This document shows positions 1 through 64,000 of a DNA stretch of 64,000 nucleotides, in pieces. The number at the start of each line of letters is the position of its first letter. Position 1 is the stretch's first letter. The position numbers were made by a program, and so were the translations under genes. A model generated the notes under the pieces. That model saw nothing but the letters and a program-made list of their open reading frames with translations. It had not been told where the DNA came from and searched no databases. The DNA is taken from NCBI RefSeq assembly GCF_001887775.1, contig NZ_CP015519.1, positions 1,178,001 to 1,242,000 on the forward strand. Reading direction: 5' to 3'. Source of the stretch: Syntrophotalea acetylenivorans. GTDB lineage: Bacteria; Desulfobacterota; Desulfuromonadia; Desulfuromonadales; Syntrophotaleaceae.

Positions 1-405
1 CTTGAAGTGGAGCTTTTCCGGATAGAGCTCATCAAAGGCCGAGCACAACTCGCCGGAGACTATATTGGCAATTTCACCGAAGGAATCGGCTTCTTCTTCG
101 CCAAAAATTTCCTTTTTGACCCGCTCCTCAAGTTCAGCCGGTGGCAGCATAATAAGGGTGCCACCCAGTTGAACCGCATCCTTGAGCCGGCAAAAAATAA
201 AAATATCGCCCTCATGGTCACCACTGACGATCATGCGCACCATGACTTGCTTTTTACGAGTCTTGGCGAAAAATTCCTTTTTGGTCGTCAGGATAGTCGA
301 TGGCGCAGGCAAAGTCAGTTCACAACCGAGCATGCCGCCAAGCCCCATTGCGATTTTGCTGCCTACGTCCTCGAGGACATCTGTAATGATCGGATCTATT
401 TCCAT
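1..405 (-). CDS. CheC/CheX-like chemotaxis phosphatase, 3' end outside window
   Basis: The first 135 codons are visible, starting at an ATG at 405; the gene runs off the left edge. The fold pattern is that of the CheC/CheX family, which dephosphorylates CheY-P in the cytoplasm. The E-x2-N signature of that family is seen as Glu111 and Asn114 in GEIANIVSG. Only one such helix is visible; CheC has two, and the second could lie in the missing part. It follows the cheX terminator, so it is probably transcribed separately. The ribosome site is weak (GCGGGT just before ATG). It could instead be a CheX-like protein with a role other than phosphatase. Confidence 0.7.
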   Translation of the reverse strand, partial: MEIDPIITDVLEDVGSKIAMGLGGMLGCELTLPAPSTILTTKKEFFAKTRKKQVMVRMIVSGDHEGDIFIFCRLKDAVQLGGTLIMLPPAELEERVKKEIFGEEEADSFGEIANIVSGELCSAFDELYPEKLHFK

Positions 406-441
406 ACCCGCAACTCTATCAATTTATCCATGTGCATACAA

Positions 442-456
442 TGTGCTATTAGCACA
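442..456. promoter_or_regulatory. 15-base palindrome upstream of the CheC/CheX-like gene
   Basis: TGTGCTA-T-TAGCACA is a perfect 7-base inverted repeat about 37-51 bases upstream of the start codon at 405. Its size and place suit a dimeric repressor or activator. No recognised regulator consensus is matched, and no convincing -10/-35, sigma-28 or sigma-54 site was found next to it. Confidence 0.35.
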
Positions 457-550
457 ACATGCCGAAGGACCGGGCTACCAGCCTCCAACAGGCAAGCAAA
501 ACACCCTGTTTTCCTTGAAGCCGGCAAAAGTCCTTTAAAACAGCCGGGAA

Positions 551-600
551 TACAAACAGGGCCGAATCAGCTTCATCTCTGCTGAAACCAACCGGCCCTG
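551..600 (-). terminator. Rho-independent terminator of the chemotaxis operon
   Basis: On the minus strand CAGGGCCG pairs with CGGCCCTG (593-600 with 557-564), with an inner TCAGC/GCTGA stem. It is followed by TTTGTATT. It lies just after the cheX stop and separates the operon from the truncated gene at 1-405. Confidence 0.65.
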
Positions 601-636
601 AGTTATCAGACACTAGAAAATTCGCCCACGGGACGG

Positions 637-1092
637 TTATTTCTGCAAATGGAACTCCACCAAAAAGCTTCCTCCCTCAATCGAAAAGGGCATACATGTC
701 CCCTCGCTGTCGGTGAGGCAATCGATTTCATACTCTGCACCGCACACTACCGAAGGAATCGACAGCTTAAATTCCTGACCCTGTTCCGTCAAGTCGGACT
801 TGATACTACCGGCCACCATATTGGCCAACTCGCCAATGGCATCTTTCACATCATCGTCCACTTCCGTTACTTCCATCATTAAGAAACTACTGGTAATGAC
901 CAGCGCCGTAGGCTCAGGGAGGTGGATAGCCAGCATCCCCTTGCTGGCGCCCGCCATGCCGACAATGGCGGTAACAGAGTTTTCAAAATAATTGGATCTT
1001 TCGGTCAATGCCTCGCCAGGACTGGCTTCCATCATCAACATGGTCTGGAAGATTTCCTGGGTTGCCTGGCTAATACTGTTGCTCAAGTCCAC
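637..1092 (-). CDS. cheX: Chemotaxis protein CheX (CheY-P phosphatase)
   Basis: A 151-residue cytoplasmic protein of the CheX family, typical in length. The active helix reads GELANMVAG, with Glu88 and Asn91 in the E-x2-N arrangement used to position water on CheY-P. It lies 14 bases after cheY in the same operon, so it probably switches off that CheY. The window contains no CheZ. It is the last gene before the operon terminator. Confidence 0.85.
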   Translation of the reverse strand: MDLSNSISQATQEIFQTMLMMEASPGEALTERSNYFENSVTAIVGMAGASKGMLAIHLPEPTALVITSSFLMMEVTEVDDDVKDAIGELANMVAGSIKSDLTEQGQEFKLSIPSVVCGAEYEIDCLTDSEGTCMPFSIEGGSFLVEFHLQK

Positions 1093-1106
1093 AGATCAAC
1101 TCCTTA

Positions 1107-1478
1107 TCACAAAAGGCTCCCCAGGGTCTCCTGAATCTGGTCCGGGGTAAAAGGCTTTTTGATGCTACCGGCAGCGCCAAGGCTCCTGGCTTCATCAAGG
1201 ATATCCGCACCAGCTTCGGTGGTAATCATCACAACAGGAATGTCCTTGATCTTGTCATCGGTCTGCTTCTGCCGCAAAAACTCGATCCCGTCCATAACCG
1301 GCATATTGATGTCGCTGAGAATAATATCAACGGTTTCGCCAGCCAGAACATCAAGTGCAGCCTGCCCATCGCCGGCCTCCAGAATGGCATCGAAGTCGAG
1401 TCCAGCCTGCCGCAGCGAGCGAGTGACGATTTTTCTCATAGTGTTAGAATCATCAATGATAAGAACTTTTTTGCCCAT
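1107..1478 (-). CDS. cheY: Chemotaxis response regulator CheY
   Basis: A single receiver domain of 123 residues. Acidic pocket Asp9-Asp10, phospho-acceptor Asp56 in SDINMP, Thr86 and Lys108 in KKPF are all present. No output domain follows, as expected for a diffusible CheY that binds FliM/FliN at the motor. It is phosphorylated by CheA (5741-8308) and probably dephosphorylated by the adjacent CheX. It is the better of the two single-domain regulators here as the motor CheY, because cheX directly follows it. Confidence 0.88.
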   Translation of the reverse strand: MGKKVLIIDDSNTMRKIVTRSLRQAGLDFDAILEAGDGQAALDVLAGETVDIILSDINMPVMDGIEFLRQKQTDDKIKDIPVVMITTEAGADILDEARSLGAAGSIKKPFTPDQIQETLGSLL

Positions 1479-1539
1479 TATTTTCCCCTCTCAGATTGAC
1501 GGTTGGTAAAGATGTAACTCTAAAGCTCGTTAAAACCGT

Positions 1540-2001
1540 TCAGCTATCAAAAAACCCGTCCCCGGCCAAGACCAGAGAAAACAAATCGTTGTCTACTTGA
1601 TAATTCCAACGTTTCATTTCAAACGGACTGTCCTCTTGCCCATCGGTAATTTCCTCTGGCAGGCCCAGGCTGTAAGTTTGATCCCCGGGCAGATATGCGT
1701 TCAAGAAAAGCCCGGCAACCGTGTTGATTAGCTCACATACCATATCGAGCACCATCTGGTCGGAGATCTCTTCCTCGGGCATAATATAGACTGAAGATGC
1801 GATTTTTCGCAATAAAAGCTTAGGCATGCCAAGATAAAGCTCGCCCTGAATGGGGTCGTGAATCAACAACCTGCTGACTAATATCTCCTCTGCAGGATAG
1901 GTTTGCGCCCCTTCAGCTTCTAGTTCCACTTCCATAAAAGCCATATTCTCAAGGGTCGTGGACAAAGCGCTGAAAATATCCCGCTCCAGTTTTTCAGACA
2001 T
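1540..2001 (-). CDS. CheX/CheC-like chemotaxis protein
   Basis: I place the start at the second ATG (2001), because AGGGAG lies 6 bases upstream; an ATG 18 bases earlier (2019) overlaps the previous gene. This gives 153 residues. The helix CELINTVAGLFLN has Glu90 and Asn93 in the E-x2-N phosphatase pattern. The C-terminal 50 residues are less conserved in appearance. It is paired with the response regulator at 2016-2387, 14 bases apart, suggesting a dedicated regulator-phosphatase pair. The phosphatase role is inferred from family only. Confidence 0.72.
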   Translation of the reverse strand: MSEKLERDIFSALSTTLENMAFMEVELEAEGAQTYPAEEILVSRLLIHDPIQGELYLGMPKLLLRKIASSVYIMPEEEISDQMVLDMVCELINTVAGLFLNAYLPGDQTYSLGLPEEITDGQEDSPFEMKRWNYQVDNDLFSLVLAGDGFFDS

Positions 2002-2015
2002 ATTATCTCCCTTGT

Positions 2016-2387
2016 TCATGACAGTAGCGGCTTAAGGGCGTCCATCAGAACAGCCGGCGAAACGGGCTTATTCAAAACGCCAAAAGCTCCGAGAGAAAGC
2101 AACTCCTGTTCTTTGGCTGGATTACCGGCACTGGTGATCACCAGTACCGGAAGATCGTGTAAACGAGGGCTGCTCTTTACCCACTTGAGCAGGGTCGCTC
2201 CATCCATAACCGGCATATTCAGATCGGTCAACAGCAGATCGGCATCTTCCTCCTTGAGCAGAGAAAGAGCTTCACGGCCGTGTTCCGCTTCTACCAGCGT
2301 AGCCTCGCCCAGGCCGACAATCTCCAAGCAACGACGAATAAACATGCGCGCCGTTGCTGAGTCATCTGCGATGACGATCCGATTCAT
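2016..2387 (-). CDS. Single-domain response regulator (CheY-like)
   Basis: A receiver domain of 123 residues with Asp8-Asp9, phospho-acceptor Asp55 in TDLNMP, Thr85 and Lys107. No effector domain is attached. It sits between an HDOD protein and a CheX-like protein in the chemotaxis operon. It may be a second CheY, a phosphate sink, or a regulator acting through the HDOD protein; the sequence does not decide among these. Confidence 0.83.
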   Translation of the reverse strand: MNRIVIADDSATARMFIRRCLEIVGLGEATLVEAEHGREALSLLKEEDADLLLTDLNMPVMDGATLLKWVKSSPRLHDLPVLVITSAGNPAKEQELLSLGAFGVLNKPVSPAVLMDALKPLLS

Positions 2388-2403
2388 TCTTAAATTCCTC
2401 CTG

Positions 2404-3267
2404 TTAGCTTCTTAGTGACTCTTCCGCCTTACTGAATTCCTCTTCGGCGTTCAGAACGATTTCGGCAAGGGTAGTCGGCGACAAATCAAAAAACTCTTCA
2501 TATCCGGGATCAAGATGATATTTCAGACCGTCACTTCCCGTATTGCAACCGGCCATCATGGAAACAATATCACCAATATGTACGGCATAGACCAGAGGTT
2601 GCATGCACTCGATAGCTTCAGCGGGATGATGGTGGTGGAGTATTACCGCCTGCAATGATTCGGGCAACTTCCAATGACGAGCCATTTCGTAACCGACTTC
2701 GGTATGGTCGAGCCCGGCAAGGTCCTGTTCAGCCATCAGGTAGTCACTGACGGCTCCCTGTTCAATCTGACCGAGAGCTTCCTGTGAAGACTCTTTCCAG
2801 AATGTGGCAAAGATCGACTTACCGATGTCGTGCAGCAGACCACCGGTAAAGGCCAGGTCAAGATCGAAATCTCCTTTGGCATATCGGGCGACCTCCCGTG
2901 AAGCGATGGCGCTGAACAGATCATGGCGCCAGAGATCTCCCTGTTCGCCTTGATAGCCTTCAAGAGGCTTGCTCAACAACTGGCCGGTATTTTCCTGCAC
3001 CGCGATGCTGACGACCATACGTTCACCGAGATAGGAGAGAGCCCGATCGATAGAAGAAACTTCTTTAATCAGACCATAGACCGGGGAATTAACCGCCTTC
3101 AGCACCCGCATGGTCAAAGCCGAGTCGAATTTGACAATTTTGACGACATCCTCGAGTTCATGATCAGGGTCGGCAATCACCTGTAGCAACTCTAGAGCGT
3201 TAGATGAAAAAAGGGGCAATTTTTCAATCGCCTGGCGAACGGCCTCGCGGTCTACGATTTTGCTCAT
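2404..3267 (-). CDS. HDOD domain protein
   Basis: The preferred start is the ATG at 3267, preceded by AGAAGG; an upstream in-frame start would overlap cheD. The 287-residue protein has an HDOD domain (roughly 17-215), with PLFSSNALELLQVI near the start and an HD-like LLHDIGK at 144-150. HDOD proteins are cytoplasmic signalling proteins without proven enzyme activity. Many are linked to chemotaxis, motility or cyclic-di-GMP control. Its place between cheD and a CheY-like gene suggests it responds to that regulator. Exact function unknown. Confidence 0.8.
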   Translation of the reverse strand: MSKIVDREAVRQAIEKLPLFSSNALELLQVIADPDHELEDVVKIVKFDSALTMRVLKAVNSPVYGLIKEVSSIDRALSYLGERMVVSIAVQENTGQLLSKPLEGYQGEQGDLWRHDLFSAIASREVARYAKGDFDLDLAFTGGLLHDIGKSIFATFWKESSQEALGQIEQGAVSDYLMAEQDLAGLDHTEVGYEMARHWKLPESLQAVILHHHHPAEAIECMQPLVYAVHIGDIVSMMAGCNTGSDGLKYHLDPGYEEFFDLSPTTLAEIVLNAEEEFSKAEESLRS

Positions 3268-3278
3268 AATACCTTCTC

Positions 3279-3767
3279 TCACACTTCCCATTGCCCTCGC
3301 CCGGGGCAATTAACGATGACTTTACCGGTATCAGCGAACACGGCAACGGTTCGACTGTGGTTACCACCCACGTCTTCGGCCACAGGCCCCAGGCCAAAAG
3401 CCCAGAGTTTCTTTTTTATGGCGAGCACATTGCGTTTACCAATATTGAAGGTGTTGTTATTGTCCATGATCGAAGCGCCGCCGACCAACTTAACAACCAA
3501 CCCGCGACCATTAGCTGGCGAGCCGAGCTTGGCCATTTCCTGAATCAGCAGAGGCAGACCAAGATCGGCAAAATATCCGGGTCGTTGCCGGGCCTTGGCT
3601 TCATTGATACTCGAATCAGGTAGAGCTATGTGGACCATCCCGACGGCGTTGGAACGGGGATCAAGCACGATAGCCGCAACACAGGACCCCAGGGCAAACG
3701 TTTTGACCACCCCGCCAGGTTTTTTAGCAGCGCCGTAATCTCCTATTCCCAATATAATTTCACTCAT
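3279..3767 (-). CDS. cheD: Chemoreceptor glutamine deamidase CheD
   Basis: A 162-residue protein that deamidates glutamines on chemoreceptors and in some species is controlled by CheC. The catalytic triad is visible: Cys29 in ALGSCV, His46 in MVHIALP and Thr23. Length matches the family. Its start overlaps the cheB stop by four bases (ATGA), indicating translational coupling. No chemoreceptor gene is in the window, so its targets are encoded elsewhere. Confidence 0.92.
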   Translation of the reverse strand: MSEIILGIGDYGAAKKPGGVVKTFALGSCVAAIVLDPRSNAVGMVHIALPDSSINEAKARQRPGYFADLGLPLLIQEMAKLGSPANGRGLVVKLVGGASIMDNNNTFNIGKRNVLAIKKKLWAFGLGPVAEDVGGNHSRTVAVFADTGKVIVNCPGRGQWEV

Positions 3768-4825
3768 GATTTCCGCTCTGAAAGCAAATCGATAACAGCT
3801 GGTGCAATACGGTCCAGGGGTAAAAGGCGCTCGGCCCCTCCCCGCTCATAGGCCACCTTAGGCATACCAAAGACAACGGAGGTCGCTTCGTCCTGCGCCA
3901 GATTTCTGGCTCCGGCCTGTCGCATAGCAAGCATTCCAGCAGCGCCGTCAGATCCCATGCCAGTGAGCATAACTCCGATGGCATTGCTACCAACATGTTG
4001 CGCCACAGAGTTCATCAATACGTCAACGGATGGACAGTGACCGCTAACATTTTCCCCCGCTTCACATTTCACCTGGTAAATACCGCCGGAACGAATCACC
4101 CGCATGTGCAGGCCACCGGGACTAACCAGAATTCTCCCAGGCATAATCCGATCACCATTCTCGGCTTCTTTCACCTCCATGGCGCACAGTTGATTGAGTC
4201 GATCGGAAAACATTTTGGTAAAACCGGCCGGCATGTGTTGCACAATAACCACCCCGGGCATGCTTACCGGAAACTGGGTGACCATTTGCCGAATAGCCTC
4301 AGTTCCACCGGTCGAAGCACCGATGGCGATAACCTTATCGGTTGATTCGGCGAGCGCCCCCTGAGGAGCCCTGGCAGACGGGGCAGATCGAACCACCTGT
4401 TTATTTTTCCAATGGGAAACATTGGCTTTGGAAGTCTGTTTTACCTTGGCACGCAAATCCTGCAGCATGCCGGCCAACCCGCGAGCCAGATCGGTCGATG
4501 GCTTAGCGACAAAATCGACGGCACCGGCATCCAGGGCATCGAGAGTAATCTGTTTGCCCCGCTGCGTCAGTGAACTGACCATGAGTACGGGGATGGGATA
4601 TTGCGGCATCAAGCGGCGCAAAAAATCGACGCCGTCCATCCGTGGCATTTCTACATCAAGGGTCATTACATCCGGCTTTAATTGGACAATTTTGTCTCGG
4701 GCGACATAGGGGTCAGAGGCCGTCCCAACCACCTCAATTTCAGGATCCATCCCCAGCCCTTTAGCCAGAAGTTGACGAACCAAGGCAGAATCATCGACAA
4801 TCAGAACACGAATCTTTTGACTCAT
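3764..4825 (-). CDS. cheB: Chemotaxis methylesterase CheB
   Basis: 353 residues with an N-terminal receiver (Asp11-Asp12, phospho-acceptor Asp57 in TLDVEMP) and a C-terminal methylesterase domain. The catalytic residues appear as Ser171 in GASTGG, His197 in VQHMP and Asp293 in TGMGSDG. It removes receptor methyl groups when phosphorylated by CheA, giving adaptation. Four-base overlaps join it to cheR upstream and cheD downstream, so these three adaptation enzymes are translationally coupled. Confidence 0.95.
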   Translation of the reverse strand: MSQKIRVLIVDDSALVRQLLAKGLGMDPEIEVVGTASDPYVARDKIVQLKPDVMTLDVEMPRMDGVDFLRRLMPQYPIPVLMVSSLTQRGKQITLDALDAGAVDFVAKPSTDLARGLAGMLQDLRAKVKQTSKANVSHWKNKQVVRSAPSARAPQGALAESTDKVIAIGASTGGTEAIRQMVTQFPVSMPGVVIVQHMPAGFTKMFSDRLNQLCAMEVKEAENGDRIMPGRILVSPGGLHMRVIRSGGIYQVKCEAGENVSGHCPSVDVLMNSVAQHVGSNAIGVMLTGMGSDGAAGMLAMRQAGARNLAQDEATSVVFGMPKVAYERGGAERLLPLDRIAPAVIDLLSERKS

Positions 4826-5685
4826 GAAGTAAGTTCCTTCTGATAGACCGCAGGCACCAGATACTTGAATAAATCCTGCTGGCGACCAAGAGTTTCCGAA
4901 TGACCAATAAAGAGATACCCACCAGGATGCATGAACTTATGGAATTTATTCACCAAATTCAAACGGGTAGGGGCATCGAAATATATCATGACATTGCGAC
5001 AAAAAATAATATGAAATGGATTTTTAAAGGGGAATCTCTCATTCATGAGGTTAAAGCGCCTGAAAACCGCCTCTTTCCGCAACGCATCACTAAAGGCAAA
5101 TTGGCCGTCCCCGGCAGGCCGCACATATTTGTTGCGCAAAGCCTGGGGAAGGGCCTGTATTTTTTCTTCCGAGTATACCCCCTTGCCTGCGATGTCCAAT
5201 ACCCGCGAAGAGATATCTGTTGCCAGCAAACCGCAATTCCACTGGGGGTATTCGCTACCTAAGTACTCCTGCATAAGCATCAGCAGCATATAGGCTTCTT
5301 CCCCTGATGAGCACCCGGCGCACCAGACCCTCAGGTCTTTTTCTCCAGCCTTTCTCAACCGCTGAACCACAGCGGGCAAGGCAGTCTGGGAAAAGTAATC
5401 GAAATGGGTTCGCTCCCGATTGAAATAGGTATGGTTGGTAGAAACACGATCTACCAGTTCGCTCAGCTTTTTTTCGGACTGGTCATTTTGCAGATCTTCG
5501 TAATAAGCTTTGAAATTCGGATAACCAGATCTTTTCAACAACTTTTGCATCCGACCAACTAACAGTGACTTCTTTTGTTCGGTAAGATTGATTCCAAAAC
5601 GCTGGTAGATTAGTCCCCGCAGTAGTTCGAATTCCTCATCGGAAATCGGCATTAAAGCTGCACAATCGGAACTGCTAGTGGTCAT
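4822..5685 (-). CDS. cheR: Chemotaxis receptor methyltransferase CheR
   Basis: 287 residues, typical length. The N-terminal helical domain is followed by VSTNHTYFNRE (81-91), the SAM-binding loop CAGCSSGEE (122-130) and FCRNVMIYFD near 230. It adds methyl groups from SAM to receptor glutamates, the opposite of CheB. The Shine-Dalgarno region is unusual: a run of eight G (5687-5694) one base before the start codon. Between it and cheA lies a 20-base tandem repeat. Confidence 0.94.
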   Translation of the reverse strand: MTTSSSDCAALMPISDEEFELLRGLIYQRFGINLTEQKKSLLVGRMQKLLKRSGYPNFKAYYEDLQNDQSEKKLSELVDRVSTNHTYFNRERTHFDYFSQTALPAVVQRLRKAGEKDLRVWCAGCSSGEEAYMLLMLMQEYLGSEYPQWNCGLLATDISSRVLDIAGKGVYSEEKIQALPQALRNKYVRPAGDGQFAFSDALRKEAVFRRFNLMNERFPFKNPFHIIFCRNVMIYFDAPTRLNLVNKFHKFMHPGGYLFIGHSETLGRQQDLFKYLVPAVYQKELTS

Positions 5686-5696
5686 GCCCCCCCCTT

Positions 5697-5748
5697 TGGT
5701 TCAAGGCTGGTTTATCTGGTTCAAAGCTGGTTTACTTGGTTCAAGCGG
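5697..5748. repeat. 20-base tandem repeat between cheA and cheR
   Basis: Two full units, tggttcaaggctggtttatc (5697-5716) and tggttcaaagctggtttact (5717-5736), and a partial third (5737-5748) that contains the cheA stop codon. The units differ at three positions. The array probably grew by slippage from the cheA 3' end and sets the spacing from the cheA stop to the cheR ribosome site. Confidence 0.8.
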
Positions 5749-8308
5749 TTTGTGCCTGCAGCTGACGACCTCGTCCAGCCCCTTCGGTAAGGTGCCCAAC
5801 ATCCAGAATCAAACAGACTTCGCCGTTGCCCAGAATGGTACAGCCCGAAGCAACACTGACATTCCCGATATATTCGGTTAGGCCTTTGATAACCGTCTGT
5901 TGCTGACCGACAATTTCATCGACGAGCAGGCAAATGGTATTATCCTGATGCTCAAGCACCACCAACACCCCATCGACAACCTGTTCAGAATCCGGCGTAT
6001 CTTGCAGGATTTTATACAAATGCTTCACCGGATAGAAACAATCCCGTACCCGCACAAGTTCCATGCCGTCAGGCATGACTGTAATCGCATCGGGGGTCGG
6101 CCGGAAAATCTCGCGAATAGCCAACAGCGGCAGGATGCATTTAGTCTCTCCTACCCGCACCAACATGCCGTCGATAATTGCCAGAGTCAGGGGAATCCGC
6201 AGGGTAATCCGGGTGCCCTCTCCCAATTTACTTGTCACCTCGATCTTACCCTTGATTTTTTCCAGGTTCTGCTTAACCACATCCATCCCGACTCCGCGGC
6301 CGGACACGTCGGTGATCTTTTCGGCCGTTGAAAAACCAGCCTGGAAGATCATATTGAACACCTCTTTGTCGCTCAACTGGGAGCCGTCACCCGCGACCAA
6401 TCCCTTGCTGATAGCCTTTTTCAGAATCTTTTCCCGATTCAGGCCGCGACCGTCATCCTCAACAATTATCCAAACTTCTCCTTCTTGATGCCGAGCCGAA
6501 AGCTTGACCACCCCTTTTTCCGGTTTGCCTGCGGCCACGCGCTCGTCCGGGGTTTCCAGACCGTGGTCCAAAGAGTTCCGCAACAGGTGCACCAGTGGGT
6601 CTGAGATTTGTTCGATAACCGTCTTATCGACCTCGGTTTCCTGGCCGAAGAGTTGAAGATCTACCTTTTTACCCGATTTAACGGACAGATCGTGCACCAG
6701 GCGAATCATGCGTCGGAAAAGGCCAGACACCGGGATCATGCGGATGATCATGGCCATTTCCTGCAGATCGCGTACGATCTTGCTCAAGTGCTGAGAGGCT
6801 TTATTGAAATTATCCAGTTCCAATCCCTCAAGGTCAGGACTACGCACCAACATATTTTCGGCGATAACCATTTCGCCGATGAGATTGATCAGATCGTCTA
6901 ATTTGCGCAAATCGACACGAATATCCTGGCGTACAACGGCGCTCTGCTTCGGTTTAGCAGCCTTTTTGGGAGCGGCTTTCTGTTGGACCTTAAGTGCTTC
7001 TTCCACCGCCTTGGCCTCGGCCTTGCCCATATCGACCAGTACTTCACCCAGGGGTTTGTTCTGAGATTCCAGGGCTTCGCGCACCGCTTCTTCCGAAGCG
7101 ACCCCCTTCTCGACCAGTATTTCCCCCAATGGTTTACCCTGTGCTTGCAGAGCCTGATCGACTGCTTCCTCGTCAACAACCCCCTGGTCGACCAGGATCT
7201 GCCCGAGCAGCGGGGCTTCTTCCTCTTTGGCAACAGGAGCCTCTCCGGTCATCAATGCTTCAAGCTGGGCCAAAGCGCTGTCCAGCTCATCTATCTCACC
7301 AGCGCCCCCCTGAGAAATATCGGCCACAGCAGACCGCAGCAGATCGAGAGCTTCCAGCAAGCAGTCCGCCGGTGCGTCCCCGTGCAAGATCCCCCCGCCT
7401 TTAACCTGGTCAAGCACTGTTTCCATTTGATGGCTGAGCTGTTCCATATGCCGATAACCGAAAAAACCGCAATTGCCCTTGAAACTATGAGCGTTTCGGA
7501 ACAGCGACCCGATCGCCTCTTCATCGAGAGGTGCCTCGTTCCAGGCCAACAGCCCCTCTTCGACATTCTGTAACAACTCGTCGGCTTCCTGAACGAACTT
7601 TTCCACCATCTCAGGACCGATCAGCATCGCCAATTCGTCCTCTGCCGAGGGGTCAGCATCGGAGTCCTGAACCGTGCTTACTTCTTCAGCTTCCGCAGGC
7701 TTTATTGCAGCCAAAGCCAGTGCGTCGCTCGCGGCCTGTTCCAGGCTGGCGGCAATTTCATCAGCGATCTCAGCCATGGCCTGATCATTCAGGTCGGCCT
7801 CCACCGTCTCCATGGCCTCCCGGGAAAAGTCACAGGCCTTGCACAGATGACTAACGTGCTCCGGCTGCATCTTGACCTTGCCGGCCCGGATCAGATCGAG
7901 CAGGCTCTCCGCGTGATGGGCAACCCGGGAGATGTTATCCAGCTCCAGAAAGCCAGCACTGCCTTTCATTGAATGGAACAGGCGGAAAATGGCATTCATG
8001 GTCTCGCCACTCCCATTTATCGACTCGAACACCTCGCAAGAGCGACAGTCTTCCGCCGATGTGCAATGCATACAGCTTTGCTGGCCTTCTTCCAGAAAGC
8101 CGGTGTGCAACCAGCAGGGATGGTCAATATTTTGATTGTGCCTCGAACAACTATCATTGCCGCAGGACATGGCCTGCCAACAGTCGACATTTTGACAGCT
8201 TTGTCCCAGCTCGATTATGGTCGGCTCGAGCTGGTCCAGCATATCCCGGCTTTCCTGGAGAAATTCGTTTATAATTTCAGCCTGTTCAGAAGAAATATCG
8301 TCGCTCAT
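5741..8308 (-). CDS. cheA: Chemotaxis histidine kinase CheA with two Hpt domains, Cys-rich insert and linker repeats
   Basis: 855 residues, longer than ordinary CheA (about 650-700). Order: Hpt1 with helix 1 at 8-35, a cysteine-rich insert (36-96; Cys at 38, 43, 50, 54, 65, 79, 82, 88, 91, two of them followed by Trp), then FHSMKGSAGF with phospho-acceptor His112. Hpt2 has His274 in AHSFKG. Three 26-residue repeats follow (LGxILVxxG, starting at 368, 394, 420), then dimerisation, ATPase (LRNSLDHG, DDGRG, GRGVGMDVV) and a C-terminal CheW-like domain. I see no P2 CheY-binding domain. It starts at 8308 after AGAGGGAC and is the first gene of the operon. Kinase function is firm; the role of the insert and repeats is unknown. 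Confidence 0.93.
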   Translation of the reverse strand: MSDDISSEQAEIINEFLQESRDMLDQLEPTIIELGQSCQNVDCWQAMSCGNDSCSRHNQNIDHPCWLHTGFLEEGQQSCMHCTSAEDCRSCEVFESINGSGETMNAIFRLFHSMKGSAGFLELDNISRVAHHAESLLDLIRAGKVKMQPEHVSHLCKACDFSREAMETVEADLNDQAMAEIADEIAASLEQAASDALALAAIKPAEAEEVSTVQDSDADPSAEDELAMLIGPEMVEKFVQEADELLQNVEEGLLAWNEAPLDEEAIGSLFRNAHSFKGNCGFFGYRHMEQLSHQMETVLDQVKGGGILHGDAPADCLLEALDLLRSAVADISQGGAGEIDELDSALAQLEALMTGEAPVAKEEEAPLLGQILVDQGVVDEEAVDQALQAQGKPLGEILVEKGVASEEAVREALESQNKPLGEVLVDMGKAEAKAVEEALKVQQKAAPKKAAKPKQSAVVRQDIRVDLRKLDDLINLIGEMVIAENMLVRSPDLEGLELDNFNKASQHLSKIVRDLQEMAMIIRMIPVSGLFRRMIRLVHDLSVKSGKKVDLQLFGQETEVDKTVIEQISDPLVHLLRNSLDHGLETPDERVAAGKPEKGVVKLSARHQEGEVWIIVEDDGRGLNREKILKKAISKGLVAGDGSQLSDKEVFNMIFQAGFSTAEKITDVSGRGVGMDVVKQNLEKIKGKIEVTSKLGEGTRITLRIPLTLAIIDGMLVRVGETKCILPLLAIREIFRPTPDAITVMPDGMELVRVRDCFYPVKHLYKILQDTPDSEQVVDGVLVVLEHQDNTICLLVDEIVGQQQTVIKGLTEYIGNVSVASGCTILGNGEVCLILDVGHLTEGAGRGRQLQAQTA

Positions 8309-8607
8309 TCGTCCCTCTCTGAATGCTTGGATTTTTTGATCGATTAATAAAAAAAGTCATTGTCTTTTCGACTGCAAGCTACAGACAACTGCCAGCACTA
8401 AAGACTATCGCTTCTATATACAAATATCGCACCACCTTTTTCAGACAAAAGACTGTTTAAAAACTCAGAAAGAACAACAACGCCTGCAAAGGGCTAAAAT
8501 GAGCGATTTCTCAGCCTTGTAATCGGCTTGATCAAAAATTTCTCAAAGTTACTCAAAGCACGCGGATAATTAATACTGCTCTGTGACAAGTGACATTAGT
8601 GAGCCCC

Positions 8608-8626
8608 ATGCCACACTATTGCCACA
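8608..8626 (-). promoter_or_regulatory. Possible sigma-54 promoter toward cheA
   Basis: On the minus strand TGTGGCAATAGTGTGGCAT has GG and GC exactly ten bases apart, with TGGCA at -24 and TGGCA in place of TTGCA at -12. The leader to cheA would be about 290 bases, which is long. Weak evidence. Confidence 0.3.
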
Positions 8627-8672
8627 CTTATGCGGCACAGTGCCCCACTTCAGGATTCTCAGAAACCATAAT

Positions 8673-8706
8673 CCATAAAATGGCTGTCAAATTTTTGGCC
8701 ATGCAT
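8673..8706. repeat. Dispersed repeat, copy 1
   Basis: CCATAAAATGGCT, then six bases later ATTTTTG and CATGCA, match a segment at 42710-42743 in the same order and spacing. The first part is itself an imperfect hairpin (CCAT/ATGG). Both copies are in spacers, so this may be a small intergenic repeat family. Confidence 0.5.
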
Positions 8707-8760
8707 AACCATGTTTCACACAGATAGATAAAAACAACCAGAGAAACAGCGAGTTATATA

Positions 8761-8778
8761 TTGGCACATTATTAGCAC
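8761..8778 (+). promoter_or_regulatory. Sigma-54 promoter of the TPR-flgB-fliE operon
   Basis: TTGGCACATTATTAGCAC fits the -24/-12 consensus: TTGGCAC, GG and GC ten bases apart, with TAGCA in place of TTGCA. Transcription would start near 8789, about 64 bases before the start codon at 8853. Sigma-54 control of early flagellar operons is common in polar flagellates. Confidence 0.7.
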
Positions 8779-8852
8779 AAAGCTATAACGTCACGGGCGG
8801 ATCAAATAGCCCCGGTTCCTTTTAACTAGTAATTCTAAGGGTTCATTCTTCA

Positions 8853-11255
8853 ATGTTTCTTCGCCGAGCCACATACCTTCTGTCCTGCTTGTTGATTTTC
8901 GGACTGGCCCAACAGGCCATGGCCGGCACGGCTCCCCTGTTAAACAAAATGACCAAAGAAGACAGCCTTGCAAGCAGTCGGGTTTTATTCGATTTTTCTG
9001 TCCTGCCGGAATACCGAATCGAACCGTCCGGGCAGCGGATCGACCTCTTTTTCACCGAAGCCACTGCCGCACCTTTTCTGCACCTATTACCGGAAGACGA
9101 TAAAATCGTCAAAATCCTGTTAGCCAGATCCCAAAAGGAATTGATGGTATCGATCCTGCTGCGTCAAATCCCAGCCAACGTGACGGTTGCAGCATCTCAG
9201 ACTGCCGCAACCGTTGAACTGGAACTTTTCTGGCAAAAAGCCGGGGGCGGTCGTCCTGCAATCGCTTTTCGCATCAGCGGACTCCCTTCACGGCAGGCCA
9301 ACACCAGCAGCAGCGCTCCCTTTATAAAATCGAGATTTAACGGCCAATGGCAAAAATTTTTCGGCGAATATCAAACGCCCCTGCTGATGAATCTGCCCCT
9401 TAACGTATCCCGGCCTACACTCCCCCGTTTCGGCTTTGAACAGGCTTCACCCGCTTTCGCCGCAGTCCTTAAAAAATTAGAAGACAAGGCCCCGAAAGAA
9501 GCTCGCGCGCTCCTGCAGAATATTTCATCGACCGAGCTCAGCCAAATAGGATTATTTAAAAAACAACTCTTGCAAGTTGAAGCCTTATTGCGTGACGGCT
9601 CTGCCGAACAAAGCCTAGCCATATTGGAAAAGATCCCGAGAGAGGAGCTCTCCCTCGGTCTTCAACAGCGAGCCGGTTATCTGCACAATCTGACTCTTGC
9701 TTTAACCGATGACCGCTACGGCGCCATGGCCTGGCACGCCGAGCTTGAAAAGCTGTTGCTAGAAGGCCCCTATCTCTGCCACTTCAAACTGTTGCAGGCG
9801 GAAATCGCCCTTCTAAACAACGATGGCCCACTGGCATTAAAAAAATTGCTTTGGGAGAAAAGCCACTGGCCCGAAGCCCTACGCTCTATTCATGAGTTAC
9901 GCATCGCCGATGCCCAGGTGGCCACAGGCCAGTCACGGGAAGCTTTGCCTTACTACCTAAAACGGATGCAGGGTGTTGGATTGCCAACCAATGACCTTTT
10001 TTCGTTTCAACAAGCCGCCAAGGCTTTTTTCGACAATCAACACTGGGAAAAGGCGCACCTCCTTTATCAGCGACTGGCTAATTTGTTGCCTGAGACTGAT
10101 GCAACAAGCCAAGCGCTGTTTCTTAGTAGTTTGGCAAGCTATAACAATGGCGAGCAAAAGGCCGCAATGTTGCAATTCCGTTTACTCCGAGAAGATTTCC
10201 CGAGAACCAGCGGCGATATTCGCGCCTGGTTGAAGATGCTTGACCATGGTCTCAGCACTGTTGAAGAACGTCATCTGCTGCAAGGACTTCGCGACTATCC
10301 AACCATTCTTTCCTTGACCCGGGACCGGAAATTACGCGAGGAAATTATCTTCAAGCTCGGCATCACTCTGCACCTGCATGGCGAGTCACTAAGGGCTATC
10401 GATACCTTGGGACAGCTTCGCAGAAATTTTGCCAGCAGCCCATTGCGGGGCGAAGCGGAAGCTCTGATGGCGGAAATCCTTCCTCCCGAGCTGGAAAGGC
10501 TTATTAGCGAGGGAGAAGACCTCCAGGCCGTGGTACTGCTGGAAAAGTATCGGGAGCTGCTGATACGAGGCGATGGAAAATGGCCTTTTCTACCCAAATT
10601 AGCCAATGCATTCACCCAGTTGGGACTTTTCGAGCGCGGCTGCAGGGTCTACCTGTACCTACTGGACAATACAAGAAGCAAAGAGGATGCAGAAAATTTC
10701 TACTTACCCCTGGCATCCCTCTACTACGACCGGGACGAGTACACACTGGCCGAAAAGTACAGCACGGCCTACCTGAACAATTACCCCAAAGGCGCAGATC
10801 GCACCGCTCTCTTTCTATTGCGCCTTCGCGCCCTGTATAAACTGGCGCGCTTTGAAGAAGCCGCGGAGCTGTTGCAAAAAAAGCATTACCCCCGCAGCAC
10901 CGAGATTGAACTGTTGGCCACAGAAATTTATTGGGAGCTGGGAGATTACAACAAAGTTATCGACTTTGCTAATCGGCTGGGCGACCGGGGCGAAGCCATT
11001 CCCCCTTCCGGCCTTCTCTTGGAAGCAGAAGCCCTGCGCCGTCTTGGCCATGCCAAACAGGCACTACCTCTCTATGAAGTGTTGGCTGAAGAGGGAACCT
11101 TCGGTGATCAAGCCACTTACCGCTGTGGTCAGATCCTGTTAGCTAAAGGAGAACGAGCCAGAGCGCTTAAGCTTTTTCAGAAACTGGTCGAAAAAGGAAA
11201 GAATGATCTCTGGCAACAACTGGCCAGTGATTTTGTTGCTGCTGAAACCTACTGA
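8853..11255 (+). CDS. Secreted tetratricopeptide-repeat protein at the head of the flagellar operon
   Basis: 800 residues with an N-terminal signal peptide (positive MFLRR, hydrophobic stretch, AMA-G cleavage near residue 24), so it acts in the periplasm or at the outer membrane. From about residue 190 onward it is a long helical array with TPR/SEL-like pairs (for example around 380-450 and 590-790). No enzyme motif is seen. It is the first gene after the sigma-54 promoter, 44 bases before flgB, and is therefore made with the early basal body. A scaffold for basal-body or motor assembly is plausible. I know similar TPR genes upstream of flgB in related bacteria but no assigned function. Confidence 0.75.
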   Translation: MFLRRATYLLSCLLIFGLAQQAMAGTAPLLNKMTKEDSLASSRVLFDFSVLPEYRIEPSGQRIDLFFTEATAAPFLHLLPEDDKIVKILLARSQKELMVSILLRQIPANVTVAASQTAATVELELFWQKAGGGRPAIAFRISGLPSRQANTSSSAPFIKSRFNGQWQKFFGEYQTPLLMNLPLNVSRPTLPRFGFEQASPAFAAVLKKLEDKAPKEARALLQNISSTELSQIGLFKKQLLQVEALLRDGSAEQSLAILEKIPREELSLGLQQRAGYLHNLTLALTDDRYGAMAWHAELEKLLLEGPYLCHFKLLQAEIALLNNDGPLALKKLLWEKSHWPEALRSIHELRIADAQVATGQSREALPYYLKRMQGVGLPTNDLFSFQQAAKAFFDNQHWEKAHLLYQRLANLLPETDATSQALFLSSLASYNNGEQKAAMLQFRLLREDFPRTSGDIRAWLKMLDHGLSTVEERHLLQGLRDYPTILSLTRDRKLREEIIFKLGITLHLHGESLRAIDTLGQLRRNFASSPLRGEAEALMAEILPPELERLISEGEDLQAVVLLEKYRELLIRGDGKWPFLPKLANAFTQLGLFERGCRVYLYLLDNTRSKEDAENFYLPLASLYYDRDEYTLAEKYSTAYLNNYPKGADRTALFLLRLRALYKLARFEEAAELLQKKHYPRSTEIELLATEIYWELGDYNKVIDFANRLGDRGEAIPPSGLLLEAEALRRLGHAKQALPLYEVLAEEGTFGDQATYRCGQILLAKGERARALKLFQKLVEKGKNDLWQQLASDFVAAETY

Positions 11256-11299
11256 CCTTCCGCGGCGAAACAACTGCCTGCATAAGGGAGAAACAACAG

Positions 11300-11713
11300 A
11301 TGCCAATAGATGGAATGTTTGACCGTACCGTTGGAGTCTTGGGGAAGGTTCTGGACCTGCGCAATCGCAGCCAACAGATCATCTCCTCCAACCTGGCCAA
11401 CATCGATACGCCTGGCTACACTCCGAGTCGACTCCGCTTTGAAGAAGACCTGCAACAGGCGCTGGATGACAAATCGCAAGCGGCCGCGCCGCGCCATGCG
11501 AAACACTTCGATATCACCGGTGGCAGCCTGGAGCAGGTCAGCGGGCGGGTCGAAAGACTGGCCAACAATAATGGTCTAGGGGATCAGAATGGCGTCGACC
11601 TCGATCAGGAGATGGTAACCCAGGCCGAAAACCAGATCTATTACGAAGCTGCGACCCAGATGCTGAATAAAAAACTGGGGCTGCTCAAATACGTCATTCA
11701 AAGTGATCGCTAA
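11300..11713 (+). CDS. flgB: Flagellar basal-body rod protein FlgB
   Basis: 137 residues, the usual length. The N-terminal rod signature SSNLANIDTPGY (about 32-43) and a C-terminal coiled segment ending in KKLGLLKYVIQ are present. FlgB is the proximal rod subunit, exported by the type III apparatus and polymerised in the periplasm on FliE. A GGGAGAAAC ribosome site precedes the ATG. It is 13 bases from flgC. Confidence 0.95.
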   Translation: MPIDGMFDRTVGVLGKVLDLRNRSQQIISSNLANIDTPGYTPSRLRFEEDLQQALDDKSQAAAPRHAKHFDITGGSLEQVSGRVERLANNNGLGDQNGVDLDQEMVTQAENQIYYEAATQMLNKKLGLLKYVIQSDR

Positions 11714-11726
11714 GGAGACCTGAACA

Positions 11727-12158
11727 ATGGATATCTTTACTTCGATGCAGATCAGTTCCTCGGCTCTGAGCGCCCAGCGAACCCGGCTGAACGTCATCAG
11801 TTCCAACCTGGCTAACGTCGGCACAACTCGTACTCCCGAAGGAGGCCCCTACCGGAAACGCCAGGTCGTTTTTCAAAGCAGCAACGAAAGCTTTGCCAAA
11901 CATCTGGACAATGCCAGCAAGCAGGGCATACAAGGAGTCAAAGTAGCGGAAATCCAGGTTAGCCAGGCGCCGCTGCGAACCGTCTATGAACCGGGGCACC
12001 CCGATGCCGATGAAACTGGCATGGTCCACCTTCCGAATATCAATACCATGGAAGAAATGGTCGACATGATGAATGCCACCCGTACCTACGAAGCAAACGC
12101 CTCGGCCATTCAAGCGAGCAAACGAATGGCGCTTAAGGCCCTAGAGATAGGCAGGTAA
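11727..12158 (+). CDS. flgC: Flagellar basal-body rod protein FlgC
   Basis: 143 residues. N-terminal SSNLANV (about 26-32) and the C-terminal NTMEEMVDMMNATRTYEAN motif identify a rod protein. The charged GGPYRKRQVVFQ segment is typical of FlgC. It forms the proximal rod with FlgB and FlgF. AAGGAG lies upstream of the start. fliE follows after 6 bases. Confidence 0.95.
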   Translation: MDIFTSMQISSSALSAQRTRLNVISSNLANVGTTRTPEGGPYRKRQVVFQSSNESFAKHLDNASKQGIQGVKVAEIQVSQAPLRTVYEPGHPDADETGMVHLPNINTMEEMVDMMNATRTYEANASAIQASKRMALKALEIGR

Positions 12159-12164
12159 TCCACG

Positions 12165-12455
12165 ATGAAAAATATTAACGCTATAAATTCGACCTTCCCG
12201 TCCCCCACTGCGCCGCAAAAAGCCGGCAAACCGGGTGGCGGCTTCGCCGATCAGCTTAAAGATGCCATTAACAGCACCAACGAAGCCCAGGTTAAAGCCG
12301 ACCAGGCCGTCGAGCAACTGCACAGCGGCCAGGGCGGAAGTCTTCATGAGGTCATGCTCTCCCTGGAAAAGGCTGACATTTCCATGCGCCTGTTCGTGCA
12401 GTTGCGCAACAAGGCCGTCGATGCCTACCAGGAAATCATGCGCATGAATGTGTAA
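12165..12455 (+). CDS. fliE: Hook-basal body protein FliE
   Basis: 96 residues, typical. FliE joins the MS ring to the rod and is the first substrate of the export gate. The C-terminal MLSLEKADISMRLFVQLRNK and AYQEIMRMNV segments are characteristic. The N-terminal half is Ala/Pro/Gly-rich and poorly conserved, as usual. It is in the flgBC-fliE order found in most flagellates. Confidence 0.94.
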   Translation: MKNINAINSTFPSPTAPQKAGKPGGGFADQLKDAINSTNEAQVKADQAVEQLHSGQGGSLHEVMLSLEKADISMRLFVQLRNKAVDAYQEIMRMNV

Positions 12456-12539
12456 TGAGGCTAAACCCTCTTTAACAACTCATTTGTCAGTTGTTCGTTT
12501 CAAATGTTTTTTATGAATGCCGACCGGAGGTTAACCGCC

Positions 12540-14093
12540 ATGGCGGAAGAAACCAAACCCAATCTTATTGAAACTATCAAGCAGTGGCCGCGATCCCGCC
12601 AGATCAGTCTGGGCGTTGTAACGGTACTTTGTCTTGTGTTCTTTTCCGTACTGGTAATGCAGGCCAGGCACGTCGATTATCAGTTGCTGTTCGGCAATCT
12701 GCCTACCAGCGATGCTTCGGCTGTCATTACGCGCCTCAAGGATCAGAAGATCTCCTATCGCCTTGAGAATGGCGGTACCGCCATCTATATCCCGGCCAAC
12801 AAAGTCTACGAGGTTCGTCTCGAATTAGCCGGTGCCGGACTTCCCCAGGGAGCCGGAGTCGGCTTTGAAATCTTTGACAAACAAAGTTTCGGCATGACCG
12901 ACTTTGCTCAAAAGATTAATTATCAGCGCGCCCTGCAAGGTGAATTGTCTCGGACCATAGCCTCCCTGGCTCCGGTGGAAGGGGCTCGGGTTCATTTGGC
13001 CCTGGCTGCAAAACGCCTGTTTCGCGAGCAGCAGGAAAAGACCACCGCCTCGGTTATCGTCAAACTGGTCCCGGGGCGCAAACTGAACGATGGCCAGATC
13101 CAGGGCATTGTGAATCTGGTCTCCGGCAGCGTTGAAGGCCTCCATGCCGGCCAGGTCTCGGTTATCGACGCCAACGGACGAGTTTTGTCGAAATCCCCTC
13201 AGGCGGAAACGGACAGCCCTCTCAGCCCCGGATTACAGCAATATCAGCAAAGCTTGGAAAAACGCTTGGAAAACCGTGCTCAGTCCTTGCTTGATCGCGC
13301 CTTGGGAGTCGGCAATTCTCTGGTTCAAATTACCGCCAGCCTCGATTTCTCGCAACGGGAACATTTGGAAGAAGCCTACGACCCGAACGGCTCGGCGGTT
13401 CGCAGTGAACAGGCGACAACGGAGAAGAGCGGCAACAGCACCAATGGTGGCGTCCCCGGAGTACAATCGAACCTTAACGAATCCGCCGGCATTCAGGGGT
13501 TCAATTCTTCCAACCGTAGCGAAGAGACCACCAATTACGAGGTGAGCAAGACCGTCAGCAAAATAGTCGAGTCGGTAGGGTCCATTAAAACCTTGTCCGT
13601 CGCGGTACTGGTTGCCGACCGTCAACTGCCCGCTACCGAAGGAAGCGAAGCGACCTACGAACCCCGACCGGCCGAAGAACTCACTTCCATCGAGCAAATG
13701 GTGCGCAGCGCCCTGGGACTGAACAATGAACGCGGAGACCAGATCGTGGTTATTTCCCGGCCCTTCGAAAATGACTTTTACGATTCCACGGCTCCTGAAA
13801 CTACTCCCGGAGCGGATATTTACAGTTACGTGCCGATGGTCAAATACGGACTTTTGACCGTCGCCGCCCTGCTCCTCTACTTCCTGCTCATCCGGCCGCT
13901 GGTTAAAACCCTTAAAGGCGAAGAAAAGATGGTGGAACACTACAAAACTGTCGAACAGCTGGAATCGGAACTTTCCGGCAGACCCTTGCAGCTTGAGGGC
14001 CCCAACGCTGAAGCGGTGAAATTGAGAGAAGAAGTCATGAATTCTGAAAACATCTCCGCACAGGTCATCAAAACCTGGCTTAAAGAAGGCTGA
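12540..14093 (+). CDS. fliF: Flagellar MS-ring protein FliF
   Basis: I choose the ATG at 12540 (517 residues), with GGAGG nine bases upstream, over an in-frame ATG at 12504 that lacks a ribosome site. Transmembrane helices lie near 24-42 and 437-456, with the ring-building periplasmic domain between them. The short C-terminal cytoplasmic tail binds FliG. A weak hairpin (AACAACT/AGTTGTT, 12474-12495) lies in the preceding 84-base gap, perhaps adjusting the fliE:fliF ratio. FliF is the base on which the motor and export gate assemble. Confidence 0.95.
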   Translation: MAEETKPNLIETIKQWPRSRQISLGVVTVLCLVFFSVLVMQARHVDYQLLFGNLPTSDASAVITRLKDQKISYRLENGGTAIYIPANKVYEVRLELAGAGLPQGAGVGFEIFDKQSFGMTDFAQKINYQRALQGELSRTIASLAPVEGARVHLALAAKRLFREQQEKTTASVIVKLVPGRKLNDGQIQGIVNLVSGSVEGLHAGQVSVIDANGRVLSKSPQAETDSPLSPGLQQYQQSLEKRLENRAQSLLDRALGVGNSLVQITASLDFSQREHLEEAYDPNGSAVRSEQATTEKSGNSTNGGVPGVQSNLNESAGIQGFNSSNRSEETTNYEVSKTVSKIVESVGSIKTLSVAVLVADRQLPATEGSEATYEPRPAEELTSIEQMVRSALGLNNERGDQIVVISRPFENDFYDSTAPETTPGADIYSYVPMVKYGLLTVAALLLYFLLIRPLVKTLKGEEKMVEHYKTVEQLESELSGRPLQLEGPNAEAVKLREEVMNSENISAQVIKTWLKEG

Positions 14094-14110
14094 AGGAGCC
14101 CTTGAACAAC

Positions 14111-15121
14111 ATGGATCTGCAAAAACTGTCAGGAGCTGAAAAAGCCGCCATTCTGCTTTTGTGCCTCGGGGAGGAAGCCACCTCCAAGGTCTTTGAATCC
14201 CTCAGCGATGCGGAGGTGCGTGAAATCACCAGGCACATGATCACCATCGAACATATCCCCGCGCAAGTTTCCCGCGAAGTGGTGGCCGAGTTTAATCGCA
14301 CCCAGAAGTCCCATGCCGGGATCTTCATTCGTGGCAATGATTTTGTCAAAAAAGTCATTGCCGGAAGCGAAGACCAAAAACGAGCGGAAAAACTACTGGA
14401 GGATGTGACCTGGGACGAAGAGGCTCGGCCCCTTGAAACCATTGCCATCATGCAGCCTCACATGGTTGCCAGCCTGCTGGAAAACGAACATCCGCAAACC
14501 GTCGCATTGATTCTTTCGACCCAAAGAATCGAACATTCGGCCAAGATTCTCAATTGCATGAACGAGTCGATCCGGGCCGACATTATGTACCGCATCGCCA
14601 GGACAGAACAGGTTTCGCCGGAGATTGTCGGTCAGATCGAAGATGCCCTCCGCAAAGAGATCGGCATCGTCGCCCGCCAGGACAAGCAGCATCAGCTCGG
14701 TGGCGTCAGCCGCGTGGTCGACATCATTAACAACATGGGCCCGGGGGCAGATAAGAAGATCCTTGAAGGGATCGGAAAAACAGACCCGGATATGGCAGAT
14801 GAAATCCGCAACAACATGTTCACCTTCGAGGACCTGGTCAACCTTGACGGTCGCACCTTGCAAACGATCTTGCGGGAGATCAACAACGACCAATTGACCC
14901 TGGCCCTCAAATCGGCGTCCGACAACCTCAAGGAAGCGATATTCCAGAACATCTCGGGTCGGGCAGCGGAAATGATTCAGGACGACCTGGAAGCCATGGG
15001 TCCGGTGAAACTTTCTGAAGTCGAAACCATGCAGCAGACTATCGTCAAGATCGTCCTTAAGCTTGAAGAAGAAGAAAAAATCCTGATTCCCGGTCGTGGA
15101 GGGGCAGATGCTCTCGTCTAA
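14111..15121 (+). CDS. fliG: Flagellar motor switch protein FliG
   Basis: 336 residues from the ATG at 14111; a TTG three codons earlier (14102) is the alternative, as GAAGGAG at 14092-14098 is three bases from TTG and twelve from ATG. LSGAEKAAILLL begins the FliF-binding domain. EHPQT (about 125-129) of the middle domain and the FTFEDL segment and charged ILREI helix of the torque domain are visible. It carries torque from MotA to the rotor. The stop overlaps the fliH start. Confidence 0.95.
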   Translation: MDLQKLSGAEKAAILLLCLGEEATSKVFESLSDAEVREITRHMITIEHIPAQVSREVVAEFNRTQKSHAGIFIRGNDFVKKVIAGSEDQKRAEKLLEDVTWDEEARPLETIAIMQPHMVASLLENEHPQTVALILSTQRIEHSAKILNCMNESIRADIMYRIARTEQVSPEIVGQIEDALRKEIGIVARQDKQHQLGGVSRVVDIINNMGPGADKKILEGIGKTDPDMADEIRNNMFTFEDLVNLDGRTLQTILREINNDQLTLALKSASDNLKEAIFQNISGRAAEMIQDDLEAMGPVKLSEVETMQQTIVKIVLKLEEEEKILIPGRGGADALV

Positions 15122-15818
15122 AATATATCGGTCCAGCGATACGCAGGGACTCAAACGCATCAGCTTCCGAGAATTCGGCGACAATGGCCAAGTGGTAGAA
15201 GACGGCCTGCTCTTCGAGGATGACGTCTTCAGCGAAGAAGCAGTCCCCCCCCCTCAACCTGAACATCCAGAGCAGCCCGAGCAGCCCCCCGAACCCCCGT
15301 CAGCGCCACCGGCGGACCTCGGCAAGCAGATCGAAGAAGCTTATCTACAGGGCAAGGAAGAAGGGCAGCAGGAAATTCAACTGCAATTCGGCAGTTCCCT
15401 GGAGATGCTCGCCCATGGCATCGAGGAGGTCAGTCGCCTGCGGGCTACCCTACTACAGAACAGTAGTCAGGATATGCTGCGACTGGTGCTGTCCATCGCA
15501 CGCCAGGTCATTCACGGTGAAGTGAGCCTTAACCGCGAACTTATTCTGACCACGATTGATAAAGCTTTGCGGGCCGCCGTGCGTTCCGATCATTATCACA
15601 TCAAGGTTCATCCCGATGACCTCGCCTTGGTTACAGAGAACAAGCCCTTCTTCATCACCAGCATCAACGGCCTGGAAAGCATCACTCTGGAAGGCGACCA
15701 GAAGATTGCCCGGGGCGGCTGCCAGGTCGAATCGGACCTCGGTGCCGTAGATGCCACCATCGACGGACAACTGGAAGAGATTCGCCGCACCTTGCTGAGC
15801 ACCATGGAGCAAGGCTGA
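15108..15818 (+). CDS. fliH: Flagellar export ATPase regulator FliH
   Basis: 236 residues from ATG 15108, with GGAGGGG just upstream inside fliG; a GTG at 15096 is less likely. The N-terminal third holds a proline-glutamate linker (about 46-68) encoded partly by a run of nine C (15245-15253). After this come a coiled coil and the conserved C-terminal FliH/HrpE domain. FliH dimers tether and restrain FliI and link it to the C ring. fliI starts on the last base of the fliH stop codon. Confidence 0.9.
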   Translation: MLSSKIYRSSDTQGLKRISFREFGDNGQVVEDGLLFEDDVFSEEAVPPPQPEHPEQPEQPPEPPSAPPADLGKQIEEAYLQGKEEGQQEIQLQFGSSLEMLAHGIEEVSRLRATLLQNSSQDMLRLVLSIARQVIHGEVSLNRELILTTIDKALRAAVRSDHYHIKVHPDDLALVTENKPFFITSINGLESITLEGDQKIARGGCQVESDLGAVDATIDGQLEEIRRTLLSTMEQG

Positions 15819-17119
15819 TGGATAAGTTGCTGGAATGCGTCGCCAATCTCAACCCCCTGCAGATCAGCGGCAAGGTCACCAAAATCGTCGGCTTGGTAGT
15901 TGAAGGCTACTGCCCCGCATCGACAGTCGGCACCCTCTGCGAACTGGTACCTCTCAACGGGGGTGAACCGGTCCCCGCCGAGGTGGTGGGTTTTCGCGAT
16001 GGCCGGGCTCTGCTTATGCCCCTTGGCGAATTGCGCGGACTCGGTCCCGGCAGTCTGATAAGAGTATTGAGGGATAGTGCTTCACTGGCGGTCGGCCCCG
16101 AACTGCTCGGCCGGGTAATCGACGCCATGGGACAACCCATCGACACGGCCCCTATGGCCCCGCCGCAATTCGAGATGCCTCTCTACGCCCTTCCCGCCGG
16201 TCCCATGGCGCGCAAGAACATCGACCAGCCTCTCGATTTGGGCATTCGTGCCATCAACGGCTTATTGACTTGCGGCGAAGGACAACGCATGGGCATCATG
16301 GCCGGCTCCGGGGTGGGCAAAAGCGTCCTGCTCGGCATGATCGCCAAAAATACCCGTGCCGACATCAACGTTATCGCCCTCATCGGCGAACGTGGTCGCG
16401 AAGTGCGTGAGTTTATCGAACGGGATTTAGGCGAAGAAGGCCTGGCCCGCTCGGTCCTGGTGGTCGCCACCTCCGATCAATCCCCTTTGTTGCGCATGCG
16501 CGGCGCCTTTGTTGCCACCACGATCGCCGAATATTTCTGCAAACGAGGCAAAAACGTGTTGCTGATGATGGACTCGGTGACCCGTTTCGCCATGGCCATG
16601 CGCGAGGTCGGATTGGCCATCGGCGAACCGCCGACAACCAAAGGCTATACGCCATCGGTCTTCGCCACCCTGCCAAAGCTGTTGGAACGAGCGGGCAGTT
16701 TCAAGGGGGCCGGCAGCATCACCGGCCTGTATACCGTGTTGGTCGAAGGCGATGACATGAACGAACCGGTAGCCGACGCAGTCCGTTCCATTCTTGACGG
16801 CCATATTGTTCTGTCCCGTAAACTGGCGGCGGCCAACCACTACCCCTGCATCGATATTCTCACCAGTGCCAGCCGTGTTATGCGCGATATCGTCTCCGAG
16901 GAGCATTATAAATGCAGCGGCCGGGTTAGAGAGGTTCTGGCGACCTACCAGGAAGCTGAGGATTTGATCAACATCGGGGCTTACAGTTCCGGCAGTAATC
17001 CCGATATCGATTATTCGCTGACCAAAATCGACCAGGTAAAAGACTTCCTTCGCCAAGGCATGAACGAAGCGGTCGATTATCCTTCAACCCTGCAGCAAAT
17101 CAGCGAACTGTTCGACTGA
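15818..17119 (+). CDS. fliI: Flagellum-specific ATPase FliI
   Basis: 433 residues, the usual size. Walker A is GSGVGKS (about 162-168); Walker B follows with LLMMDSVTRFAMA. The F1-beta-like EPPTTKGYTPSVF segment is present. It forms a hexameric cytoplasmic ATPase that unloads chaperones at the export gate. It is translationally coupled to fliH. Confidence 0.96.
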   Translation: MDKLLECVANLNPLQISGKVTKIVGLVVEGYCPASTVGTLCELVPLNGGEPVPAEVVGFRDGRALLMPLGELRGLGPGSLIRVLRDSASLAVGPELLGRVIDAMGQPIDTAPMAPPQFEMPLYALPAGPMARKNIDQPLDLGIRAINGLLTCGEGQRMGIMAGSGVGKSVLLGMIAKNTRADINVIALIGERGREVREFIERDLGEEGLARSVLVVATSDQSPLLRMRGAFVATTIAEYFCKRGKNVLLMMDSVTRFAMAMREVGLAIGEPPTTKGYTPSVFATLPKLLERAGSFKGAGSITGLYTVLVEGDDMNEPVADAVRSILDGHIVLSRKLAAANHYPCIDILTSASRVMRDIVSEEHYKCSGRVREVLATYQEAEDLINIGAYSSGSNPDIDYSLTKIDQVKDFLRQGMNEAVDYPSTLQQISELFD

Positions 17120-17130
17120 TCCAAGCCCTT

Positions 17131-17160
17131 TTGCCTGGCATAAAAGGCAATTTCGTTATC
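17131..17160 (+). terminator. Weak hairpin after fliI
   Basis: TTGCCT (17131-17136) pairs with AGGCAA (17145-17150), followed by a T-rich stretch rather than a clean U run. It may attenuate transcription or process the message within the operon. Confidence 0.3.
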
Positions 17161-17212
17161 GTCTTTTATATCTTTCGTTTTTTTTATTCCTCGCGCCACC
17201 GGACTTTTCATC

Positions 17213-17653
17213 ATGGCCGACAATTTCAAACTCCAGACCGTCCTCAACCACAGACAACGGCTTGAAAATCTGGCTCAACAAAAGCTGGCGGAATCACTGC
17301 GCAGCGAAACTGCCATGCAGCATCAGGTTGCCAGTCAACGCGCAACCCTGAATAAAATGCATCAGGAACTCACTCAACGCCAACAGACCGGGATCTCCGT
17401 ACAGGACTTGCAGCTTTTTCGTCTAAGTATTAATCGTCATCGCAAAAACTTGCAGAAACTAATCGAACAGGCCGAAGAACTGCACCGGGAAGTGAAAAAC
17501 AATCGCCAATTATTGTCCGAAGCTGCCCAGGAAAAAAAGCTGTTGGAAAACCTCAAAGAGAAAAAGGAGGCCGAGCAAAAACACCAGGACAATCGCCGAG
17601 AATCAGCCATTCTCGACGATATTGCCCTGAGGCTCGGAAAACATTCACTATGA
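17213..17653 (+). CDS. fliJ: Flagellar export protein FliJ
   Basis: 146 residues, almost wholly coiled coil and rich in Gln, Glu, Lys and Arg, matching FliJ in size and place after fliI. FliJ inserts into the FliI ring like F1-gamma and escorts chaperones to FlhA. The start is preceded by only a weak ribosome site, 93 bases after fliI. The stop overlaps the next gene by four bases (ATGA). Confidence 0.85.
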   Translation: MADNFKLQTVLNHRQRLENLAQQKLAESLRSETAMQHQVASQRATLNKMHQELTQRQQTGISVQDLQLFRLSINRHRKNLQKLIEQAEELHREVKNNRQLLSEAAQEKKLLENLKEKKEAEQKHQDNRRESAILDDIALRLGKHSL

Positions 17654-18159
17654 ACAAATTTGTCATCATTTTAACACTGCTGGCGTCAGTCCTGGTTCCT
17701 TCATACCAGGAACTTCACGCCGAAACGCAATCGGACTTGCTGCCGCCGGCAGGGCCAACTTCAACGGTGGAGGAACGCCGGATACGTTCCTCTATTCAAA
17801 AGGAAGTGGCCCGTCTCAGGCAGAAAGAGAAAAAACTTGAAATGAAGGAAATGGAGCTAAAGACCCTGAGTAGGGAAGTCGATAAGAAGTTGGCTGAAAT
17901 GGAAAAGGCACGCATTGCCCTTACCGAACTGCTCCAGGAAAAACGACGATTGGAAAACGAGAAAGCTCAGGCTTTAAGCAAGATCTACGAGAAAATGGAC
18001 CCGGCCAAAGCGGCCCAGTTGCTTATCAGCCTCGAGAAGAATTTGGCAGTCACTATTATTGAAGGAATGAACAGCAAAAAAGCTGGAAAAGTCCTGAATA
18101 ATGTGGAGCCGAAAATAGCGGCAAGCTTAAGTAAATCCTACGCCAGCCTCGAGGAATAA
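17650..18159 (+). CDS. motE: MotE-like periplasmic coiled-coil protein
   Basis: 169 residues: an N-terminal signal or anchor helix (about 4-24), a long charged coiled coil (about 38-100) and a C-terminal MgtE-N-like helical segment (IYEKMDPAKAAQLL onward). This plan matches MotE, a chaperone of the periplasmic part of MotC in epsilon-proteobacteria, and similar proteins are frequent beside fliJ elsewhere. There is no motC here, so the partner may be MotB or another motor protein. Name given by architecture and place. Confidence 0.65.
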   Translation: MNKFVIILTLLASVLVPSYQELHAETQSDLLPPAGPTSTVEERRIRSSIQKEVARLRQKEKKLEMKEMELKTLSREVDKKLAEMEKARIALTELLQEKRRLENEKAQALSKIYEKMDPAKAAQLLISLEKNLAVTIIEGMNSKKAGKVLNNVEPKIAASLSKSYASLEE

Positions 18160-18220
18160 TCATCTTTGCCAGCGGCTGGCCTTAAAACGTTTTTTATCTC
18201 AAAAGAAAGGAGGTGAAAAC

Positions 18221-19837
18221 ATGGAAATGCTGAATATTCCACCTGCGCAACCACAGACAAAGCCACCCGCCGCGCCCAAAGGCACAACGGATAAATGTGA
18301 GAACGCATCTTTTCAGAACGTTCTGGGCAAAGCCAGCAAAAACGCACAAAAAGATCCGCACAATGAGACTGTAAATGCAACGGAAGATGGAGCAACAGGG
18401 GTTGAAAGCACTGCACAACCCGGTGGCGAAGCGACAAAAGATTCTCAGCCGGTCGTTTCTGCTGAAGGTGAAGAACAAACAACAGAACCTTCGGCAGATG
18501 ACACAACGCCGGTCGAGTTAGTCTTAGGTGCAGTACCAAGCCTTCCAGCGGAAGCGGTTCAAGCAGAACCGATCTCAAAAACCAGTAGCGGCTCAACAGT
18601 TGCTGAGGATGTAAATTCCGTGAACACGGCTCCGCTTCTATCGGAAGCCCCCTTGCAAGAAGTCCAAACGGAAGCTGCATGGAAAAATCAGGTAACGCCT
18701 GCAGCCAATGCAGCCTATGATGGGGCAATCCAGAAGGCGGCGGTAAAAGATGCGGCACCGTTCACAGAACAACCGGCAGCATCTACAGACGACACAGCGA
18801 CAAAAGCAACACAGAATCAGCCGACAGCGACAGAGACATCGCCAATCGCAGAAAAAATTGTCGTTGACAGTGTCCTTCGCGCTGGCTTGGCCAAAAGGAC
18901 AGCCTCAGTCGATTCCAGACAGAAGGCGGCAGTTTCGGCAAGCGCTGCATCGGCCATCACCCAGATCAACCCTGCAACAACGTCTGAACAAACCGACTTG
19001 GCAGCCAATGAAAGCGGTAAAAAGGCGGGTCTGATGGAAGGTAGCCTGGGAAGTCTTTTGCAAGAAGTCAGACCACTAAGAGATCTATCTCGCGGGCGAC
19101 AAAATGCAAGCCTCAACCGCAGCGAAATCGCTTCTATCGCAATATCCGGGGAAGCATCGGCACAGGTTGTTGCTGAAACGCAAAATGAAGATTCTTTGCC
19201 TTCATTTGCTTCCAAACAGGAAAATGGTTTCTCCGTCCTGCAGTCCGATGCAGCAACCAACGGCGCCAATTCAGCCATCAATGCTACAACCTTTGAATCG
19301 GCCCTGAACAGTGGTATTCACGGCTCTCCAACAGCCCAACAGGGGAACCAACCGCTGCAGGCAGCTCCTGTCGAATCAGCTAGCATACGTTTGGCATCCG
19401 GGGAGTTCCTCAGTGAGAACCAAATCGTCGACCAGGTACTGGAACGCATCTCCGTCGAGCGTGTTGGAGACCAGAGCCGAATTGTGGTCAAGATGAACCC
19501 GGAAGAGCTTGGCGAGGTCAAGCTGGCCCTCACTATGGAAAAGGATCAACTTCGAGCCCAGCTGCTGACCCAAAACCATCAAGTTCAGGAAATTCTGGAG
19601 AAACACCTGCCTAAACTGCATGAAGCACTCAATCAGCAAGGGATTAAACTCGAAGACATCCAGGTCGGGGTCGATTCCAATCGACATTCCGGTCGGGAGG
19701 CCTTTGCCGACCATCGCCAACCTGATACGTTCCACCGGCATCAAAATGCTCCCACTGGCAGCGTAAACAACGACCCGGTGCATACCACCGCATCCGCGCG
19801 TTCCGTTTCGACGGAAGGCCTCAGCCTGCGCATTTAA
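18221..19837 (+). CDS. fliK: Flagellar hook-length control protein FliK
   Basis: 538 residues. The first 380 or so are low-complexity, rich in Ala, Thr, Ser, Glu and Gln, fitting a disordered ruler. The C-terminal domain (about 400-490) has the FliK core VVKMNPEELGEVKLAL and HLPKLHEAL. FliK measures hook length and switches FlhB specificity from hook to filament. AGGAGGTG lies at ideal distance from the ATG. The A-rich codon usage of the ruler part differs from its neighbours, as is common for this region. Confidence 0.9.
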   Translation: MEMLNIPPAQPQTKPPAAPKGTTDKCENASFQNVLGKASKNAQKDPHNETVNATEDGATGVESTAQPGGEATKDSQPVVSAEGEEQTTEPSADDTTPVELVLGAVPSLPAEAVQAEPISKTSSGSTVAEDVNSVNTAPLLSEAPLQEVQTEAAWKNQVTPAANAAYDGAIQKAAVKDAAPFTEQPAASTDDTATKATQNQPTATETSPIAEKIVVDSVLRAGLAKRTASVDSRQKAAVSASAASAITQINPATTSEQTDLAANESGKKAGLMEGSLGSLLQEVRPLRDLSRGRQNASLNRSEIASIAISGEASAQVVAETQNEDSLPSFASKQENGFSVLQSDAATNGANSAINATTFESALNSGIHGSPTAQQGNQPLQAAPVESASIRLASGEFLSENQIVDQVLERISVERVGDQSRIVVKMNPEELGEVKLALTMEKDQLRAQLLTQNHQVQEILEKHLPKLHEALNQQGIKLEDIQVGVDSNRHSGREAFADHRQPDTFHRHQNAPTGSVNNDPVHTTASARSVSTEGLSLRI

Positions 19838-19858
19838 CCGAGGAGGAGAAACAGCCAT

Positions 19859-20521
19859 ATGTCAACTATCGCCGACATAAGCGGCAGCTCCAGTTCCGGC
19901 CAACTCTCGGCCATTACCGGCAGCTCCAGCCTCGGCAAGGAAGATTTTCTGACCTTGCTCGTCGCCCAGCTGCAAAACCAGGACCCACTCAACCCGTCCG
20001 ACCCCACCGAGTTCACGGCGCAACTGGCTCAATACAGTTCCCTGGAACAACTGATGTCGGTCAATGAAAATATTGAAAACCTGGCCAGTACCTCTCAGAA
20101 CCAGCAGCAGCTCTCCGCTCTGGGATTAATCGGCCGGGAAGTCGTCGTTGAACAAGGCGAGTTCCAGTTGGGAGACAGCGATGTCACCCTGGGTTATCAA
20201 CTCGATGCCCAGGCCGACCGAGTGGAACTTCACGTCCAGGACAGCCGCGGCAAAAGCCTGGCGGTAATTAAACCGGCCGAAATGACGGCCGGCAGCCACT
20301 TCGTCAGCTGGGATGGCACTGACAGTAACGGCCTGCCCATCGCTAAGGGCGACTACACCCTGTCGGTCCTGGCCCTCGACGCCGATGAAGAGGGGATCAG
20401 CAACCAACCGCTGATCAAGGGACAGGTGACCGGGGTCGATCTCGACGGATCGCAAAGTACCCTGGTTACCAACGCAGGCAGTTATTCGCTCAACAAAGTC
20501 AAAAGCATCAGGGAGCTTTGA
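19859..20521 (+). CDS. flgD: Flagellar hook capping protein FlgD
   Basis: 220 residues. The N-terminal export and cap motif is clear (KEDFLTLLVAQLQNQDPLNP, about 22-41). A FlgD Ig-like and tudor-like region occupies about 90-200, with SWDGTDSNG near 137-146. FlgD caps the growing hook so FlgE can polymerise, then is replaced by FlgK. It follows fliK after 21 bases with GAGGAG upstream. Confidence 0.94.
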   Translation: MSTIADISGSSSSGQLSAITGSSSLGKEDFLTLLVAQLQNQDPLNPSDPTEFTAQLAQYSSLEQLMSVNENIENLASTSQNQQQLSALGLIGREVVVEQGEFQLGDSDVTLGYQLDAQADRVELHVQDSRGKSLAVIKPAEMTAGSHFVSWDGTDSNGLPIAKGDYTLSVLALDADEEGISNQPLIKGQVTGVDLDGSQSTLVTNAGSYSLNKVKSIREL

Positions 20522-20523
20522 TC

Positions 20524-20910
20524 ATGAGCGATAAAATCACCCTGATCCCACAACCAATCGTGCCGCCCTCCGCAAGGACCGGCGGAAAGATCAATCGACA
20601 GAATAAACCGTCCGGAGCGTCCTTTGACGAGGTATTCAGCAAAGAGCTGAAAAACAGCGAAATCGGCTTTTCCCGGCACGCCCAGCAACGTATGGCCAGT
20701 CGCAATATCGACCTCTCACAAACAGAACTTGCCCGACTGAATGAAGCTGTCGGCCAGGTTCGAGCCAAAGGAGGGCGCGACTCCCTGGTGATGCTCAACG
20801 ACAATGCGTTGATCGTCAGTGTCAAAAACAACCAGGTGGTCACCGTGGTCGACAAAGACAGCCTTAAAGACAACGTTTTTACCAAAATCGACAGCGCAAT
20901 CATCGCTTAA
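20524..20910 (+). CDS. Small flagellar operon protein (TIGR02530-like)
   Basis: 128 residues from ATG 20524 (a TTG two codons earlier is possible). Conserved features are FSRHAQQRMASRNIDLS (about 48-64) and a C-terminal VSVKNNQVVTVVDKDSLKDNVFTKID. It fits the family known only as flagellar operon protein, found between flgD and flgE in many bacteria. Function unknown; the position suggests a role in hook assembly. GGGAG lies inside the end of flgD. Confidence 0.82.
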   Translation: MSDKITLIPQPIVPPSARTGGKINRQNKPSGASFDEVFSKELKNSEIGFSRHAQQRMASRNIDLSQTELARLNEAVGQVRAKGGRDSLVMLNDNALIVSVKNNQVVTVVDKDSLKDNVFTKIDSAIIA

Positions 20911-20983
20911 CCGAACCGGTCCTCTCGCAGGAGGTTCGCGGACCACCGACCGACAGACGTGGTCCCATTATGGAGGATAAAAT

Positions 20984-22471
20984 ATGGCTATCTCAAGTTC
21001 ACTTTACAGTGGCATCAGCGGCCTGAATACAAACGGCAATGCCATGGCGGTTATCGGCAACAATATCGCCAACACCAACACCATCGGCTTCAAATCCAGT
21101 CGCGCAGTCTTTTCCGACCTGCTCTCCGCTAGCATCAACGGTTCCGGCGGCGCTTCCCAGGTCGGCCGCGGTACCGGCCTGTCCAGCGTCGACAACATTT
21201 TCGGCCAGGGCACCTTTGAAAGCACCGAGTCGAATACCGATATGGCCATCGAAGGAAACGGAATGTTCGTGTTGCGCGAACCATCCAACACCACCAACTA
21301 CTACTCCCGTGCCGGTGCCTTTCGTTTCAACGGCGATGGCTACCTGGTCAATCCTGAAGGGTTTCGGGTGCAAGGCAAAGAATTCGACGCCAACGGCAAC
21401 CTGAGCGCCGGTGACCCCACCGACGTGCAGGTGAACATCAACACGGGTATCCCTGCCAGCATGACCGCCAATATGACCCTGTCGACCAACCTGGACGCCA
21501 ACTCCGCCGCCGTCAGCGCCACCGAACGCATCAACGGCGTCTCCATTCCGAGCGCTGCCGTACTTGCAGGCGCTACAGTCACCGCAACCCTCACTGTTGA
21601 TGATGACGGAGGGACTCCTTACGCCGCCGCCGATCTCTCCGGCGACATCGGCGGTTACGCCGTAGGCACCCTTACCCGGATCGACAGTACCACCTACACA
21701 GTTGACTTTACCGTCGCCGTCGACACTGCGGACCCCAGCACCCTGACGCCCAACGCTTCCATTATGACCGACACCTTTTCTGTCGACGATCCGGCCAGCT
21801 ACAACTACGCCTCATCGACCACGGTCTACGATTCCCTCGGTAACACCCACATGCTCACCACCTACTTCACCAAAGTGGCTGACAACACCTGGGATTACAA
21901 TATTGTCGACGAAAACAACAACACCGTCGCCAGTTCCGGTGGCACGCCGCTGACCTACGATACCGGAGGTGAACAAACCGGCGGCGGAACGATTACGGTC
22001 AGCGGACTTAACTGGGGCGGCGGTACCACCGTACAGGACATTGCCCTCAGCCTTGACACCACCCAGTACGCTAATGAATCGCAAGTTCTATCCCAGGATC
22101 AGGATGGCTACGGCGCCGGCAACCTGATGAAAATCAGCATCGACGAAACGGGCACCGTGACCGCCAACTACTCTAATGGCGAACGAATCAAAGTATCCCA
22201 AATCGTACTGGCCAAGTTCGCCAATTTCAACGGCCTGACCAAGCAGGGGCAAAACCTGTTTTCCGCCACCGACGCCGCCGGACCACCCCGTACGGGGATC
22301 CCGGGCCCGGAACTGGGCAACCTGTTTACCAACGCCCTGGAGCAGTCGACGGTTGACCTGGCGGCAGAATTCGTCAAAATGATTACCACCCAACGTGGTT
22401 TTCAGGCTAACTCACGGGTCATCACCACCACCGATGAGATGCTTGGCGAATTGATTAATCTCAAGCGGTAA
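20984..22471 (+). CDS. flgE: Flagellar hook protein FlgE
   Basis: 495 residues. N-terminal SGLNTNGNAMAVIGNNIANT and IGFKSSRAVF and the C-terminal AEFVKMITTQRGFQANSR show a rod/hook family protein. The Thr/Asp/Gly-rich centre (about 150-350) forms the exposed hook domains. It polymerises into the universal joint outside the cell. ATGGAGG precedes the start. The gene ends 31 bases before a strong terminator, closing this operon. Confidence 0.95.
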   Translation: MAISSSLYSGISGLNTNGNAMAVIGNNIANTNTIGFKSSRAVFSDLLSASINGSGGASQVGRGTGLSSVDNIFGQGTFESTESNTDMAIEGNGMFVLREPSNTTNYYSRAGAFRFNGDGYLVNPEGFRVQGKEFDANGNLSAGDPTDVQVNINTGIPASMTANMTLSTNLDANSAAVSATERINGVSIPSAAVLAGATVTATLTVDDDGGTPYAAADLSGDIGGYAVGTLTRIDSTTYTVDFTVAVDTADPSTLTPNASIMTDTFSVDDPASYNYASSTTVYDSLGNTHMLTTYFTKVADNTWDYNIVDENNNTVASSGGTPLTYDTGGEQTGGGTITVSGLNWGGGTTVQDIALSLDTTQYANESQVLSQDQDGYGAGNLMKISIDETGTVTANYSNGERIKVSQIVLAKFANFNGLTKQGQNLFSATDAAGPPRTGIPGPELGNLFTNALEQSTVDLAAEFVKMITTQRGFQANSRVITTTDEMLGELINLKR

Positions 22472-22502
22472 ATATCTGTCAAATTTATGACCAAACCATG
22501 AG

Positions 22503-22531
22503 CCGCCCCTGCTGACAGGGGCGGTTTTTTT
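22503..22531 (+). terminator. Rho-independent terminator after flgE
   Basis: CCGCCCCTG and CAGGGGCGG form a perfect 9-base stem with a CTGA loop, followed by seven T. It marks the end of the operon that begins at 8761. Confidence 0.92.
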
Positions 22532-22628
22532 ATTTATGTCAGCCTATTGACGTTTAAAGCAATTCCAACCGCTTGATTTAGAAAGGGTTTATCCAGCCAT
22601 CTCGGCAAGCGCACTATTTTTACTGCAA

Positions 22629-22646
22629 CTGGCACACTCCTTGTAA
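22629..22646 (+). promoter_or_regulatory. Probable sigma-54 promoter of the motA-fliL operon
   Basis: CTGGCACACTCCTTGTAA has TGGCAC at -24 and TTGTA (consensus TTGCA) at -12 in the right register; GG and GT are ten bases apart. It lies about 70 bases before motA and just after the flgE terminator, where a new promoter is needed. Confidence 0.55.
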
Positions 22647-22712
22647 AAGCATACTCGCAAAGACTACTGCGTCTCCTTGCCCCCAACTTGTTTTATAAAA
22701 GGTTTTGTATTC

Positions 22713-23486
22713 ATGGATCTCTCGACCATAGTTGGTATCGTTGCCGCCTTCGGCCTGATGGTGATGGCCATTGTGCAGGGTGGCAGCATCATGTTGTTTG
22801 TCAACACCCCGTCGTTGATCATCGTTATCGGCGGTACCATCGGCGCCACCCTGGTCAATTACCCCTTCAGCGATGTTATGAGCACCTTATCGGTCATAAA
22901 AAAGGCCTTTAAAACTCAAAAAGCCTCCTCTTCCAGCCGTATTGAACAACTCATCCGCTTCGCCGGCAAAGCCCGCAAGGAAGGGGTTCTGTCCCTGCAA
23001 TCCGTAATCAGCGAGGTAAACGATCCATTTTTCATCAAAGGTCTGCAAATGGCTGTCGATGGCCAGGAACCGGACAACCTCAAGGAAATGCTCGATCGAG
23101 AAATTGAATATATCGAGGAACGCCACGGAAAAGGAGCGAACATTCTGCTGGCAGTCGGTGGTATCGCCCCGGCAATGGGCATGATCGGCACCCTGATCGG
23201 TCTGGTGCAGATGCTGCAGACCATGAACGACCCTTCCAGTATCGGCCCGGCCATGGCGGTCGCCCTCTTGACCACCTTTTATGGAGCCGTTATCGCCAAC
23301 GTTCTATGCATGCCCTTGGCGGGCAAACTCAAGAACCGCTCGGCCGACGAAATTCTCGATAAAACATTGGTCGCCGAAGGGATGAAATCCATTCTGGAAG
23401 GTGAAAACCCGCGAATCATCGAGCAGAAACTGCATGCCTTCGTCGCCCCCAAGGAACGTCAGTCGAATTTCGGAAAAAAGGGATAG
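22713..23486 (+). CDS. motA: Flagellar motor stator protein MotA
   Basis: 257 residues from ATG 22713; the ribosome site is weak. Four transmembrane segments are visible, two near the N-terminus and two around 147-205 (GGIAPAMGMIGTLIGL), with a large cytoplasmic loop between. MotA pentamers surround a MotB dimer and pass ion flow into rotor torque. motB starts 6 bases after the stop. The sequence does not tell proton from sodium use with certainty. Confidence 0.93.
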   Translation: MDLSTIVGIVAAFGLMVMAIVQGGSIMLFVNTPSLIIVIGGTIGATLVNYPFSDVMSTLSVIKKAFKTQKASSSSRIEQLIRFAGKARKEGVLSLQSVISEVNDPFFIKGLQMAVDGQEPDNLKEMLDREIEYIEERHGKGANILLAVGGIAPAMGMIGTLIGLVQMLQTMNDPSSIGPAMAVALLTTFYGAVIANVLCMPLAGKLKNRSADEILDKTLVAEGMKSILEGENPRIIEQKLHAFVAPKERQSNFGKKG

Positions 23487-23492
23487 TTAACC

Positions 23493-24239
23493 ATGGCCCG
23501 CAAGAAAAAAGCTGATGAAGGCGGCGGGGGAGCCCCAGCATGGCTGGTTACCTATAGTGACCTGGTCACCCTGCTGCTGACCTTTTTCGTATTGCTGCTG
23601 TCCATGGCCAACATGGATAAAATGAAATTTAACGATGCCCTCGGCTCCCTGAAAGGGGCCTTCGGTTTATCCGGCAGCGTCGGCAAAATCGATATAACAA
23701 AACCGAAAGTCATCAGTTTTGCGCCCATGGACGATGATTTCATCAACCGGCTCTATCAAAAGGTCAACACGGCTCTCACGCGGCTGCGCATCGACAAGGA
23801 TATTGACCTGGTCAAGGACCGCGGGGCCGTCGTATTGCGTGTTAAAGAATCGATTCTGTTCGACTCCGGGTCAACGCTTCTCAAGGCCGAAGCCCATTCA
23901 ATCTTAAGAAAAATTGCCGCCTTGGTTAAGCCCCTGCCGCTGAACATGCGCATCGAGGGGCATACGGATGATTTATCCTCAGCAAACCCGCAGTCGTCCA
24001 ACTGGGATCTGTCAGTGCAAAGAGCGGTCAGCACCCTTAAGTTTTTTGCCAGCGAAAAACTTATCCCTTTAGAGCGGATGTCGGCGGTTGGTTACGGTGC
24101 TCAACAACCTATCGTTCCTAATACCAGCAACGAACAACGTGCTCTGAACCGGAGGGTTGAATTTGTGCTGGAGAGCCTGGGCCACTACAAAAAGGAACTC
24201 CCCTATTTGATCGATGCAAATGACCAACTACCTTTCTAA
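23493..24239 (+). CDS. motB: Flagellar motor stator protein MotB
   Basis: 248 residues: a short cytoplasmic tail, one transmembrane helix with the ion-binding Asp23 (TYSDLVTLLLTFF), a plug and linker, and a C-terminal OmpA-like peptidoglycan-binding domain (IEGHTDD near 153-159, NRRVEFV near the end). It anchors the stator to the wall. It is cotranscribed with motA. Confidence 0.95.
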   Translation: MARKKKADEGGGGAPAWLVTYSDLVTLLLTFFVLLLSMANMDKMKFNDALGSLKGAFGLSGSVGKIDITKPKVISFAPMDDDFINRLYQKVNTALTRLRIDKDIDLVKDRGAVVLRVKESILFDSGSTLLKAEAHSILRKIAALVKPLPLNMRIEGHTDDLSSANPQSSNWDLSVQRAVSTLKFFASEKLIPLERMSAVGYGAQQPIVPNTSNEQRALNRRVEFVLESLGHYKKELPYLIDANDQLPF

Positions 24240-24257
24240 CCAGGAGTAATCGAACCA

Positions 24258-24764
24258 ATGGCTGACAAGGAGACCAGCACCGAAGCCGGTGCCGAAAAAA
24301 AATCAAAAAAGATGCTGTTTATTATTATCGCCGCAGCAGTCCTCTTGCTTGGCGGAGGTGCCGCAGCCTTTTTCTTGCTCAAAGGAGATGATCCGAACGC
24401 TGCAGCACTCCAGGCACCGGATGCTGCCCCCACCACCACGGCACCAAGTGCAGCCGGGGCCATCGGTCCCATGGTGGAGATTGAGCCGTTCATTATCAAC
24501 ATTCTCGATGAGGAGGGCACCCGCTATCTGAAGGCCGCCATTACCCTCGAAGCCAATAATGAGCCTGTTGTTGAAGAAATCACCCAGCGCATGCCGCAAA
24601 TCCGCGATGCAATCCTGTTGCTGGTTGGCAATAAGACCTTCGGGGAACTAGCCGACCTGCAGGGTAAATTACAGTTGCGCAGCGAAATTCGCGAACGCCT
24701 GAACAAAATTCTGACAGGTGGACGCGTTCAAAAAATTTATTTTACCGAATTTGTCGTCCAGTAG
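24258..24764 (+). CDS. fliL: Flagellar basal body-associated protein FliL
   Basis: 168 residues with one transmembrane helix (about 15-38), an Ala/Pro/Thr linker and a periplasmic FliL domain (about 75-168) ending KIYFTEFVVQ, the characteristic C-terminus. FliL forms a ring around stators and stabilises or activates them. The overlap of motor and switch genes (motAB-fliLMN) suggests coordinated synthesis. Confidence 0.92.
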   Translation: MADKETSTEAGAEKKSKKMLFIIIAAAVLLLGGGAAAFFLLKGDDPNAAALQAPDAAPTTTAPSAAGAIGPMVEIEPFIINILDEEGTRYLKAAITLEANNEPVVEEITQRMPQIRDAILLLVGNKTFGELADLQGKLQLRSEIRERLNKILTGGRVQKIYFTEFVVQ

Positions 24765-24772
24765 AGGCTCCC

Positions 24773-25777
24773 GTGGAACGCATCCTTTCTAAAGATGAAA
24801 TTGCTGAACTGCTTTCGGCGGTACGTGCCGGAGATGTTGCCGTTGACGGCGAGCTCACCACTTCCGGCGGTGTCTCCAAGGTCAACAAACTCGACCTGGT
24901 CTTTAGCCACAACACGCGTAAGTGCAAATTCGACAATTTAGACATTATTCTTGACACCTTCGCTCGAAATTACGGCATCTCACTGACCAATTGTCTGCAA
25001 CATTCAACCTTGGTCAAACGTGAAGCAATCGAGGCGTATGAATTCGAGGGTTTTCTACAACGGCTCAAAAGCAATGAGGCCATTGGCATAATCCATCTCG
25101 ACCCTTTACGCTGGGGCGGCCTACTGATTTTTAACGATGCACTCGCGTTCTATCTGGTAGAAAAACTGCTCGGGGGCAACGCGGACGCTCAGCAGACTCT
25201 GCCAGACCGACCCATGACCGCCATTGAGCGTTCGGTATTGAAAAGATCCTTTAGCGATGCCTGTCTCGATCTGGAAAAGGCTTTCCTGCCCCTGGAAAAG
25301 CTCGACAGTTCGCTGGCCAAAATCGAAAGCAACCCGCGACTGGTGAACATCGTACCACCCGACACCCAGATTGTGGTCTGCCGGTTTTCAGTGAAAATTC
25401 GTAATTTGACCGGGGAGATCAGACTGGCTATCCCCTTGCCCTCGCTGGAACCGTTGCGAACTAAAATGCGCGACCAGATGGGACCGTTAAACAAGGCCAC
25501 CGATTCGAGCTGGCAAAAACATGTCGAGGCCGCCCTGCCGGACATGGAAATGGACATCACGGCCCAACTGGCTGAAGTCGCATTACCCGTGCGGGACATT
25601 CTAAACTTTCAGGTCGGCGATATCATCGACTTGGGAAAAGACCCGTCAGGCCCTCTGTTGGTGCTGGTCGAAGGCAAGCCAAAGTTTGTTGCCCGAGCCG
25701 GTGCCTTTAAAGGCAAAAAGGCCGTTCGCCTCACTGAACGTATTAAAGACAAAATAAATCCGCAACCAACCGACTAA
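24773..25777 (+). CDS. fliM: Flagellar motor switch protein FliM
   Basis: 334 residues, with a GTG start at 24773 and AGAGG just upstream overlapping the fliL stop. The N-terminal ERILSKDEIAELLSAV matches the conserved segment that binds CheY-P. The CheC-like middle domain and the C-terminal SpoA domain (PVRDILNFQVGDIIDLGK) follow. It forms the C ring with FliG and FliN, the target of CheY at 1107-1478. Confidence 0.95.
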   Translation: MERILSKDEIAELLSAVRAGDVAVDGELTTSGGVSKVNKLDLVFSHNTRKCKFDNLDIILDTFARNYGISLTNCLQHSTLVKREAIEAYEFEGFLQRLKSNEAIGIIHLDPLRWGGLLIFNDALAFYLVEKLLGGNADAQQTLPDRPMTAIERSVLKRSFSDACLDLEKAFLPLEKLDSSLAKIESNPRLVNIVPPDTQIVVCRFSVKIRNLTGEIRLAIPLPSLEPLRTKMRDQMGPLNKATDSSWQKHVEAALPDMEMDITAQLAEVALPVRDILNFQVGDIIDLGKDPSGPLLVLVEGKPKFVARAGAFKGKKAVRLTERIKDKINPQPTD

Positions 25778-25791
25778 AGAGGTATCTCAAT

Positions 25792-26106
25792 ATGTCTGAC
25801 AACCAAAACCAAAGTGATGTTCAAGCGAACCCGGTCAGTAATGAAAACAAAGATCTCGGCTTTTTGCTCGATATTCCTCTACAGGTGTCGGTAGAAATCG
25901 GCCGGTCCCGAATCCTGATAAAGGACCTTCTCCAAATGCAGGAAGGCTCCATTATCGAGTTAGAGAAGCTGTCGGGAGAACCCCTCGACTTGTATGTCAA
26001 CGAACGACTCATTGCCCGTGGTGAAGCCGTATTGGTGAAGGATAAATACGGTATTCGCCTGACCGATGTGGTCAGTCCGTCGGAACGCATAGAGAACCTG
26101 GGATAA
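25792..26106 (+). CDS. fliN: Flagellar motor switch protein FliN
   Basis: 104 residues. A short acidic/Asn-rich tail precedes one SpoA domain, with LDIPLQVSVEIGRS and GSIIELEKLSGEPLDLYVN as the typical motifs. FliN builds the base of the C ring and helps dock FliH-FliI. It is 14 bases after fliM and 6 before fliO. No CheC fusion is present, unlike FliY. Confidence 0.95.
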   Translation: MSDNQNQSDVQANPVSNENKDLGFLLDIPLQVSVEIGRSRILIKDLLQMQEGSIIELEKLSGEPLDLYVNERLIARGEAVLVKDKYGIRLTDVVSPSERIENLG

Positions 26107-26112
26107 GCAATC

Positions 26113-26487
26113 ATGCTGCTCTGTTCCCTGCTGCTCCTGTTACCCGTCACGGCTCATGCGGCCGCCGAAACTCCCGACCCAATGATCGGCAGCGGTTTGC
26201 GCATGCTGGTGGGCCTGCTGGTGGTCCTCGGCCTGATGTTGTTACTCTACGCCCTGAGCAAGCGGGGCTTGCGCTGGCTGCCCGGCAACCGCGAAGGGAA
26301 AATCCGGATTCGGGAAACCCGTCCCTTAGGAGCTAAAAAGGCCCTCTGTCTGGTCGAAGTGCAAGGCCGCGAGCTCCTTCTCGGTGTGAGCAGCGAAGGA
26401 ATCAATCTCCTTTGCGAGCTTGAACCCCAGCAAGGTCAATCTTTTGAACAAACCCTTCAAAGTCAGAACCAAGAAGGTCTTAAATGA
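26113..26487 (+). CDS. fliO: Flagellar biosynthesis protein FliO
   Basis: 124 residues. An N-terminal hydrophobic stretch (about 2-18) looks like a signal, and a second membrane helix is at about 31-50. The cytoplasmic domain has the FliO pattern IRETRPLGAKKALCLVEVQGRELLLGV. FliO helps assemble the FliP ring and does not remain in the gate. The stop overlaps fliP by four bases. Confidence 0.85.
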   Translation: MLLCSLLLLLPVTAHAAAETPDPMIGSGLRMLVGLLVVLGLMLLLYALSKRGLRWLPGNREGKIRIRETRPLGAKKALCLVEVQGRELLLGVSSEGINLLCELEPQQGQSFEQTLQSQNQEGLK

Positions 26488-27230
26488 AACACATTACCAT
26501 CATAACCAGCACTGTTACCCTGCTGCTTTTGCTGCCGGTTCTGGCCGGGGCCGAGGGTCTGCCGACCATTACCGTTGGCATCGGCCAAACGGCCGACCCC
26601 GGTCAGACCTCAACCGCCCTGCAGATTCTGATGGTGTTGACCGTCCTTTCCATGGCGCCGGCAATTCTGCTGATGACCACGGCCTTTATCCGCCTGGTAG
26701 TGGTATTGTCTTTCGTTCGACAGGCCATGGGCACGCAGCAAATGCCGCCAAATCAGATCATTATCGGCCTGGCTCTCTTTTTAACGTTTTTTATCATGGC
26801 ACCTGTCTTCACTCAGGTTAACGAAAAGGCCCTGCAACCGTACCTCGACAAAAAGATCAGCCAGGAACAGGCTCTAAATGAAGCCGTCACCCCCATGCGT
26901 GAGTTCATGTTTAAGCAGACCAAGGAAAAGGAGCTGGGGTTGCTGATGGAGATCGCCGGTCAGCCGGCGCCGGAGAACCAGAAGGATGTGCCGACTATGA
27001 CCCTGATTCCGGCCTTTATGCTGTCGGAACTCAAACGGGCTTTTCAGATTGGCTTCATGGTCTACATCCCCTTCCTGGTTATCGATATGATCGTTGCTTC
27101 AGTCCTGATGTCCATGGGCATGATGATGCTGCCACCGGTCATTATTTCCCTGCCCTTCAAGTTGTTACTCTTTGTCCTGGTCGACGGCTGGAACCTGGTG
27201 GTCAGCTCTTTGGTCCAGAGCTTCCTCTAA
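26484..27230 (+). CDS. fliP: Flagellar export gate protein FliP
   Basis: 248 residues with a cleavable-type signal (LLLLLPVLAGAEG, cut near 24), then four membrane segments and the family signature MMLPPVIISLPFKLLLFVLV near the C-terminus. Five FliP with one FliR and four FliQ make the export channel within the MS ring. It is coupled to fliO. Confidence 0.96.
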   Translation: MKHITIITSTVTLLLLLPVLAGAEGLPTITVGIGQTADPGQTSTALQILMVLTVLSMAPAILLMTTAFIRLVVVLSFVRQAMGTQQMPPNQIIIGLALFLTFFIMAPVFTQVNEKALQPYLDKKISQEQALNEAVTPMREFMFKQTKEKELGLLMEIAGQPAPENQKDVPTMTLIPAFMLSELKRAFQIGFMVYIPFLVIDMIVASVLMSMGMMMLPPVIISLPFKLLLFVLVDGWNLVVSSLVQSFL

Positions 27231-27272
27231 GAGGGATTATTTATAATCCTGCACTATTGAAAGGAACCCTCC

Positions 27273-27542
27273 ATGAGCCCTGAATATGTCACCGGACTCG
27301 GACGTCAGGCCGTCGAAACCATTTTACTGGTAGCAGCCCCCATGCTGCTGGCCGGACTTGGCGTCGGCCTGCTGGTCAGTATCTTTCAAGCCGCGACCCA
27401 GATCAACGAACAGACCATGACCTTTATTCCGAAAATCGTCGCGGTTTTCGTCACCCTGCTGATCTTTGCTCCCTGGATGATCAAGATCCTGCTCAGTTTT
27501 ACGACCAGCGTGCTGACCCGTATCGCCACCGTTGGCGGCTGA
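27273..27542 (+). CDS. fliQ: Flagellar export gate protein FliQ
   Basis: 89 residues with two membrane helices (about 15-38 and 52-75), including the conserved FQAATQINEQTMTFIPKI. It is an outer subunit of the FliPQR channel. A small hairpin (GGATTA/TAATCC, 27234-27249) lies in the 42-base gap after fliP, and AAAGGAAC precedes the start. Confidence 0.95.
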   Translation: MSPEYVTGLGRQAVETILLVAAPMLLAGLGVGLLVSIFQAATQINEQTMTFIPKIVAVFVTLLIFAPWMIKILLSFTTSVLTRIATVGG

Positions 27543-27550
27543 GACCTGTC

Positions 27551-28336
27551 ATGCCTTTTCCTGCCCTTTCTACGGAAACTTTCGGCCTGTTTCTTGTCTG
27601 TGCCGCACGGGTTGCCGCCTTGATGAGCAGCATTCCGGTCTTCAGCAGTGCGCAAACGCCTATGCAGTTAAAGGCCGGTTTATCCCTGACCCTGTCTTTG
27701 TTGGTTTTCCCAATCATTTCACCGATGATAACAAGCCTGCCCCAAACACCTATCGGGTTAGGCTTGCTAGTTGGCCAAGAGGCCCTGCTTGGCTTTATTC
27801 TCGGCTTTATGGGGCGCTTAATTTTTACCGCCGTTGAGTTCGGCGGCACCATCATCGGCTACCAAATGGGTTTTGCCGCGGCCAACGTCTTCGACCCGCA
27901 GAATCAGCGTCAAATATCGCTGATGTCCCAGTTTCAAAGCGTCTTCGCCATTCTGTTGTTTCTGGCCCTCGACGCCCACCATCTGTTTCTGCGGGCGATC
28001 GTTCATTCCTACCGGCTTCTGCCTCCGGGACAACTCAACCTTTCCGGTGGCGCGATCCCGTTTCTGGTAGACCTGACCGGTAACATGTTTGTCCTTGCGG
28101 TCCGTTTCAGCGCGCCGATCCTGGCGCTGCTGCTGCTATCTGGCCTGGTGCTCGGCATTATGGCCAGAGTCTTCCCTCAACTCAATGTGTTCATGCTGTC
28201 CTTTCCGGTCAACATCGGATTAGCCCTGCTGGTCATAGGTTTGACATTCCAGATGGTTTCCACCCTGCTGATGCGCGAGTTCAATCTGCTCGGTGAGCGT
28301 TTTATGCATATATTTCAACTGCTGGGGGGAACCTAA
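27551..28336 (+). CDS. fliR: Flagellar export gate protein FliR
   Basis: 261 residues with about six membrane segments, typical length. LGFILGFMGRLIFTAVEFGG and the C-terminal LSFPVNIGLALLVIGL are family motifs. One FliR closes the FliP ring. It is not fused to FlhB, which begins directly after its stop codon. Confidence 0.93.
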   Translation: MPFPALSTETFGLFLVCAARVAALMSSIPVFSSAQTPMQLKAGLSLTLSLLVFPIISPMITSLPQTPIGLGLLVGQEALLGFILGFMGRLIFTAVEFGGTIIGYQMGFAAANVFDPQNQRQISLMSQFQSVFAILLFLALDAHHLFLRAIVHSYRLLPPGQLNLSGGAIPFLVDLTGNMFVLAVRFSAPILALLLLSGLVLGIMARVFPQLNVFMLSFPVNIGLALLVIGLTFQMVSTLLMREFNLLGERFMHIFQLLGGT

Positions 28337-29398
28337 ATGGCTAACGACTCCGCCGGCGAACGTACAGAACAGGCCACAGCCAAACGTCGCTCCGATTTTC
28401 GCGAAAAAGGCCAGGTGGCCCAAAGCAAAGAGGTACAAACCGCGGCTATGATGGCCACGACTTTATTGTTGTGGTTTTTCTACGCTCCGATGTTCTGGAA
28501 AAAGCTCTCTGTGTCTTTGGCCGGCATATGGAAGATTTGCGCCTCCTATGAAGTGACTCCCAATGCCATCGTCAACCTATTTGCCTTGGTGCTGCAACAA
28601 GGCGGCCTCTTGCTGGCACCCCTATTTTTACTGGTACTTGTGGTCGGATTTTTCTCCAGTGTATTCCAGATAGGCTGGCTTTTTACCGGCAAACCACTGC
28701 AACCCGACTTTTCCAAGCTGAATCCCATCGCCGGTGCCGCCCGCTTCGTTTCCAAACGTTCACTGGTCGAAGTTGTCAAATCCTTGGCAAAGGTACTGCT
28801 CATCGGGGCAGTAGCTTACAAAGTGGTCTTCAATGAATTCGATCAAGCTTTGTTGCTGATTGATATGGAAGTTGTCGATACTGTTCGCTTCCTGGGACGG
28901 GTCGCCACCAACGTACTGATAAAGGCTTGCGGCATCGTGGTACTGCTGGGACTGTTCGATTTTCTGTTCGTTCGCTGGGAGATGGAACAGAAAATGAAGA
29001 TGACCAAACAAGAACAAAAAGAAGAGTTCAAAGAGGCAGAGGGCGATCCCCATATCAAGTCCCGCATCCGTTCCTTGCAGCAACAGATGTCCCGAAAGAG
29101 AATGATGGCGGAAGTTCCCAAAGCGGACGTTATCGTCACAAACCCGACTCACCTTTCGGTAGCCTTACGCTATGACCGTCAAACCATGGATGCTCCGCAA
29201 ATTGTGGCCAAAGGTGCGGACCATATAGCCATGCGGATTCGAGAAATCGCCACCGAAAATCACATACCCTTGGTGGAGAACAAACCTATTGCCCGCACAC
29301 TCTATAAAGTGGATATCGGTCAACCGGTCCCCGAAGAGATGTTTAAGGCCGTCGCCGAAATTCTGGCTTATGTTTATGGTCTTCCAGGACGGAAATAA
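28337..29398 (+). CDS. flhB: Flagellar export switch protein FlhB
   Basis: 353 residues: N-terminal GERTEQATAKRRSDFREKGQ, four membrane helices (to about 210) and a cytoplasmic domain with the self-cleavage site Asn269-Pro270-Thr271-His272. Cleavage between Asn and Pro and the signal from FliK change export from hook to filament proteins. Length and domain order are standard. The start codon directly follows the fliR stop. Confidence 0.96.
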   Translation: MANDSAGERTEQATAKRRSDFREKGQVAQSKEVQTAAMMATTLLLWFFYAPMFWKKLSVSLAGIWKICASYEVTPNAIVNLFALVLQQGGLLLAPLFLLVLVVGFFSSVFQIGWLFTGKPLQPDFSKLNPIAGAARFVSKRSLVEVVKSLAKVLLIGAVAYKVVFNEFDQALLLIDMEVVDTVRFLGRVATNVLIKACGIVVLLGLFDFLFVRWEMEQKMKMTKQEQKEEFKEAEGDPHIKSRIRSLQQQMSRKRMMAEVPKADVIVTNPTHLSVALRYDRQTMDAPQIVAKGADHIAMRIREIATENHIPLVENKPIARTLYKVDIGQPVPEEMFKAVAEILAYVYGLPGRK

Positions 29399-29419
29399 AT
29401 TTAAACGAGGATAGGCTTC

Positions 29420-31504
29420 ATGTTTGAGCAACTAATACGACAGGACTGGAAAGAGAATCTGCTGCGCAGCGATGTCATGGTGGCGGTCGGCCTGGTCTCC
29501 ATTTTGCTGCTGATGATCATCCCCCTGCCTTCCTTTCTGCTGGACATCTTTCTGTCTCTAAACATCACCATTTCTCTACTGGTGATGATTATCTCCCTCT
29601 ACACCTTGAGGGCGCTCGATTTTGCAATCTTTCCATCACTGCTGCTGGCCACGACCCTGTTTCGTCTCTCCCTGAACGTCGCTTCGACCCGCCTCATCCT
29701 GCTGCACGGCAACGAAGGACCGGATGCGGCCGGTTCGGTAATTCAGAGTTTCGGCCAGTTTGTCGTCGGCGGTAACTATGTGGTCGGTATCGTTATTTTT
29801 ACGATTCTGGTAATCATCAACTTCATGGTTATCACCAAGGGCGCCGGTCGTGTTGCCGAAGTCGCAGCCCGTTTCACCCTGGATGCCATGCCCGGTAAAC
29901 AGATGGCCATCGACGCCGACCTCAACGCCGGCCTGATCACCGAAGACGAAGCCCGCACCCGCCGCCAGGAGGTCTCCGAGGAAGCCAGTTTTCACGGCGC
30001 CATGGACGGTGCCAGTAAGTTCGTTAAGGGCGATGCCATCGCCGGTATCATTATTACCCTGATTAATATCGGCGCCGGCTTCGTCATTGGCGTTCTGCAA
30101 AAAGGCATGCCGGCCGCAGATGCCGCCGCCAACTACACCATTTTGACCGTCGGTGATGGTTTGGTCGGCCAGATCCCGGCGCTGATCATCTCCACCGCCG
30201 CCGGTATCCTGGTCACCCGTACTGCTGGCAGTGAAGATTTTGGCAACCAACTCAAAGGCCAATTCACCATTCATCCGCGAGCTCTCTGGATCGTTTCCGG
30301 CGTGCTCTTTGGTTTTGCCCTGATTCCCGGCCTGCCCTTTATTCCGTTTTTAGTGTTATCCCTTCTGCTGGCATTCATTGCTTTCCGGGTTCAACAAAGC
30401 CAGGCGGCCGAAAAATTTGCCGCCGCTGAAGAGATTCCCGAAGCACAGCAACCGCAGGATGACAACTACGAGGAAATGCTCAATATCGACCTGCTGGAAC
30501 TTGAGGTCGGTTACGGGTTGATCCCCCTGGTCGATGCCGCCCAGGATGGTGAACTATTACCGCGCATCCGCTCGATTCGCAAACAGTTCGCCCTCGACAG
30601 CGGCTTTATTGTCCCGCCCATCCATATCAAAGATAATTTACAGCTGAAGCCGAACGAATATTCCATCCTGCTGAAGGGCATTGCCATCGCCGGAGGCGAG
30701 ATTATGCCCGGCCACTTCCTGGCCATGAATCCCGGTTTGGCCAGCGAGCCCCTAAAGGGCATTGCCACCACCGAACCGGCTTTTGGCCTGCCTGCTACCT
30801 GGATCAGCGAGGATAAAAAAGAACGGGCTCAAATCGCAGGTTACACGGTGGTTGACGGCACTACGGTAACCACCACTCACATCAGTGAAATCATTAAACG
30901 TCATGCCCATGAGCTGATTGGCCGGCAAGAGGTACAGAACTTGCTAAATAACTTTGGCAAGAGCTATCCGAAGCTGGTTGAGGAACTGACACCCAACCTC
31001 TTGCCACTGGGGACGATCATGCGGGTTCTACAAAATCTATTACGAGAACAGGTCTCGATCAGGGACTTGCGCACGATCCTCGAGACCCTGGCAGACTGGG
31101 CACCGAGCATGACCGATGCCGACCTGTTGACTGAACAGGCTAGGCAGGCTATGGCCCGCTCGATCAGCGGAAACTACGCGGATGACAGCCAAACATTGTC
31201 GCTGTTGACCTTGGATCACGAGCTTGAGGAAACTCTTCAGGATTCCGTTCACCGTACCCAGGACGGAAGCTATCTGGCCCTCGACCCGAATAAGGCGCAG
31301 GCATTCCTGGAAGGCCTCAGCGAAACCATTCAATCCATGGGCAACGGCGCGACACCTGTGTTGCTCTGTTCGCCAACAATTCGACTGCATGTCAAAAGGT
31401 TGACCGAACGCTACATTTCCAACCTCGTGGTCTTGTCCCATAACGAAATCGCCCCGCACCTAAAAGTGCGCTCGGTAGGAGCTGTGTCGATCAATGCTGG
31501 TTAA
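29420..31504 (+). CDS. flhA: Flagellar export gate protein FlhA
   Basis: 694 residues. The N-terminal half has about eight membrane helices with the FHIPEP-type signatures (FRLSLNVASTRLIL, GAMDGASKFVKGDAIAG). The C-terminal half is the cytoplasmic ring domain that binds chaperone-substrate pairs. It is part of the proton-driven export engine. The flhF start lies 11 bases before its stop. Confidence 0.97.
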   Translation: MFEQLIRQDWKENLLRSDVMVAVGLVSILLLMIIPLPSFLLDIFLSLNITISLLVMIISLYTLRALDFAIFPSLLLATTLFRLSLNVASTRLILLHGNEGPDAAGSVIQSFGQFVVGGNYVVGIVIFTILVIINFMVITKGAGRVAEVAARFTLDAMPGKQMAIDADLNAGLITEDEARTRRQEVSEEASFHGAMDGASKFVKGDAIAGIIITLINIGAGFVIGVLQKGMPAADAAANYTILTVGDGLVGQIPALIISTAAGILVTRTAGSEDFGNQLKGQFTIHPRALWIVSGVLFGFALIPGLPFIPFLVLSLLLAFIAFRVQQSQAAEKFAAAEEIPEAQQPQDDNYEEMLNIDLLELEVGYGLIPLVDAAQDGELLPRIRSIRKQFALDSGFIVPPIHIKDNLQLKPNEYSILLKGIAIAGGEIMPGHFLAMNPGLASEPLKGIATTEPAFGLPATWISEDKKERAQIAGYTVVDGTTVTTTHISEIIKRHAHELIGRQEVQNLLNNFGKSYPKLVEELTPNLLPLGTIMRVLQNLLREQVSIRDLRTILETLADWAPSMTDADLLTEQARQAMARSISGNYADDSQTLSLLTLDHELEETLQDSVHRTQDGSYLALDPNKAQAFLEGLSETIQSMGNGATPVLLCSPTIRLHVKRLTERYISNLVVLSHNEIAPHLKVRSVGAVSINAG

Positions 31505-32786
31505 AGTATTCGAAGCGGAAAATATGCCGGATGCCCTGAAGAAAGTTAAAGAAACTTTGGGCTCCGAGGCTCTGATTCTCTCAACCCGTACGGTACGCAA
31601 AGGGATGGGAGTATTTCGCAAACCCATCTATGAGGTAACAGCGGCCATCGATTCGGACGAATCACCACGGCAGCCGCAACCTCAGCGTGAGAGCAAAAAT
31701 GCTCCGGTCTCCCGACCGGAAAGGGATGAAGACGAGATCACCTACCAGCAACTCTGGAAGCAACGCAAGGTAGTCGACCCCCTTGAAGACGAAATCAGAG
31801 AGCTTAAGAACCAGGTTGCCAGTCAGGACCTGGGGACTGTACGAGATGAAATCGACGAACTCAAAGCGTTGATTAAGCAACTCTCTGAACAACCGGCAGC
31901 GCAGCCTCCTGGACCGCAAACGCCGCCCCCGGCGATAATGACCCGTGAAGTTGCAGCACGACGAGTTCGCAAGCCGACTGCCGACAGTTCAAGCGGCGAT
32001 GATATTCAGGAAATGGCCCTGCTGCGTAATAATTTGACCAACTACGGTATCGACGCCGAAGCGGCCGAAGCCATCGAACAGTACGCCTGGGAAACCCTCT
32101 CGCCCCAACAGATGCAGAACCAGGAGCGGCTCAAGGAATTCTACTCCGACGCCGTTCAATCTCTGGTACGAGTGACCGGTCCCTTCCACTGTGCCTCCAA
32201 ACAAAGGCGTATCGCCCTGGTCGGACCGACCGGTGTGGGAAAAACAACGACCATCGCCAAGTTGGCTGCCAACCTGCTGCTGCAAGGAGGCATCCGTATC
32301 GCCCTGGTGACCATCGATACCTATCGTATCGCCGCAGTAGAACAGCTCAAGGTTTACGGCGAACTGATGAATGTACCGGTAGAGGTAGTTATTACTCCGG
32401 AACAACTACAGGAGGTCTTTGCCCGTCATCAAGACAAAGATCTGATCCTCATCGATACCGCCGGGCGTAGCCCCAAGGACGAAGTGAGCATCACCGAATT
32501 GAATAAGTTTCTCGGCCCCGAATCCGCCACCGAGAACCACCTGGTGCTGGCCGCCTCCACGCGAGACAGCGAACTGCAATCTACAGTGGTCAACTTCGGT
32601 CGTTTGCCTTTGCACAGTCTGGTTTTCACCAAACTGGATGAATGCGACCAACGCGGCTCGCTGTTGAACGTGCCTCTTCATCAGGACCTGCCCCTATCCT
32701 ACCTGACCAATGGCCAACGAGTACCGGAAGACCTTTTGGTTGCGGACCCCGCAGCCGTGGCTGGTTTTGTCATTCAACAACCATAA
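31494..32786 (+). CDS. flhF: Flagellar SRP-type GTPase FlhF
   Basis: 430 residues: an N-terminal basic segment, a Pro/Gln-rich middle (about 55-165) and a C-terminal SRP GTPase domain with the P-loop GPTGVGKTT (about 243-251), DTYRIAA and DTAGR. FlhF sets the polar site of flagellar assembly and recruits FliF. With FlhG it indicates polar, number-controlled flagella. The start lies within the end of flhA. Confidence 0.94.
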   Translation: MLVKVFEAENMPDALKKVKETLGSEALILSTRTVRKGMGVFRKPIYEVTAAIDSDESPRQPQPQRESKNAPVSRPERDEDEITYQQLWKQRKVVDPLEDEIRELKNQVASQDLGTVRDEIDELKALIKQLSEQPAAQPPGPQTPPPAIMTREVAARRVRKPTADSSSGDDIQEMALLRNNLTNYGIDAEAAEAIEQYAWETLSPQQMQNQERLKEFYSDAVQSLVRVTGPFHCASKQRRIALVGPTGVGKTTTIAKLAANLLLQGGIRIALVTIDTYRIAAVEQLKVYGELMNVPVEVVITPEQLQEVFARHQDKDLILIDTAGRSPKDEVSITELNKFLGPESATENHLVLAASTRDSELQSTVVNFGRLPLHSLVFTKLDECDQRGSLLNVPLHQDLPLSYLTNGQRVPEDLLVADPAAVAGFVIQQP

Positions 32787-32798
32787 AGAGAACAGATT

Positions 32799-33710
32799 AT
32801 GAGCGCGACTCACGAATTATCAGATCAAGCTGAAACCTTACGGTCTTTGCAGGAGCAACTCGTTGATCATTCTCCGGCCGAGACCGGTAATCATACGCCA
32901 CCCCGCGTCTTCACCGTTACCAGCGGCAAGGGTGGCGTGGGCAAAACCGCCGTTGTAGCCAACATGTCTATCGCCTTGGCCAAGCAAGGCAAAAAGGTGC
33001 TGATTATCGACGCCGATCTTGGCCTGGCCAACATCGATGTAGTCTTCGGCCTGACGCCTCGATTTAACCTTAACCATTTTTTCTCCGGTGAACGACATCT
33101 GGCGGAAATCATGGTCGAAGGTCCCCTCGGCATCAAAATTCTGCCGGCAGGATCCGGAGTGCAGCAGTTCACCAACCTGGATGGCGGCCAAAAGATGCGT
33201 TTCATGGAAGAGCTCGACAATCTGCATGAGTCTTTTGACATCGTGCTTATCGACACCGAAGCCGGCATTTCCGAAAATGTCACCTACTTCAGCGTCGCGG
33301 CACATGACATTCTTATGGTGACTTCTCCCGATCCAACAGCCATCACCGATGCCTATGCCCTGATGAAGCTGCTCTCGACGCGCTACCATCAAAAGGTCTT
33401 TTCTCTGATTGTCAATTCCGTGACCAACAACGAAGAAGGCCTTGAGGTCTACCAAAAACTCACCACAGTAGCCAACCGCTACTTGTCGATTTCCATCGAT
33501 TACATGGGCTGCATCCCCTTCGACAAACGGGTGCGTGAATCCATTCGGCGGCAGCAGCCGATGATTAATCTCTATCCGACCAGCAGAACCAGCAATGCCT
33601 TTACGTCTTTTGCCAAGGGCTTGCTGGTCATGCCGCAGGACTTGCAGCCTAAAGGCACGCTGCAGTTTTTCTGGAAAAGGCTCATGACCATGACCCCCGA
33701 GGAGATCTGA
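32799..33710 (+). CDS. flhG: MinD-like flagellar number regulator FlhG
   Basis: 303 residues, ParA/MinD family. The deviant Walker A is SGKGGVGKT (about 41-49), followed by LIIDADLGLANIDVVFG. An N-terminal extension (about 1-28) contains TLRSLQEQL, resembling the helix that stimulates FlhF GTPase. FlhG limits flagellar number, partly by binding FliM/FliN and the sigma-54 activator in other species. The fliA start overlaps its stop. Confidence 0.93.
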   Translation: MSATHELSDQAETLRSLQEQLVDHSPAETGNHTPPRVFTVTSGKGGVGKTAVVANMSIALAKQGKKVLIIDADLGLANIDVVFGLTPRFNLNHFFSGERHLAEIMVEGPLGIKILPAGSGVQQFTNLDGGQKMRFMEELDNLHESFDIVLIDTEAGISENVTYFSVAAHDILMVTSPDPTAITDAYALMKLLSTRYHQKVFSLIVNSVTNNEEGLEVYQKLTTVANRYLSISIDYMGCIPFDKRVRESIRRQQPMINLYPTSRTSNAFTSFAKGLLVMPQDLQPKGTLQFFWKRLMTMTPEEI

Positions 33711-34471
33711 TGAAGGCAGCGGTTCCTTACAGCCCACCGGGAGCAGACGCTAAAGACCGCCTGATCAAGGCACACCTTTATATGATCAGCTTCTTGGCCG
33801 ACCGCATGATAACGCAGGTGCCGGCCTTCATGTCCCGGGAAGATATCGCCAGCGCCGCCATGCTCGGTCTGGTTGATGCTGCCGGAAGATTTGACCCCGG
33901 TCAGGGCGTTCTGTTCAAGACCTTTGCTGAAAAACGCATGCGCGGTGCCGTCCTCGACGAAGTACGACGCATGGATTGGTTTTCTCGCACCCTGCGCAAA
34001 AAACAGGGGCAGATTCAAAAAGCCATTGATGATTTGGTCCGCACCCTGGGACGCGACCCGGAAGAACATGAAATCGCCGCAGAGCTCGAAATGAGCCTTG
34101 AGGAATATCGCCAATTGCTTTCAGAAACCAGTCACCTCGGCTGCGTCAGCCTGCATGAAACCATTGGCGAATCGGAACATGGCCCCAGCCTGTTGGACAA
34201 CCTGGTAAACGAAGGGGATAAAACCGCCCTGGAAATGCTGGAAACCAGTGAACTGGCCCAACAGTTGGCGGAATATATCGATCGACTGTCGGAAAAAGAG
34301 CGTCTGGTGGTAACCCTCTACTATTACGAAGAATTGAGCCAAAAGGAGATTGCCGAAGTACTGGAAATCTCCGAGGGGCGCGTTTCACAGCTGCACAGCC
34401 AGTCGCTGATCAAGCTAAAAAATCACATCGGGCGCAGCGCCAAGCAACAACGCAGCCCCCTTAAGCGCTGA
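33710..34471 (+). CDS. fliA: Flagellar sigma factor FliA (sigma-28)
   Basis: 253 residues, with sigma regions 2 (EDIASAAMLGLVDAAGRFDP), 3 and 4 (ELSQKEIAEVLEISEGRVSQLH helix-turn-helix). It directs RNA polymerase to late flagellar promoters. Four or five sites fitting its TAAA / GCCGATAA consensus occur in this window, before flgJ, flgM and both flagellins. It is held inactive by FlgM (40638-40931). The start overlaps flhG. Confidence 0.96.
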   Translation: MKAAVPYSPPGADAKDRLIKAHLYMISFLADRMITQVPAFMSREDIASAAMLGLVDAAGRFDPGQGVLFKTFAEKRMRGAVLDEVRRMDWFSRTLRKKQGQIQKAIDDLVRTLGRDPEEHEIAAELEMSLEEYRQLLSETSHLGCVSLHETIGESEHGPSLLDNLVNEGDKTALEMLETSELAQQLAEYIDRLSEKERLVVTLYYYEELSQKEIAEVLEISEGRVSQLHSQSLIKLKNHIGRSAKQQRSPLKR

Positions 34472-34484
34472 CAGAGAATTACCA

Positions 34485-34916
34485 ATGGCCCTGTTCACTC
34501 TCCATCCAACTTTGCTCTTGGCAAGCACCCTGATCGCAACCATCTGTGCGCTGACCCTGGCTATGCAATTGCGGCGAGTTAAAAAGATTCTGGCCCAATG
34601 TCGCACAGAGTTGGCCAACGCAGCCTTGGGTTCGTCTGAAACCGCGCCTGACATAAAAGTCCCGCAGGCAAAACCACAATCTGCGGATTTCACCGATTCA
34701 CTGCACCAGGCGACCCTTAAACAACGTCTGGAAAAAGGCCCTGACTGGCGTCAACCTCCGGAAAAATACCGCTATGCCGCCGCCCTTGCGGACCAGGGCA
34801 TGGACGCCGAAGGCATAGCTGCGGTACTGCAGTTTCCCATTGAGGCCGCGCAACAGATTATCACCTTAAAAAGTGCGGCACAAATCGACCCGGCAACAAC
34901 AGGTCCCGATAAATGA
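34485..34916 (+). CDS. Membrane-anchored DUF2802-like protein
   Basis: 143 residues. An N-terminal membrane helix (about 7-27) is followed by a charged segment and a C-terminal helical module of about 50 residues (ALADQGMDAEGIAAVL) with a helix-turn-helix look. Similar small proteins follow fliA in other flagellar clusters and are annotated DUF2802. Function unknown. It is 13 bases after fliA, so in the same transcript; one possibility is a membrane-bound regulatory or assembly factor. Confidence 0.6.
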   Translation: MALFTLHPTLLLASTLIATICALTLAMQLRRVKKILAQCRTELANAALGSSETAPDIKVPQAKPQSADFTDSLHQATLKQRLEKGPDWRQPPEKYRYAAALADQGMDAEGIAAVLQFPIEAAQQIITLKSAAQIDPATTGPDK

Positions 34917-34919
34917 AGC

Positions 34920-34947
34920 TAAAGAAACTGCACTAAACGGTCGAAAA
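34920..34947 (+). promoter_or_regulatory. Possible sigma-28 promoter before flgF
   Basis: TAAA, then 16 bases, then GTCGAAAA (6 of 8 to GCCGATAA). It lies 36 bases before the flgF start. The match is imperfect and the spacer is one base over the norm, so it may be chance; flgF could also be read from upstream. Confidence 0.3.
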
Positions 34948-34982
34948 ACAGTTTAACTGCAACACTTGCAAAAGGACTCGTC

Positions 34983-35720
34983 ATGAGCAGCGGACAATAC
35001 AGCGCACTTTCCGGCGCCCTGACCCGAATGAAACTGATGGACTCCATCAGCGACAACCTGTCCAACAATAAAACCGTTGGTTTTAAAAAATCCCGGGTGG
35101 TCTTCGAGGCCAAACTGGCCGCAGCCCAAAACCTGCACAGCAACGCCGCCCTGTCCCTCACTCGGGCCAAAGAAGGATTAACCGACTACGGCCAGGGGCC
35201 ATTGGTTCGCAGCGGAGTTCCAACTCACGTGGCCATCGATGGGCCTGGTTTCTTTAAAGTACAGGAAGATGCAGATACCGTCTGCTATACCCGCCAGGGC
35301 AATTTCCGTCTGGATGAACTCGGTACTTTGGTGAATGGAGCCGGAATGAAAGTTCTCGGCGAAGATGGCAAACCGATCCTGCTGGACAACCCCGATGTCC
35401 TGATTAACGAAATGGGCAATATCCAACTGGCGGATGGCGGTGTCAAACCATTGCCCCTGTATACCTTTGACGACCAGGCGGTTATGCAGAGGAAGGGTGG
35501 CGGCTTGTTCAGCGTCAGCAAAGAAGACATTCAAGACTATGAACAGCGAGTCCTGGAACCCCGGATTCTTCAAGGACAGATTGAGGACTCTAACGTCAAT
35601 ATGATGCAGGAAATGGGCAAGATGATCGAAACGATGCGGGCCTTCGAGGCCTGTCAGAAAATGCTCAAAAACTATAATACGCTGGCCGAAAAATCGATTC
35701 AGATCGGCAAAATCGGCTAA
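34983..35720 (+). CDS. flgF: Flagellar basal-body rod protein FlgF
   Basis: 245 residues. MDSISDNLSNNKTVGFKKSR near the start and DSNVNMMQEMGKMIETMRAFE near the end are the rod-family ends. DGPGFFKVQED and the length shorter than FlgG support FlgF. It is a proximal-rod subunit. flgG follows after 27 bases. The FlgF/FlgG naming depends on order and length. Confidence 0.88.
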   Translation: MSSGQYSALSGALTRMKLMDSISDNLSNNKTVGFKKSRVVFEAKLAAAQNLHSNAALSLTRAKEGLTDYGQGPLVRSGVPTHVAIDGPGFFKVQEDADTVCYTRQGNFRLDELGTLVNGAGMKVLGEDGKPILLDNPDVLINEMGNIQLADGGVKPLPLYTFDDQAVMQRKGGGLFSVSKEDIQDYEQRVLEPRILQGQIEDSNVNMMQEMGKMIETMRAFEACQKMLKNYNTLAEKSIQIGKIG

Positions 35721-35747
35721 CCGATAGCATAACCAAGGAGAAATTCG

Positions 35748-36533
35748 ATGATCAGGGCATTGTGGACCGCAGCCACCGGCATGGAAACCCAGCAGACCAA
35801 CATGGACGTTATCGCCAACAACCTGGCCAACGTTAACAGCGCTGGATTTAAGAAGAGCCGCGCGGATTTTCAGGATATTCTCTATCAAACAGTTAAGATT
35901 GCCGGATCTTCTTCCTCTCCCGGAGTAGAAATTCCCACGGGGGTCCAGGTCGGTCTCGGTTCCCGGGTTGCCGCAGTACAAAAAATCTTTACCACCGGAG
36001 ATATGCAACAAACCGGTAACGATCTCGATGTGGCAGTCGAAGGTTCCGGCTTCTTTCAGATCTCCATGCCCAGCGGCGAAACAGCCTACACTCGAGCCGG
36101 CGCCTTTAAGAAAGACGGCACCGGACGCCTAGTTACCTCAGACGGCTATCCTCTCTATCCTGAAATCGTCATTCCGGAAAATGCGACTCAGGTTTCCATC
36201 GGCCAATACGGCACCGTGGAAGTCTTTCTTGACGGCGAAGCCACTCCGACCGAGGTTGGTACCATCGAATTGACCCGCTTCAGTAATCCTGCCGGTCTTG
36301 AAGCTCTGGGCCACAACCTGTTCGGCGAAACTCCGACCACCGGTGCGCCGGCAATCGGCACCCCGGGCGATAACGGTTTCGGCATTCTGGCCCAGGGATT
36401 TCTGGAAGGCTCCAACGTCAATATCATGGAAGAAATGGTCAACATGATCGCCGGACAACGCGCCTACGAAATCAATTCCAAGGCCATCAAAACAGCGGAC
36501 GATATGCTGCAGATGACCAACAACCTCATGTAA
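35748..36533 (+). CDS. flgG: Flagellar distal rod protein FlgG
   Basis: 261 residues, the canonical FlgG length. [20 protein letters not shown] is a near-invariant FlgG N-terminus, and the C-terminus has [20 protein letters not shown]. FlgG forms the distal rod crossing the periplasm, around which FlgI and FlgH form the P and L rings. AAGGAG precedes the start. Confidence 0.96.
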
Positions 36534-36543
36534 TGATGACAAT

Positions 36544-37284
36544 ATGAATTTTGCGCTGCGCTTATCCGCCATCATCTGTTTGAGCTGTCTTTTGTCCCTC
36601 CCCCTGATCCGGGTGGGACACGCCGCCGCAGTTGAGAGGCAACAACAGATTGTCATCAAACCTGAGCAGGTGCAAAAACACCTTGAGGATTACCTGGATC
36701 AACACCGCAGTAAAATGCCTCAGGTCAAACTCCGGTTCCGTCATCTCCGTCTGCCAAAAGCCTTTTCGGTTCCAGCCGGTCGCCTGACCTGCGAAATCAA
36801 CCCTTCGAATCCTCGAGTTCTGTCGAGCAGCCGTTTTAATCTGATTTTCCGGGTTGACGGAAAGGCGGTGAAGAACCTCGCCGTCAGTGCGACCCTCGAG
36901 GCCCTCGCAGAAGTCGCTGTCGTTGCTGGCGACCTGCAGCGCGGCACGATTATCACGGAACAACACATTGAGCTGGCCGAAAGGGACCTCAACCGCCTGC
37001 GGGCCCCCTGTTTCGATAGCGGCGAACTCCTCGGCAAACGCCTGAAGCGCTCCCTGCGCAAAGGCGATGTTTTTGAGCGATCGGCCGTGGCCTTTCCGCC
37101 GATGGTGAAACGAGGAGAGATTGTCACCATCACGGCCCAAAAAGGAGCGTTGACCGTTACCGCTAAAGGCATGGCCCAGCAAAACGGCAATGCCGGAGAC
37201 ATGATCCGAGTACGCAACATCAGTTCGCAAAAAGACCTGATCTGCAAAGTCGCCGGCCCGGTTGCGGTGACCGTGGAGTTATAA
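36544..37284 (+). CDS. flgA: P-ring assembly chaperone FlgA
   Basis: 246 residues with a signal peptide (about 1-28, ending GHA-A). The C-terminal SAF/ChapFlgA domain has RGTIITEQHIELAERDLNRL (about 140-159), RGEIVTITAQKGALTVTAKG and ends in KVAGPVAVTVEL. FlgA acts in the periplasm to bring FlgI into the P ring. It is followed by flgH after 3 bases. Confidence 0.9.
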   Translation: MNFALRLSAIICLSCLLSLPLIRVGHAAAVERQQQIVIKPEQVQKHLEDYLDQHRSKMPQVKLRFRHLRLPKAFSVPAGRLTCEINPSNPRVLSSSRFNLIFRVDGKAVKNLAVSATLEALAEVAVVAGDLQRGTIITEQHIELAERDLNRLRAPCFDSGELLGKRLKRSLRKGDVFERSAVAFPPMVKRGEIVTITAQKGALTVTAKGMAQQNGNAGDMIRVRNISSQKDLICKVAGPVAVTVEL

Positions 37285-37287
37285 ACT

Positions 37288-37974
37288 ATGAATAATCGAC
37301 TACTCAGCCTGATCTTCGGTGCCCTTTTGCTCTCCGGATGCGCTGCCCGTGCCCCTTTTCCAACCACCGAACTTCCTTCGGATAACGCTCCTGAAATAAC
37401 CGTGGAAACGCCACAAACCAGCGGTTCTTTATGGACCGAGAACAAGGGCAGCCTGTTTGGTGATATCAAAGCCCGTCAGATTGGCGATATCCTGACCGTG
37501 GCAATTTTTGAACAAGCCAGCGCCAGCCGAGAGGCAACGACGGAGACCGGCCGTTCCAGCAGCAGCGAAGCCGGGATCAGTAAGTTCCTCGGTTTTGAAA
37601 CAGATTTCAGCAAGATCAACAGCGCCATCGACCCAACCAGCCTGATCGCCACCAACTACGATAATGATTTCAAGGGATCCGGCAGTACTTCGCGCAAGGA
37701 AAATCTGGTTGCGACCCTTTCGACCCGAGTGGTTGAGGTTTTCCCTAACGGCAACCTGCGTATCGAAGGAGGTAAGACGGTCACGGTCAACCATGAGGAG
37801 CAGATTATCGTCCTGACCGGCATTGTACGCCCCAACGATATTTCATCACAGAATGTGATCGACTCCAAATATGTACTCGACGCCAAAATCGCTTACACCG
37901 GCAAAGGAGTCATCAGCGATAAACAGCGTCCAGGCTGGATGACACGTATCCTCGACAACGTCTGGCCGTTTTAA
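37288..37974 (+). CDS. flgH: Flagellar L-ring lipoprotein FlgH
   Basis: 228 residues with a lipoprotein signal (LLLSGC, lipidated Cys18). The conserved core contains SLFGDIKARQIGDILTVAI and the C-terminal NDISSQNVIDSKYVLDAKI. FlgH forms the L ring in the outer membrane, proof of a Gram-negative envelope. A 235-base spacer with an inverted repeat follows, where most bacteria have flgI directly. Confidence 0.95.
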   Translation: MNNRLLSLIFGALLLSGCAARAPFPTTELPSDNAPEITVETPQTSGSLWTENKGSLFGDIKARQIGDILTVAIFEQASASREATTETGRSSSSEAGISKFLGFETDFSKINSAIDPTSLIATNYDNDFKGSGSTSRKENLVATLSTRVVEVFPNGNLRIEGGKTVTVNHEEQIIVLTGIVRPNDISSQNVIDSKYVLDAKIAYTGKGVISDKQRPGWMTRILDNVWPF

Positions 37975-38017
37975 CTGAACTTCGGTGTCAAAGAAGTTTT
38001 AACTGCGAAGAAAATCG

Positions 38018-38128
38018 TCTCACGCCCGTTCGCTGCGCTCACTCAAGCCGCAAAGACGCAAAGAAGGTCAAAATCGGGTTTTCTTGGCGGCTTTGCGGCT
38101 TGAGCGACTGAAAGGAGCGGGCGTGAGA
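38018..38128. repeat. Long imperfect inverted repeat between flgH and flgI
   Basis: Arms at 38018-38055 and 38091-38128: the outer 11 bases (tctcacgcccg) and inner 13 (tcaagccgcaaag) match perfectly; the middle 14 do not. The element is flanked by similar segments, gaagttttaactg (37993-38005) and taagtttttaactg (38148-38161). It looks like a small non-autonomous insertion or an intergenic repeat rather than a terminator, as no T run follows. Confidence 0.7.
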
Positions 38129-38209
38129 TATGATTTGGCTTTTGACTTTAAGTTTTTAACTGAATTTTGCCAGAAAAGAAGTCGTTATTATCCCATCGGG
38201 AGCTTCCGG

Positions 38210-39340
38210 ATGAAAGAATTCCAGAAACATATTTTCGCCGATTTTCTAACCGGTTGGCCGTTCACCCTGCTGCTAATCCTTTTGCTGCTCCCTTCTGTCG
38301 CCACGGCGGCACGCATCAAGGATATCGCTCAGATCGAAGGAGTGCGCAGCAACCAACTGGTCGGCTACGGTCTGGTCATCGGCCTCAACGGCACCGGCGA
38401 CAGTGATAGTACTCAATTTACCGTGCAGTCGCTGGTCAATATGATGGAGCGTCTCGGGGTTACTGTGAGCCGGGATGACGTCAAGGTCGACAACGTGGCC
38501 GCGGTCATCGTTACCGCCGAACTGCCGCCCTTTGCCAAGGCCGGCACCACGATCGATGTGACGGTCTCCTCCATTGGCGATGCCGACAGCCTGGCCGGCG
38601 GCAGTCTGCTCATGACCCCCCTTAAAGCACCCGATGGAAATATCTACGCTGTCGCTCAGGGGCCTTTGATCGTCGGTTCCCTGGCCTTTGGCGGCAAGGC
38701 GGCCAAAGTGCAGAAAAACCACCCAACCGTCGGCCGTTTACCGGGCGGTGCGCTGGTGGAAAGGGAAATCCCCTTTACCCTGAACCCCGACAGCCAACTT
38801 CGCTACCAGCTTGCGGAAGCCGACTTCACTACCGTATCCCGTATCGCAGCAGTGATTAACAATCACTTTAAGAGCCCACTGGCGACTCCTGTTGACAGCG
38901 CAAGCCTGAATGTTGCTATCCCCTTGCCCTACCGGGAACGATTAGTGGATTTCGTCGCCACCCTCGAAGGCCTGCCGGTTCAACCCGATGCCACGGCCAA
39001 AATCGTGGTCAATGAGAAGACCGGCACCATCGTCATGGGCGAAGGGGTCCGTATCGCTACCGTAGCGGTATCCCACGGCAATCTCAATCTGGTCATCAGC
39101 GAATCGGCCGAAGTCTCCCAACCCTTCCCCTTTTCCCAAGGAGAAACGGTCGCAATACCGCAAACGGACATTGCCGCATCTGAAGATGAAGGCAACCTGG
39201 TGGTGTTGCAAATGGGGGTCAGTATCGGCGATGTGGCTCAGGCACTCAACGCCATTGGCGCCACCCCGCGTGATTTGATAGCCATCTTCCAGGCCATTAA
39301 GGCTTCCGGCGCATTGCATGCCGAGCTGGTGGTTCTGTAG
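38210..39340 (+). CDS. flgI: Flagellar P-ring protein FlgI
   Basis: 376 residues from ATG 38210, chosen because GGGAG lies 7 bases upstream and a signal peptide begins there (hydrophobic LLLILLLLP, cleavage near ATA-A at 34). The open frame extends upstream into the repeat but is not coding. RIKDIAQIEGVRSNQLVGYG and GLNGTGDSD are FlgI hallmarks, and the C-terminal ALNAIGATPRDLIAIFQAIK is typical. It forms the periplasmic P ring with help from FlgA. Confidence 0.95.
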   Translation: MKEFQKHIFADFLTGWPFTLLLILLLLPSVATAARIKDIAQIEGVRSNQLVGYGLVIGLNGTGDSDSTQFTVQSLVNMMERLGVTVSRDDVKVDNVAAVIVTAELPPFAKAGTTIDVTVSSIGDADSLAGGSLLMTPLKAPDGNIYAVAQGPLIVGSLAFGGKAAKVQKNHPTVGRLPGGALVEREIPFTLNPDSQLRYQLAEADFTTVSRIAAVINNHFKSPLATPVDSASLNVAIPLPYRERLVDFVATLEGLPVQPDATAKIVVNEKTGTIVMGEGVRIATVAVSHGNLNLVISESAEVSQPFPFSQGETVAIPQTDIAASEDEGNLVVLQMGVSIGDVAQALNAIGATPRDLIAIFQAIKASGALHAELVVL

Positions 39341-39364
39341 GACGGTTAAAACCCAAAAGCATTT

Positions 39365-39838
39365 ACCGCAGAGGTCGCAAAGAACGCCGAGAAAAACCAA
39401 ACATCAAAAAAATATCCGCAGGTTAAGGCAGGCAGTGGTGAGGCTCTGAACAGTCAAAATCTGCCTTTGCCTGATCTGCGAATGCGAAGCATCAGCGTTT
39501 ATCAGCGTCCCATTCGGTTTGGAGTTCACCCCAATACAGACCAAGCGAAAACCAATTGGACGCAGATGAACGCAGATAAAGTCAAAGGCTATAACTCCTA
39601 AAAGAATTCACCGCCGAGTACGCAAAGAACGCCGAGTAAGGCAAAACACCAAAAAAATCCACGCAGTAGGCCAAGCAGTGGTTAGGTTCTGACAACTGTC
39701 AAAATCTGCTTTTGCCTGATCTGCGAATGCGAAGCATCAGCGTTTATCAACGTCCCATTCGGTTTGGGTTTCACCCCAATACAGACCAAGCGTAAACTAA
39801 TTGAACACAGATAAACGCGGATAAAATTAAAGGCTATA
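39365..39838. repeat. Tandem imperfect duplication of about 245 bases between flgI and flgJ
   Basis: Two copies, starting near 39365 and 39610, each run from a cgcaaagaacgccgag module to an aaaggctata end. The best-kept stretch is tgatctgcgaatgcgaagca and the bases following it. Neither copy has a convincing gene. Many point differences show an old duplication. A third, inverted piece of the cgccgag module is at about 39937-39975. Such motifs are commonly seen as intergenic repeats in environmental proteobacteria. Confidence 0.75.
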
Positions 39839-40004
39839 GCACTTATGAGGGTGGCTTGCCGTTTTTTCCGGGCAAGGGTTCATCGTACAAATTGGCTTCC
39901 TTGGATCTTGAGGTTATGAAACCAAGTCTAGATAGATTTTCTCTGCGCACTCGGCGTCCTCGGAGGTAAATTCCTGGTTTTGTCTATTTATTAGCGCTAA
40001 GACG

Positions 40005-40031
40005 TAAACTTTTCCCGGCTGATGCCGATAT
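40005..40031 (+). promoter_or_regulatory. Sigma-28 (FliA) promoter of flgJ-flgM-flgNKL-csrA-fliW
   Basis: TAAA (40005-40008), 15 bases, GCCGATAT (40024-40031): seven of eight -10 positions and exact spacing. It lies 64 bases before flgJ, just after the repeat spacer, and would make this a late, FlgM-controlled transcript. Confidence 0.75.
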
Positions 40032-40094
40032 GTAACCCATAACAACAACGTTTAAACGACCGAGCTATTCATCACCACCAACTCGAGATTTGCT

Positions 40095-40409
40095 ATGGAA
40101 CTATCCTTCGATCCCCGCATGCTTATCAGCCAGGCCAGCAGCCCCGAGAAACCGGAGAGACAATCCGGCAATGACCCGGAGCAACTGCGTAAAAAATGCC
40201 AGGACTTCGAAGCGATCATGGTTCAGGCGATGCTCAAAAGTATGCGGGATTCGGTCCCCGACGGGGGCCTGCTCCCCAAAGGCAACGACCAACAGATTTT
40301 TCAAGACCTAATGGATCAAAACGTGGCCATAGAAATGTCCCGCAAACAAGGCATGGGCATCGCCGACGCCCTGTTCCGCCAACTGCAAAAACTGGAAACG
40401 AGTGAATAG
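40095..40409 (+). CDS. flgJ: Rod-binding protein FlgJ, short form without hydrolase domain
   Basis: 104 residues covering only the rod-cap domain (CQDFEAIMVQAMLKSMRDSVP and MSRKQGMGIADALFRQL). The C-terminal peptidoglycan hydrolase domain of enterobacterial FlgJ (about 313 residues) is absent, as in many delta-proteobacteria, so wall cutting must rely on another enzyme. It is preceded by a sigma-28 promoter. Confidence 0.88.
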   Translation: MELSFDPRMLISQASSPEKPERQSGNDPEQLRKKCQDFEAIMVQAMLKSMRDSVPDGGLLPKGNDQQIFQDLMDQNVAIEMSRKQGMGIADALFRQLQKLETSE

Positions 40410-40463
40410 CGCCCCCTCCTGTCCTCTTTCAACTTATCCTGTTATCCTGCCTGCATTTTTTTC

Positions 40464-40491
40464 TAAACTTTTCCTACAATAGAGTCGATAT
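40464..40491 (+). promoter_or_regulatory. Sigma-28 promoter of flgM
   Basis: TAAA (40464-40467), 16 bases, GTCGATAT (40484-40491; six of eight to consensus). It lies in the 228-base gap before flgM. A flgM copy under FliA control would give the usual negative feedback loop. Confidence 0.6.
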
Positions 40492-40596
40492 ATAGAGCAC
40501 AGAGAAAGTCTAACAACTGCCCGGAAGATATTTTCTTTATAAATCGGCAGCTTGAAACACAACGAAACCTTTCGCCGGAATGGTATTATTTCACCA

Positions 40597-40614
40597 GATT
40601 CCCTTACGGGAATC
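40597..40614 (+). other. Hairpin in the flgM leader
   Basis: GATTCCC-TTAC-GGGAATC is a perfect 7-base stem, 13 bases before the AGGTGG ribosome site of flgM. It may affect flgM translation or message stability. No T run follows, so termination is unlikely. Confidence 0.45.
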
Positions 40615-40637
40615 CTAATCGCCTTCAGGTGGCAACC

Positions 40638-40931
40638 ATGACTATCGACAAAGTATTTGGCAACAGCGGCATCGGCCCCTTGGACAGAACCAAAAACCGC
40701 GTCCAAGCGAAAAAAACCGACCAGGCAGGAGCCCCATCCGGCAGCGACCAGGTGCGGTTTTCCGACACCTTGCAGCAAGCCAACAAAGCACAAAGTGCTG
40801 GCCCCAGCGCCGATGTGCAGAGATCTGAAAAGCTTCAGGCTCTCAAGGAGCAGATATCCGCTGGCACTTACCGTCCCGACACACGCAAGGTCGCAGCGAG
40901 TCTGCTGCAGTTTATTGCGGAGAGCAAGTAA
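40638..40931 (+). CDS. flgM: Anti-sigma-28 factor FlgM
   Basis: 97 residues from ATG 40638 (a GTG at 40629 is in frame but lies within the ribosome site). The N-terminal half is disordered in character. The C-terminal half SEKLQALKEQISAGTYRPD followed by KVAASLLQFI is the FliA-binding FlgM signature. It is secreted through the finished hook, freeing FliA. flgN follows after 2 bases. Confidence 0.9.
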   Translation: MTIDKVFGNSGIGPLDRTKNRVQAKKTDQAGAPSGSDQVRFSDTLQQANKAQSAGPSADVQRSEKLQALKEQISAGTYRPDTRKVAASLLQFIAESK

Positions 40932-40933
40932 AC

Positions 40934-41293
40934 ATGTCTGAAGCGAACCTCAAACAACGTCTGGAAAACCTCCTTCAGCTGATTCTGACAGAAAGAGAAC
41001 AGGCTAAAGGGCTCGACATGGCGAGCTTGCAGGAAAGTGCCGAAGAAAAACAACGGCTGCTGCAATCCATAGGTTCCGGCATTGATGACCAGAGCGATCC
41101 CGAGGTTCAGCAACTGGCCAACCAAGTGCGCGAAGAGAACCGCCGCAACGCTTACTTGTTCTACCTGACCTTGGGTTGGGTTCGCGAACAAATGACCTTT
41201 TTCGGTCAACGTACGGCACCAACCTCCTACGGCTCAAGCGCCGCCCAAATCAGCGAGCAACGCGGCGGCCGACTTCTTTCCGGAAGGATCTGA
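40934..41293 (+). CDS. flgN: Export chaperone FlgN for FlgK and FlgL
   Basis: 119 residues, mainly helical, of FlgN type (LKQRLENLLQLILTEREQAK and EKQRLLQSIGS). It sits between flgM and flgK, as in most flagellates. FlgN keeps the hook-filament junction proteins FlgK and FlgL unpolymerised and docks them on FlhA. Similarity in this family is low, so the name rests largely on position. Confidence 0.8.
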   Translation: MSEANLKQRLENLLQLILTEREQAKGLDMASLQESAEEKQRLLQSIGSGIDDQSDPEVQQLANQVREENRRNAYLFYLTLGWVREQMTFFGQRTAPTSYGSSAAQISEQRGGRLLSGRI

Positions 41294-41294
41294 C

Positions 41295-42695
41295 ATGGGT
41301 GGTCTGCTTGTCGCATTGAACGCCGGCAAAACAAGCCTCTCGACCAACCAAAAGGTCATCGAGGTCTCCGGCAACAATATCGCCAACGTCAATACCCCCG
41401 GCTATTCCCGGCAAAAGGCGATCCTTACTCCCTACCCTTCTCTCAACTTCAACGGCTTCATGATCGGCCAGGGAGTGAAGGTCGGCGATATCGTTCGCGA
41501 ACACGACGCCTTCCTCTCTACCCAAATTCAGGATAAGAGCGCCGGTTACGGCGAAGCCGATGCCAAAACCTTTCCGCTGGCTGAACTGGAACGCGTATTC
41601 GGCATTTCGGATGGGGGAATCAGCACCGATATTGACAGTTTTTTCGATTCCTGGCAGGAGTTGACTGCCAACCCCGGCGGCCAGACCGAGCGGGATATCG
41701 TCATCCAGCGAGGTGAATTGCTGGCCGACTCCTTTCACACCGCTTTGGCCGAACTCGATGGCGTCAAACGCAACATCGATGAATCGCTTCTGTCCAAAAT
41801 TGACGGCGTCAACGACAGTCTGCAGCGGGTCGCTGATCTCAACATTCGCATATCCACCATCGAAAGCAGCGGCCAGACGGCCAACACCTTCCGCGACGAG
41901 CGTGACCTGTTGCTGGCCGACCTGTCCTCCAGCATCGGCATTCAGAGCCTGGAAGACAAAGAAGGCAATGTCATGGTCCAGCTCCCCGGTGGTCAGCCCC
42001 TGGTGCAAAAGGGCAACGCCCTGACCCTGGAGGGCGAAGTTGTAGATGATGAACTGCAACTGCAGGTCAATACCGGCTCGACTTCGACCCCAATCGACAC
42101 CACAACCGTCGGCGGTGCTTTCAAGGGATTACTCGAAGTACGGGACCAACTGATCCCCGATCTGGAGAGTCAGCTTGACAAACTGGCCTACAGCCTGGCC
42201 ACCGAAGTCAACGCCCTGCACAGCACCGGTAGAGACCTCAACGACAATACCGGCATCCTGTTTTTTGACGCCCCGCCCTCGCCAACACCACCAGCAAACC
42301 TCTGGGACGGCGCAGCCAATGCCCTCAACGTAGCCATAAGTTCGCCGGATCAGCTTGCCGCAGGCCTGACCAGCGCACCGGGCGACAACACCATCGCCTT
42401 GCAAATCGCTGAGCTAGGCAGCGCCAAGATCGTCGATGGCACCGACACCCTGACCGGTGCCTACTCACGCATCAGCGCACAGGTGGGCTTGGAAGCGGGC
42501 CAGAACGAACTAGCCACGGCCGCCAACGAAGACACCATGACTCAACTAAAAAACCTGCGTGACGGCAAGGTCGGTGTTTCGCTGGAAGAAGAGATGATCA
42601 ACCTGATCCAATATCAAAAAGGCTTTGAAGCCTCGGCCAAATTTCTCTCCACGGTCGACGAAATGATGGACACCATCCTGACCATCAAACGTTAA
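41295..42695 (+). CDS. flgK: Hook-associated protein 1, FlgK
   Basis: 466 residues, somewhat shorter than E. coli FlgK (about 547). N-terminal SGNNIANVNTPGYSRQKA and C-terminal EEEMINLIQYQKGFEASAKF are clear. The middle is the exposed variable part. It forms the first junction layer between hook and filament. The gene starts one base after flgN ends. Confidence 0.94.
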   Translation: MGGLLVALNAGKTSLSTNQKVIEVSGNNIANVNTPGYSRQKAILTPYPSLNFNGFMIGQGVKVGDIVREHDAFLSTQIQDKSAGYGEADAKTFPLAELERVFGISDGGISTDIDSFFDSWQELTANPGGQTERDIVIQRGELLADSFHTALAELDGVKRNIDESLLSKIDGVNDSLQRVADLNIRISTIESSGQTANTFRDERDLLLADLSSSIGIQSLEDKEGNVMVQLPGGQPLVQKGNALTLEGEVVDDELQLQVNTGSTSTPIDTTTVGGAFKGLLEVRDQLIPDLESQLDKLAYSLATEVNALHSTGRDLNDNTGILFFDAPPSPTPPANLWDGAANALNVAISSPDQLAAGLTSAPGDNTIALQIAELGSAKIVDGTDTLTGAYSRISAQVGLEAGQNELATAANEDTMTQLKNLRDGKVGVSLEEEMINLIQYQKGFEASAKFLSTVDEMMDTILTIKR

Positions 42696-42709
42696 TGCCT
42701 TAGCAAAAG

Positions 42710-42743
42710 CCATAAAATGGCTAAGCAAAAATTTTGACATGCA
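42710..42743. repeat. Dispersed repeat, copy 2, in the flgK-flgL spacer
   Basis: CCATAAAATGGCT with ATTTTG and CATGCA at the same spacing as in copy 1 (8673-8706). Here it is part of a larger hairpin, CTTAGC (42699-42704) with GCTAAG (42720-42725), followed by an A/T run. The 155-base spacer (42696-42850) has no gene. The hairpin may also act as a weak terminator or processing site. Confidence 0.5.
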
Positions 42744-42850
42744 AGGCGGATAGGGTTTTCAGGGCTGAAGGTATACACAAGGCATATCAAAGGTCTGAAA
42801 AGCGCTTCAACACAGCAGGGCGGGATTTTTGCGACGCCAAGAGGTAGAAT

Positions 42851-43747
42851 ATGAAAACCACTCAATCAACCGTATACCGCAGCCTGCAGAATCAGATTTA
42901 TAAAACCCAAAGCTCCCTGCTCGATCTTCGTATGTCCGCGGCGACCGGTAAACGGATCAACAAACCGTCCGATGATCCCTCGGCAATCCGGCCGGTACTG
43001 AACGCCCGCAGCCAGATGCAGAAGAGCGACCGCTATCTGCGCACCATGGGCAGCGCCTCGGATCGCCTCGACATTCTCGATTCGCACCTGGGCCAGATCG
43101 GCAACCTGATGATCCGCGCTCAGGAGACCACCATCAGCGCCGGCAACGCCGCCATGGGGCCGAACGATCTGACCAACCTCTCCGACGCTATCGGCCACAT
43201 CAAAGACGAACTACTCGCCCTGGCTAATTCCAACGTCGACGGCAAGTATATCTTCGCCGGCTTTGCCGAAGACACCCAGCCCTTCCCCGGCACCGACCCC
43301 CTTGATCCTTTTGCCTATGAAGGCGACGGGGGCCACATGGAGTTGGAGATCGCCCCCGGCGAACGAATTCAGGCCAATCTTACCGGCGATGAACTGTTTC
43401 AGGGCGCCGGAGGAGGCATCAACCTTTTTGAGGTTCTCGATGATATCCAAACCCAGCTAGCAAACGGCAATGCCGAAGCGGCGCTCAGTCGCCTTGGCGA
43501 TCTGCAGGACGGTACCGAACAGGTCAGCCGCCAGCGCAGCCAGATGGGTAATATTGGCGCACGGGTGGAAAACGCTCAGGAACATATGGAATCGATCAAA
43601 ATCGACATGCAGGAAGTCCTTTCCCGCTACGAGGATGCCGACCTCGTTGAAGTGATCACCGCGTTGACCCAACAGGAGCAGGCCTTTGAAGCGGCGCTCA
43701 ACGTCACTGCCAAGGTGTCAAACCTGTCGATACTAGACTATCTGTAA
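42851..43747 (+). CDS. flgL: Hook-associated protein 3, FlgL
   Basis: 298 residues with flagellin-like ends: ATGKRINKPSDDPSAIRPVL near 31-50 and a C-terminal helical segment (DADLVEVITALTQQEQAFEAAL). FlgL is the second junction layer, to which flagellin attaches. AAGAGGTAG precedes the start. The spacing after flgK is larger than usual because of the hairpin and repeat. Confidence 0.93.
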   Translation: MKTTQSTVYRSLQNQIYKTQSSLLDLRMSAATGKRINKPSDDPSAIRPVLNARSQMQKSDRYLRTMGSASDRLDILDSHLGQIGNLMIRAQETTISAGNAAMGPNDLTNLSDAIGHIKDELLALANSNVDGKYIFAGFAEDTQPFPGTDPLDPFAYEGDGGHMELEIAPGERIQANLTGDELFQGAGGGINLFEVLDDIQTQLANGNAEAALSRLGDLQDGTEQVSRQRSQMGNIGARVENAQEHMESIKIDMQEVLSRYEDADLVEVITALTQQEQAFEAALNVTAKVSNLSILDYL

Positions 43748-43862
43748 CAGACAACGCTGTTTAACTGCCCCGATGACCGGCCTTGTCTGCGACAAATTTG
43801 GTAGGATATTTCATTTACCAGAGGCCTTTGGAGAAAGGCCCCCACAAGCCAAGGAGGGCGAC

Positions 43863-44105
43863 ATGTTGGTACTAACTCGCAAAACGGGTGAAGGCATCAT
43901 CATTGGCGATAACATCCGCATCACCGTCGTCGAAATCAAAGGTGGTGGCATCCGCCTCGGTATAGACGCCCCATCGGATAAAAAAATCTACCGGCAGGAG
44001 GTTTTCGACCGCATCTGCCAGGAAAATAAGGAGGCCTTGCAATGGAACCTTGCCGATCTGAATGCCTTGAGCACATCCCTGACCCAAAAGAAGGGACAGT
44101 CATGA
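43863..44105 (+). CDS. csrA: Carbon storage regulator CsrA
   Basis: 80 residues from ATG 43863 with AGGAGG six bases upstream. LVLTRKTGEGIIIGDNIRIT and the beta-strand core are canonical; the C-terminus is about 20 residues longer than in E. coli, typical of CsrA paired with FliW. CsrA dimers bind GGA in RNA hairpin loops over ribosome sites and block translation. Its stop overlaps fliW (ATGA). Both flagellin leaders downstream have candidate sites. Confidence 0.96.
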   Translation: MLVLTRKTGEGIIIGDNIRITVVEIKGGGIRLGIDAPSDKKIYRQEVFDRICQENKEALQWNLADLNALSTSLTQKKGQS

Positions 44106-44521
44106 TAAAAATCGTCACCCGCTTTGGCGAGATCGAATACGATCCGACCAAGACCGTCCATTTCCCCGAAGGCTTGATTGGTTTCGAACATCTTCGCGAT
44201 TTCATCGTCATGCCCAACGAGAAGGAAGGGCCTCTATTCTGGATTCAGAGTATTGATGATCCACAAATTGCTTTTGTCCTCACTGACCCAACAAATTTTT
44301 TCTTGGAATACCGAGTAAAACCTGACCAAAGAGAGTGTCAAAAACTTGGCATTCAGTCCCAGGACGATTGTTTTTGCCTATCGGTGGTCACTGTTCCGAC
44401 GGACCGAAAGATTACCCTCAACCTGGCTGCCCCCATACTTTTTTCTCCATCAACCAACCGTGCTTTACAGGTAATCCTTGAAAACTCCTCGCATAGTGCA
44501 CGTACTCCATTGCCTCAATGA
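44102..44521 (+). CDS. fliW: Flagellar assembly factor FliW
   Basis: 139 residues from ATG 44102. FPEGLIGFEHLRDFIV, LFWIQSIDDPQIAFVLTDP and the VVTVP segment are FliW hallmarks. FliW binds flagellin and, when free, binds CsrA and removes it from flagellin mRNA. Overlap with csrA indicates coupled synthesis in a fixed ratio. Confidence 0.95.
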   Translation: MIKIVTRFGEIEYDPTKTVHFPEGLIGFEHLRDFIVMPNEKEGPLFWIQSIDDPQIAFVLTDPTNFFLEYRVKPDQRECQKLGIQSQDDCFCLSVVTVPTDRKITLNLAAPILFSPSTNRALQVILENSSHSARTPLPQ

Positions 44522-44574
44522 TGACAAAAATGGTTGTGCCGGAACTTTGACACTATCTTTAGAGTATCAAATAG

Positions 44575-44607
44575 AAAAAGGCGGGAGAGAAATCCCCGCC
44601 TTTTTTC
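44575..44607 (+). terminator. Rho-independent terminator after fliW
   Basis: GGCGGG (44580-44585) pairs with CCCGCC (44595-44600), flanked by an A run and a T run (44601-44606) that extend the stem. It ends the late transcript that starts at 40005. The poly-A before the stem would also let it work on the minus strand. Confidence 0.85.
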
Positions 44608-44721
44608 TATTTGGTACAACCCATGATTATATAAGAGATTTTTCGCAAGAACATTATGCGGGTCCAGGATTTGCATAGCATGATCAAGCATTATCCACAC
44701 AGCTAGGGGAACAATAAAATT

Positions 44722-45723
44722 ATGCCCAAGGACAACACTTATATCATCGCAGAGATGGCCTGCTCCCACGAGGGCGATCCGGCCCTGGCTCGCAAAATCA
44801 TCGACGGCGCCGGCAGGGCGTTAGCGGACGCCATCCAGTTTCAGATCTGGCTGGCAAAGGACATGGCGGTCCCGCACCATCCGGACATCCCGGTCCTGCA
44901 ACGCATCGAGTTGAGTCGCCAGGACTGGGATGATCTGGCCACTTACGTGCGCCGGAACTATCCACAAATGCAGATCATTGCCTGCGTCTACGAACGTGCC
45001 AGCGTCGATTTCGCAGAAAACCTCGACGTCGACGCCTACAAGCTGCACTCTGCCGATCTTGCCAACCCCTACCTTGTCAAATACGTCGCCGCGACGGGCA
45101 AGCGTATCGATCTGAGTGTCGGTGCCTCGACTATCGATGAAATTCGCAACGCCGTAGAATGGATTCGCCAAACCTCGGAATCGGAAATCTGGATGATGTA
45201 CGGCTACCAGAATTTCCCTACGCCTACTGACGCCATCCATCTCGATTACATGATGGCACTTCGCGATCTGTTTCAGCTGCCCATCGGCTATCAGGACCAT
45301 ACAGGCGGTGACCTAGAGGGGGCTTTTTGGCTGCCAGCGGCGGCACTCGGCATGGGAGTCGATGTGCTGGAAAAGCACATCACCCACGACCGCTCCTTCA
45401 AAGGGATCGATCACCAGGCGGCTCTCAATCCCGATGAGTTCATGCGATTTACCACCATGGTGCGCGAAATCGAAGCAGCCAAAGGGTCAGCGGTGCCGCG
45501 TTCCTTTTCTGAAGAAGAGCAAAAATACCGCATCTATTCAAAAAAAAGCATTGTAGCGGCCCGCGACTTGCCCGCTGGCACACCGATCACCGATACGGAT
45601 ATTCTGTTTATGCGAGCTCCTGACCTTGGCCTGCCGCCGGACCAATCACAGCGTCTTATCGGGCGCACGACCCAAAAGGATATCGTTGCCTTCCAACTGT
45701 TGCGCGAGGAGGACATTCAATGA
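44722..45723 (+). CDS. Divergent NeuB-family sialic acid synthase-like protein
   Basis: 333 residues with a TIM-barrel NeuB domain (1-260) and a C-terminal SAF (antifreeze-like) domain (about 271-333). Retained motifs include IAEMACSHEGD, GYQDH, LEKHIT and GIDHQA. The lysine of the VKFQ motif (Lys51 in the second synthase at 46474) is Gln39 here (AIQFQ), and SGE is SAD. NeuB enzymes condense PEP with an amino sugar to a nine-carbon acid; these changes suggest another substrate or altered chemistry. It pairs with the SpsF-like gene downstream, overlapping by four bases. It resembles the SpsE-SpsF pair of Bacillus. Confidence 0.75.
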   Translation: MPKDNTYIIAEMACSHEGDPALARKIIDGAGRALADAIQFQIWLAKDMAVPHHPDIPVLQRIELSRQDWDDLATYVRRNYPQMQIIACVYERASVDFAENLDVDAYKLHSADLANPYLVKYVAATGKRIDLSVGASTIDEIRNAVEWIRQTSESEIWMMYGYQNFPTPTDAIHLDYMMALRDLFQLPIGYQDHTGGDLEGAFWLPAAALGMGVDVLEKHITHDRSFKGIDHQAALNPDEFMRFTTMVREIEAAKGSAVPRSFSEEEQKYRIYSKKSIVAARDLPAGTPITDTDILFMRAPDLGLPPDQSQRLIGRTTQKDIVAFQLLREEDIQ

Positions 45724-46481
45724 AGGCAGCGATTCTCATTACCGCACGCCTCAAATCGACCCGATTACCTAAAAAGGTCCTTAAGCCGATCGCCGGACGC
45801 CCTATGTTCGGGCATCTGATCGACCGCTTGAAGCTGGCTCGCCGCACCGAGCAGATCATCCTTATCACATCTCCCCTTGAACAAGACGATCCCTTGGCAG
45901 AATTCGCCGAGCAGGAGGGTATCGGCTGCTATCGGGGCGATCCAGAGGACGTACTGTTGAGAATGACCCGAGCTGCCGAGACCTTCGGCGTAGACACAGT
46001 GGTCAGTTGCACCGGCGACAACCCGTTTGTCGATCCGGAATGCATTGATCAACTGGTGGATTTTCACTTGGCCCAAAAGCACGATTTCACCAATACCGAA
46101 GGGCTTCCCTGGGGCTGTTTTGCTTACGCATTGTCCTATCCTGCGCTGATCAAGGCCTGCGAGATTAAAGCCGAGCGCGATACCGAAGTGTGGGGAGGAT
46201 ATTTTACTCAAACCGGTCTTTTTAACTGGGGGACAATGACCGTAACCGACCCGGCGATATCCTGGCCTCAATTACGTTTGACCGTTGACACACCGGAAGA
46301 CTTTGAACTGGTGGCACGAATTTTCGAGGAGCTATACCACCCCGGTGAAGTGTTCCCCCTGCGAGCTATCGTCGAGCTTTGTAGGAAGCGCCCGGACCTG
46401 GTGGCCATCAACGCCAACGTTCAGCAGAAGCCAGGGATTGCCATCAAAGTCAAATCAGGAATAAACCTCAACCATGCCTAG
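45720..46481 (+). CDS. SpsF-like nucleotidyl (cytidylyl) transferase
   Basis: 253 residues. ITARLKSTRLPKKVLKPIAG (about 7-26) is the nucleotide-binding loop of the SpsF/CMP-sugar transferase family; TGDNPFVDPECID and LTVDTPEDFELV are further family motifs. It probably activates the product of the preceding synthase with CTP. It overlaps both neighbours (four bases at its start, eight at its end), so it is coupled to both NeuB-like genes. Confidence 0.75.
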   Translation: MKAAILITARLKSTRLPKKVLKPIAGRPMFGHLIDRLKLARRTEQIILITSPLEQDDPLAEFAEQEGIGCYRGDPEDVLLRMTRAAETFGVDTVVSCTGDNPFVDPECIDQLVDFHLAQKHDFTNTEGLPWGCFAYALSYPALIKACEIKAERDTEVWGGYFTQTGLFNWGTMTVTDPAISWPQLRLTVDTPEDFELVARIFEELYHPGEVFPLRAIVELCRKRPDLVAINANVQQKPGIAIKVKSGINLNHA

Positions 46482-47526
46482 AGAAATCGTCATCGGAAAT
46501 CGTCCAATCGGAGCGGACCATTCCTGTTTCATTATCGCCGAGGCAGGCGTCAACCATAATGGTGACCTGTATCTGGCCCGCGGCCTGATCGAGGCCGCCC
46601 AAGCAGCCGGTGCCGACGCGGTTAAATTCCAGACCTTTACCGCTGAAAGGCTGGTCTCGGCTAATGCCCCCAAAGCCGCCTATCAAATGAGGTCCACCGA
46701 TGTCAAGGAATCACAGTTTACCATGATCAAACGCCTGGAACTCAGTCCTGCCCACCACCACGAGTTGCTTGAGTATTGTCACAAACTGGGGATTCTTTTT
46801 CTTTCCTCTCCCTTTGATGAACAGAGTGCCGATTTCTTAGATGACTTAGGCCTGCCCGCATTCAAAATTCCGTCAGGGGAAGTGGTCAATCTGCCCTTTC
46901 TCGCCCATGTGGCCCGCAAGGGCAAGCCGATCATCCTCTCCACAGGAATGGCTACGCTCAGCGAGGTTGAAGCAGCAGTGGAAACAATCCGCACCGCCGG
47001 TAATCCCCCGCTGGTCCTGCTGCAATGTGTTAGTAACTACCCAGCAGATCCCCGTGACGTCAATTTGCGGGCCATGAAGACACTATCCAGGGCGTTCGAC
47101 GTTCCAGTCGGTTACTCGGACCACGTAGCGGGCAACGAGATTAGTTTTGGTGCCGCGGCACTTGGCGCCTGTGTAATTGAGAAACACTTTACTCTCAACC
47201 GCCAGCTGCCCGGCCCGGATCATCAGGCTTCTTTAGAGCCAGACGATCTGTGTTCATTGGTGGCGGGTATCCGGGCGGTGGAATCCGCGTTGGGCGACGG
47301 CTGCAAACGCCCGGCCGTCAGCGAAAAAAATACCGCGAGCGTCGCCCGTAAAAGCCTGGTTGCTGCCTGCGACATCGAGGTTGGAGCAGTTATCGAAGAA
47401 TCAATGGTCGCCGTCAAGCGCCCCGGAACAGGACTGGCCCCGGACTTGAGTAACCTGGTGGTCGGGCGCACAGCACTGGTCGCAATTCCCCGAGACAGCT
47501 TGCTGCGCCTGGAGGACCTTGCATGA
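46474..47526 (+). CDS. legI: Legionaminic/N-acetylneuraminic acid synthase (NeuB/LegI)
   Basis: 350 residues. All NeuB signatures are intact: IAEAGVNHNGD, VKFQTF (Lys51), FKIPSGE, GYSDH, IEKHFTL, GPDHQASL; a C-terminal SAF domain spans about 285-350. It would condense PEP with a 2,4-diamino-trideoxymannose-type sugar to a legionaminic acid. LegI rather than NeuB is inferred from the legB, legC and legG genes in the same cluster. It overlaps the next gene by four bases. Confidence 0.85.
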   Translation: MPREIVIGNRPIGADHSCFIIAEAGVNHNGDLYLARGLIEAAQAAGADAVKFQTFTAERLVSANAPKAAYQMRSTDVKESQFTMIKRLELSPAHHHELLEYCHKLGILFLSSPFDEQSADFLDDLGLPAFKIPSGEVVNLPFLAHVARKGKPIILSTGMATLSEVEAAVETIRTAGNPPLVLLQCVSNYPADPRDVNLRAMKTLSRAFDVPVGYSDHVAGNEISFGAAALGACVIEKHFTLNRQLPGPDHQASLEPDDLCSLVAGIRAVESALGDGCKRPAVSEKNTASVARKSLVAACDIEVGAVIEESMVAVKRPGTGLAPDLSNLVVGRTALVAIPRDSLLRLEDLA

Positions 47527-48692
47527 AAACCATCGGTGTAGTGACCTCCAGCCGAGCCGATTACGGTATATACCTGCCGGTGTTGCGGGCGATTTTGGCC
47601 GAGCCCAATCTGCGGCTGCAACTTTTTGTGACGGGCATGCACCTTGCCCCAGAATTTGGGTTAACGGTACGAGCCATCGAAAAAGACGGCTTTCCCATTG
47701 CTGAACGGGTCGAGGCACTGCTCTCCGCAGATTCGCCGGCGGGCACAGCTATCTCCATGGGCCTGAGCACACAGGGCTTTGCCATGGCCTTTGCCCGCAC
47801 CCGCCCCGACATTCTGCTGGTGCTTGGCGACCGCTTCGAAATGCACGCAGCAGCCCTTGCGGCCCTCCCCTTTAAAATCCCCCTCGCCCACATCCACGGT
47901 GGCGAAATCACCCGTGGGGCCATCGACGAGAGTCTGCGCCACAGTCTTACCAAACTCAGCCACTTGCATTTCGTTACTACTGAGGAATACCGGCGCCGAG
48001 TTATCCAGCTCGGCGAAGAACCCTGGCGGGTCACCATGAGCGGCGCACCAGGACTGGACAATCTTCGAGACATCCAGCTACTTCCGAAAAAAGAGTTCCA
48101 CGCACAGTTTGGCATCAACCTCGAAGAAGGAACGCTACTAGTCACCTATCACCCGGTCACCCTTGAATACGAGCAGACCGGCGCGCAGGTCAATAACCTG
48201 TTAGCGGCATTACAGCAAAGCGGACGCCCGTTGCTGTTCACTTTGGCCAACGCAGACACCCTCGGCCGTGAAATCAATTGCCGCATCCGCGAATTTGTGG
48301 CTGGCACGGACAAAGCCCAAATGGTGGACAGTCTCGGCACCCAAGGCTATTTCAGTGCCATGGCCTTGGTTGATGCGATGGTGGGGAACTCTTCCAGCGG
48401 GATCATTGAGGCAGCTTCATTCAACCTGCCGGTGGTAAATATCGGAAACCGCCAGCAAGGAAGGGTTCGCGCTGGCAACGTTATCGACACCGGCTACTCT
48501 ACAAAGGCGATTCAGAACGGTATCTCTCATGCTCTCGATCCTGCTTTCCGCCACTCTCTATCGGAGATCGCCAATCCCTATGGCGAAGGTCGTGCCGCCT
48601 CTCTGATTGTGGAACGGCTTTTATCGGCAAAAGCGGACGACCGCCTGCTGCACAAAGCTTTTTTTGATCTCGATTCCAGACAACAGGAGTAG
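47523..48692 (+). CDS. legG: Hydrolysing nucleotide-sugar 2-epimerase (NeuC/LegG)
   Basis: 389 residues, GT-B fold of the hydrolysing 2-epimerase family. VTSSRADYGIYLPVL at the start, LGDRFEMHAAALAA, HIHGGEITRGAIDES and GNSSSGIIEA are typical of NeuC/LegG. The enzyme removes the nucleotide and inverts C2 to give the manno sugar used by LegI. Operon order legI-legG supports the pairing. Confidence 0.85.
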   Translation: MKTIGVVTSSRADYGIYLPVLRAILAEPNLRLQLFVTGMHLAPEFGLTVRAIEKDGFPIAERVEALLSADSPAGTAISMGLSTQGFAMAFARTRPDILLVLGDRFEMHAAALAALPFKIPLAHIHGGEITRGAIDESLRHSLTKLSHLHFVTTEEYRRRVIQLGEEPWRVTMSGAPGLDNLRDIQLLPKKEFHAQFGINLEEGTLLVTYHPVTLEYEQTGAQVNNLLAALQQSGRPLLFTLANADTLGREINCRIREFVAGTDKAQMVDSLGTQGYFSAMALVDAMVGNSSSGIIEAASFNLPVVNIGNRQQGRVRAGNVIDTGYSTKAIQNGISHALDPAFRHSLSEIANPYGEGRAASLIVERLLSAKADDRLLHKAFFDLDSRQQE

Positions 48693-48696
48693 TACT

Positions 48697-49668
48697 TTGA
48701 AAATCCTTTACTTTGGAGATGCAGACTGGGGAGCTGCGGCCCTGCGCGAACTGGTCCGCCGCGGCCATGACCTGCTCGGCGTGGTATTGAGGAAAAACCC
48801 GACCGACGGGGAACTGGAAGCAACTGCCCGGCAACTTGACTTGCCGATATTCCAACCGCAGCGCTGCAACGACCCCGAGTTTCTCGCTACCATACGAAGC
48901 CTGAGTCCCGAACTGAACCTTTCGGTTTCTTACGACCAGATACTGCGCCCGCCGATTTTGGAAACCGCTCCGCTTGGTTTTGTCAATTTCCATGCCGGCA
49001 TGCTCCCCTGGTATCGAGGGCGTAGCGTTATCAACTGGGCCATTATTAATGGCGAAACCCAGATTGGACTGACCGCGCATTTTGTTGATGAAGGAATCGA
49101 CACTGGCGACATCATCCTCCAAAAATCTCTACCAGTAACTTGGACAGATACTTACGCAGAAGTCATGGAACGAATGATTGCCTCTTTCCCCGGACTGGTG
49201 GTCGATACCGTGGAACTGTTGGCTTCGGGTCATTTCGATCGACGCCCGCAGGCTCATCTGCCCGGGAGTTATTTTCCGCAGCGCGGGCCTGGTGACGAAT
49301 GGATCGACTGGAATGACACAAGCAGCAATATCTACAACAAGATTCGAGGCATCACCACCCCTGGGCCCGGCGCGCGCACCTTTTTGGATGGACAGCCAAT
49401 GATTCTCTGGAGAGCAAGTTACGATCTCTCCTGGCCGAAATACCAGGCAACACCCGGCCAGGTGGTCGGTATCGAATCCTCCGGTGTAAGAGTAAAAACC
49501 GGGGATTCTACCCTGATTCTCAACCTGGTGGAGTTACCCGAGGACTCCCAGGGACCCCGCCTGCCTCGCTTTAAGATCGGAACTCGCTTCGGAATCAATC
49601 TGCATGAGCATATCCTGCAGCTACAACAGCAGATACTAGAACTCCGTTGCATAGAAAAAACCTCTTAA
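48697..49668 (+). CDS. Sugar N-formyltransferase (methionyl-tRNA formyltransferase-like)
   Basis: 323 residues from a TTG start at 48697, supported by CAGGAG eight bases upstream and by KILYFGDADWG as a proper N-terminus; the longer upstream frame lies within legG. The formyl-transfer core is visible: NFHAGMLPWYRG (Asn97, His99) and DEGIDTGDII (131-140). A C-terminal domain follows (about 205-300). Such enzymes move a formyl group from N10-formyl-THF to an amino sugar. Placed between legG and legF, it likely formylates the nonulosonic acid or a precursor. The true Fmt for tRNA is less likely given the context. Confidence 0.75.
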   Translation: MKILYFGDADWGAAALRELVRRGHDLLGVVLRKNPTDGELEATARQLDLPIFQPQRCNDPEFLATIRSLSPELNLSVSYDQILRPPILETAPLGFVNFHAGMLPWYRGRSVINWAIINGETQIGLTAHFVDEGIDTGDIILQKSLPVTWTDTYAEVMERMIASFPGLVVDTVELLASGHFDRRPQAHLPGSYFPQRGPGDEWIDWNDTSSNIYNKIRGITTPGPGARTFLDGQPMILWRASYDLSWPKYQATPGQVVGIESSGVRVKTGDSTLILNLVELPEDSQGPRLPRFKIGTRFGINLHEHILQLQQQILELRCIEKTS

Positions 49669-49700
49669 GATTTGTTCTTTTCCCGTCGAAAAGTATTTCA

Positions 49701-49724
49701 AGTCACGATGACTCGTTTTTTTTT
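49701..49724 (+). terminator. Weak hairpin with T9 before legF
   Basis: AGTCA-CGA-TGACT followed by CG and nine T. The stem is only five pairs, so termination would be partial at best. Confidence 0.3.
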
Positions 49725-49741
49725 CAAGGAGGAATCAAACG

Positions 49742-50473
49742 ATGCCCCAAACCGTGCTTGGCATCATCCCAGCCCGCGGCGGCTCCAAAGGCGTACCACG
49801 CAAAAACATCCGGCCTCTGGTCGGTCGCCCGTTAATTGCCCACACCATCGACAAAGCGTTTCAATCCAACTCTCTCGATCGGGTGCTGGTTTCGACCGAC
49901 GATGCTGAAATTGCGGCCGCTGCTCGCCACTGTGGAGCGGAGGTGCCTTTTCTGCGTCCCGCTGAATTCGCCACCGACACCGCCTCATCGCTCTCGGTAA
50001 TCCGCCACGCCATTAATTGGCTGGCGATTAACGAGCAGTATCATCCCGACGCTGTGGCCATTCTTCCGCCAACCTCGCCGCTGCGCACCGTGGAGCATAT
50101 TGACCAGACAGTTGGCTTGCTCTGGAGTTCCGGTCTTGATTCGGCTGTAACAGTCATCCCGGTCCAGGACCATCCCTATTTTATTTTCAGCCGCAGCGCC
50201 AGGGGGCAAATGGAAGAATTGATCCACCTCCCCGAGAAACCGCTGCGTCGCCAAGAACTCCCCGAGTTCTTCACCCACAGTCAGTCGGTTATCGTCTCGC
50301 GTACCGAATACCTAAAGCGGTGTGAAGACAAGGACGCAATCTTCAACTTTCGCTCTATGGCCGGCTATCCCGTTGACCAGGAAAGCGCTATGGACATCGA
50401 CACTCTGAATGATTTTGCAATTGCCGAGGCCCGCCTGGCACAACGCCTGACTGCCCAGCAAGCGGTGGCCTGA
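49742..50473 (+). CDS. legF: CMP-nonulosonic acid synthetase (NeuA/LegF)
   Basis: 243 residues. The CTP-binding loop IIPARGGSKGVPRKNIRPL (about 8-26), PPTSPLRT and the C-terminal MDIDTLNDFAIAEARL are diagnostic of the acylneuraminate cytidylyltransferase family. It would activate legionaminic-type acid as the CMP sugar, the donor for flagellin glycosylation. AAGGAGG precedes the start. Confidence 0.87.
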   Translation: MPQTVLGIIPARGGSKGVPRKNIRPLVGRPLIAHTIDKAFQSNSLDRVLVSTDDAEIAAAARHCGAEVPFLRPAEFATDTASSLSVIRHAINWLAINEQYHPDAVAILPPTSPLRTVEHIDQTVGLLWSSGLDSAVTVIPVQDHPYFIFSRSARGQMEELIHLPEKPLRRQELPEFFTHSQSVIVSRTEYLKRCEDKDAIFNFRSMAGYPVDQESAMDIDTLNDFAIAEARLAQRLTAQQAVA

Positions 50474-50507
50474 AGCGAAGCCCGAGGCGGCTTAAAGGGA
50501 GAAACAG

Positions 50508-51536
50508 ATGAGCAAGCCCAAGCTCAGTGCCGACTTTGACGTGGATACCCCCGTCGATCATAATTTCCATCTGAGCCCCAGCGAAAAGATTAAGCGCTGG
50601 GAAGCTACACTCCCCCCCGACTACTGGGAATACCGGCAGAAGTGGGAAGATTTCCCAAAGCAAAAGATTGTCGGTGGATTCCCCATTCATCTCGACATCG
50701 AGGCGACCAATGCCTGCAACCTGAAGTGTGTCATGTGCCCGCGGACAGATATGATCGAGGCCGGTACCTTCTGGAATATTGGAATGTTTGACTTCGAGGC
50801 CTATTGTCGTCTGATCGACGAAGGGATCAATAAAGGCCTGTGCTCCCTCAAATACAACTACCTCGGCGAACCGACTTTGAACCCCCGCTTGGTGGAAATG
50901 ATTCGTTACGCCAAGCAGGCCGGAGTGGTCGACGTCATGTTCAATACCAACGCAATGCTGCTTACCGAGGAACTCTCCAGGAAGCTCATCGAAGCTGGTC
51001 TGGACAAATTGTTCTTCTCCTTCGATTCGCCCTACCCCGAGAAGTATGAGCAGATCCGGGCTGGTGCCAATTTCGACCAGGCCCTGGGGAACATTCGCCG
51101 GTTCATGGAAATCCGCGAAGAGTTGGGATCGCTCCGCCCCTTCACCCGAGTTTCCATCGTCCGCATGAAGGACAATGAAGACGAATGGGAGGCGTTTCAG
51201 GCGTTATTCGAACCTATCGTCGATGCGGTGGCTTATGTCGATTATCTGGAGCACACAGGCCAGAGCAATGCCGAACGTCATTTGGTCGACCTCGGTTCGC
51301 GTAAAACCAAATTCTGCTGCCCGCAACTCTGGCAGCGCATGTTCATTCACCCGGACGGGGTGGCCACTGCCTGCTGCATCGATTCAGCCCGCGAACTGCA
51401 GGTGGGCAACGTTTTCGAGAAAAGTACAAAGGATATTTGGTTAGGCGAGGAATATCAGAAACTCCGTGAACTGCACGCTTCCGGCCGTTTCGCCGAGATT
51501 CCCACTTGCGCCCGTTGCCCCCTGGCGCAATATTGA
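50508..51536 (+). CDS. Radical SAM/SPASM protein in the sugar cluster
   Basis: 342 residues. The radical SAM 4Fe-4S motif is Cys70-x3-Cys74-x2-Cys77 (CNLKCVMC). C-terminal cysteines (KFCCPQLW, TACCID, PTCARCPLAQ) fit a SPASM/twitch region binding further clusters. Similar genes occur in capsule and sialic-acid-like loci, but I know of no proven reaction for this one. Possible roles are dehydration, epimerisation or carbon-skeleton change of a sugar. It points to an oxygen-poor lifestyle or at least active Fe-S maturation. Confidence 0.75.
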   Translation: MSKPKLSADFDVDTPVDHNFHLSPSEKIKRWEATLPPDYWEYRQKWEDFPKQKIVGGFPIHLDIEATNACNLKCVMCPRTDMIEAGTFWNIGMFDFEAYCRLIDEGINKGLCSLKYNYLGEPTLNPRLVEMIRYAKQAGVVDVMFNTNAMLLTEELSRKLIEAGLDKLFFSFDSPYPEKYEQIRAGANFDQALGNIRRFMEIREELGSLRPFTRVSIVRMKDNEDEWEAFQALFEPIVDAVAYVDYLEHTGQSNAERHLVDLGSRKTKFCCPQLWQRMFIHPDGVATACCIDSARELQVGNVFEKSTKDIWLGEEYQKLRELHASGRFAEIPTCARCPLAQY

Positions 51537-51552
51537 TTGAATGGAGGCCTTC

Positions 51553-52614
51553 ATGTACCTGAACATTGCGATCGAAGATCTATGCATGCCCGAGCAGGCC
51601 TCTTTGCGCGAGGCGATTTCCGTACTACAGAACGGTGCCAAACAGATAGCTCTGGTAGTGGACAAAGAACGCCGTCTTTTGGGAACCATAACCGATGGCG
51701 ACCTGCGGCGGGCCATGCTCGGTGGGGTTACCATGGAAGCATCGGCGGCTAGTGTCATGCAACGCTCTTTCATTGCCGGGCGCGAAAAGATGGAAAAGGC
51801 TGATGTCTTCGCTTTAATGCAGGAAAAGCTGATTCGCCATGTTCCCCTACTCAACCGAGCCGGAATCCTGGTCGACCTGGCCTGGATTTCCGACCTTATC
51901 CAACAAGACCAGCTGGACTTGTCGGCCGTGGTCATGGCCGGCGGCTTCGGCAAACGTCTGCTGCCCCTGACCGAAAGCCTGCCAAAACCGATGCTGCCGG
52001 TCGGCGACCGGCCGGTCATGGAACATATCATCGGTAATCTACGCGGCGCCGGGATCCGCGACGTCAATGTAACCACCCACTATATGCCGGAAAAAATCAT
52101 CAATTATTTTGGTAACGGCCGCAACTTTGGTGTTAGGATCAACTACGTTTCAGAGGATCGACCTTTGGGCACCGCCGGAGCTTTGGGCCTAATGCCTGTT
52201 CCAGACAGGCCGATGCTGGTAGTCAACGGCGATATCATGACCCAGGTCGATTACCGGGCCATGCAGGCCTTTCATCGGGAACACGAAGCTGATCTGACCG
52301 TGGGCGTACGCCAGTACGATCTACAAATCCCATACGGGGTGATGGTCTGCGAAGGGGCCGAAGTCAGAAAATTGAGCGAAAAACCCAATCACAAATTTCT
52401 GGTCAATGCCGGTATCTACATGCTGGAGCCGGCGGTGCACCGCTTCATCCCACGCAATGAACGCTTTGACATGACCGAACTGATCGAGGCCCTAATTCGC
52501 GATGGGCGCAGGGTGGTCAGCTTTCCGATCATGGAATACTGGCTCGATATCGGCCAACACGAAGATTACCAACAGGCACAAACAGATCAGGGGAAAAGGA
52601 GAATGTCAGCGTGA
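51553..52614 (+). CDS. ptmE: CBS-domain sugar-phosphate nucleotidyltransferase (PtmE-like)
   Basis: 353 residues from ATG 51553, with GGAGG five bases upstream (an ATG at 51541 is part of the ribosome site). An N-terminal CBS pair (about 1-118, IALVVDKERRLLGTITDGDL) precedes a nucleotidyltransferase domain beginning VMAGGFGKRLLPLTESLPKP. This fusion is that of Campylobacter PtmE, which makes a GDP-linked GlcN/GlcNAc precursor for legionaminic acid. CBS domains suggest nucleotide-level feedback. legB starts one base before its stop codon. Confidence 0.75.
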   Translation: MYLNIAIEDLCMPEQASLREAISVLQNGAKQIALVVDKERRLLGTITDGDLRRAMLGGVTMEASAASVMQRSFIAGREKMEKADVFALMQEKLIRHVPLLNRAGILVDLAWISDLIQQDQLDLSAVVMAGGFGKRLLPLTESLPKPMLPVGDRPVMEHIIGNLRGAGIRDVNVTTHYMPEKIINYFGNGRNFGVRINYVSEDRPLGTAGALGLMPVPDRPMLVVNGDIMTQVDYRAMQAFHREHEADLTVGVRQYDLQIPYGVMVCEGAEVRKLSEKPNHKFLVNAGIYMLEPAVHRFIPRNERFDMTELIEALIRDGRRVVSFPIMEYWLDIGQHEDYQQAQTDQGKRRMSA

Positions 52615-53594
52615 ATTGGCAGGGAAAGCGGGTTCTAGTTACTGGGGCGGGAGGCTTCATCGGCAGCCATCTCACCGAAAAGTTGGTCCGAGAAGGAGCC
52701 AAGGTCAAAGCTCTGGTACATTACAATGCCCTGGGCAGTTGGGGGTGGCTTGACCGCTCCCAGATTCGCGATGACATTGAGGTGATTGCCGGCGACATCA
52801 CTGACCAAGACTGTGTTCGCCAGGCGGTGAAGAACACAGAGGTAGTGTTTCATCTCGCTGCTTTAATTGCCATCCCCTATTCTTACCAAGCCCCTGCATC
52901 ATACGTGCGGACCAACGTCAACGGTACTCTCAATATGTTGCAGGCGGCGCGGGAACACGGGGTGGAGCGAATGATCCACACCTCGACCAGCGAGGTCTAC
53001 GGCACCGCTCTACAGGTTCCGATCAACGAAAAACATCCTCTGCAAGGGCAATCCCCTTATTCGGCGAGCAAGATAGGCGCCGACAAAATGGCCGAGGCGT
53101 TTAGTTGCTCTTTCGATGTACCCGTTGTCACTGTCCGTCCTTTTAATACCTTTGGTCCGCGCCAGTCGGCCCGGGCGGTTATTCCGACCATTATCAGCCA
53201 GTGCCTTACCGGCGATACGGTGCGCTTGGGGAGCCTCTCGCCCACCCGAGACATGAACTACGTTGCCAACACAGTTGACGGCTTTCTCGCCGCCGCAACC
53301 GCACCGGCGGCAATAGGCCGCACCGTCAGCTTCGGCTCCGGCCGGGAGATCAGCATCGGCGATCTGGCTCAACTCATTGCCGGTCTCATCGGCAAGCCGA
53401 TTCGCATCGAAAGCGAAGAAACGCGGATCCGTCCCAACAAGAGCGAAGTCGAGCGGCTGCTGGCCGACAACACCCTAGCCAAAAATCTGCTGAATTGGAC
53501 TCCGCAAGTGAGCCTGGAGGAGGGCCTGCAGAGGACCATTACCTGGATGAAAGATCATCTGGAAAGGTACCGTCCCGGTGTCTACGTCGTCTGA
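52611..53594 (+). CDS. legB: Nucleotide-sugar 4,6-dehydratase (LegB)
   Basis: 327 residues, GTG start overlapping the ptmE stop. Extended SDR fold: NAD-binding TGAGGFIGSH (11-20), TSTSEVYG (124-131) and the catalytic Tyr150-x3-Lys154. Of the 4,6-dehydratase families, the SEVYGTA form and the neighbouring genes fit LegB. It forms the 4-keto-6-deoxy sugar for LegC. The downstream start lies 17 bases inside its end. Confidence 0.83.
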   Translation: MNWQGKRVLVTGAGGFIGSHLTEKLVREGAKVKALVHYNALGSWGWLDRSQIRDDIEVIAGDITDQDCVRQAVKNTEVVFHLAALIAIPYSYQAPASYVRTNVNGTLNMLQAAREHGVERMIHTSTSEVYGTALQVPINEKHPLQGQSPYSASKIGADKMAEAFSCSFDVPVVTVRPFNTFGPRQSARAVIPTIISQCLTGDTVRLGSLSPTRDMNYVANTVDGFLAAATAPAAIGRTVSFGSGREISIGDLAQLIAGLIGKPIRIESEETRIRPNKSEVERLLADNTLAKNLLNWTPQVSLEEGLQRTITWMKDHLERYRPGVYVV

Positions 53595-54771
53595 GACCAA
53601 AACCCCTGCCCCAGCGGCCACCATCCCCCTGTGCGTCCCAGAAATCCGCGGTAACGAATGGCAGTACGTCAAGAACTGCCTCGACACCAGCTGGGTCTCT
53701 TCGGTGGGCGCTTATGTCGATCGCTTCGAGCAGAAGATGGCCGAACGGCTGGGAGCCCCTTTCCACGGGGTAGCCACCGTAAACGGTACGGCGGCACTGC
53801 ATACCGCATTACTGGTCGCCGGAGTTCAACCGGACGATGAAGTACTGGTTTCGGATTTGACCTTCATCGCACCGGCTAATGCGATTCGCTACGCAGGGGC
53901 TTGGCCGGTACTCATCGACGCCGAGCCAGGCTGCTGGCAGATGGATCCGCAGCAGGTTGAGTTGTTTTTGACTCGCGACTGTGAGATGGCCGGTGGGGTC
54001 CTACGCAACCGACAAAGCGGCAGGCGAGTCAAAGCGATCATTCCAGTGCATATTCTTGGCCATCCGGTCGATCTTGATCCGATTATGGAGTTGGCCGGCC
54101 GCTTTGACCTGGTGGTCATCGAGGATGCCACCGAAGGACTCGGTGGCCACTATCGGGGCTCCCCGTTGGGAGGTATCGGCCATATCGGCTGCTATAGCTT
54201 CAACGGAAACAAAATGATCACCACCGGTGGCGGCGGTATGCTGGTGACGGGAAACCCACAATGGGCTGAAAAGGCCCGCTATCTGACGACCCAGGCCAAG
54301 GACGATCCTCTGGAGTACATCCATGGGGAACTCGGCTTCAATTATCGTCTGACCAACCTGCAGGCAGCCATGGGTTGCGCTCAGTTGGAACAGTTGGATG
54401 CCTATCTGAGCGCCAAAGAAGCCATAGCAGACCGTTACCGCCAAGAGCTTTGCATGGTTCCGGGGATTACCCCAATGCCCACAGTGGATTACGGTCAGAG
54501 CGCCTGGTGGCTCTACACAGTGCGGGTCGATCCTGCCCAATATGGTATGGACCGTAAAACATTGATGCAACGCCTGGCCGCAGAAGGGATTCAGACCCGC
54601 CCCCTGTGGCAGCCCCTGCACCTTTCTCCCGTCTATCGACAGGCACAGCGGATTGGCGGCGAAGTTTCCGAACAGCTCAACAGCTCGGCGCTCAGTCTGC
54701 CCTGCTCGGTCGGACTGAGCGCAGCGGAACAACAGAGGGTGATCGAAGCCCTGGTCCGGCTTGGTGGCTGA
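53578..54771 (+). CDS. legC: PLP-dependent sugar aminotransferase (LegC)
   Basis: 397 residues, GTG start within legB. DegT/DnrJ/EryC1 family: PLCVPEIRGNEWQYV at the start, TVNGTAALH, PVHILGHPVDLD, EDATEGLG and the PLP lysine near 212 in SFNGNKMITTGGGG. LegC-type sequences carry this opening motif. It aminates C4 of the 4-keto sugar. The next step in the known pathway is LegH acetylation, but no acetyltransferase is in the window. Confidence 0.85.
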   Translation: MSTSSETKTPAPAATIPLCVPEIRGNEWQYVKNCLDTSWVSSVGAYVDRFEQKMAERLGAPFHGVATVNGTAALHTALLVAGVQPDDEVLVSDLTFIAPANAIRYAGAWPVLIDAEPGCWQMDPQQVELFLTRDCEMAGGVLRNRQSGRRVKAIIPVHILGHPVDLDPIMELAGRFDLVVIEDATEGLGGHYRGSPLGGIGHIGCYSFNGNKMITTGGGGMLVTGNPQWAEKARYLTTQAKDDPLEYIHGELGFNYRLTNLQAAMGCAQLEQLDAYLSAKEAIADRYRQELCMVPGITPMPTVDYGQSAWWLYTVRVDPAQYGMDRKTLMQRLAAEGIQTRPLWQPLHLSPVYRQAQRIGGEVSEQLNSSALSLPCSVGLSAAEQQRVIEALVRLGG

Positions 54772-54793
54772 CCCCACCGGTCTTCATTTTTTT

Positions 54794-54834
54794 GGCCTTC
54801 CTCTTGCACTAAACATGGGGGAGGCCTTTTGTTT
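54794..54834 (+). terminator. Rho-independent terminator after legC
   Basis: GGCCTTCCTC (54794-54803) pairs with GGGGGAGGCC (54817-54826) with two G-T pairs, followed by TTTTGTTTT. It lies before the best start of the next gene, so the maf genes may need read-through or another promoter. Confidence 0.7.
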
Positions 54835-54865
54835 TGCTGAATCATCCCTAGCCAAGGACCTGTCG

Positions 54866-56207
54866 GTGACATTCCTCGACTACGAAAATCTGCACGGTGC
54901 AATTGAAATAGACGGCAACCTCCGCGAAGCCAATCTGGATCTGGTGCAAAAACGCTGGCCGCACCTTATCACCTTATTGCAGCAGGCTCCTCCCCTCGGC
55001 GAATATGGGCTGACCGATACCTTGCAACCGACCCTGTCTTTAGACGGTATCCAGCTGAGCAGTGGTTATAACCGCTTGAGCGAGGCGGCCCTGCAGGCCT
55101 CGCTGGTTCCACAAGGCGCCTCGCAGGCCTGGGTCTACGGCATCGGTTCAGGAGATCTGCCAGTTACGCTACTGAAACGCACAACTTTGCGGCAATTACA
55201 GGTCATAATACTTAATCCGGCGGTCGCCGCGGCCTCTTTTGCCTGCTTTGACCACCGGCAGTGGCTAGCCGACCCACGAGTCAATCTTTTGACCGCATCC
55301 GCGGTAAAAGAACTGCAACGTCCTTTCGCCGCAGTTCCAGCCTGCCTGTTACTGGCCGAGGACGACGCAGCGCGTTTGCGTGACTTGGTCTTTCTGGAAC
55401 TTGCGACTCCCTTCAGTCGTGAAAAACATGGCGTGGGCAACGCCCAGTTGGTGGAACGCCTAAACGAGAACCTGGACCATTGCCAACGGGACGGAAATGT
55501 TGGAGCTTTGTTCGACCGCCATCGTGGAAAAAACGGTTCTGGTGGCTGGTGCGGGACCAACTCTAGCCGAATCTTTTGACTTAATAAAAAGACAGCAACA
55601 GGCCGGACAGCCTCTAATCGCTGTCGGATCGGCCCTCAAGCCGCTGTTTAATGCGGACATCATCCCCGATGTCGTAGTCGTCGTTGATCCCGGTCGTGAA
55701 GAAGTACTGAAGCTTTTCAGTGGTTTCGACCTTGATCCTTTTACCGAAACGCCACTTGTCTATTTTCCTTCTGTTCATCGAGATATCCTGGAGCTGTGGA
55801 CTGGCCCGCTTCTAACAGCCTATGCGGAACATCCCCTCTACCACGATTTGTCTGAAAAATGTCCCAAACAGAAGCTATTTTCTGCAGGCAGTGTATTGCA
55901 CCCAGCGGTGGACTTAGCTGTATGCATGGGGGCGGACGAAATCGTTCTTCTTGGAGCCGATTTTGGTTTCCCCAATGGGTACTCTCACGTGGCAGGAGCA
56001 GCAACCAGCAAGCGAATAGATGAAAAAGCACACAGACATTGGGTTCACGATGGGACAGGGGGGAAAATTCCTACGACACCTAACATGCGAGACTTCCTGC
56101 GAGACCTTGAGGCATATATTGAAAATAAGACCCAGGTTCGTTTCCTCAATGCCAGCCGAAAAGGGGCATTTATTAAAGGCACGGCCTTCATGGAGGGAGC
56201 ATTATGA
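54866..56207 (+). pseudogene. Maf/DUF115 flagellin-modification gene split by a one-base frameshift
   Basis: Two overlapping frames make one Maf protein of about 446 residues. Frame 1 (from GTG 54866 with AAGGA upstream, or earlier starts to 54761; stop at 55579) encodes the N-terminal part. Frame 2 (open at least from 55497 to 56207) encodes VLVAGAGPTL, the DUF115 nucleotide-sugar core, and LGADFGFPNG. Joining at the A6 run (55528-55533) gives RHRGKTVLVAGAGPTL, matching DKTGIILAVGPSL of the second Maf at 56515. One base is in excess. It may be a true mutation, a slippage-switched gene or a sequencing error. Maf proteins transfer nonulosonic acid to flagellin. Confidence 0.75.
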
Positions 56208-56509
56208 CAATCTGCGCAGGCCAATGGCAAAAGCACCTGCATACCGCCGTTATTGCTTTTCGCTTGGGGATGGAAGGCATGGCCGGCGGTAGAATGACCG
56301 GCTTTATCGACGGCTTGCTGCCTTGCCTAGACGAATTTCCTCCGCAAATAATGCAGAAGTTAAACCCGCTTCTGGAAAAGATTCTATCGGCCCACGCCCG
56401 GCAGGACTTTTGTTGTGTTGCCGACCTTCTGCAATACGAGCTAGGGCCCATACTCGCCGACCGGGCCTCGCCTGACTCTACTACACGCGATACGATCCAT
56501 AAGGATTAA
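56204..56509 (+). CDS. Small protein of unknown function between the maf genes
   Basis: 101 residues, mainly helical, no membrane segment and no known motif; Cys4, Cys47 and the Cys70-Cys71 pair are present. The start overlaps the preceding stop by four bases (ATGA) and the maf-TPR gene starts 5 bases after its stop, so it is translated with both. I do not recognise the family. A helper of Maf glycosyltransferases or a flagellin-binding adaptor is possible from position alone. Confidence 0.6.
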   Translation: MTICAGQWQKHLHTAVIAFRLGMEGMAGGRMTGFIDGLLPCLDEFPPQIMQKLNPLLEKILSAHARQDFCCVADLLQYELGPILADRASPDSTTRDTIHKD

Positions 56510-56514
56510 CTATC

Positions 56515-59010
56515 ATGGAAAATCATCTGGATATTAATTCGGAACCCTTTCTGACCAGCCCTTTCGGAGATCAATTTCTTTTCTCCGTCAATCGCAATTC
56601 CTTCTCCAAAATGGGCCGAATGGAACTTTATGATGCCTATTTCGGAGTTGACTATTTCAAAGAGAATAACCTCTACCTGATCGTCGGAACCGATTCCGGA
56701 AACCTGGTCAACTATTTCTTGAAGAAAGGGGTCCCTGAAGGCTCTCGCATCGTTTTTCTGGAACTGCCCGAGGTTCTGAAACGGTTGCCGGAAGTCCTTG
56801 ATATGGAAGGCCTTCCCGAAAACATGGCCGTGGAGACCATCGACTCCGCAGGTAATACCCTCAAAGAATTTCAGCTGATCAACTACATCTTCGCCAATCG
56901 TTCGTTGATTTTAAAAACCATGTGCACCACCGATGCCTTTCGTCCAGAATATTACGAACTGTACCTCAAGATAAAAACCGACCTCCAGGAAGCCATCTTC
57001 ACCACCCGGGCCAATCTGGGTGACCGCCTTTTCATGGTCCGGCAGTTGGAGAACCTCGCAGAAAATAGGGTATCGACTGAAAATATTCGAAATAAGTTTA
57101 CCGACAAGACTGGAATTATTCTGGCCGTCGGCCCTTCTCTAGAAGAAGCCATCCCCTGGGTCAAAGAAAACCGGGACACCATGGTGGTCATTGCGGTATC
57201 CAGGGCGGCAAGGAAGCTCTACGAAGCCGAGCTAGTCCCGGATTTTATCGTGACGATGGACCCTTCTGAACTGTCCTTCGACGTCAGTCGGGAGATGCTC
57301 CATTTTTTCCACAAAACTGTCTTTATCTATGGCAAACATTCCACGCCCTTACTACTGAGTCAATGGCGAGGCCGGTCCCTATATTTGGGCGACCGTTTCC
57401 CTTGGAAAACACCGCTCAATCTTAAAACCTTCGGCATCGCTGGGCCAACTGTCACGCAGTCTGCTTTACAAGCGGCTCTTGAAATGGGCTTTAACAGGAT
57501 CCTGCTGGCCGGCGTGGATTTATGCTTCAGCCGGGAAGGATATGCCTACAGTTCTAGTGTGGCTGGACGAGAAAAAGGGACCATCATTGGGGATGTTCCG
57601 GGGGGGGTGGAAACCAATGGTGGTTGGCGGGCCGGAACCCTGCTGCCTTATCTGGTCGGAGCACGCATTACGGAAAAACTTGCGATTCAAGCAAAACGAC
57701 AAGATTGTGAGATCATCAACATTGCGGCCGGGGCCATGAAAATGGCCGGAATCGACTACACTCCGCCTAATGAGTTGAAATTAGCCCCACAAATGGAATC
57801 CGTGGAGAAAATTCTGGCTGCGCATCTCCCCCCCGACAGTTCGAAGGAACGCCTGGCCCATTACCAAGACATAGAGGCGGAACTATCTCGCGCACGTAGC
57901 GCGGTAGACAGCATCGGCAAGCTGGCAGATGAAGCTCTGCAGGCCAATATAAATATGTTCGACCCGCGCAAAGCCGGCAAACGTGCCAACTTCAAACGGC
58001 AAATGGACGAGATCGAAAAGAAAATTTCTGAAGAATTTGGCGATTTCCCACGGGTTCTTAAAGCCTTCGGCATCCTTCGCTTTTTGCGGATAATCGAACC
58101 GGGACAAACAGACTGGTCCGACGAGCGGATCGAAAAAACCGCACAACATTACTACGAGGCCTACAAAACAACCACCGATCAATTCATCGAGCTCATAGAC
58201 CGAATGCTACAACGTTTGAAAAGCCGAACTATGGAAGAGACAATCGATGGGGATTTCAATATTTTCGCCGACCAGTGGGAGCAGGATCGTCAGTTCGGTC
58301 GCGCCCTCTTATGGAAAAACCGGAACCCATCGGCTTACGCGAACCTGGATGCGGAAGGGCAGAAACGTCTTTCTCGATTGGAAACCCGATTTGAAAAAAT
58401 TATGGCTCTGGAAGAAGACCTCAGCAGGGTAAAAGCCGCTCCCAAAGTGGAGTTGTCCGAGATACGCGCCAAGACCTTGGTCGCCTTTCGCCAGGGCCAG
58501 CCCGAAGGGCTCGAAATGTTGGCCAACGGACTCAGAGGGCATGAAGACTCCGCCGCTCCAGCCTTGACGGCCTTGGCCCAGGGCTACCAAGCGGAATTAC
58601 AGGGAAATTTGGAATTGGCCTTCTCCCACTACCAGGAAGTCATCGATTCCGGCCAGGCTACTTTGACGGAAGACGCTTTGGCAAGGGTGGCAGCTATTTC
58701 CACCAACAAGAAAGATTATCAGACCTTAAAAATGGCTCTAGAATGTCTCGCTGGACTGAACCCCTCTTATGCAATCCAATACGGTGATCTGCTTTGGCTC
58801 CTGGGAGATAAAAAACAAACCCTAGACGTCTATGCCGACTATTTGGAAAAAATTCCCGGAGATATTCGAGCCCTGCTGCAACTAGGCAAGTATTACCTCG
58901 ATCTAGGAGCGCCGGAAGCAGCCCGAACCGCCTACGAGTTTGTGTTGGAACAAAGCCCCGGAAACCATACCGCAAAGACTCTGTTGGCTGCCCTGGAGCA
59001 GCCTTCCTGA
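56515..59010 (+). CDS. Maf/DUF115 protein with C-terminal TPR region
   Basis: 831 residues. An N-terminal region (about 1-195) precedes the DUF115 core: LAVGPSLEEA (about 203-212), VPDFIVTMDPS (about 239) and LLAGVDLCFS. After a helical stretch (about 430-640), the last 150 residues look like TPR repeats (LALEC, GDLLWLLGDKK, LLQLGKYYLDLGAPEAARTA). Maf proteins are linked to flagellin glycosylation with pseudaminic or legionaminic acid; the TPR part could bind flagellin. A run of eight G (57600-57607) lies in the coding region. A terminator follows 43 bases after the stop. Confidence 0.83.
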   Translation: MENHLDINSEPFLTSPFGDQFLFSVNRNSFSKMGRMELYDAYFGVDYFKENNLYLIVGTDSGNLVNYFLKKGVPEGSRIVFLELPEVLKRLPEVLDMEGLPENMAVETIDSAGNTLKEFQLINYIFANRSLILKTMCTTDAFRPEYYELYLKIKTDLQEAIFTTRANLGDRLFMVRQLENLAENRVSTENIRNKFTDKTGIILAVGPSLEEAIPWVKENRDTMVVIAVSRAARKLYEAELVPDFIVTMDPSELSFDVSREMLHFFHKTVFIYGKHSTPLLLSQWRGRSLYLGDRFPWKTPLNLKTFGIAGPTVTQSALQAALEMGFNRILLAGVDLCFSREGYAYSSSVAGREKGTIIGDVPGGVETNGGWRAGTLLPYLVGARITEKLAIQAKRQDCEIINIAAGAMKMAGIDYTPPNELKLAPQMESVEKILAAHLPPDSSKERLAHYQDIEAELSRARSAVDSIGKLADEALQANINMFDPRKAGKRANFKRQMDEIEKKISEEFGDFPRVLKAFGILRFLRIIEPGQTDWSDERIEKTAQHYYEAYKTTTDQFIELIDRMLQRLKSRTMEETIDGDFNIFADQWEQDRQFGRALLWKNRNPSAYANLDAEGQKRLSRLETRFEKIMALEEDLSRVKAAPKVELSEIRAKTLVAFRQGQPEGLEMLANGLRGHEDSAAPALTALAQGYQAELQGNLELAFSHYQEVIDSGQATLTEDALARVAAISTNKKDYQTLKMALECLAGLNPSYAIQYGDLLWLLGDKKQTLDVYADYLEKIPGDIRALLQLGKYYLDLGAPEAARTAYEFVLEQSPGNHTAKTLLAALEQPS

Positions 59011-59052
59011 GCATCCCTCTCTATAAGATTTTCCTGAAGAAAATTCTCCTTG

Positions 59053-59091
59053 CCTTCTCTGATATCCGACAAGTATCAGAGAAGGCCTTTT
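59053..59091 (+). terminator. Rho-independent terminator after the maf-TPR gene
   Basis: CCTTCTCTGATA and TATCAGAGAAGG form a perfect 12-base stem with a 9-base loop, followed by CCTTTTC. It separates the modification genes from the flagellin. Confidence 0.88.
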
Positions 59092-59125
59092 CTTTGGGAA
59101 TTTTCGATACTAGCCGCTTTAAACC

Positions 59126-59152
59126 TAAATTATCTTTGCACCTTGCCGAAAA
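59126..59152 (+). promoter_or_regulatory. Sigma-28 promoter of flagellin gene 1
   Basis: TAAA (59126-59129), 15 bases, GCCGAAAA (59145-59152; seven of eight). Spacing is exact. The leader is about 130 bases, long enough for the regulatory hairpin at 59246. Confidence 0.8.
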
Positions 59153-59245
59153 GATATCTATCCCCGGAAATCAACTCAAAGGAGGTGATGATTCCCAAAG
59201 GTTTTTAATAGCAACGCATATTCAGGCTATAACCCGAACACTGTT

Positions 59246-59283
59246 AGGCAGGGAAGCCTTCATTCATAACCACTTCAAGGAGG
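59246..59283 (+). promoter_or_regulatory. Probable CsrA-binding region in flagellin 1 leader
   Basis: AGGC-AGGGAA-GCCT (59246-59259) is a hairpin with GGA in the loop; a second GGA lies in the ribosome site AAGGAGG (59277-59283). Two GGA sites, one in a hairpin and one at the ribosome site, is the layout of the Bacillus hag leader bound by CsrA. The second flagellin has the same layout. Confidence 0.6.
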
Positions 59284-59290
59284 AAAAATC

Positions 59291-60271
59291 ATGGCACTTA
59301 CCATCAACACTAATGTCGCTTCACTGAACGCCCAACGCAACCTCAGCCAGTCCCAGAGTGCTCTGGGCAAGTCGATGCAGCGCCTCTCTTCGGGTCTGCG
59401 CATCAACAGTGCCAAGGACGATGCCGCCGGTCTGGCCATCTCCGACCGGATGACCGGCCAAATCCGGGGTCTGAACCAAGCAGTACGGAATGCCAACGAC
59501 GGCATCTCCTTCGCCCAGACCGCTGAAGGCGCCCTGCAGGAGACCACCAACATCCTGCAGCGCATGCGTGAACTGGCCGTGCAGTCGTCCAACGGCACTA
59601 ACACCACCCAGGACCGCACATCCCTCGACGCCGAGGTACAGCAACTGGTCAGCGAAATCAACCGGATCGCCGGTTCCACGGCCTTCAACGGCCAGAACCT
59701 GCTTGACGGCACCTTCGCTTCCGGAGCCGCCAACGCGGTCTTCCAGGTTGGCGCCAACGCCGGCGGCAACAATGTCATTCAGATCAACATCGGTGCTGCC
59801 GATGCTTCGGCTTTGGCCCTGGCCGGCACATCGGTCAACGTTACCTCTAACGTTTCTGCAAACGTCACAGTAAACATAACTGGCTCTCTGGGTGGTGGAA
59901 CCATATCTATCGGCTCTAGCCTCAGTGCTGGTACTATCTCCACTGTGAACGCTGGTGTTTCCGGTGGCGTCAACGTCCAAACCTTCACCGCTGCCCAGTC
60001 GGCGATCACCAGCATCGACACGGCGATCAACACCATCGACAGCATCCGCGGTGATCTCGGTGCGATTCAGAACCGTTTCGAATCGACCATCTCCAATCTG
60101 TCGAACGTTTCTGAAAACCTGACCGCCGCCCGTTCCCGGATTCTGGATGCGGATATCGCTCAGGAAACCTCGGCGATGACCAAGAGCAACATCCTGCAAC
60201 AGGCCGGGGTCTCCATTCTGGCCCAGGCCAACCAGGCACCGCAGCTGGCGCTGTCGCTACTGCAAGGATAA
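59291..60271 (+). CDS. fliC: Flagellin 1
   Basis: 326 residues: D0/D1 N-terminus (MALTINTNVASLNAQRNL, RINSAKDDAAGLAISDRM) and C-terminus (AARSRILDADIAQETSAMTK, ILAQANQAPQLALSLL) flank a short variable centre (about 175-235) rich in Val, Ser, Thr and Gly. The short length predicts small outer domains; the Ser/Thr residues are glycan candidates. The gene is identical at DNA level to flagellin 2 up to base 60063. The last residues are LLQG against LLG in copy 2. Confidence 0.97.
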   Translation: MALTINTNVASLNAQRNLSQSQSALGKSMQRLSSGLRINSAKDDAAGLAISDRMTGQIRGLNQAVRNANDGISFAQTAEGALQETTNILQRMRELAVQSSNGTNTTQDRTSLDAEVQQLVSEINRIAGSTAFNGQNLLDGTFASGAANAVFQVGANAGGNNVIQINIGAADASALALAGTSVNVTSNVSANVTVNITGSLGGGTISIGSSLSAGTISTVNAGVSGGVNVQTFTAAQSAITSIDTAINTIDSIRGDLGAIQNRFESTISNLSNVSENLTAARSRILDADIAQETSAMTKSNILQQAGVSILAQANQAPQLALSLLQG

Positions 60272-60301
60272 GTAAAACAGCTGTAACACGTTTTATTCCT
60301 T

Positions 60302-60333
60302 GAGGGGGCATGGTCATGCCCCCTCTTTTTTTA
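60302..60333 (+). terminator. Rho-independent terminator after flagellin 1
   Basis: GAGGGGGCATG and CATGCCCCCTC form a perfect 11-base stem with a 2-base loop (in practice a few inner bases open), followed by seven T. It makes flagellin 1 a single-gene transcript. Confidence 0.93.
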
Positions 60334-60384
60334 TTGCCACCACAGCATATATCCATGAATGCTGACAATTTTTTCTAAAACTTC

Positions 60385-60412
60385 TAAAGAATTATTAGTA
60401 TGCCGCCGATAA
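60385..60412 (+). promoter_or_regulatory. Sigma-28 promoter of flagellin gene 2
   Basis: TAAA (60385-60388), 16 bases, GCCGATAA (60405-60412), a perfect -10 element. The spacer is one base longer than in copy 1. The upstream sequences of the two genes are otherwise unrelated. Confidence 0.8.
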
Positions 60413-60491
60413 GTAGCTTGAATCCCAAAAAACGCTGGAAAGGAGGGGAATCGGTAACCGAAGCGAGTGATTCAACCACAAAACAATTGAA

Positions 60492-60526
60492 GGGCAAGGA
60501 TGCCCGACTACTCAACTTCATGGAGG
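60492..60526 (+). promoter_or_regulatory. Probable CsrA-binding region in flagellin 2 leader
   Basis: GGGCA-AGGA-TGCCC (60492-60505) is a hairpin with AGGA as its loop; CAAGGATG matches the core of the known CsrA consensus. A second GGA is in the ribosome site TGGAGG (60521-60526). The hairpin ends 28 bases before the ATG at 60534, close to the 31 in copy 1 although the surrounding sequence differs. Confidence 0.65.
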
Positions 60527-60533
60527 AAAAATC

Positions 60534-61511
60534 ATGGCACTTACCATCAACACTAATGTCGCTTCACTGAACGCCCAACGCAACCTCAGCCAGTCCCAGA
60601 GTGCTCTGGGCAAGTCGATGCAGCGCCTCTCTTCGGGTCTGCGCATCAACAGTGCCAAGGACGATGCCGCCGGTCTGGCCATCTCCGACCGGATGACCGG
60701 CCAAATCCGGGGTCTGAACCAAGCAGTACGGAATGCCAACGACGGCATCTCCTTCGCCCAGACCGCTGAAGGCGCCCTGCAGGAGACCACCAACATCCTG
60801 CAGCGCATGCGTGAACTGGCCGTGCAGTCGTCCAACGGCACTAACACCACCCAGGACCGCACATCCCTCGACGCCGAGGTACAGCAACTGGTCAGCGAAA
60901 TCAACCGGATCGCCGGTTCCACGGCCTTCAACGGCCAGAACCTGCTTGACGGCACCTTCGCTTCCGGAGCCGCCAACGCGGTCTTCCAGGTTGGCGCCAA
61001 CGCCGGCGGCAACAATGTCATTCAGATCAACATCGGTGCTGCCGATGCTTCGGCTTTGGCCCTGGCCGGCACATCGGTCAACGTTACCTCTAACGTTTCT
61101 GCAAACGTCACAGTAAACATAACTGGCTCTCTGGGTGGTGGAACCATATCTATCGGCTCTAGCCTCAGTGCTGGTACTATCTCCACTGTGAACGCTGGTG
61201 TTTCCGGTGGCGTCAACGTCCAAACCTTCACCGCTGCCCAGTCGGCGATCACCAGCATCGACACGGCGATCAACACCATCGACAGCATCCGCGGTGATCT
61301 CGGTGCCATTCAGAACCGCTTCGAATCGACCATCTCCAACCTGTCGAACGTTTCTGAAAACCTGACCGCTGCACGCTCCCGGATTCTGGATGCGGATATC
61401 GCGCAGGAAACCTCGGCAATGACCAAGAGTAACATTCTGCAACAAGCCGGTGTTTCCATCCTCGCACAGGCGAACCAGGCTCCGCAGCTGGCGCTGTCGT
61501 TGCTCGGCTAA
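60534..61511 (+). CDS. fliC: Flagellin 2
   Basis: 325 residues, the same as flagellin 1 except for one missing Gln near the end. Offset to copy 1 is 1243 bases. From about 60523 to 61306 the DNA is identical; from 61307 to the stop there are about 20 substitutions, nearly all silent, and one 3-base gap. A separate sigma-28 promoter and leader allow independent expression. Both proteins would build one filament. Confidence 0.97.
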   Translation: MALTINTNVASLNAQRNLSQSQSALGKSMQRLSSGLRINSAKDDAAGLAISDRMTGQIRGLNQAVRNANDGISFAQTAEGALQETTNILQRMRELAVQSSNGTNTTQDRTSLDAEVQQLVSEINRIAGSTAFNGQNLLDGTFASGAANAVFQVGANAGGNNVIQINIGAADASALALAGTSVNVTSNVSANVTVNITGSLGGGTISIGSSLSAGTISTVNAGVSGGVNVQTFTAAQSAITSIDTAINTIDSIRGDLGAIQNRFESTISNLSNVSENLTAARSRILDADIAQETSAMTKSNILQQAGVSILAQANQAPQLALSLLG

Positions 61512-61534
61512 GTTGATTTTTGCCTTAAAACCCG

Positions 61535-61563
61535 TGGGGCCGGGATCACCGGCCCCACCTTTA
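61535..61563 (+). terminator. Strong hairpin after flagellin 2 (attenuator or weak terminator)
   Basis: GTGGGGCCGG and CCGGCCCCAC form a perfect 10-base stem with a GATCA loop, but only CTTTACC follows. Partial read-through into flaG-fliD-fliS is likely, lowering their amount relative to flagellin. Confidence 0.6.
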
Positions 61564-61588
61564 CCAAACATCCAACAGGAGACAACCG

Positions 61589-61933
61589 ATGAAAGTTGAC
61601 TCTGCAGCTGTTACCGGAGCGACAACACCCAAGGTAGCGACTAGTGCCGACGAAATAGATCATGAGCGGAAGGATACGACCAAAAATACTGCGTCTGACC
61701 TCTCGCCACGAAAAGTCCAGGCCGAGGAGATTCTCGATCAGATCAAAGGCTTGACCGAAGACGGCGCCTATAGCGTACGGTTCGAAATGGAAGACAAAAC
61801 CAACCGGATGGTGGTGCGCCTGGTGGATACCGAGTCGGGCGAGATGATCCGCCAAATACCACCGGAAGAGCTTATCGACCTGACCGAGGTTTTAAAGGAA
61901 TTGCGCGGCAGCTTGGTGGATACCACCGGATAA
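61589..61933 (+). CDS. flaG: Flagellar protein FlaG
   Basis: 114 residues. The variable first half precedes the FlaG domain with VRFEMEDKTNRMVVRLVDTE and IRQIPPEELIDL. FlaG is implicated in filament length control in other polar flagellates. It lies between flagellin and fliD as usual. CAGGAG precedes the ATG. Confidence 0.9.
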   Translation: MKVDSAAVTGATTPKVATSADEIDHERKDTTKNTASDLSPRKVQAEEILDQIKGLTEDGAYSVRFEMEDKTNRMVVRLVDTESGEMIRQIPPEELIDLTEVLKELRGSLVDTTG

Positions 61934-61954
61934 CCCATTTTATCGGAGTACGCC

Positions 61955-63568
61955 ATGACCATCTCTTTTGGCGGCCTTGCCACAGGTCTTGACACCACTT
62001 CCCTGATCACCCAGATGATGGAGCTGGAGCGTCAGCCATTGAAACAGATGGAGGTCGACAAGGCCTACTTCAACAATAGGCTTACGGCATTAAATCAGTT
62101 CGAAGGCAAGCTAGAAAGCTTTTTGTCACAAATTGAAAAGCTTAACTCAGCCACTGAGTTACAGGCAAAAAAAACGATCCAGGGCTCGGAAGATTACTTT
62201 TCCGCCACGGTAGACAGTGAGGGGATAACAGGTAGTTACCAGGTAGAGGTAGTGGACCTGGCCCAGGTGCAAAAAAGCGTGAGCCTTGGCGTAGCCGACA
62301 AATCAGCCCATAACTTCGGAATGGGCACCCTGACTCTGCAGGTCGGTGATGATGATCCAGTCGACATTACCATCGATGGACAGAATAATTCCCTGGACGA
62401 CATCATGGCCGCCATTAACGATGCCGATGCGGGAGTCACCGCATCGATCATCAACGATGGCACCTCTAACCCTTATCGACTGGTGTTGACCGGCGCTGAG
62501 GCCGCCACCAGTTTCAGCTTGACTTCCAGTCTCGCAACATTTGATGGGAATCTCTCAAATCTTGAGATTGGCGGGTATTCGGATCCGGACGCCCAACTGT
62601 TCGGCAGCGGCACGGTCAGCCTGTCAACCGGCCACGACATCACCTTGAGTGGGCCAAACAACTCCCTGACGGACTTGCGGGATGCTATTAACGCTGAAAC
62701 GGGGACTACCGGAGTTAGCGCATCTCTCACCGAGGACGGCAGTGGAGGGTGGCGTTTGGAGTTGACCGGTGGCACCATCGACTCCACTGCCCTTTCCGGT
62801 GCTTCCGGCTATGCGCCACCTTCCCTGGCGGACACCCAGAACGCTCAGCAGGCACATATTCGAGTCGATGGCATCGACATTTACAGCGCCAGTAACACCC
62901 TCTCAGAGGCGATTCCGGGTGTGACACTCAATCTGGACAAAGCAGAAGAAGGCACTCAAACCAGCCTTACTGTGGATCTGGATGAAAGTGCCATTAAAGA
63001 CCTGATTAAAGATTTTATTTCCGGCTATAACAAGGTGGTCTCTTACGTCACCAGCCAATCAAAATCAGAGGACGGCAGCGCCGGCATCCTGATTGGCGAC
63101 ACTGGAATGAACAGCGCAAAGCGGCGTCTGCAAAGCATGCTGACCAAGCCGATTGAAGGTTCAATAAGCTCCCTTTCCATGCTTGGCATGAAGACCCAAA
63201 AAGATGGCACACTGGAACTGGACGAGGACACTCTTACAGAGGCTATCCAAAGCGATCTCGATGGCGTCACGACTTTGCTGGCCGGCAACGAATCCGTCGT
63301 CGGCATCGCCACCCAAATGGCGGATTACCTGGAAAGCATAACCGACGATATCGACGGACTTTTCAGTTCTCGCGAAGACACTATTCAGAGCAATATCAAA
63401 GGAATCGAGAAAAGCATCGAGCGCATGGAAATGCGTCTGGAAAAACGGGAACAAACACTCTACAACCAGTTTAATGCGTTGGAACAACTAGTGAGTTCCA
63501 TGAACTCAACCAGCAGTTTTCTCACTACCCAACTAAAATCACTGGAGAATCTTTGGAGTAATCAATAA
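61955..63568 (+). CDS. fliD: Flagellar filament cap FliD
   Basis: 537 residues. N-terminal ISFGGLATGLDTTSLITQMM and LERQPLKQM, and the C-terminal coiled coil (NIKGIEKSIERMEMRLEKRE, FNALEQLVSSMNSTSSFL) are typical. FliD caps the filament and helps flagellin fold at the tip. The start of fliS directly abuts its stop codon. Confidence 0.95.
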   Translation: MTISFGGLATGLDTTSLITQMMELERQPLKQMEVDKAYFNNRLTALNQFEGKLESFLSQIEKLNSATELQAKKTIQGSEDYFSATVDSEGITGSYQVEVVDLAQVQKSVSLGVADKSAHNFGMGTLTLQVGDDDPVDITIDGQNNSLDDIMAAINDADAGVTASIINDGTSNPYRLVLTGAEAATSFSLTSSLATFDGNLSNLEIGGYSDPDAQLFGSGTVSLSTGHDITLSGPNNSLTDLRDAINAETGTTGVSASLTEDGSGGWRLELTGGTIDSTALSGASGYAPPSLADTQNAQQAHIRVDGIDIYSASNTLSEAIPGVTLNLDKAEEGTQTSLTVDLDESAIKDLIKDFISGYNKVVSYVTSQSKSEDGSAGILIGDTGMNSAKRRLQSMLTKPIEGSISSLSMLGMKTQKDGTLELDEDTLTEAIQSDLDGVTTLLAGNESVVGIATQMADYLESITDDIDGLFSSREDTIQSNIKGIEKSIERMEMRLEKREQTLYNQFNALEQLVSSMNSTSSFLTTQLKSLENLWSNQ

Positions 63569-64000
63569 ATGAATGCCTATATGAATAATTACCACCACAA
63601 CCAGATCGATACTGCATCCCGTGAGCAGATATTGATCATGCTTTACGACGGGGCAATCCGTTTCACCCGTCAGGCCATAAATGCGATTGAGACGGGAGAT
63701 CAGAATGGCAAAACCCACGGAATTCAGAAAGCCATGGCCATCATTTCCGAATTCCGCAACACTCTTGACCACAACATCGGTGGAGAGATTGCCGCCAACC
63801 TTGATGCGCTTTACGAGTTCATGATCAGCAGTCTGACCCAAGCTAATCTCAAAAATGATCTTGAGCCTTTGCAAGTGGTCGACAACCTGTTGAGCGATCT
63901 GCGAGAAACCTGGAATGAAGCTATCCAGATCGCCCGTAAGGAACAGAGGGCGCAAGTTCAGGTAGCCAAAAGCGACCACATGCCCTTGAGAGCCAGCTTG
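63569..64000 (+). CDS. fliS: Flagellin export chaperone FliS, 3' end outside window
   Basis: 144 codons visible with no stop. Start ATG 63569 directly follows the fliD stop; an ATG four codons on is the alternative. NYHHNQIDTASREQILIMLY and DGAIRFTRQAI are the FliS signature, and the helical body is as expected. FliS binds the C-terminus of flagellin and carries it to FlhA. Family members are about 120-150 residues, so little is missing. Confidence 0.93.
   Translation, partial: MNAYMNNYHHNQIDTASREQILIMLYDGAIRFTRQAINAIETGDQNGKTHGIQKAMAIISEFRNTLDHNIGGEIAANLDALYEFMISSLTQANLKNDLEPLQVVDNLLSDLRETWNEAIQIARKEQRAQVQVAKSDHMPLRASL

Follow-up and report, generated by a model that had tools for sequence, protein, structure and literature searches.

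CheA is usually viewed as a kinase that takes its orders from receptors. What is already known is the two-CW domain as a named NCBIfam family, which is not known to have an assigned function; what is new in this study is an apparently divergent form of this domain in the first Hpt domain (Hpt1) of CheA. For control of CheA through a cysteine, one report describes a Cys-Zn switch with a 3His/1Cys site in the receptor TlpD, which controls the CheA complex (PMC6715182). In the passages shown of a review of Geobacter chemotaxis, the word "insertion" is absent and an insert of CheA is unmentioned (PMC8396549). Literature on the two-CW domain, or describing it as an insert of CheA or HAMP, was not found in open-access papers, subscription papers being outside the scope of the search.

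The window analyzed here is a stretch of 64,000 nucleotides from Syntrophotalea acetylenivorans (contig NZ_CP015519.1, positions 1,178,001 to 1,242,000). The cheA gene of the window and its parts are as follows:

5741 to 8308, minus strand: CheA, 855 amino acid residues, with two Hpt domains (Pfam domains and ORF)
8198 to 8302, minus strand: helix A of Hpt1, residues 3-37 (AF2 model)
8012 to 8200, minus strand: two-CW-like inserted cassette, residues 37-99 (missing from seven orthologues, present in 28)
7949 to 8008, minus strand: helix B of Hpt1, residues 101-120, with the phospho-acceptor His112 at 7973-7975 (HSMKG motif at 112 and AF2 model)
7832 to 7843, minus strand: C156-x2-C159 in helix D of Hpt1 (in 36 of 36 rows, insert present or not)
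7331 to 7612, minus strand: second Hpt domain (Hpt2), residues 233-326, with His274 and no insert (Pfam and motif)
6983 to 7207, minus strand: MshE-N-like repeats, residues about 368-442 (NF053729; the end at 442 set by eye)
5786 to 6928, minus strand: dimerisation, ATPase and CheW-like domains, residues 461-841 (Pfam)

The Hpt, H-kinase_dim, HATPase_c and CheW domains of this CheA were all above their Pfam cut-offs. Hpt1 matched PF01627 with 46.6 bits (cut-off, 24.6), and its His-x-x-K-G motif is H112-SMKG. At E 0.001, the two Hpt matches in the S. acetylenivorans genome were both within the CheA ORF and in no other ORF. The same genome contained eight matches to the MCP signalling domain versus one CheA. 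The cheA gene is head to head with an ORF of 800 residues that appears TPR-like by eye. The genes adjoining this ORF and cheA are presumably flgB, flgC and fliE, named by their sequences. On the same basis, we take the genes at 637-3309 to be a che operon for two CheY-like proteins, two CheX-like proteins and one HDOD protein, with the CheY-like and CheX-like genes presumably at 637-2387.

Two to three MshE-N-like repeats were observed between Hpt2 and the dimerisation domain, where NF053729 scored 72.5 bits (cut-off, 38) with its best stretch at residues 368-416. Such repeats were also found in most of the 17 CheA relatives whose sequences were displayed, insert-bearing or insert-free, and none was found in that of locus L055. 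In several relatives (L052, L064, L035, and L038) the repeats open with RLG, a motif with a role in c-di-GMP binding. Because LLG/PLG is found instead of RLG in CheA of the window, binding of c-di-GMP by its repeats is doubtful. Counting along the helices places C156-x2-C159 about level with His112 in the bundle, and this pair is a possible second thiol site.

A preliminary description of this stretch had proposed that residues 36-96 of CheA (8203 to 8021, minus strand) form a cysteine-rich insert in Hpt1, and the ORF, strand and interval that it gave were correct. An insertion is indeed present, but alignment with insert-free relatives, which read, for example, ELGQN-TDNETINAVFRLFHSMKG at the insertion point, favours residues 37-99, that is, about 63 extra residues between helix 1 and the His112 helix. 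All nine cysteines described are present, at residues 38, 43, 49, 54, 65, 79, 82, 88, and 91, the third being C49 and not residue 50 as previously given. Thus, nine cysteines are found in 61 insert residues versus nine in the other 794 residues of CheA (binomial p 3e-8).

A search of 58 genomes with CheA residues 1-200 yielded 28 insert-spanning matches (the own genome included), seven insert-free orthologues, 22 weak matches (E 2e-10 at best) and one genome without a match. C43, C49, C54, C65, C79, C88, and C91 were invariant in all 28 insert-bearing orthologues, and a second sample, which overlapped the first, kept the same seven in each of its 26 insert-bearing rows. Given this invariance and the binomial p value, the cysteine cluster is not a product of chance. 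C38 was found in 26 of the 28 and C82 in five, all from one genus: the window itself and four further genomes. The preliminary description had named poor conservation of the cysteines in related CheA proteins as a point against its reading; the conservation found here did not refute that reading, although one of its nine, C82, was not conserved. It had also noted the CW pairs at 43-44 and 65-66, which are present and invariant, as well as a double C-x2-C arrangement. Both C79-x2-C82 and C88-x2-C91 exist in the window, but only the latter is general because C82 is not conserved. The cysteine motifs of the insert are:

8177 to 8182, minus strand: first CW, C43-W44 (invariant in 28 of 28)
8162 to 8164, minus strand: C49 (invariant in 28 of 28)
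8147 to 8149, minus strand: C54 (invariant in 28 of 28)
8111 to 8116, minus strand: second CW, C65-W66 (invariant in 28 of 28)
8072 to 8074, minus strand: C79, which is the fifth cysteine and is out of its usual place (14 residues from C65, versus 8 in most of the other two-CW domains examined)
8036 to 8047, minus strand: C88-x2-C91 (invariant in 28 of 28)

In addition to the cysteines, W44, W66, R56, L67, G70, G75, N98, and G99 were invariant in 28 of 28, and many insert positions outside the cysteines and glycines were variable. Retention of cysteines and glycines among many variable positions is also compatible with a structural or docking role, in which Zn2+ would serve folding only and the insert would offer a binding surface to the receptor array or to a CheY, CheX or CheW protein and would not be a sensor. 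A sequencing artefact was ruled out, as the insert occurs in many genomes, and a disulphide domain was rejected by judgement for a cytoplasmic protein.

The AF2 model of CheA residues 1-180, made with 36 rows, had a pLDDT of 86.5, with block means of 74-90 within the insert. The prediction, which had been proposed earlier, returned an Hpt bundle in which the insert is flanked by helices 3-37 and 101-120. Together with the insert-free relatives, these flanking helices confirm the earlier view that Hpt1 is split after helix 1 and before the helix of His112. The P1 domain of Thermotoga maritima (1tqg), which has no insert, aligned to the model over all of its 105 residues with an rmsd of 1.3 Å and a Z of 17.0, which is to be compared with a Z of 13-14 for common helical bundles by the same tool and with up to 16.4, close to 17.0, for designed bundles. 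The best rows of a Foldseek search with residues 1-180 were designed helical bundles and CheA P1 domains, the latter from E 0.004, and nothing reached E 0.001 or better. Because 1tqg aligns in full, the insert is modelled as a body added at the helix A/B end, with the Hpt fold around it undisturbed; this superposition tests the bundle and not the insert. A position at the end of the bundle that leaves the predicted Hpt fold intact is likewise what a docking surface could occupy.

In the preliminary description the cysteines were thought to be close to the phospho-acceptor, which was not borne out: the cassette is instead at the end of the helix pair, and His112 comes 11 residues into helix B, which at 1.5 Å per residue would be about 16 Å. 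Given these 11 residues along helix B, a direct contact between insert and His112 does not follow. The insert predicted alone had a pLDDT of 48.5, which is too poor for a fold to be claimed. Finally, a PDB sequence search with the insert profile returned no solved relative, its best E of 0.18 being at the level of chance.

The likeness of the insert to the two-CW domain, which the preliminary description had noted, was assessed with profiles. When the window insert alone was scanned against NCBIfam, only NF045718 (two-CW) was matched, with an E of 2e-4 and 21.6 bits against a curated cut-off of 35. NF045718 also matched 16 of 16 CheA inserts tested (best E 9e-6), and hhalign of these 16 inserts against 16 two-CW domains taken from proteins other than CheA gave 98.3% with an E of 1.6e-14 over 60 columns. 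These comparisons establish homology at the profile level, so that the noted likeness stood as to homology and fell short of the family cut-off, which all six non-CheA domains tested exceeded (35.9-44.3 bits). Similarly, of the two models against which the region had been suggested for searching, Hpt was matched above its cut-off and two-CW below. Because its score is under the 35-bit cut-off and its fifth cysteine is displaced, the insert is filed as a divergent two-CW relative and not as a formal member.

NF045718 was not among the best 25 of the 41 families listed for whole CheA. In a six-frame search of the genome it matched the insert with 15.1 bits (E 0.097), a loose level at which four of 14 control genomes also had matches. 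A second two-CW copy was not found in this genome at E 1 with NF045718 or at E 0.001 with the insert profile. Four other NCBIfam families matched one member each among the 16 inserts (best E 0.058). Pfam DUF4501 reached only E 8.5 in the whole-CheA scan and nothing in the insert scan, and a few scattered, weak Pfam matches of other inserts, among them WCCH in one of 16 (the best, E 0.0067) and VP_N-CPKC in three of 16 (best E 0.02), were taken as chance driven by cysteines.

A profile of the 16 CheA inserts was run over 395 genomes of the phylum and identified 95 places in 78 of them, eight of which were CheA with insert. The 64 places examined (L117-L180) comprised two CheA and 62 of the 87 others; their choice was not random and leaned towards long frames and towards high scores, so that the short ones (about 115-310 residues) mostly fell among the other 31. 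Most of the 62 non-CheA cassettes were in frames of 550-820 residues. Pfam found a histidine-kinase ATPase domain in four of five such proteins and PAS domains in the fifth, which was cut short. Many cassettes part "...LTRxADEISxGNLD" from "GDEIxxLAxSFxxM...", the two halves of HAMP. Positions 1-30 of the Pfam HAMP profile were found upstream of the cassette in five of five proteins tested (E 2e-5 to 0.03) and positions 32-52 downstream in three (E about 0.01-0.02), matches that are weak, nine of the ten half-pieces being under the Pfam cut-off or unmatched. At E 0.1, HAMP was the commonest family on each side (39 of 58 upstream, 22 of 59 downstream, with one duplicate and two CheA dropped and sides under about 25 residues left out), with the weak scores that half-domains necessarily give.

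The two-CW domains at the HAMP connector of five sensor kinases of the phylum (L119, L122, L136, L159, and L176) were all above the cut-off (36.2-44.3 bits). Other placements, assigned by eye, were the N-terminus in L123, the C-terminus in L138 and a linker in L131, and the ten matches over the cut-off in a class-wide search were all in frames of 92-133 residues. The HAMP position of two-CW is thus frequent and not universal. In L124, L125, and L129, a variant was observed in which CF replaces the second CW and the fifth cysteine follows it at a distance of 17; L124 is a GGDEF protein by eye.

Because two-CW is often found within the HAMP connector, a place analogous to the A/B loop of Hpt, it looks like a portable cytoplasmic cassette between signalling helices. 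Its recurrence between HAMP helices suggests a common role as a metal-dependent clamp between paired signalling helices, and the HAMP-connector cassettes thereby lead to a first hypothesis for the family, that it acts between such helices. This setting also bears on the docking role without sensing. Many other two-CW domains are in signal-transmitting HAMP, and there are two-CW proteins encoded by short ORFs (92-133 residues); both facts fit a ligand-dependent module at least as well as a scaffold. We regard a purely structural or docking insert as possible, although somewhat doubtful.

The seven insert-free orthologues of the first sample (L034-L040) were 56-60% identical to CheA of the window over residues 98-195 and 62-78% over residues 1-40, and homologues of the 800-residue ORF, flgB and flgC were found at six of the seven. 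The second sample had 54 loci, partly from the same genomes: 25 insert-bearing (L041-L065), 28 insert-free (L066-L093) and one unscored (L094). The same three neighbours were beside cheA in 20 of the 25 insert-bearing loci; L045, L063, and L064 were without them, and L055 and L059 had the 800-residue ORF only. Among L066-L093 they were found in L085 only, and many of these loci read cheA-cheR-cheB, with no flagellar genes within the DNA examined (at most 4 kb upstream). Given the shared neighbourhood, at least seven insert-free genes are positional orthologues; the remaining ones are presumed orthologues from sequence. The insert is a clean modular presence or absence in the same gene. A ready natural experiment is thereby at hand, since some orthologues have the cassette and others lack it, and at least seven of those that lack it share the gene neighbourhood.

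By title, 18 of the 25 insert-bearing loci belong to Desulfuromonadales or its genera and five to Deltaproteobacteria only, the other two being MAGs, one of Desulfobulbaceae (L052) and one labelled Acidobacteriota (L063). The insert-bearing CheA of L063 was nested among Desulfuromonadales-type sequences in both trees described below, from either transfer or mis-binning.

The insert-free CheA of L085 (4001-4360) has the leading SCQ of the insert-bearing form and not the rest (GQSCQDASGDPETINAV). The Hpt tree placed it, on a long branch, together with L055 and L058, both of which bear the insert (94/66, not starred). Given the retained SCQ and this grouping, L085 is probably a case of insert loss, with SCQ as the deletion scar. 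At the position of SCQ, L066 and L067 read ISRSADDW and L073 reads ISRQADDW. Four changes of insert state were needed on the kinase-core tree (53 of 60 sequences; the short cores of L046, L061, L064, L068, L070, L081, and L085 dropped) and three on the Hpt tree (54 of 61; without L061, L068, L081, L092, L093, L076, and L090). A single clade of insert-bearers was not rejected (AU p 0.116), and both analyses contain several long branches. For these reasons, one gain followed by later losses is the preferred history and not a demonstrated one. The insert has probably been lost at least once, and given this probable loss (L085) the cassette looks like an old, dispensable accessory.

Across 10 same-genus pairs, dN/dS was 0.065-0.20 for the insert and 0.017-0.093 for the flanks, ratios that are rough because dS is above 1 in some pairs. 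The insert evolves faster than its flanks and is under purifying selection. Faster evolution and the probable loss with a scar in L085 could also be expected of a tolerated passenger, that is, an old insertion in a permissive loop that is kept folded and has no role in CheA. However, seven cysteines, two tryptophans and several glycines were kept in 28 of 28 over deep divergence and dN/dS is well below 1, which renders such a passenger highly improbable.

Most insert-bearing relatives are named Desulfuromonadales, which are known as anaerobes. Their habit would suit a redox sensor, in which an Fe-S cluster or a cysteine-Zn switch turns Hpt1 off on oxygen or oxidants and steers anaerobes from oxic zones. 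However, Malonomonas (L083) and Pelovirga (L091) are among the relatives that lack the insert, and they are anaerobes too; moreover, no Fe-S family was detected by Pfam in 16 inserts. A Cys-Zn switch is reported to govern a CheA complex elsewhere (TlpD; PMC6715182). On balance, a dedicated redox sensor is unlikely, and redox sensing by the insert may be regarded as a putative role only.

Our main reading, to which we assign a probability of about 0.45, is that the insert is a divergent two-CW cassette in the A/B loop of Hpt1, where it acts as a metal-dependent knob that sets phosphate flow through Hpt1. In the reduced cytoplasm, the cysteines of the insert would likely bind metal (an Fe-S cluster or Zn2+), and the cassette likely forms a small rigid knob that caps the A/B end of the four-helix bundle. 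Occupancy of this knob by metal, or its redox state, could plausibly alter A/B packing or the docking of the His112 face on the ATPase domain or a response regulator, and could thereby set the share of phosphate that passes via Hpt1 versus the insert-free Hpt2. Control of phosphate flow by the insert is thus a plausible, putative function. As a conserved cysteine cassette in a phosphotransfer domain, it would be a cytoplasmic input downstream of every receptor (eight MCP matches, one CheA). Such divided flow is testable owing to the insert-free Hpt2 and to the pairs of CheY-like and CheX-like genes in the operon. A broader proposal is that two-CW is a portable metal/redox cassette between paired helices (HAMP AS1/AS2 and Hpt A/B), that it turns Hpt1 of this CheA into a sensor, and that a single cytoplasmic signal would thereby bias or overrule every receptor and split phosphate between the two Hpt domains; we put it forward as a speculative and rather doubtful extension.

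Similar to the P1/Hpt domains of described CheA proteins (1tqg and 1i5n), Hpt1 of the window has the predicted fold and the His-x-x-K-G motif. Different from them, it carries an insert between helices A and B. Compared with NF045718, the CheA insert has both CW motifs in register and six cysteines in the usual register: the second is +6 from the first, the third +5 from the second, the penultimate +23 from the second CW cysteine and the last +3. It differs in its fifth cysteine, +14 after the second CW cysteine and usually +8, in the lack of G-T-x-C and of K four before the final CxxC, and in its location within an Hpt domain. That K was invariant in 16 aligned non-CheA two-CW domains and is S84 in the window; the K and the +8 spacing are family features as seen in this analysis and not in NCBI's text. 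Among the 64 domains, a cysteine was +8 after the second CW cysteine in 48, with none in between in five, and the penultimate cysteine was +23 in 50. Accordingly, the aligned sequences describe two-CW as a family of six near-constant cysteines and one mobile cysteine, the CheA branch having the mobile one fixed elsewhere and C38 usually added.

Similar to the HAMP-connector domains of membrane histidine kinases (L119, L122, L136, L159, L176, and others), the CheA insert is cytoplasmic and between two helices of a signalling bundle. The host of the former is HAMP and not Hpt, and those five are above the two-CW cut-off. CZB is the name of the zinc domain of chemoreceptors such as TlpD; a Pfam scan of CheA at E up to 10 listed seven families, and CZB was not one of them. 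The zinc domain of TlpD would share with the insert its function, control of a CheA complex by cysteine and metal, and differs in its 3His/1Cys site and in its location in the receptor, versus the kinase for the insert of the window (PMC6715182). The Cys-Zn switch of TlpD is the nearest mechanism found in print (PMC6715182).
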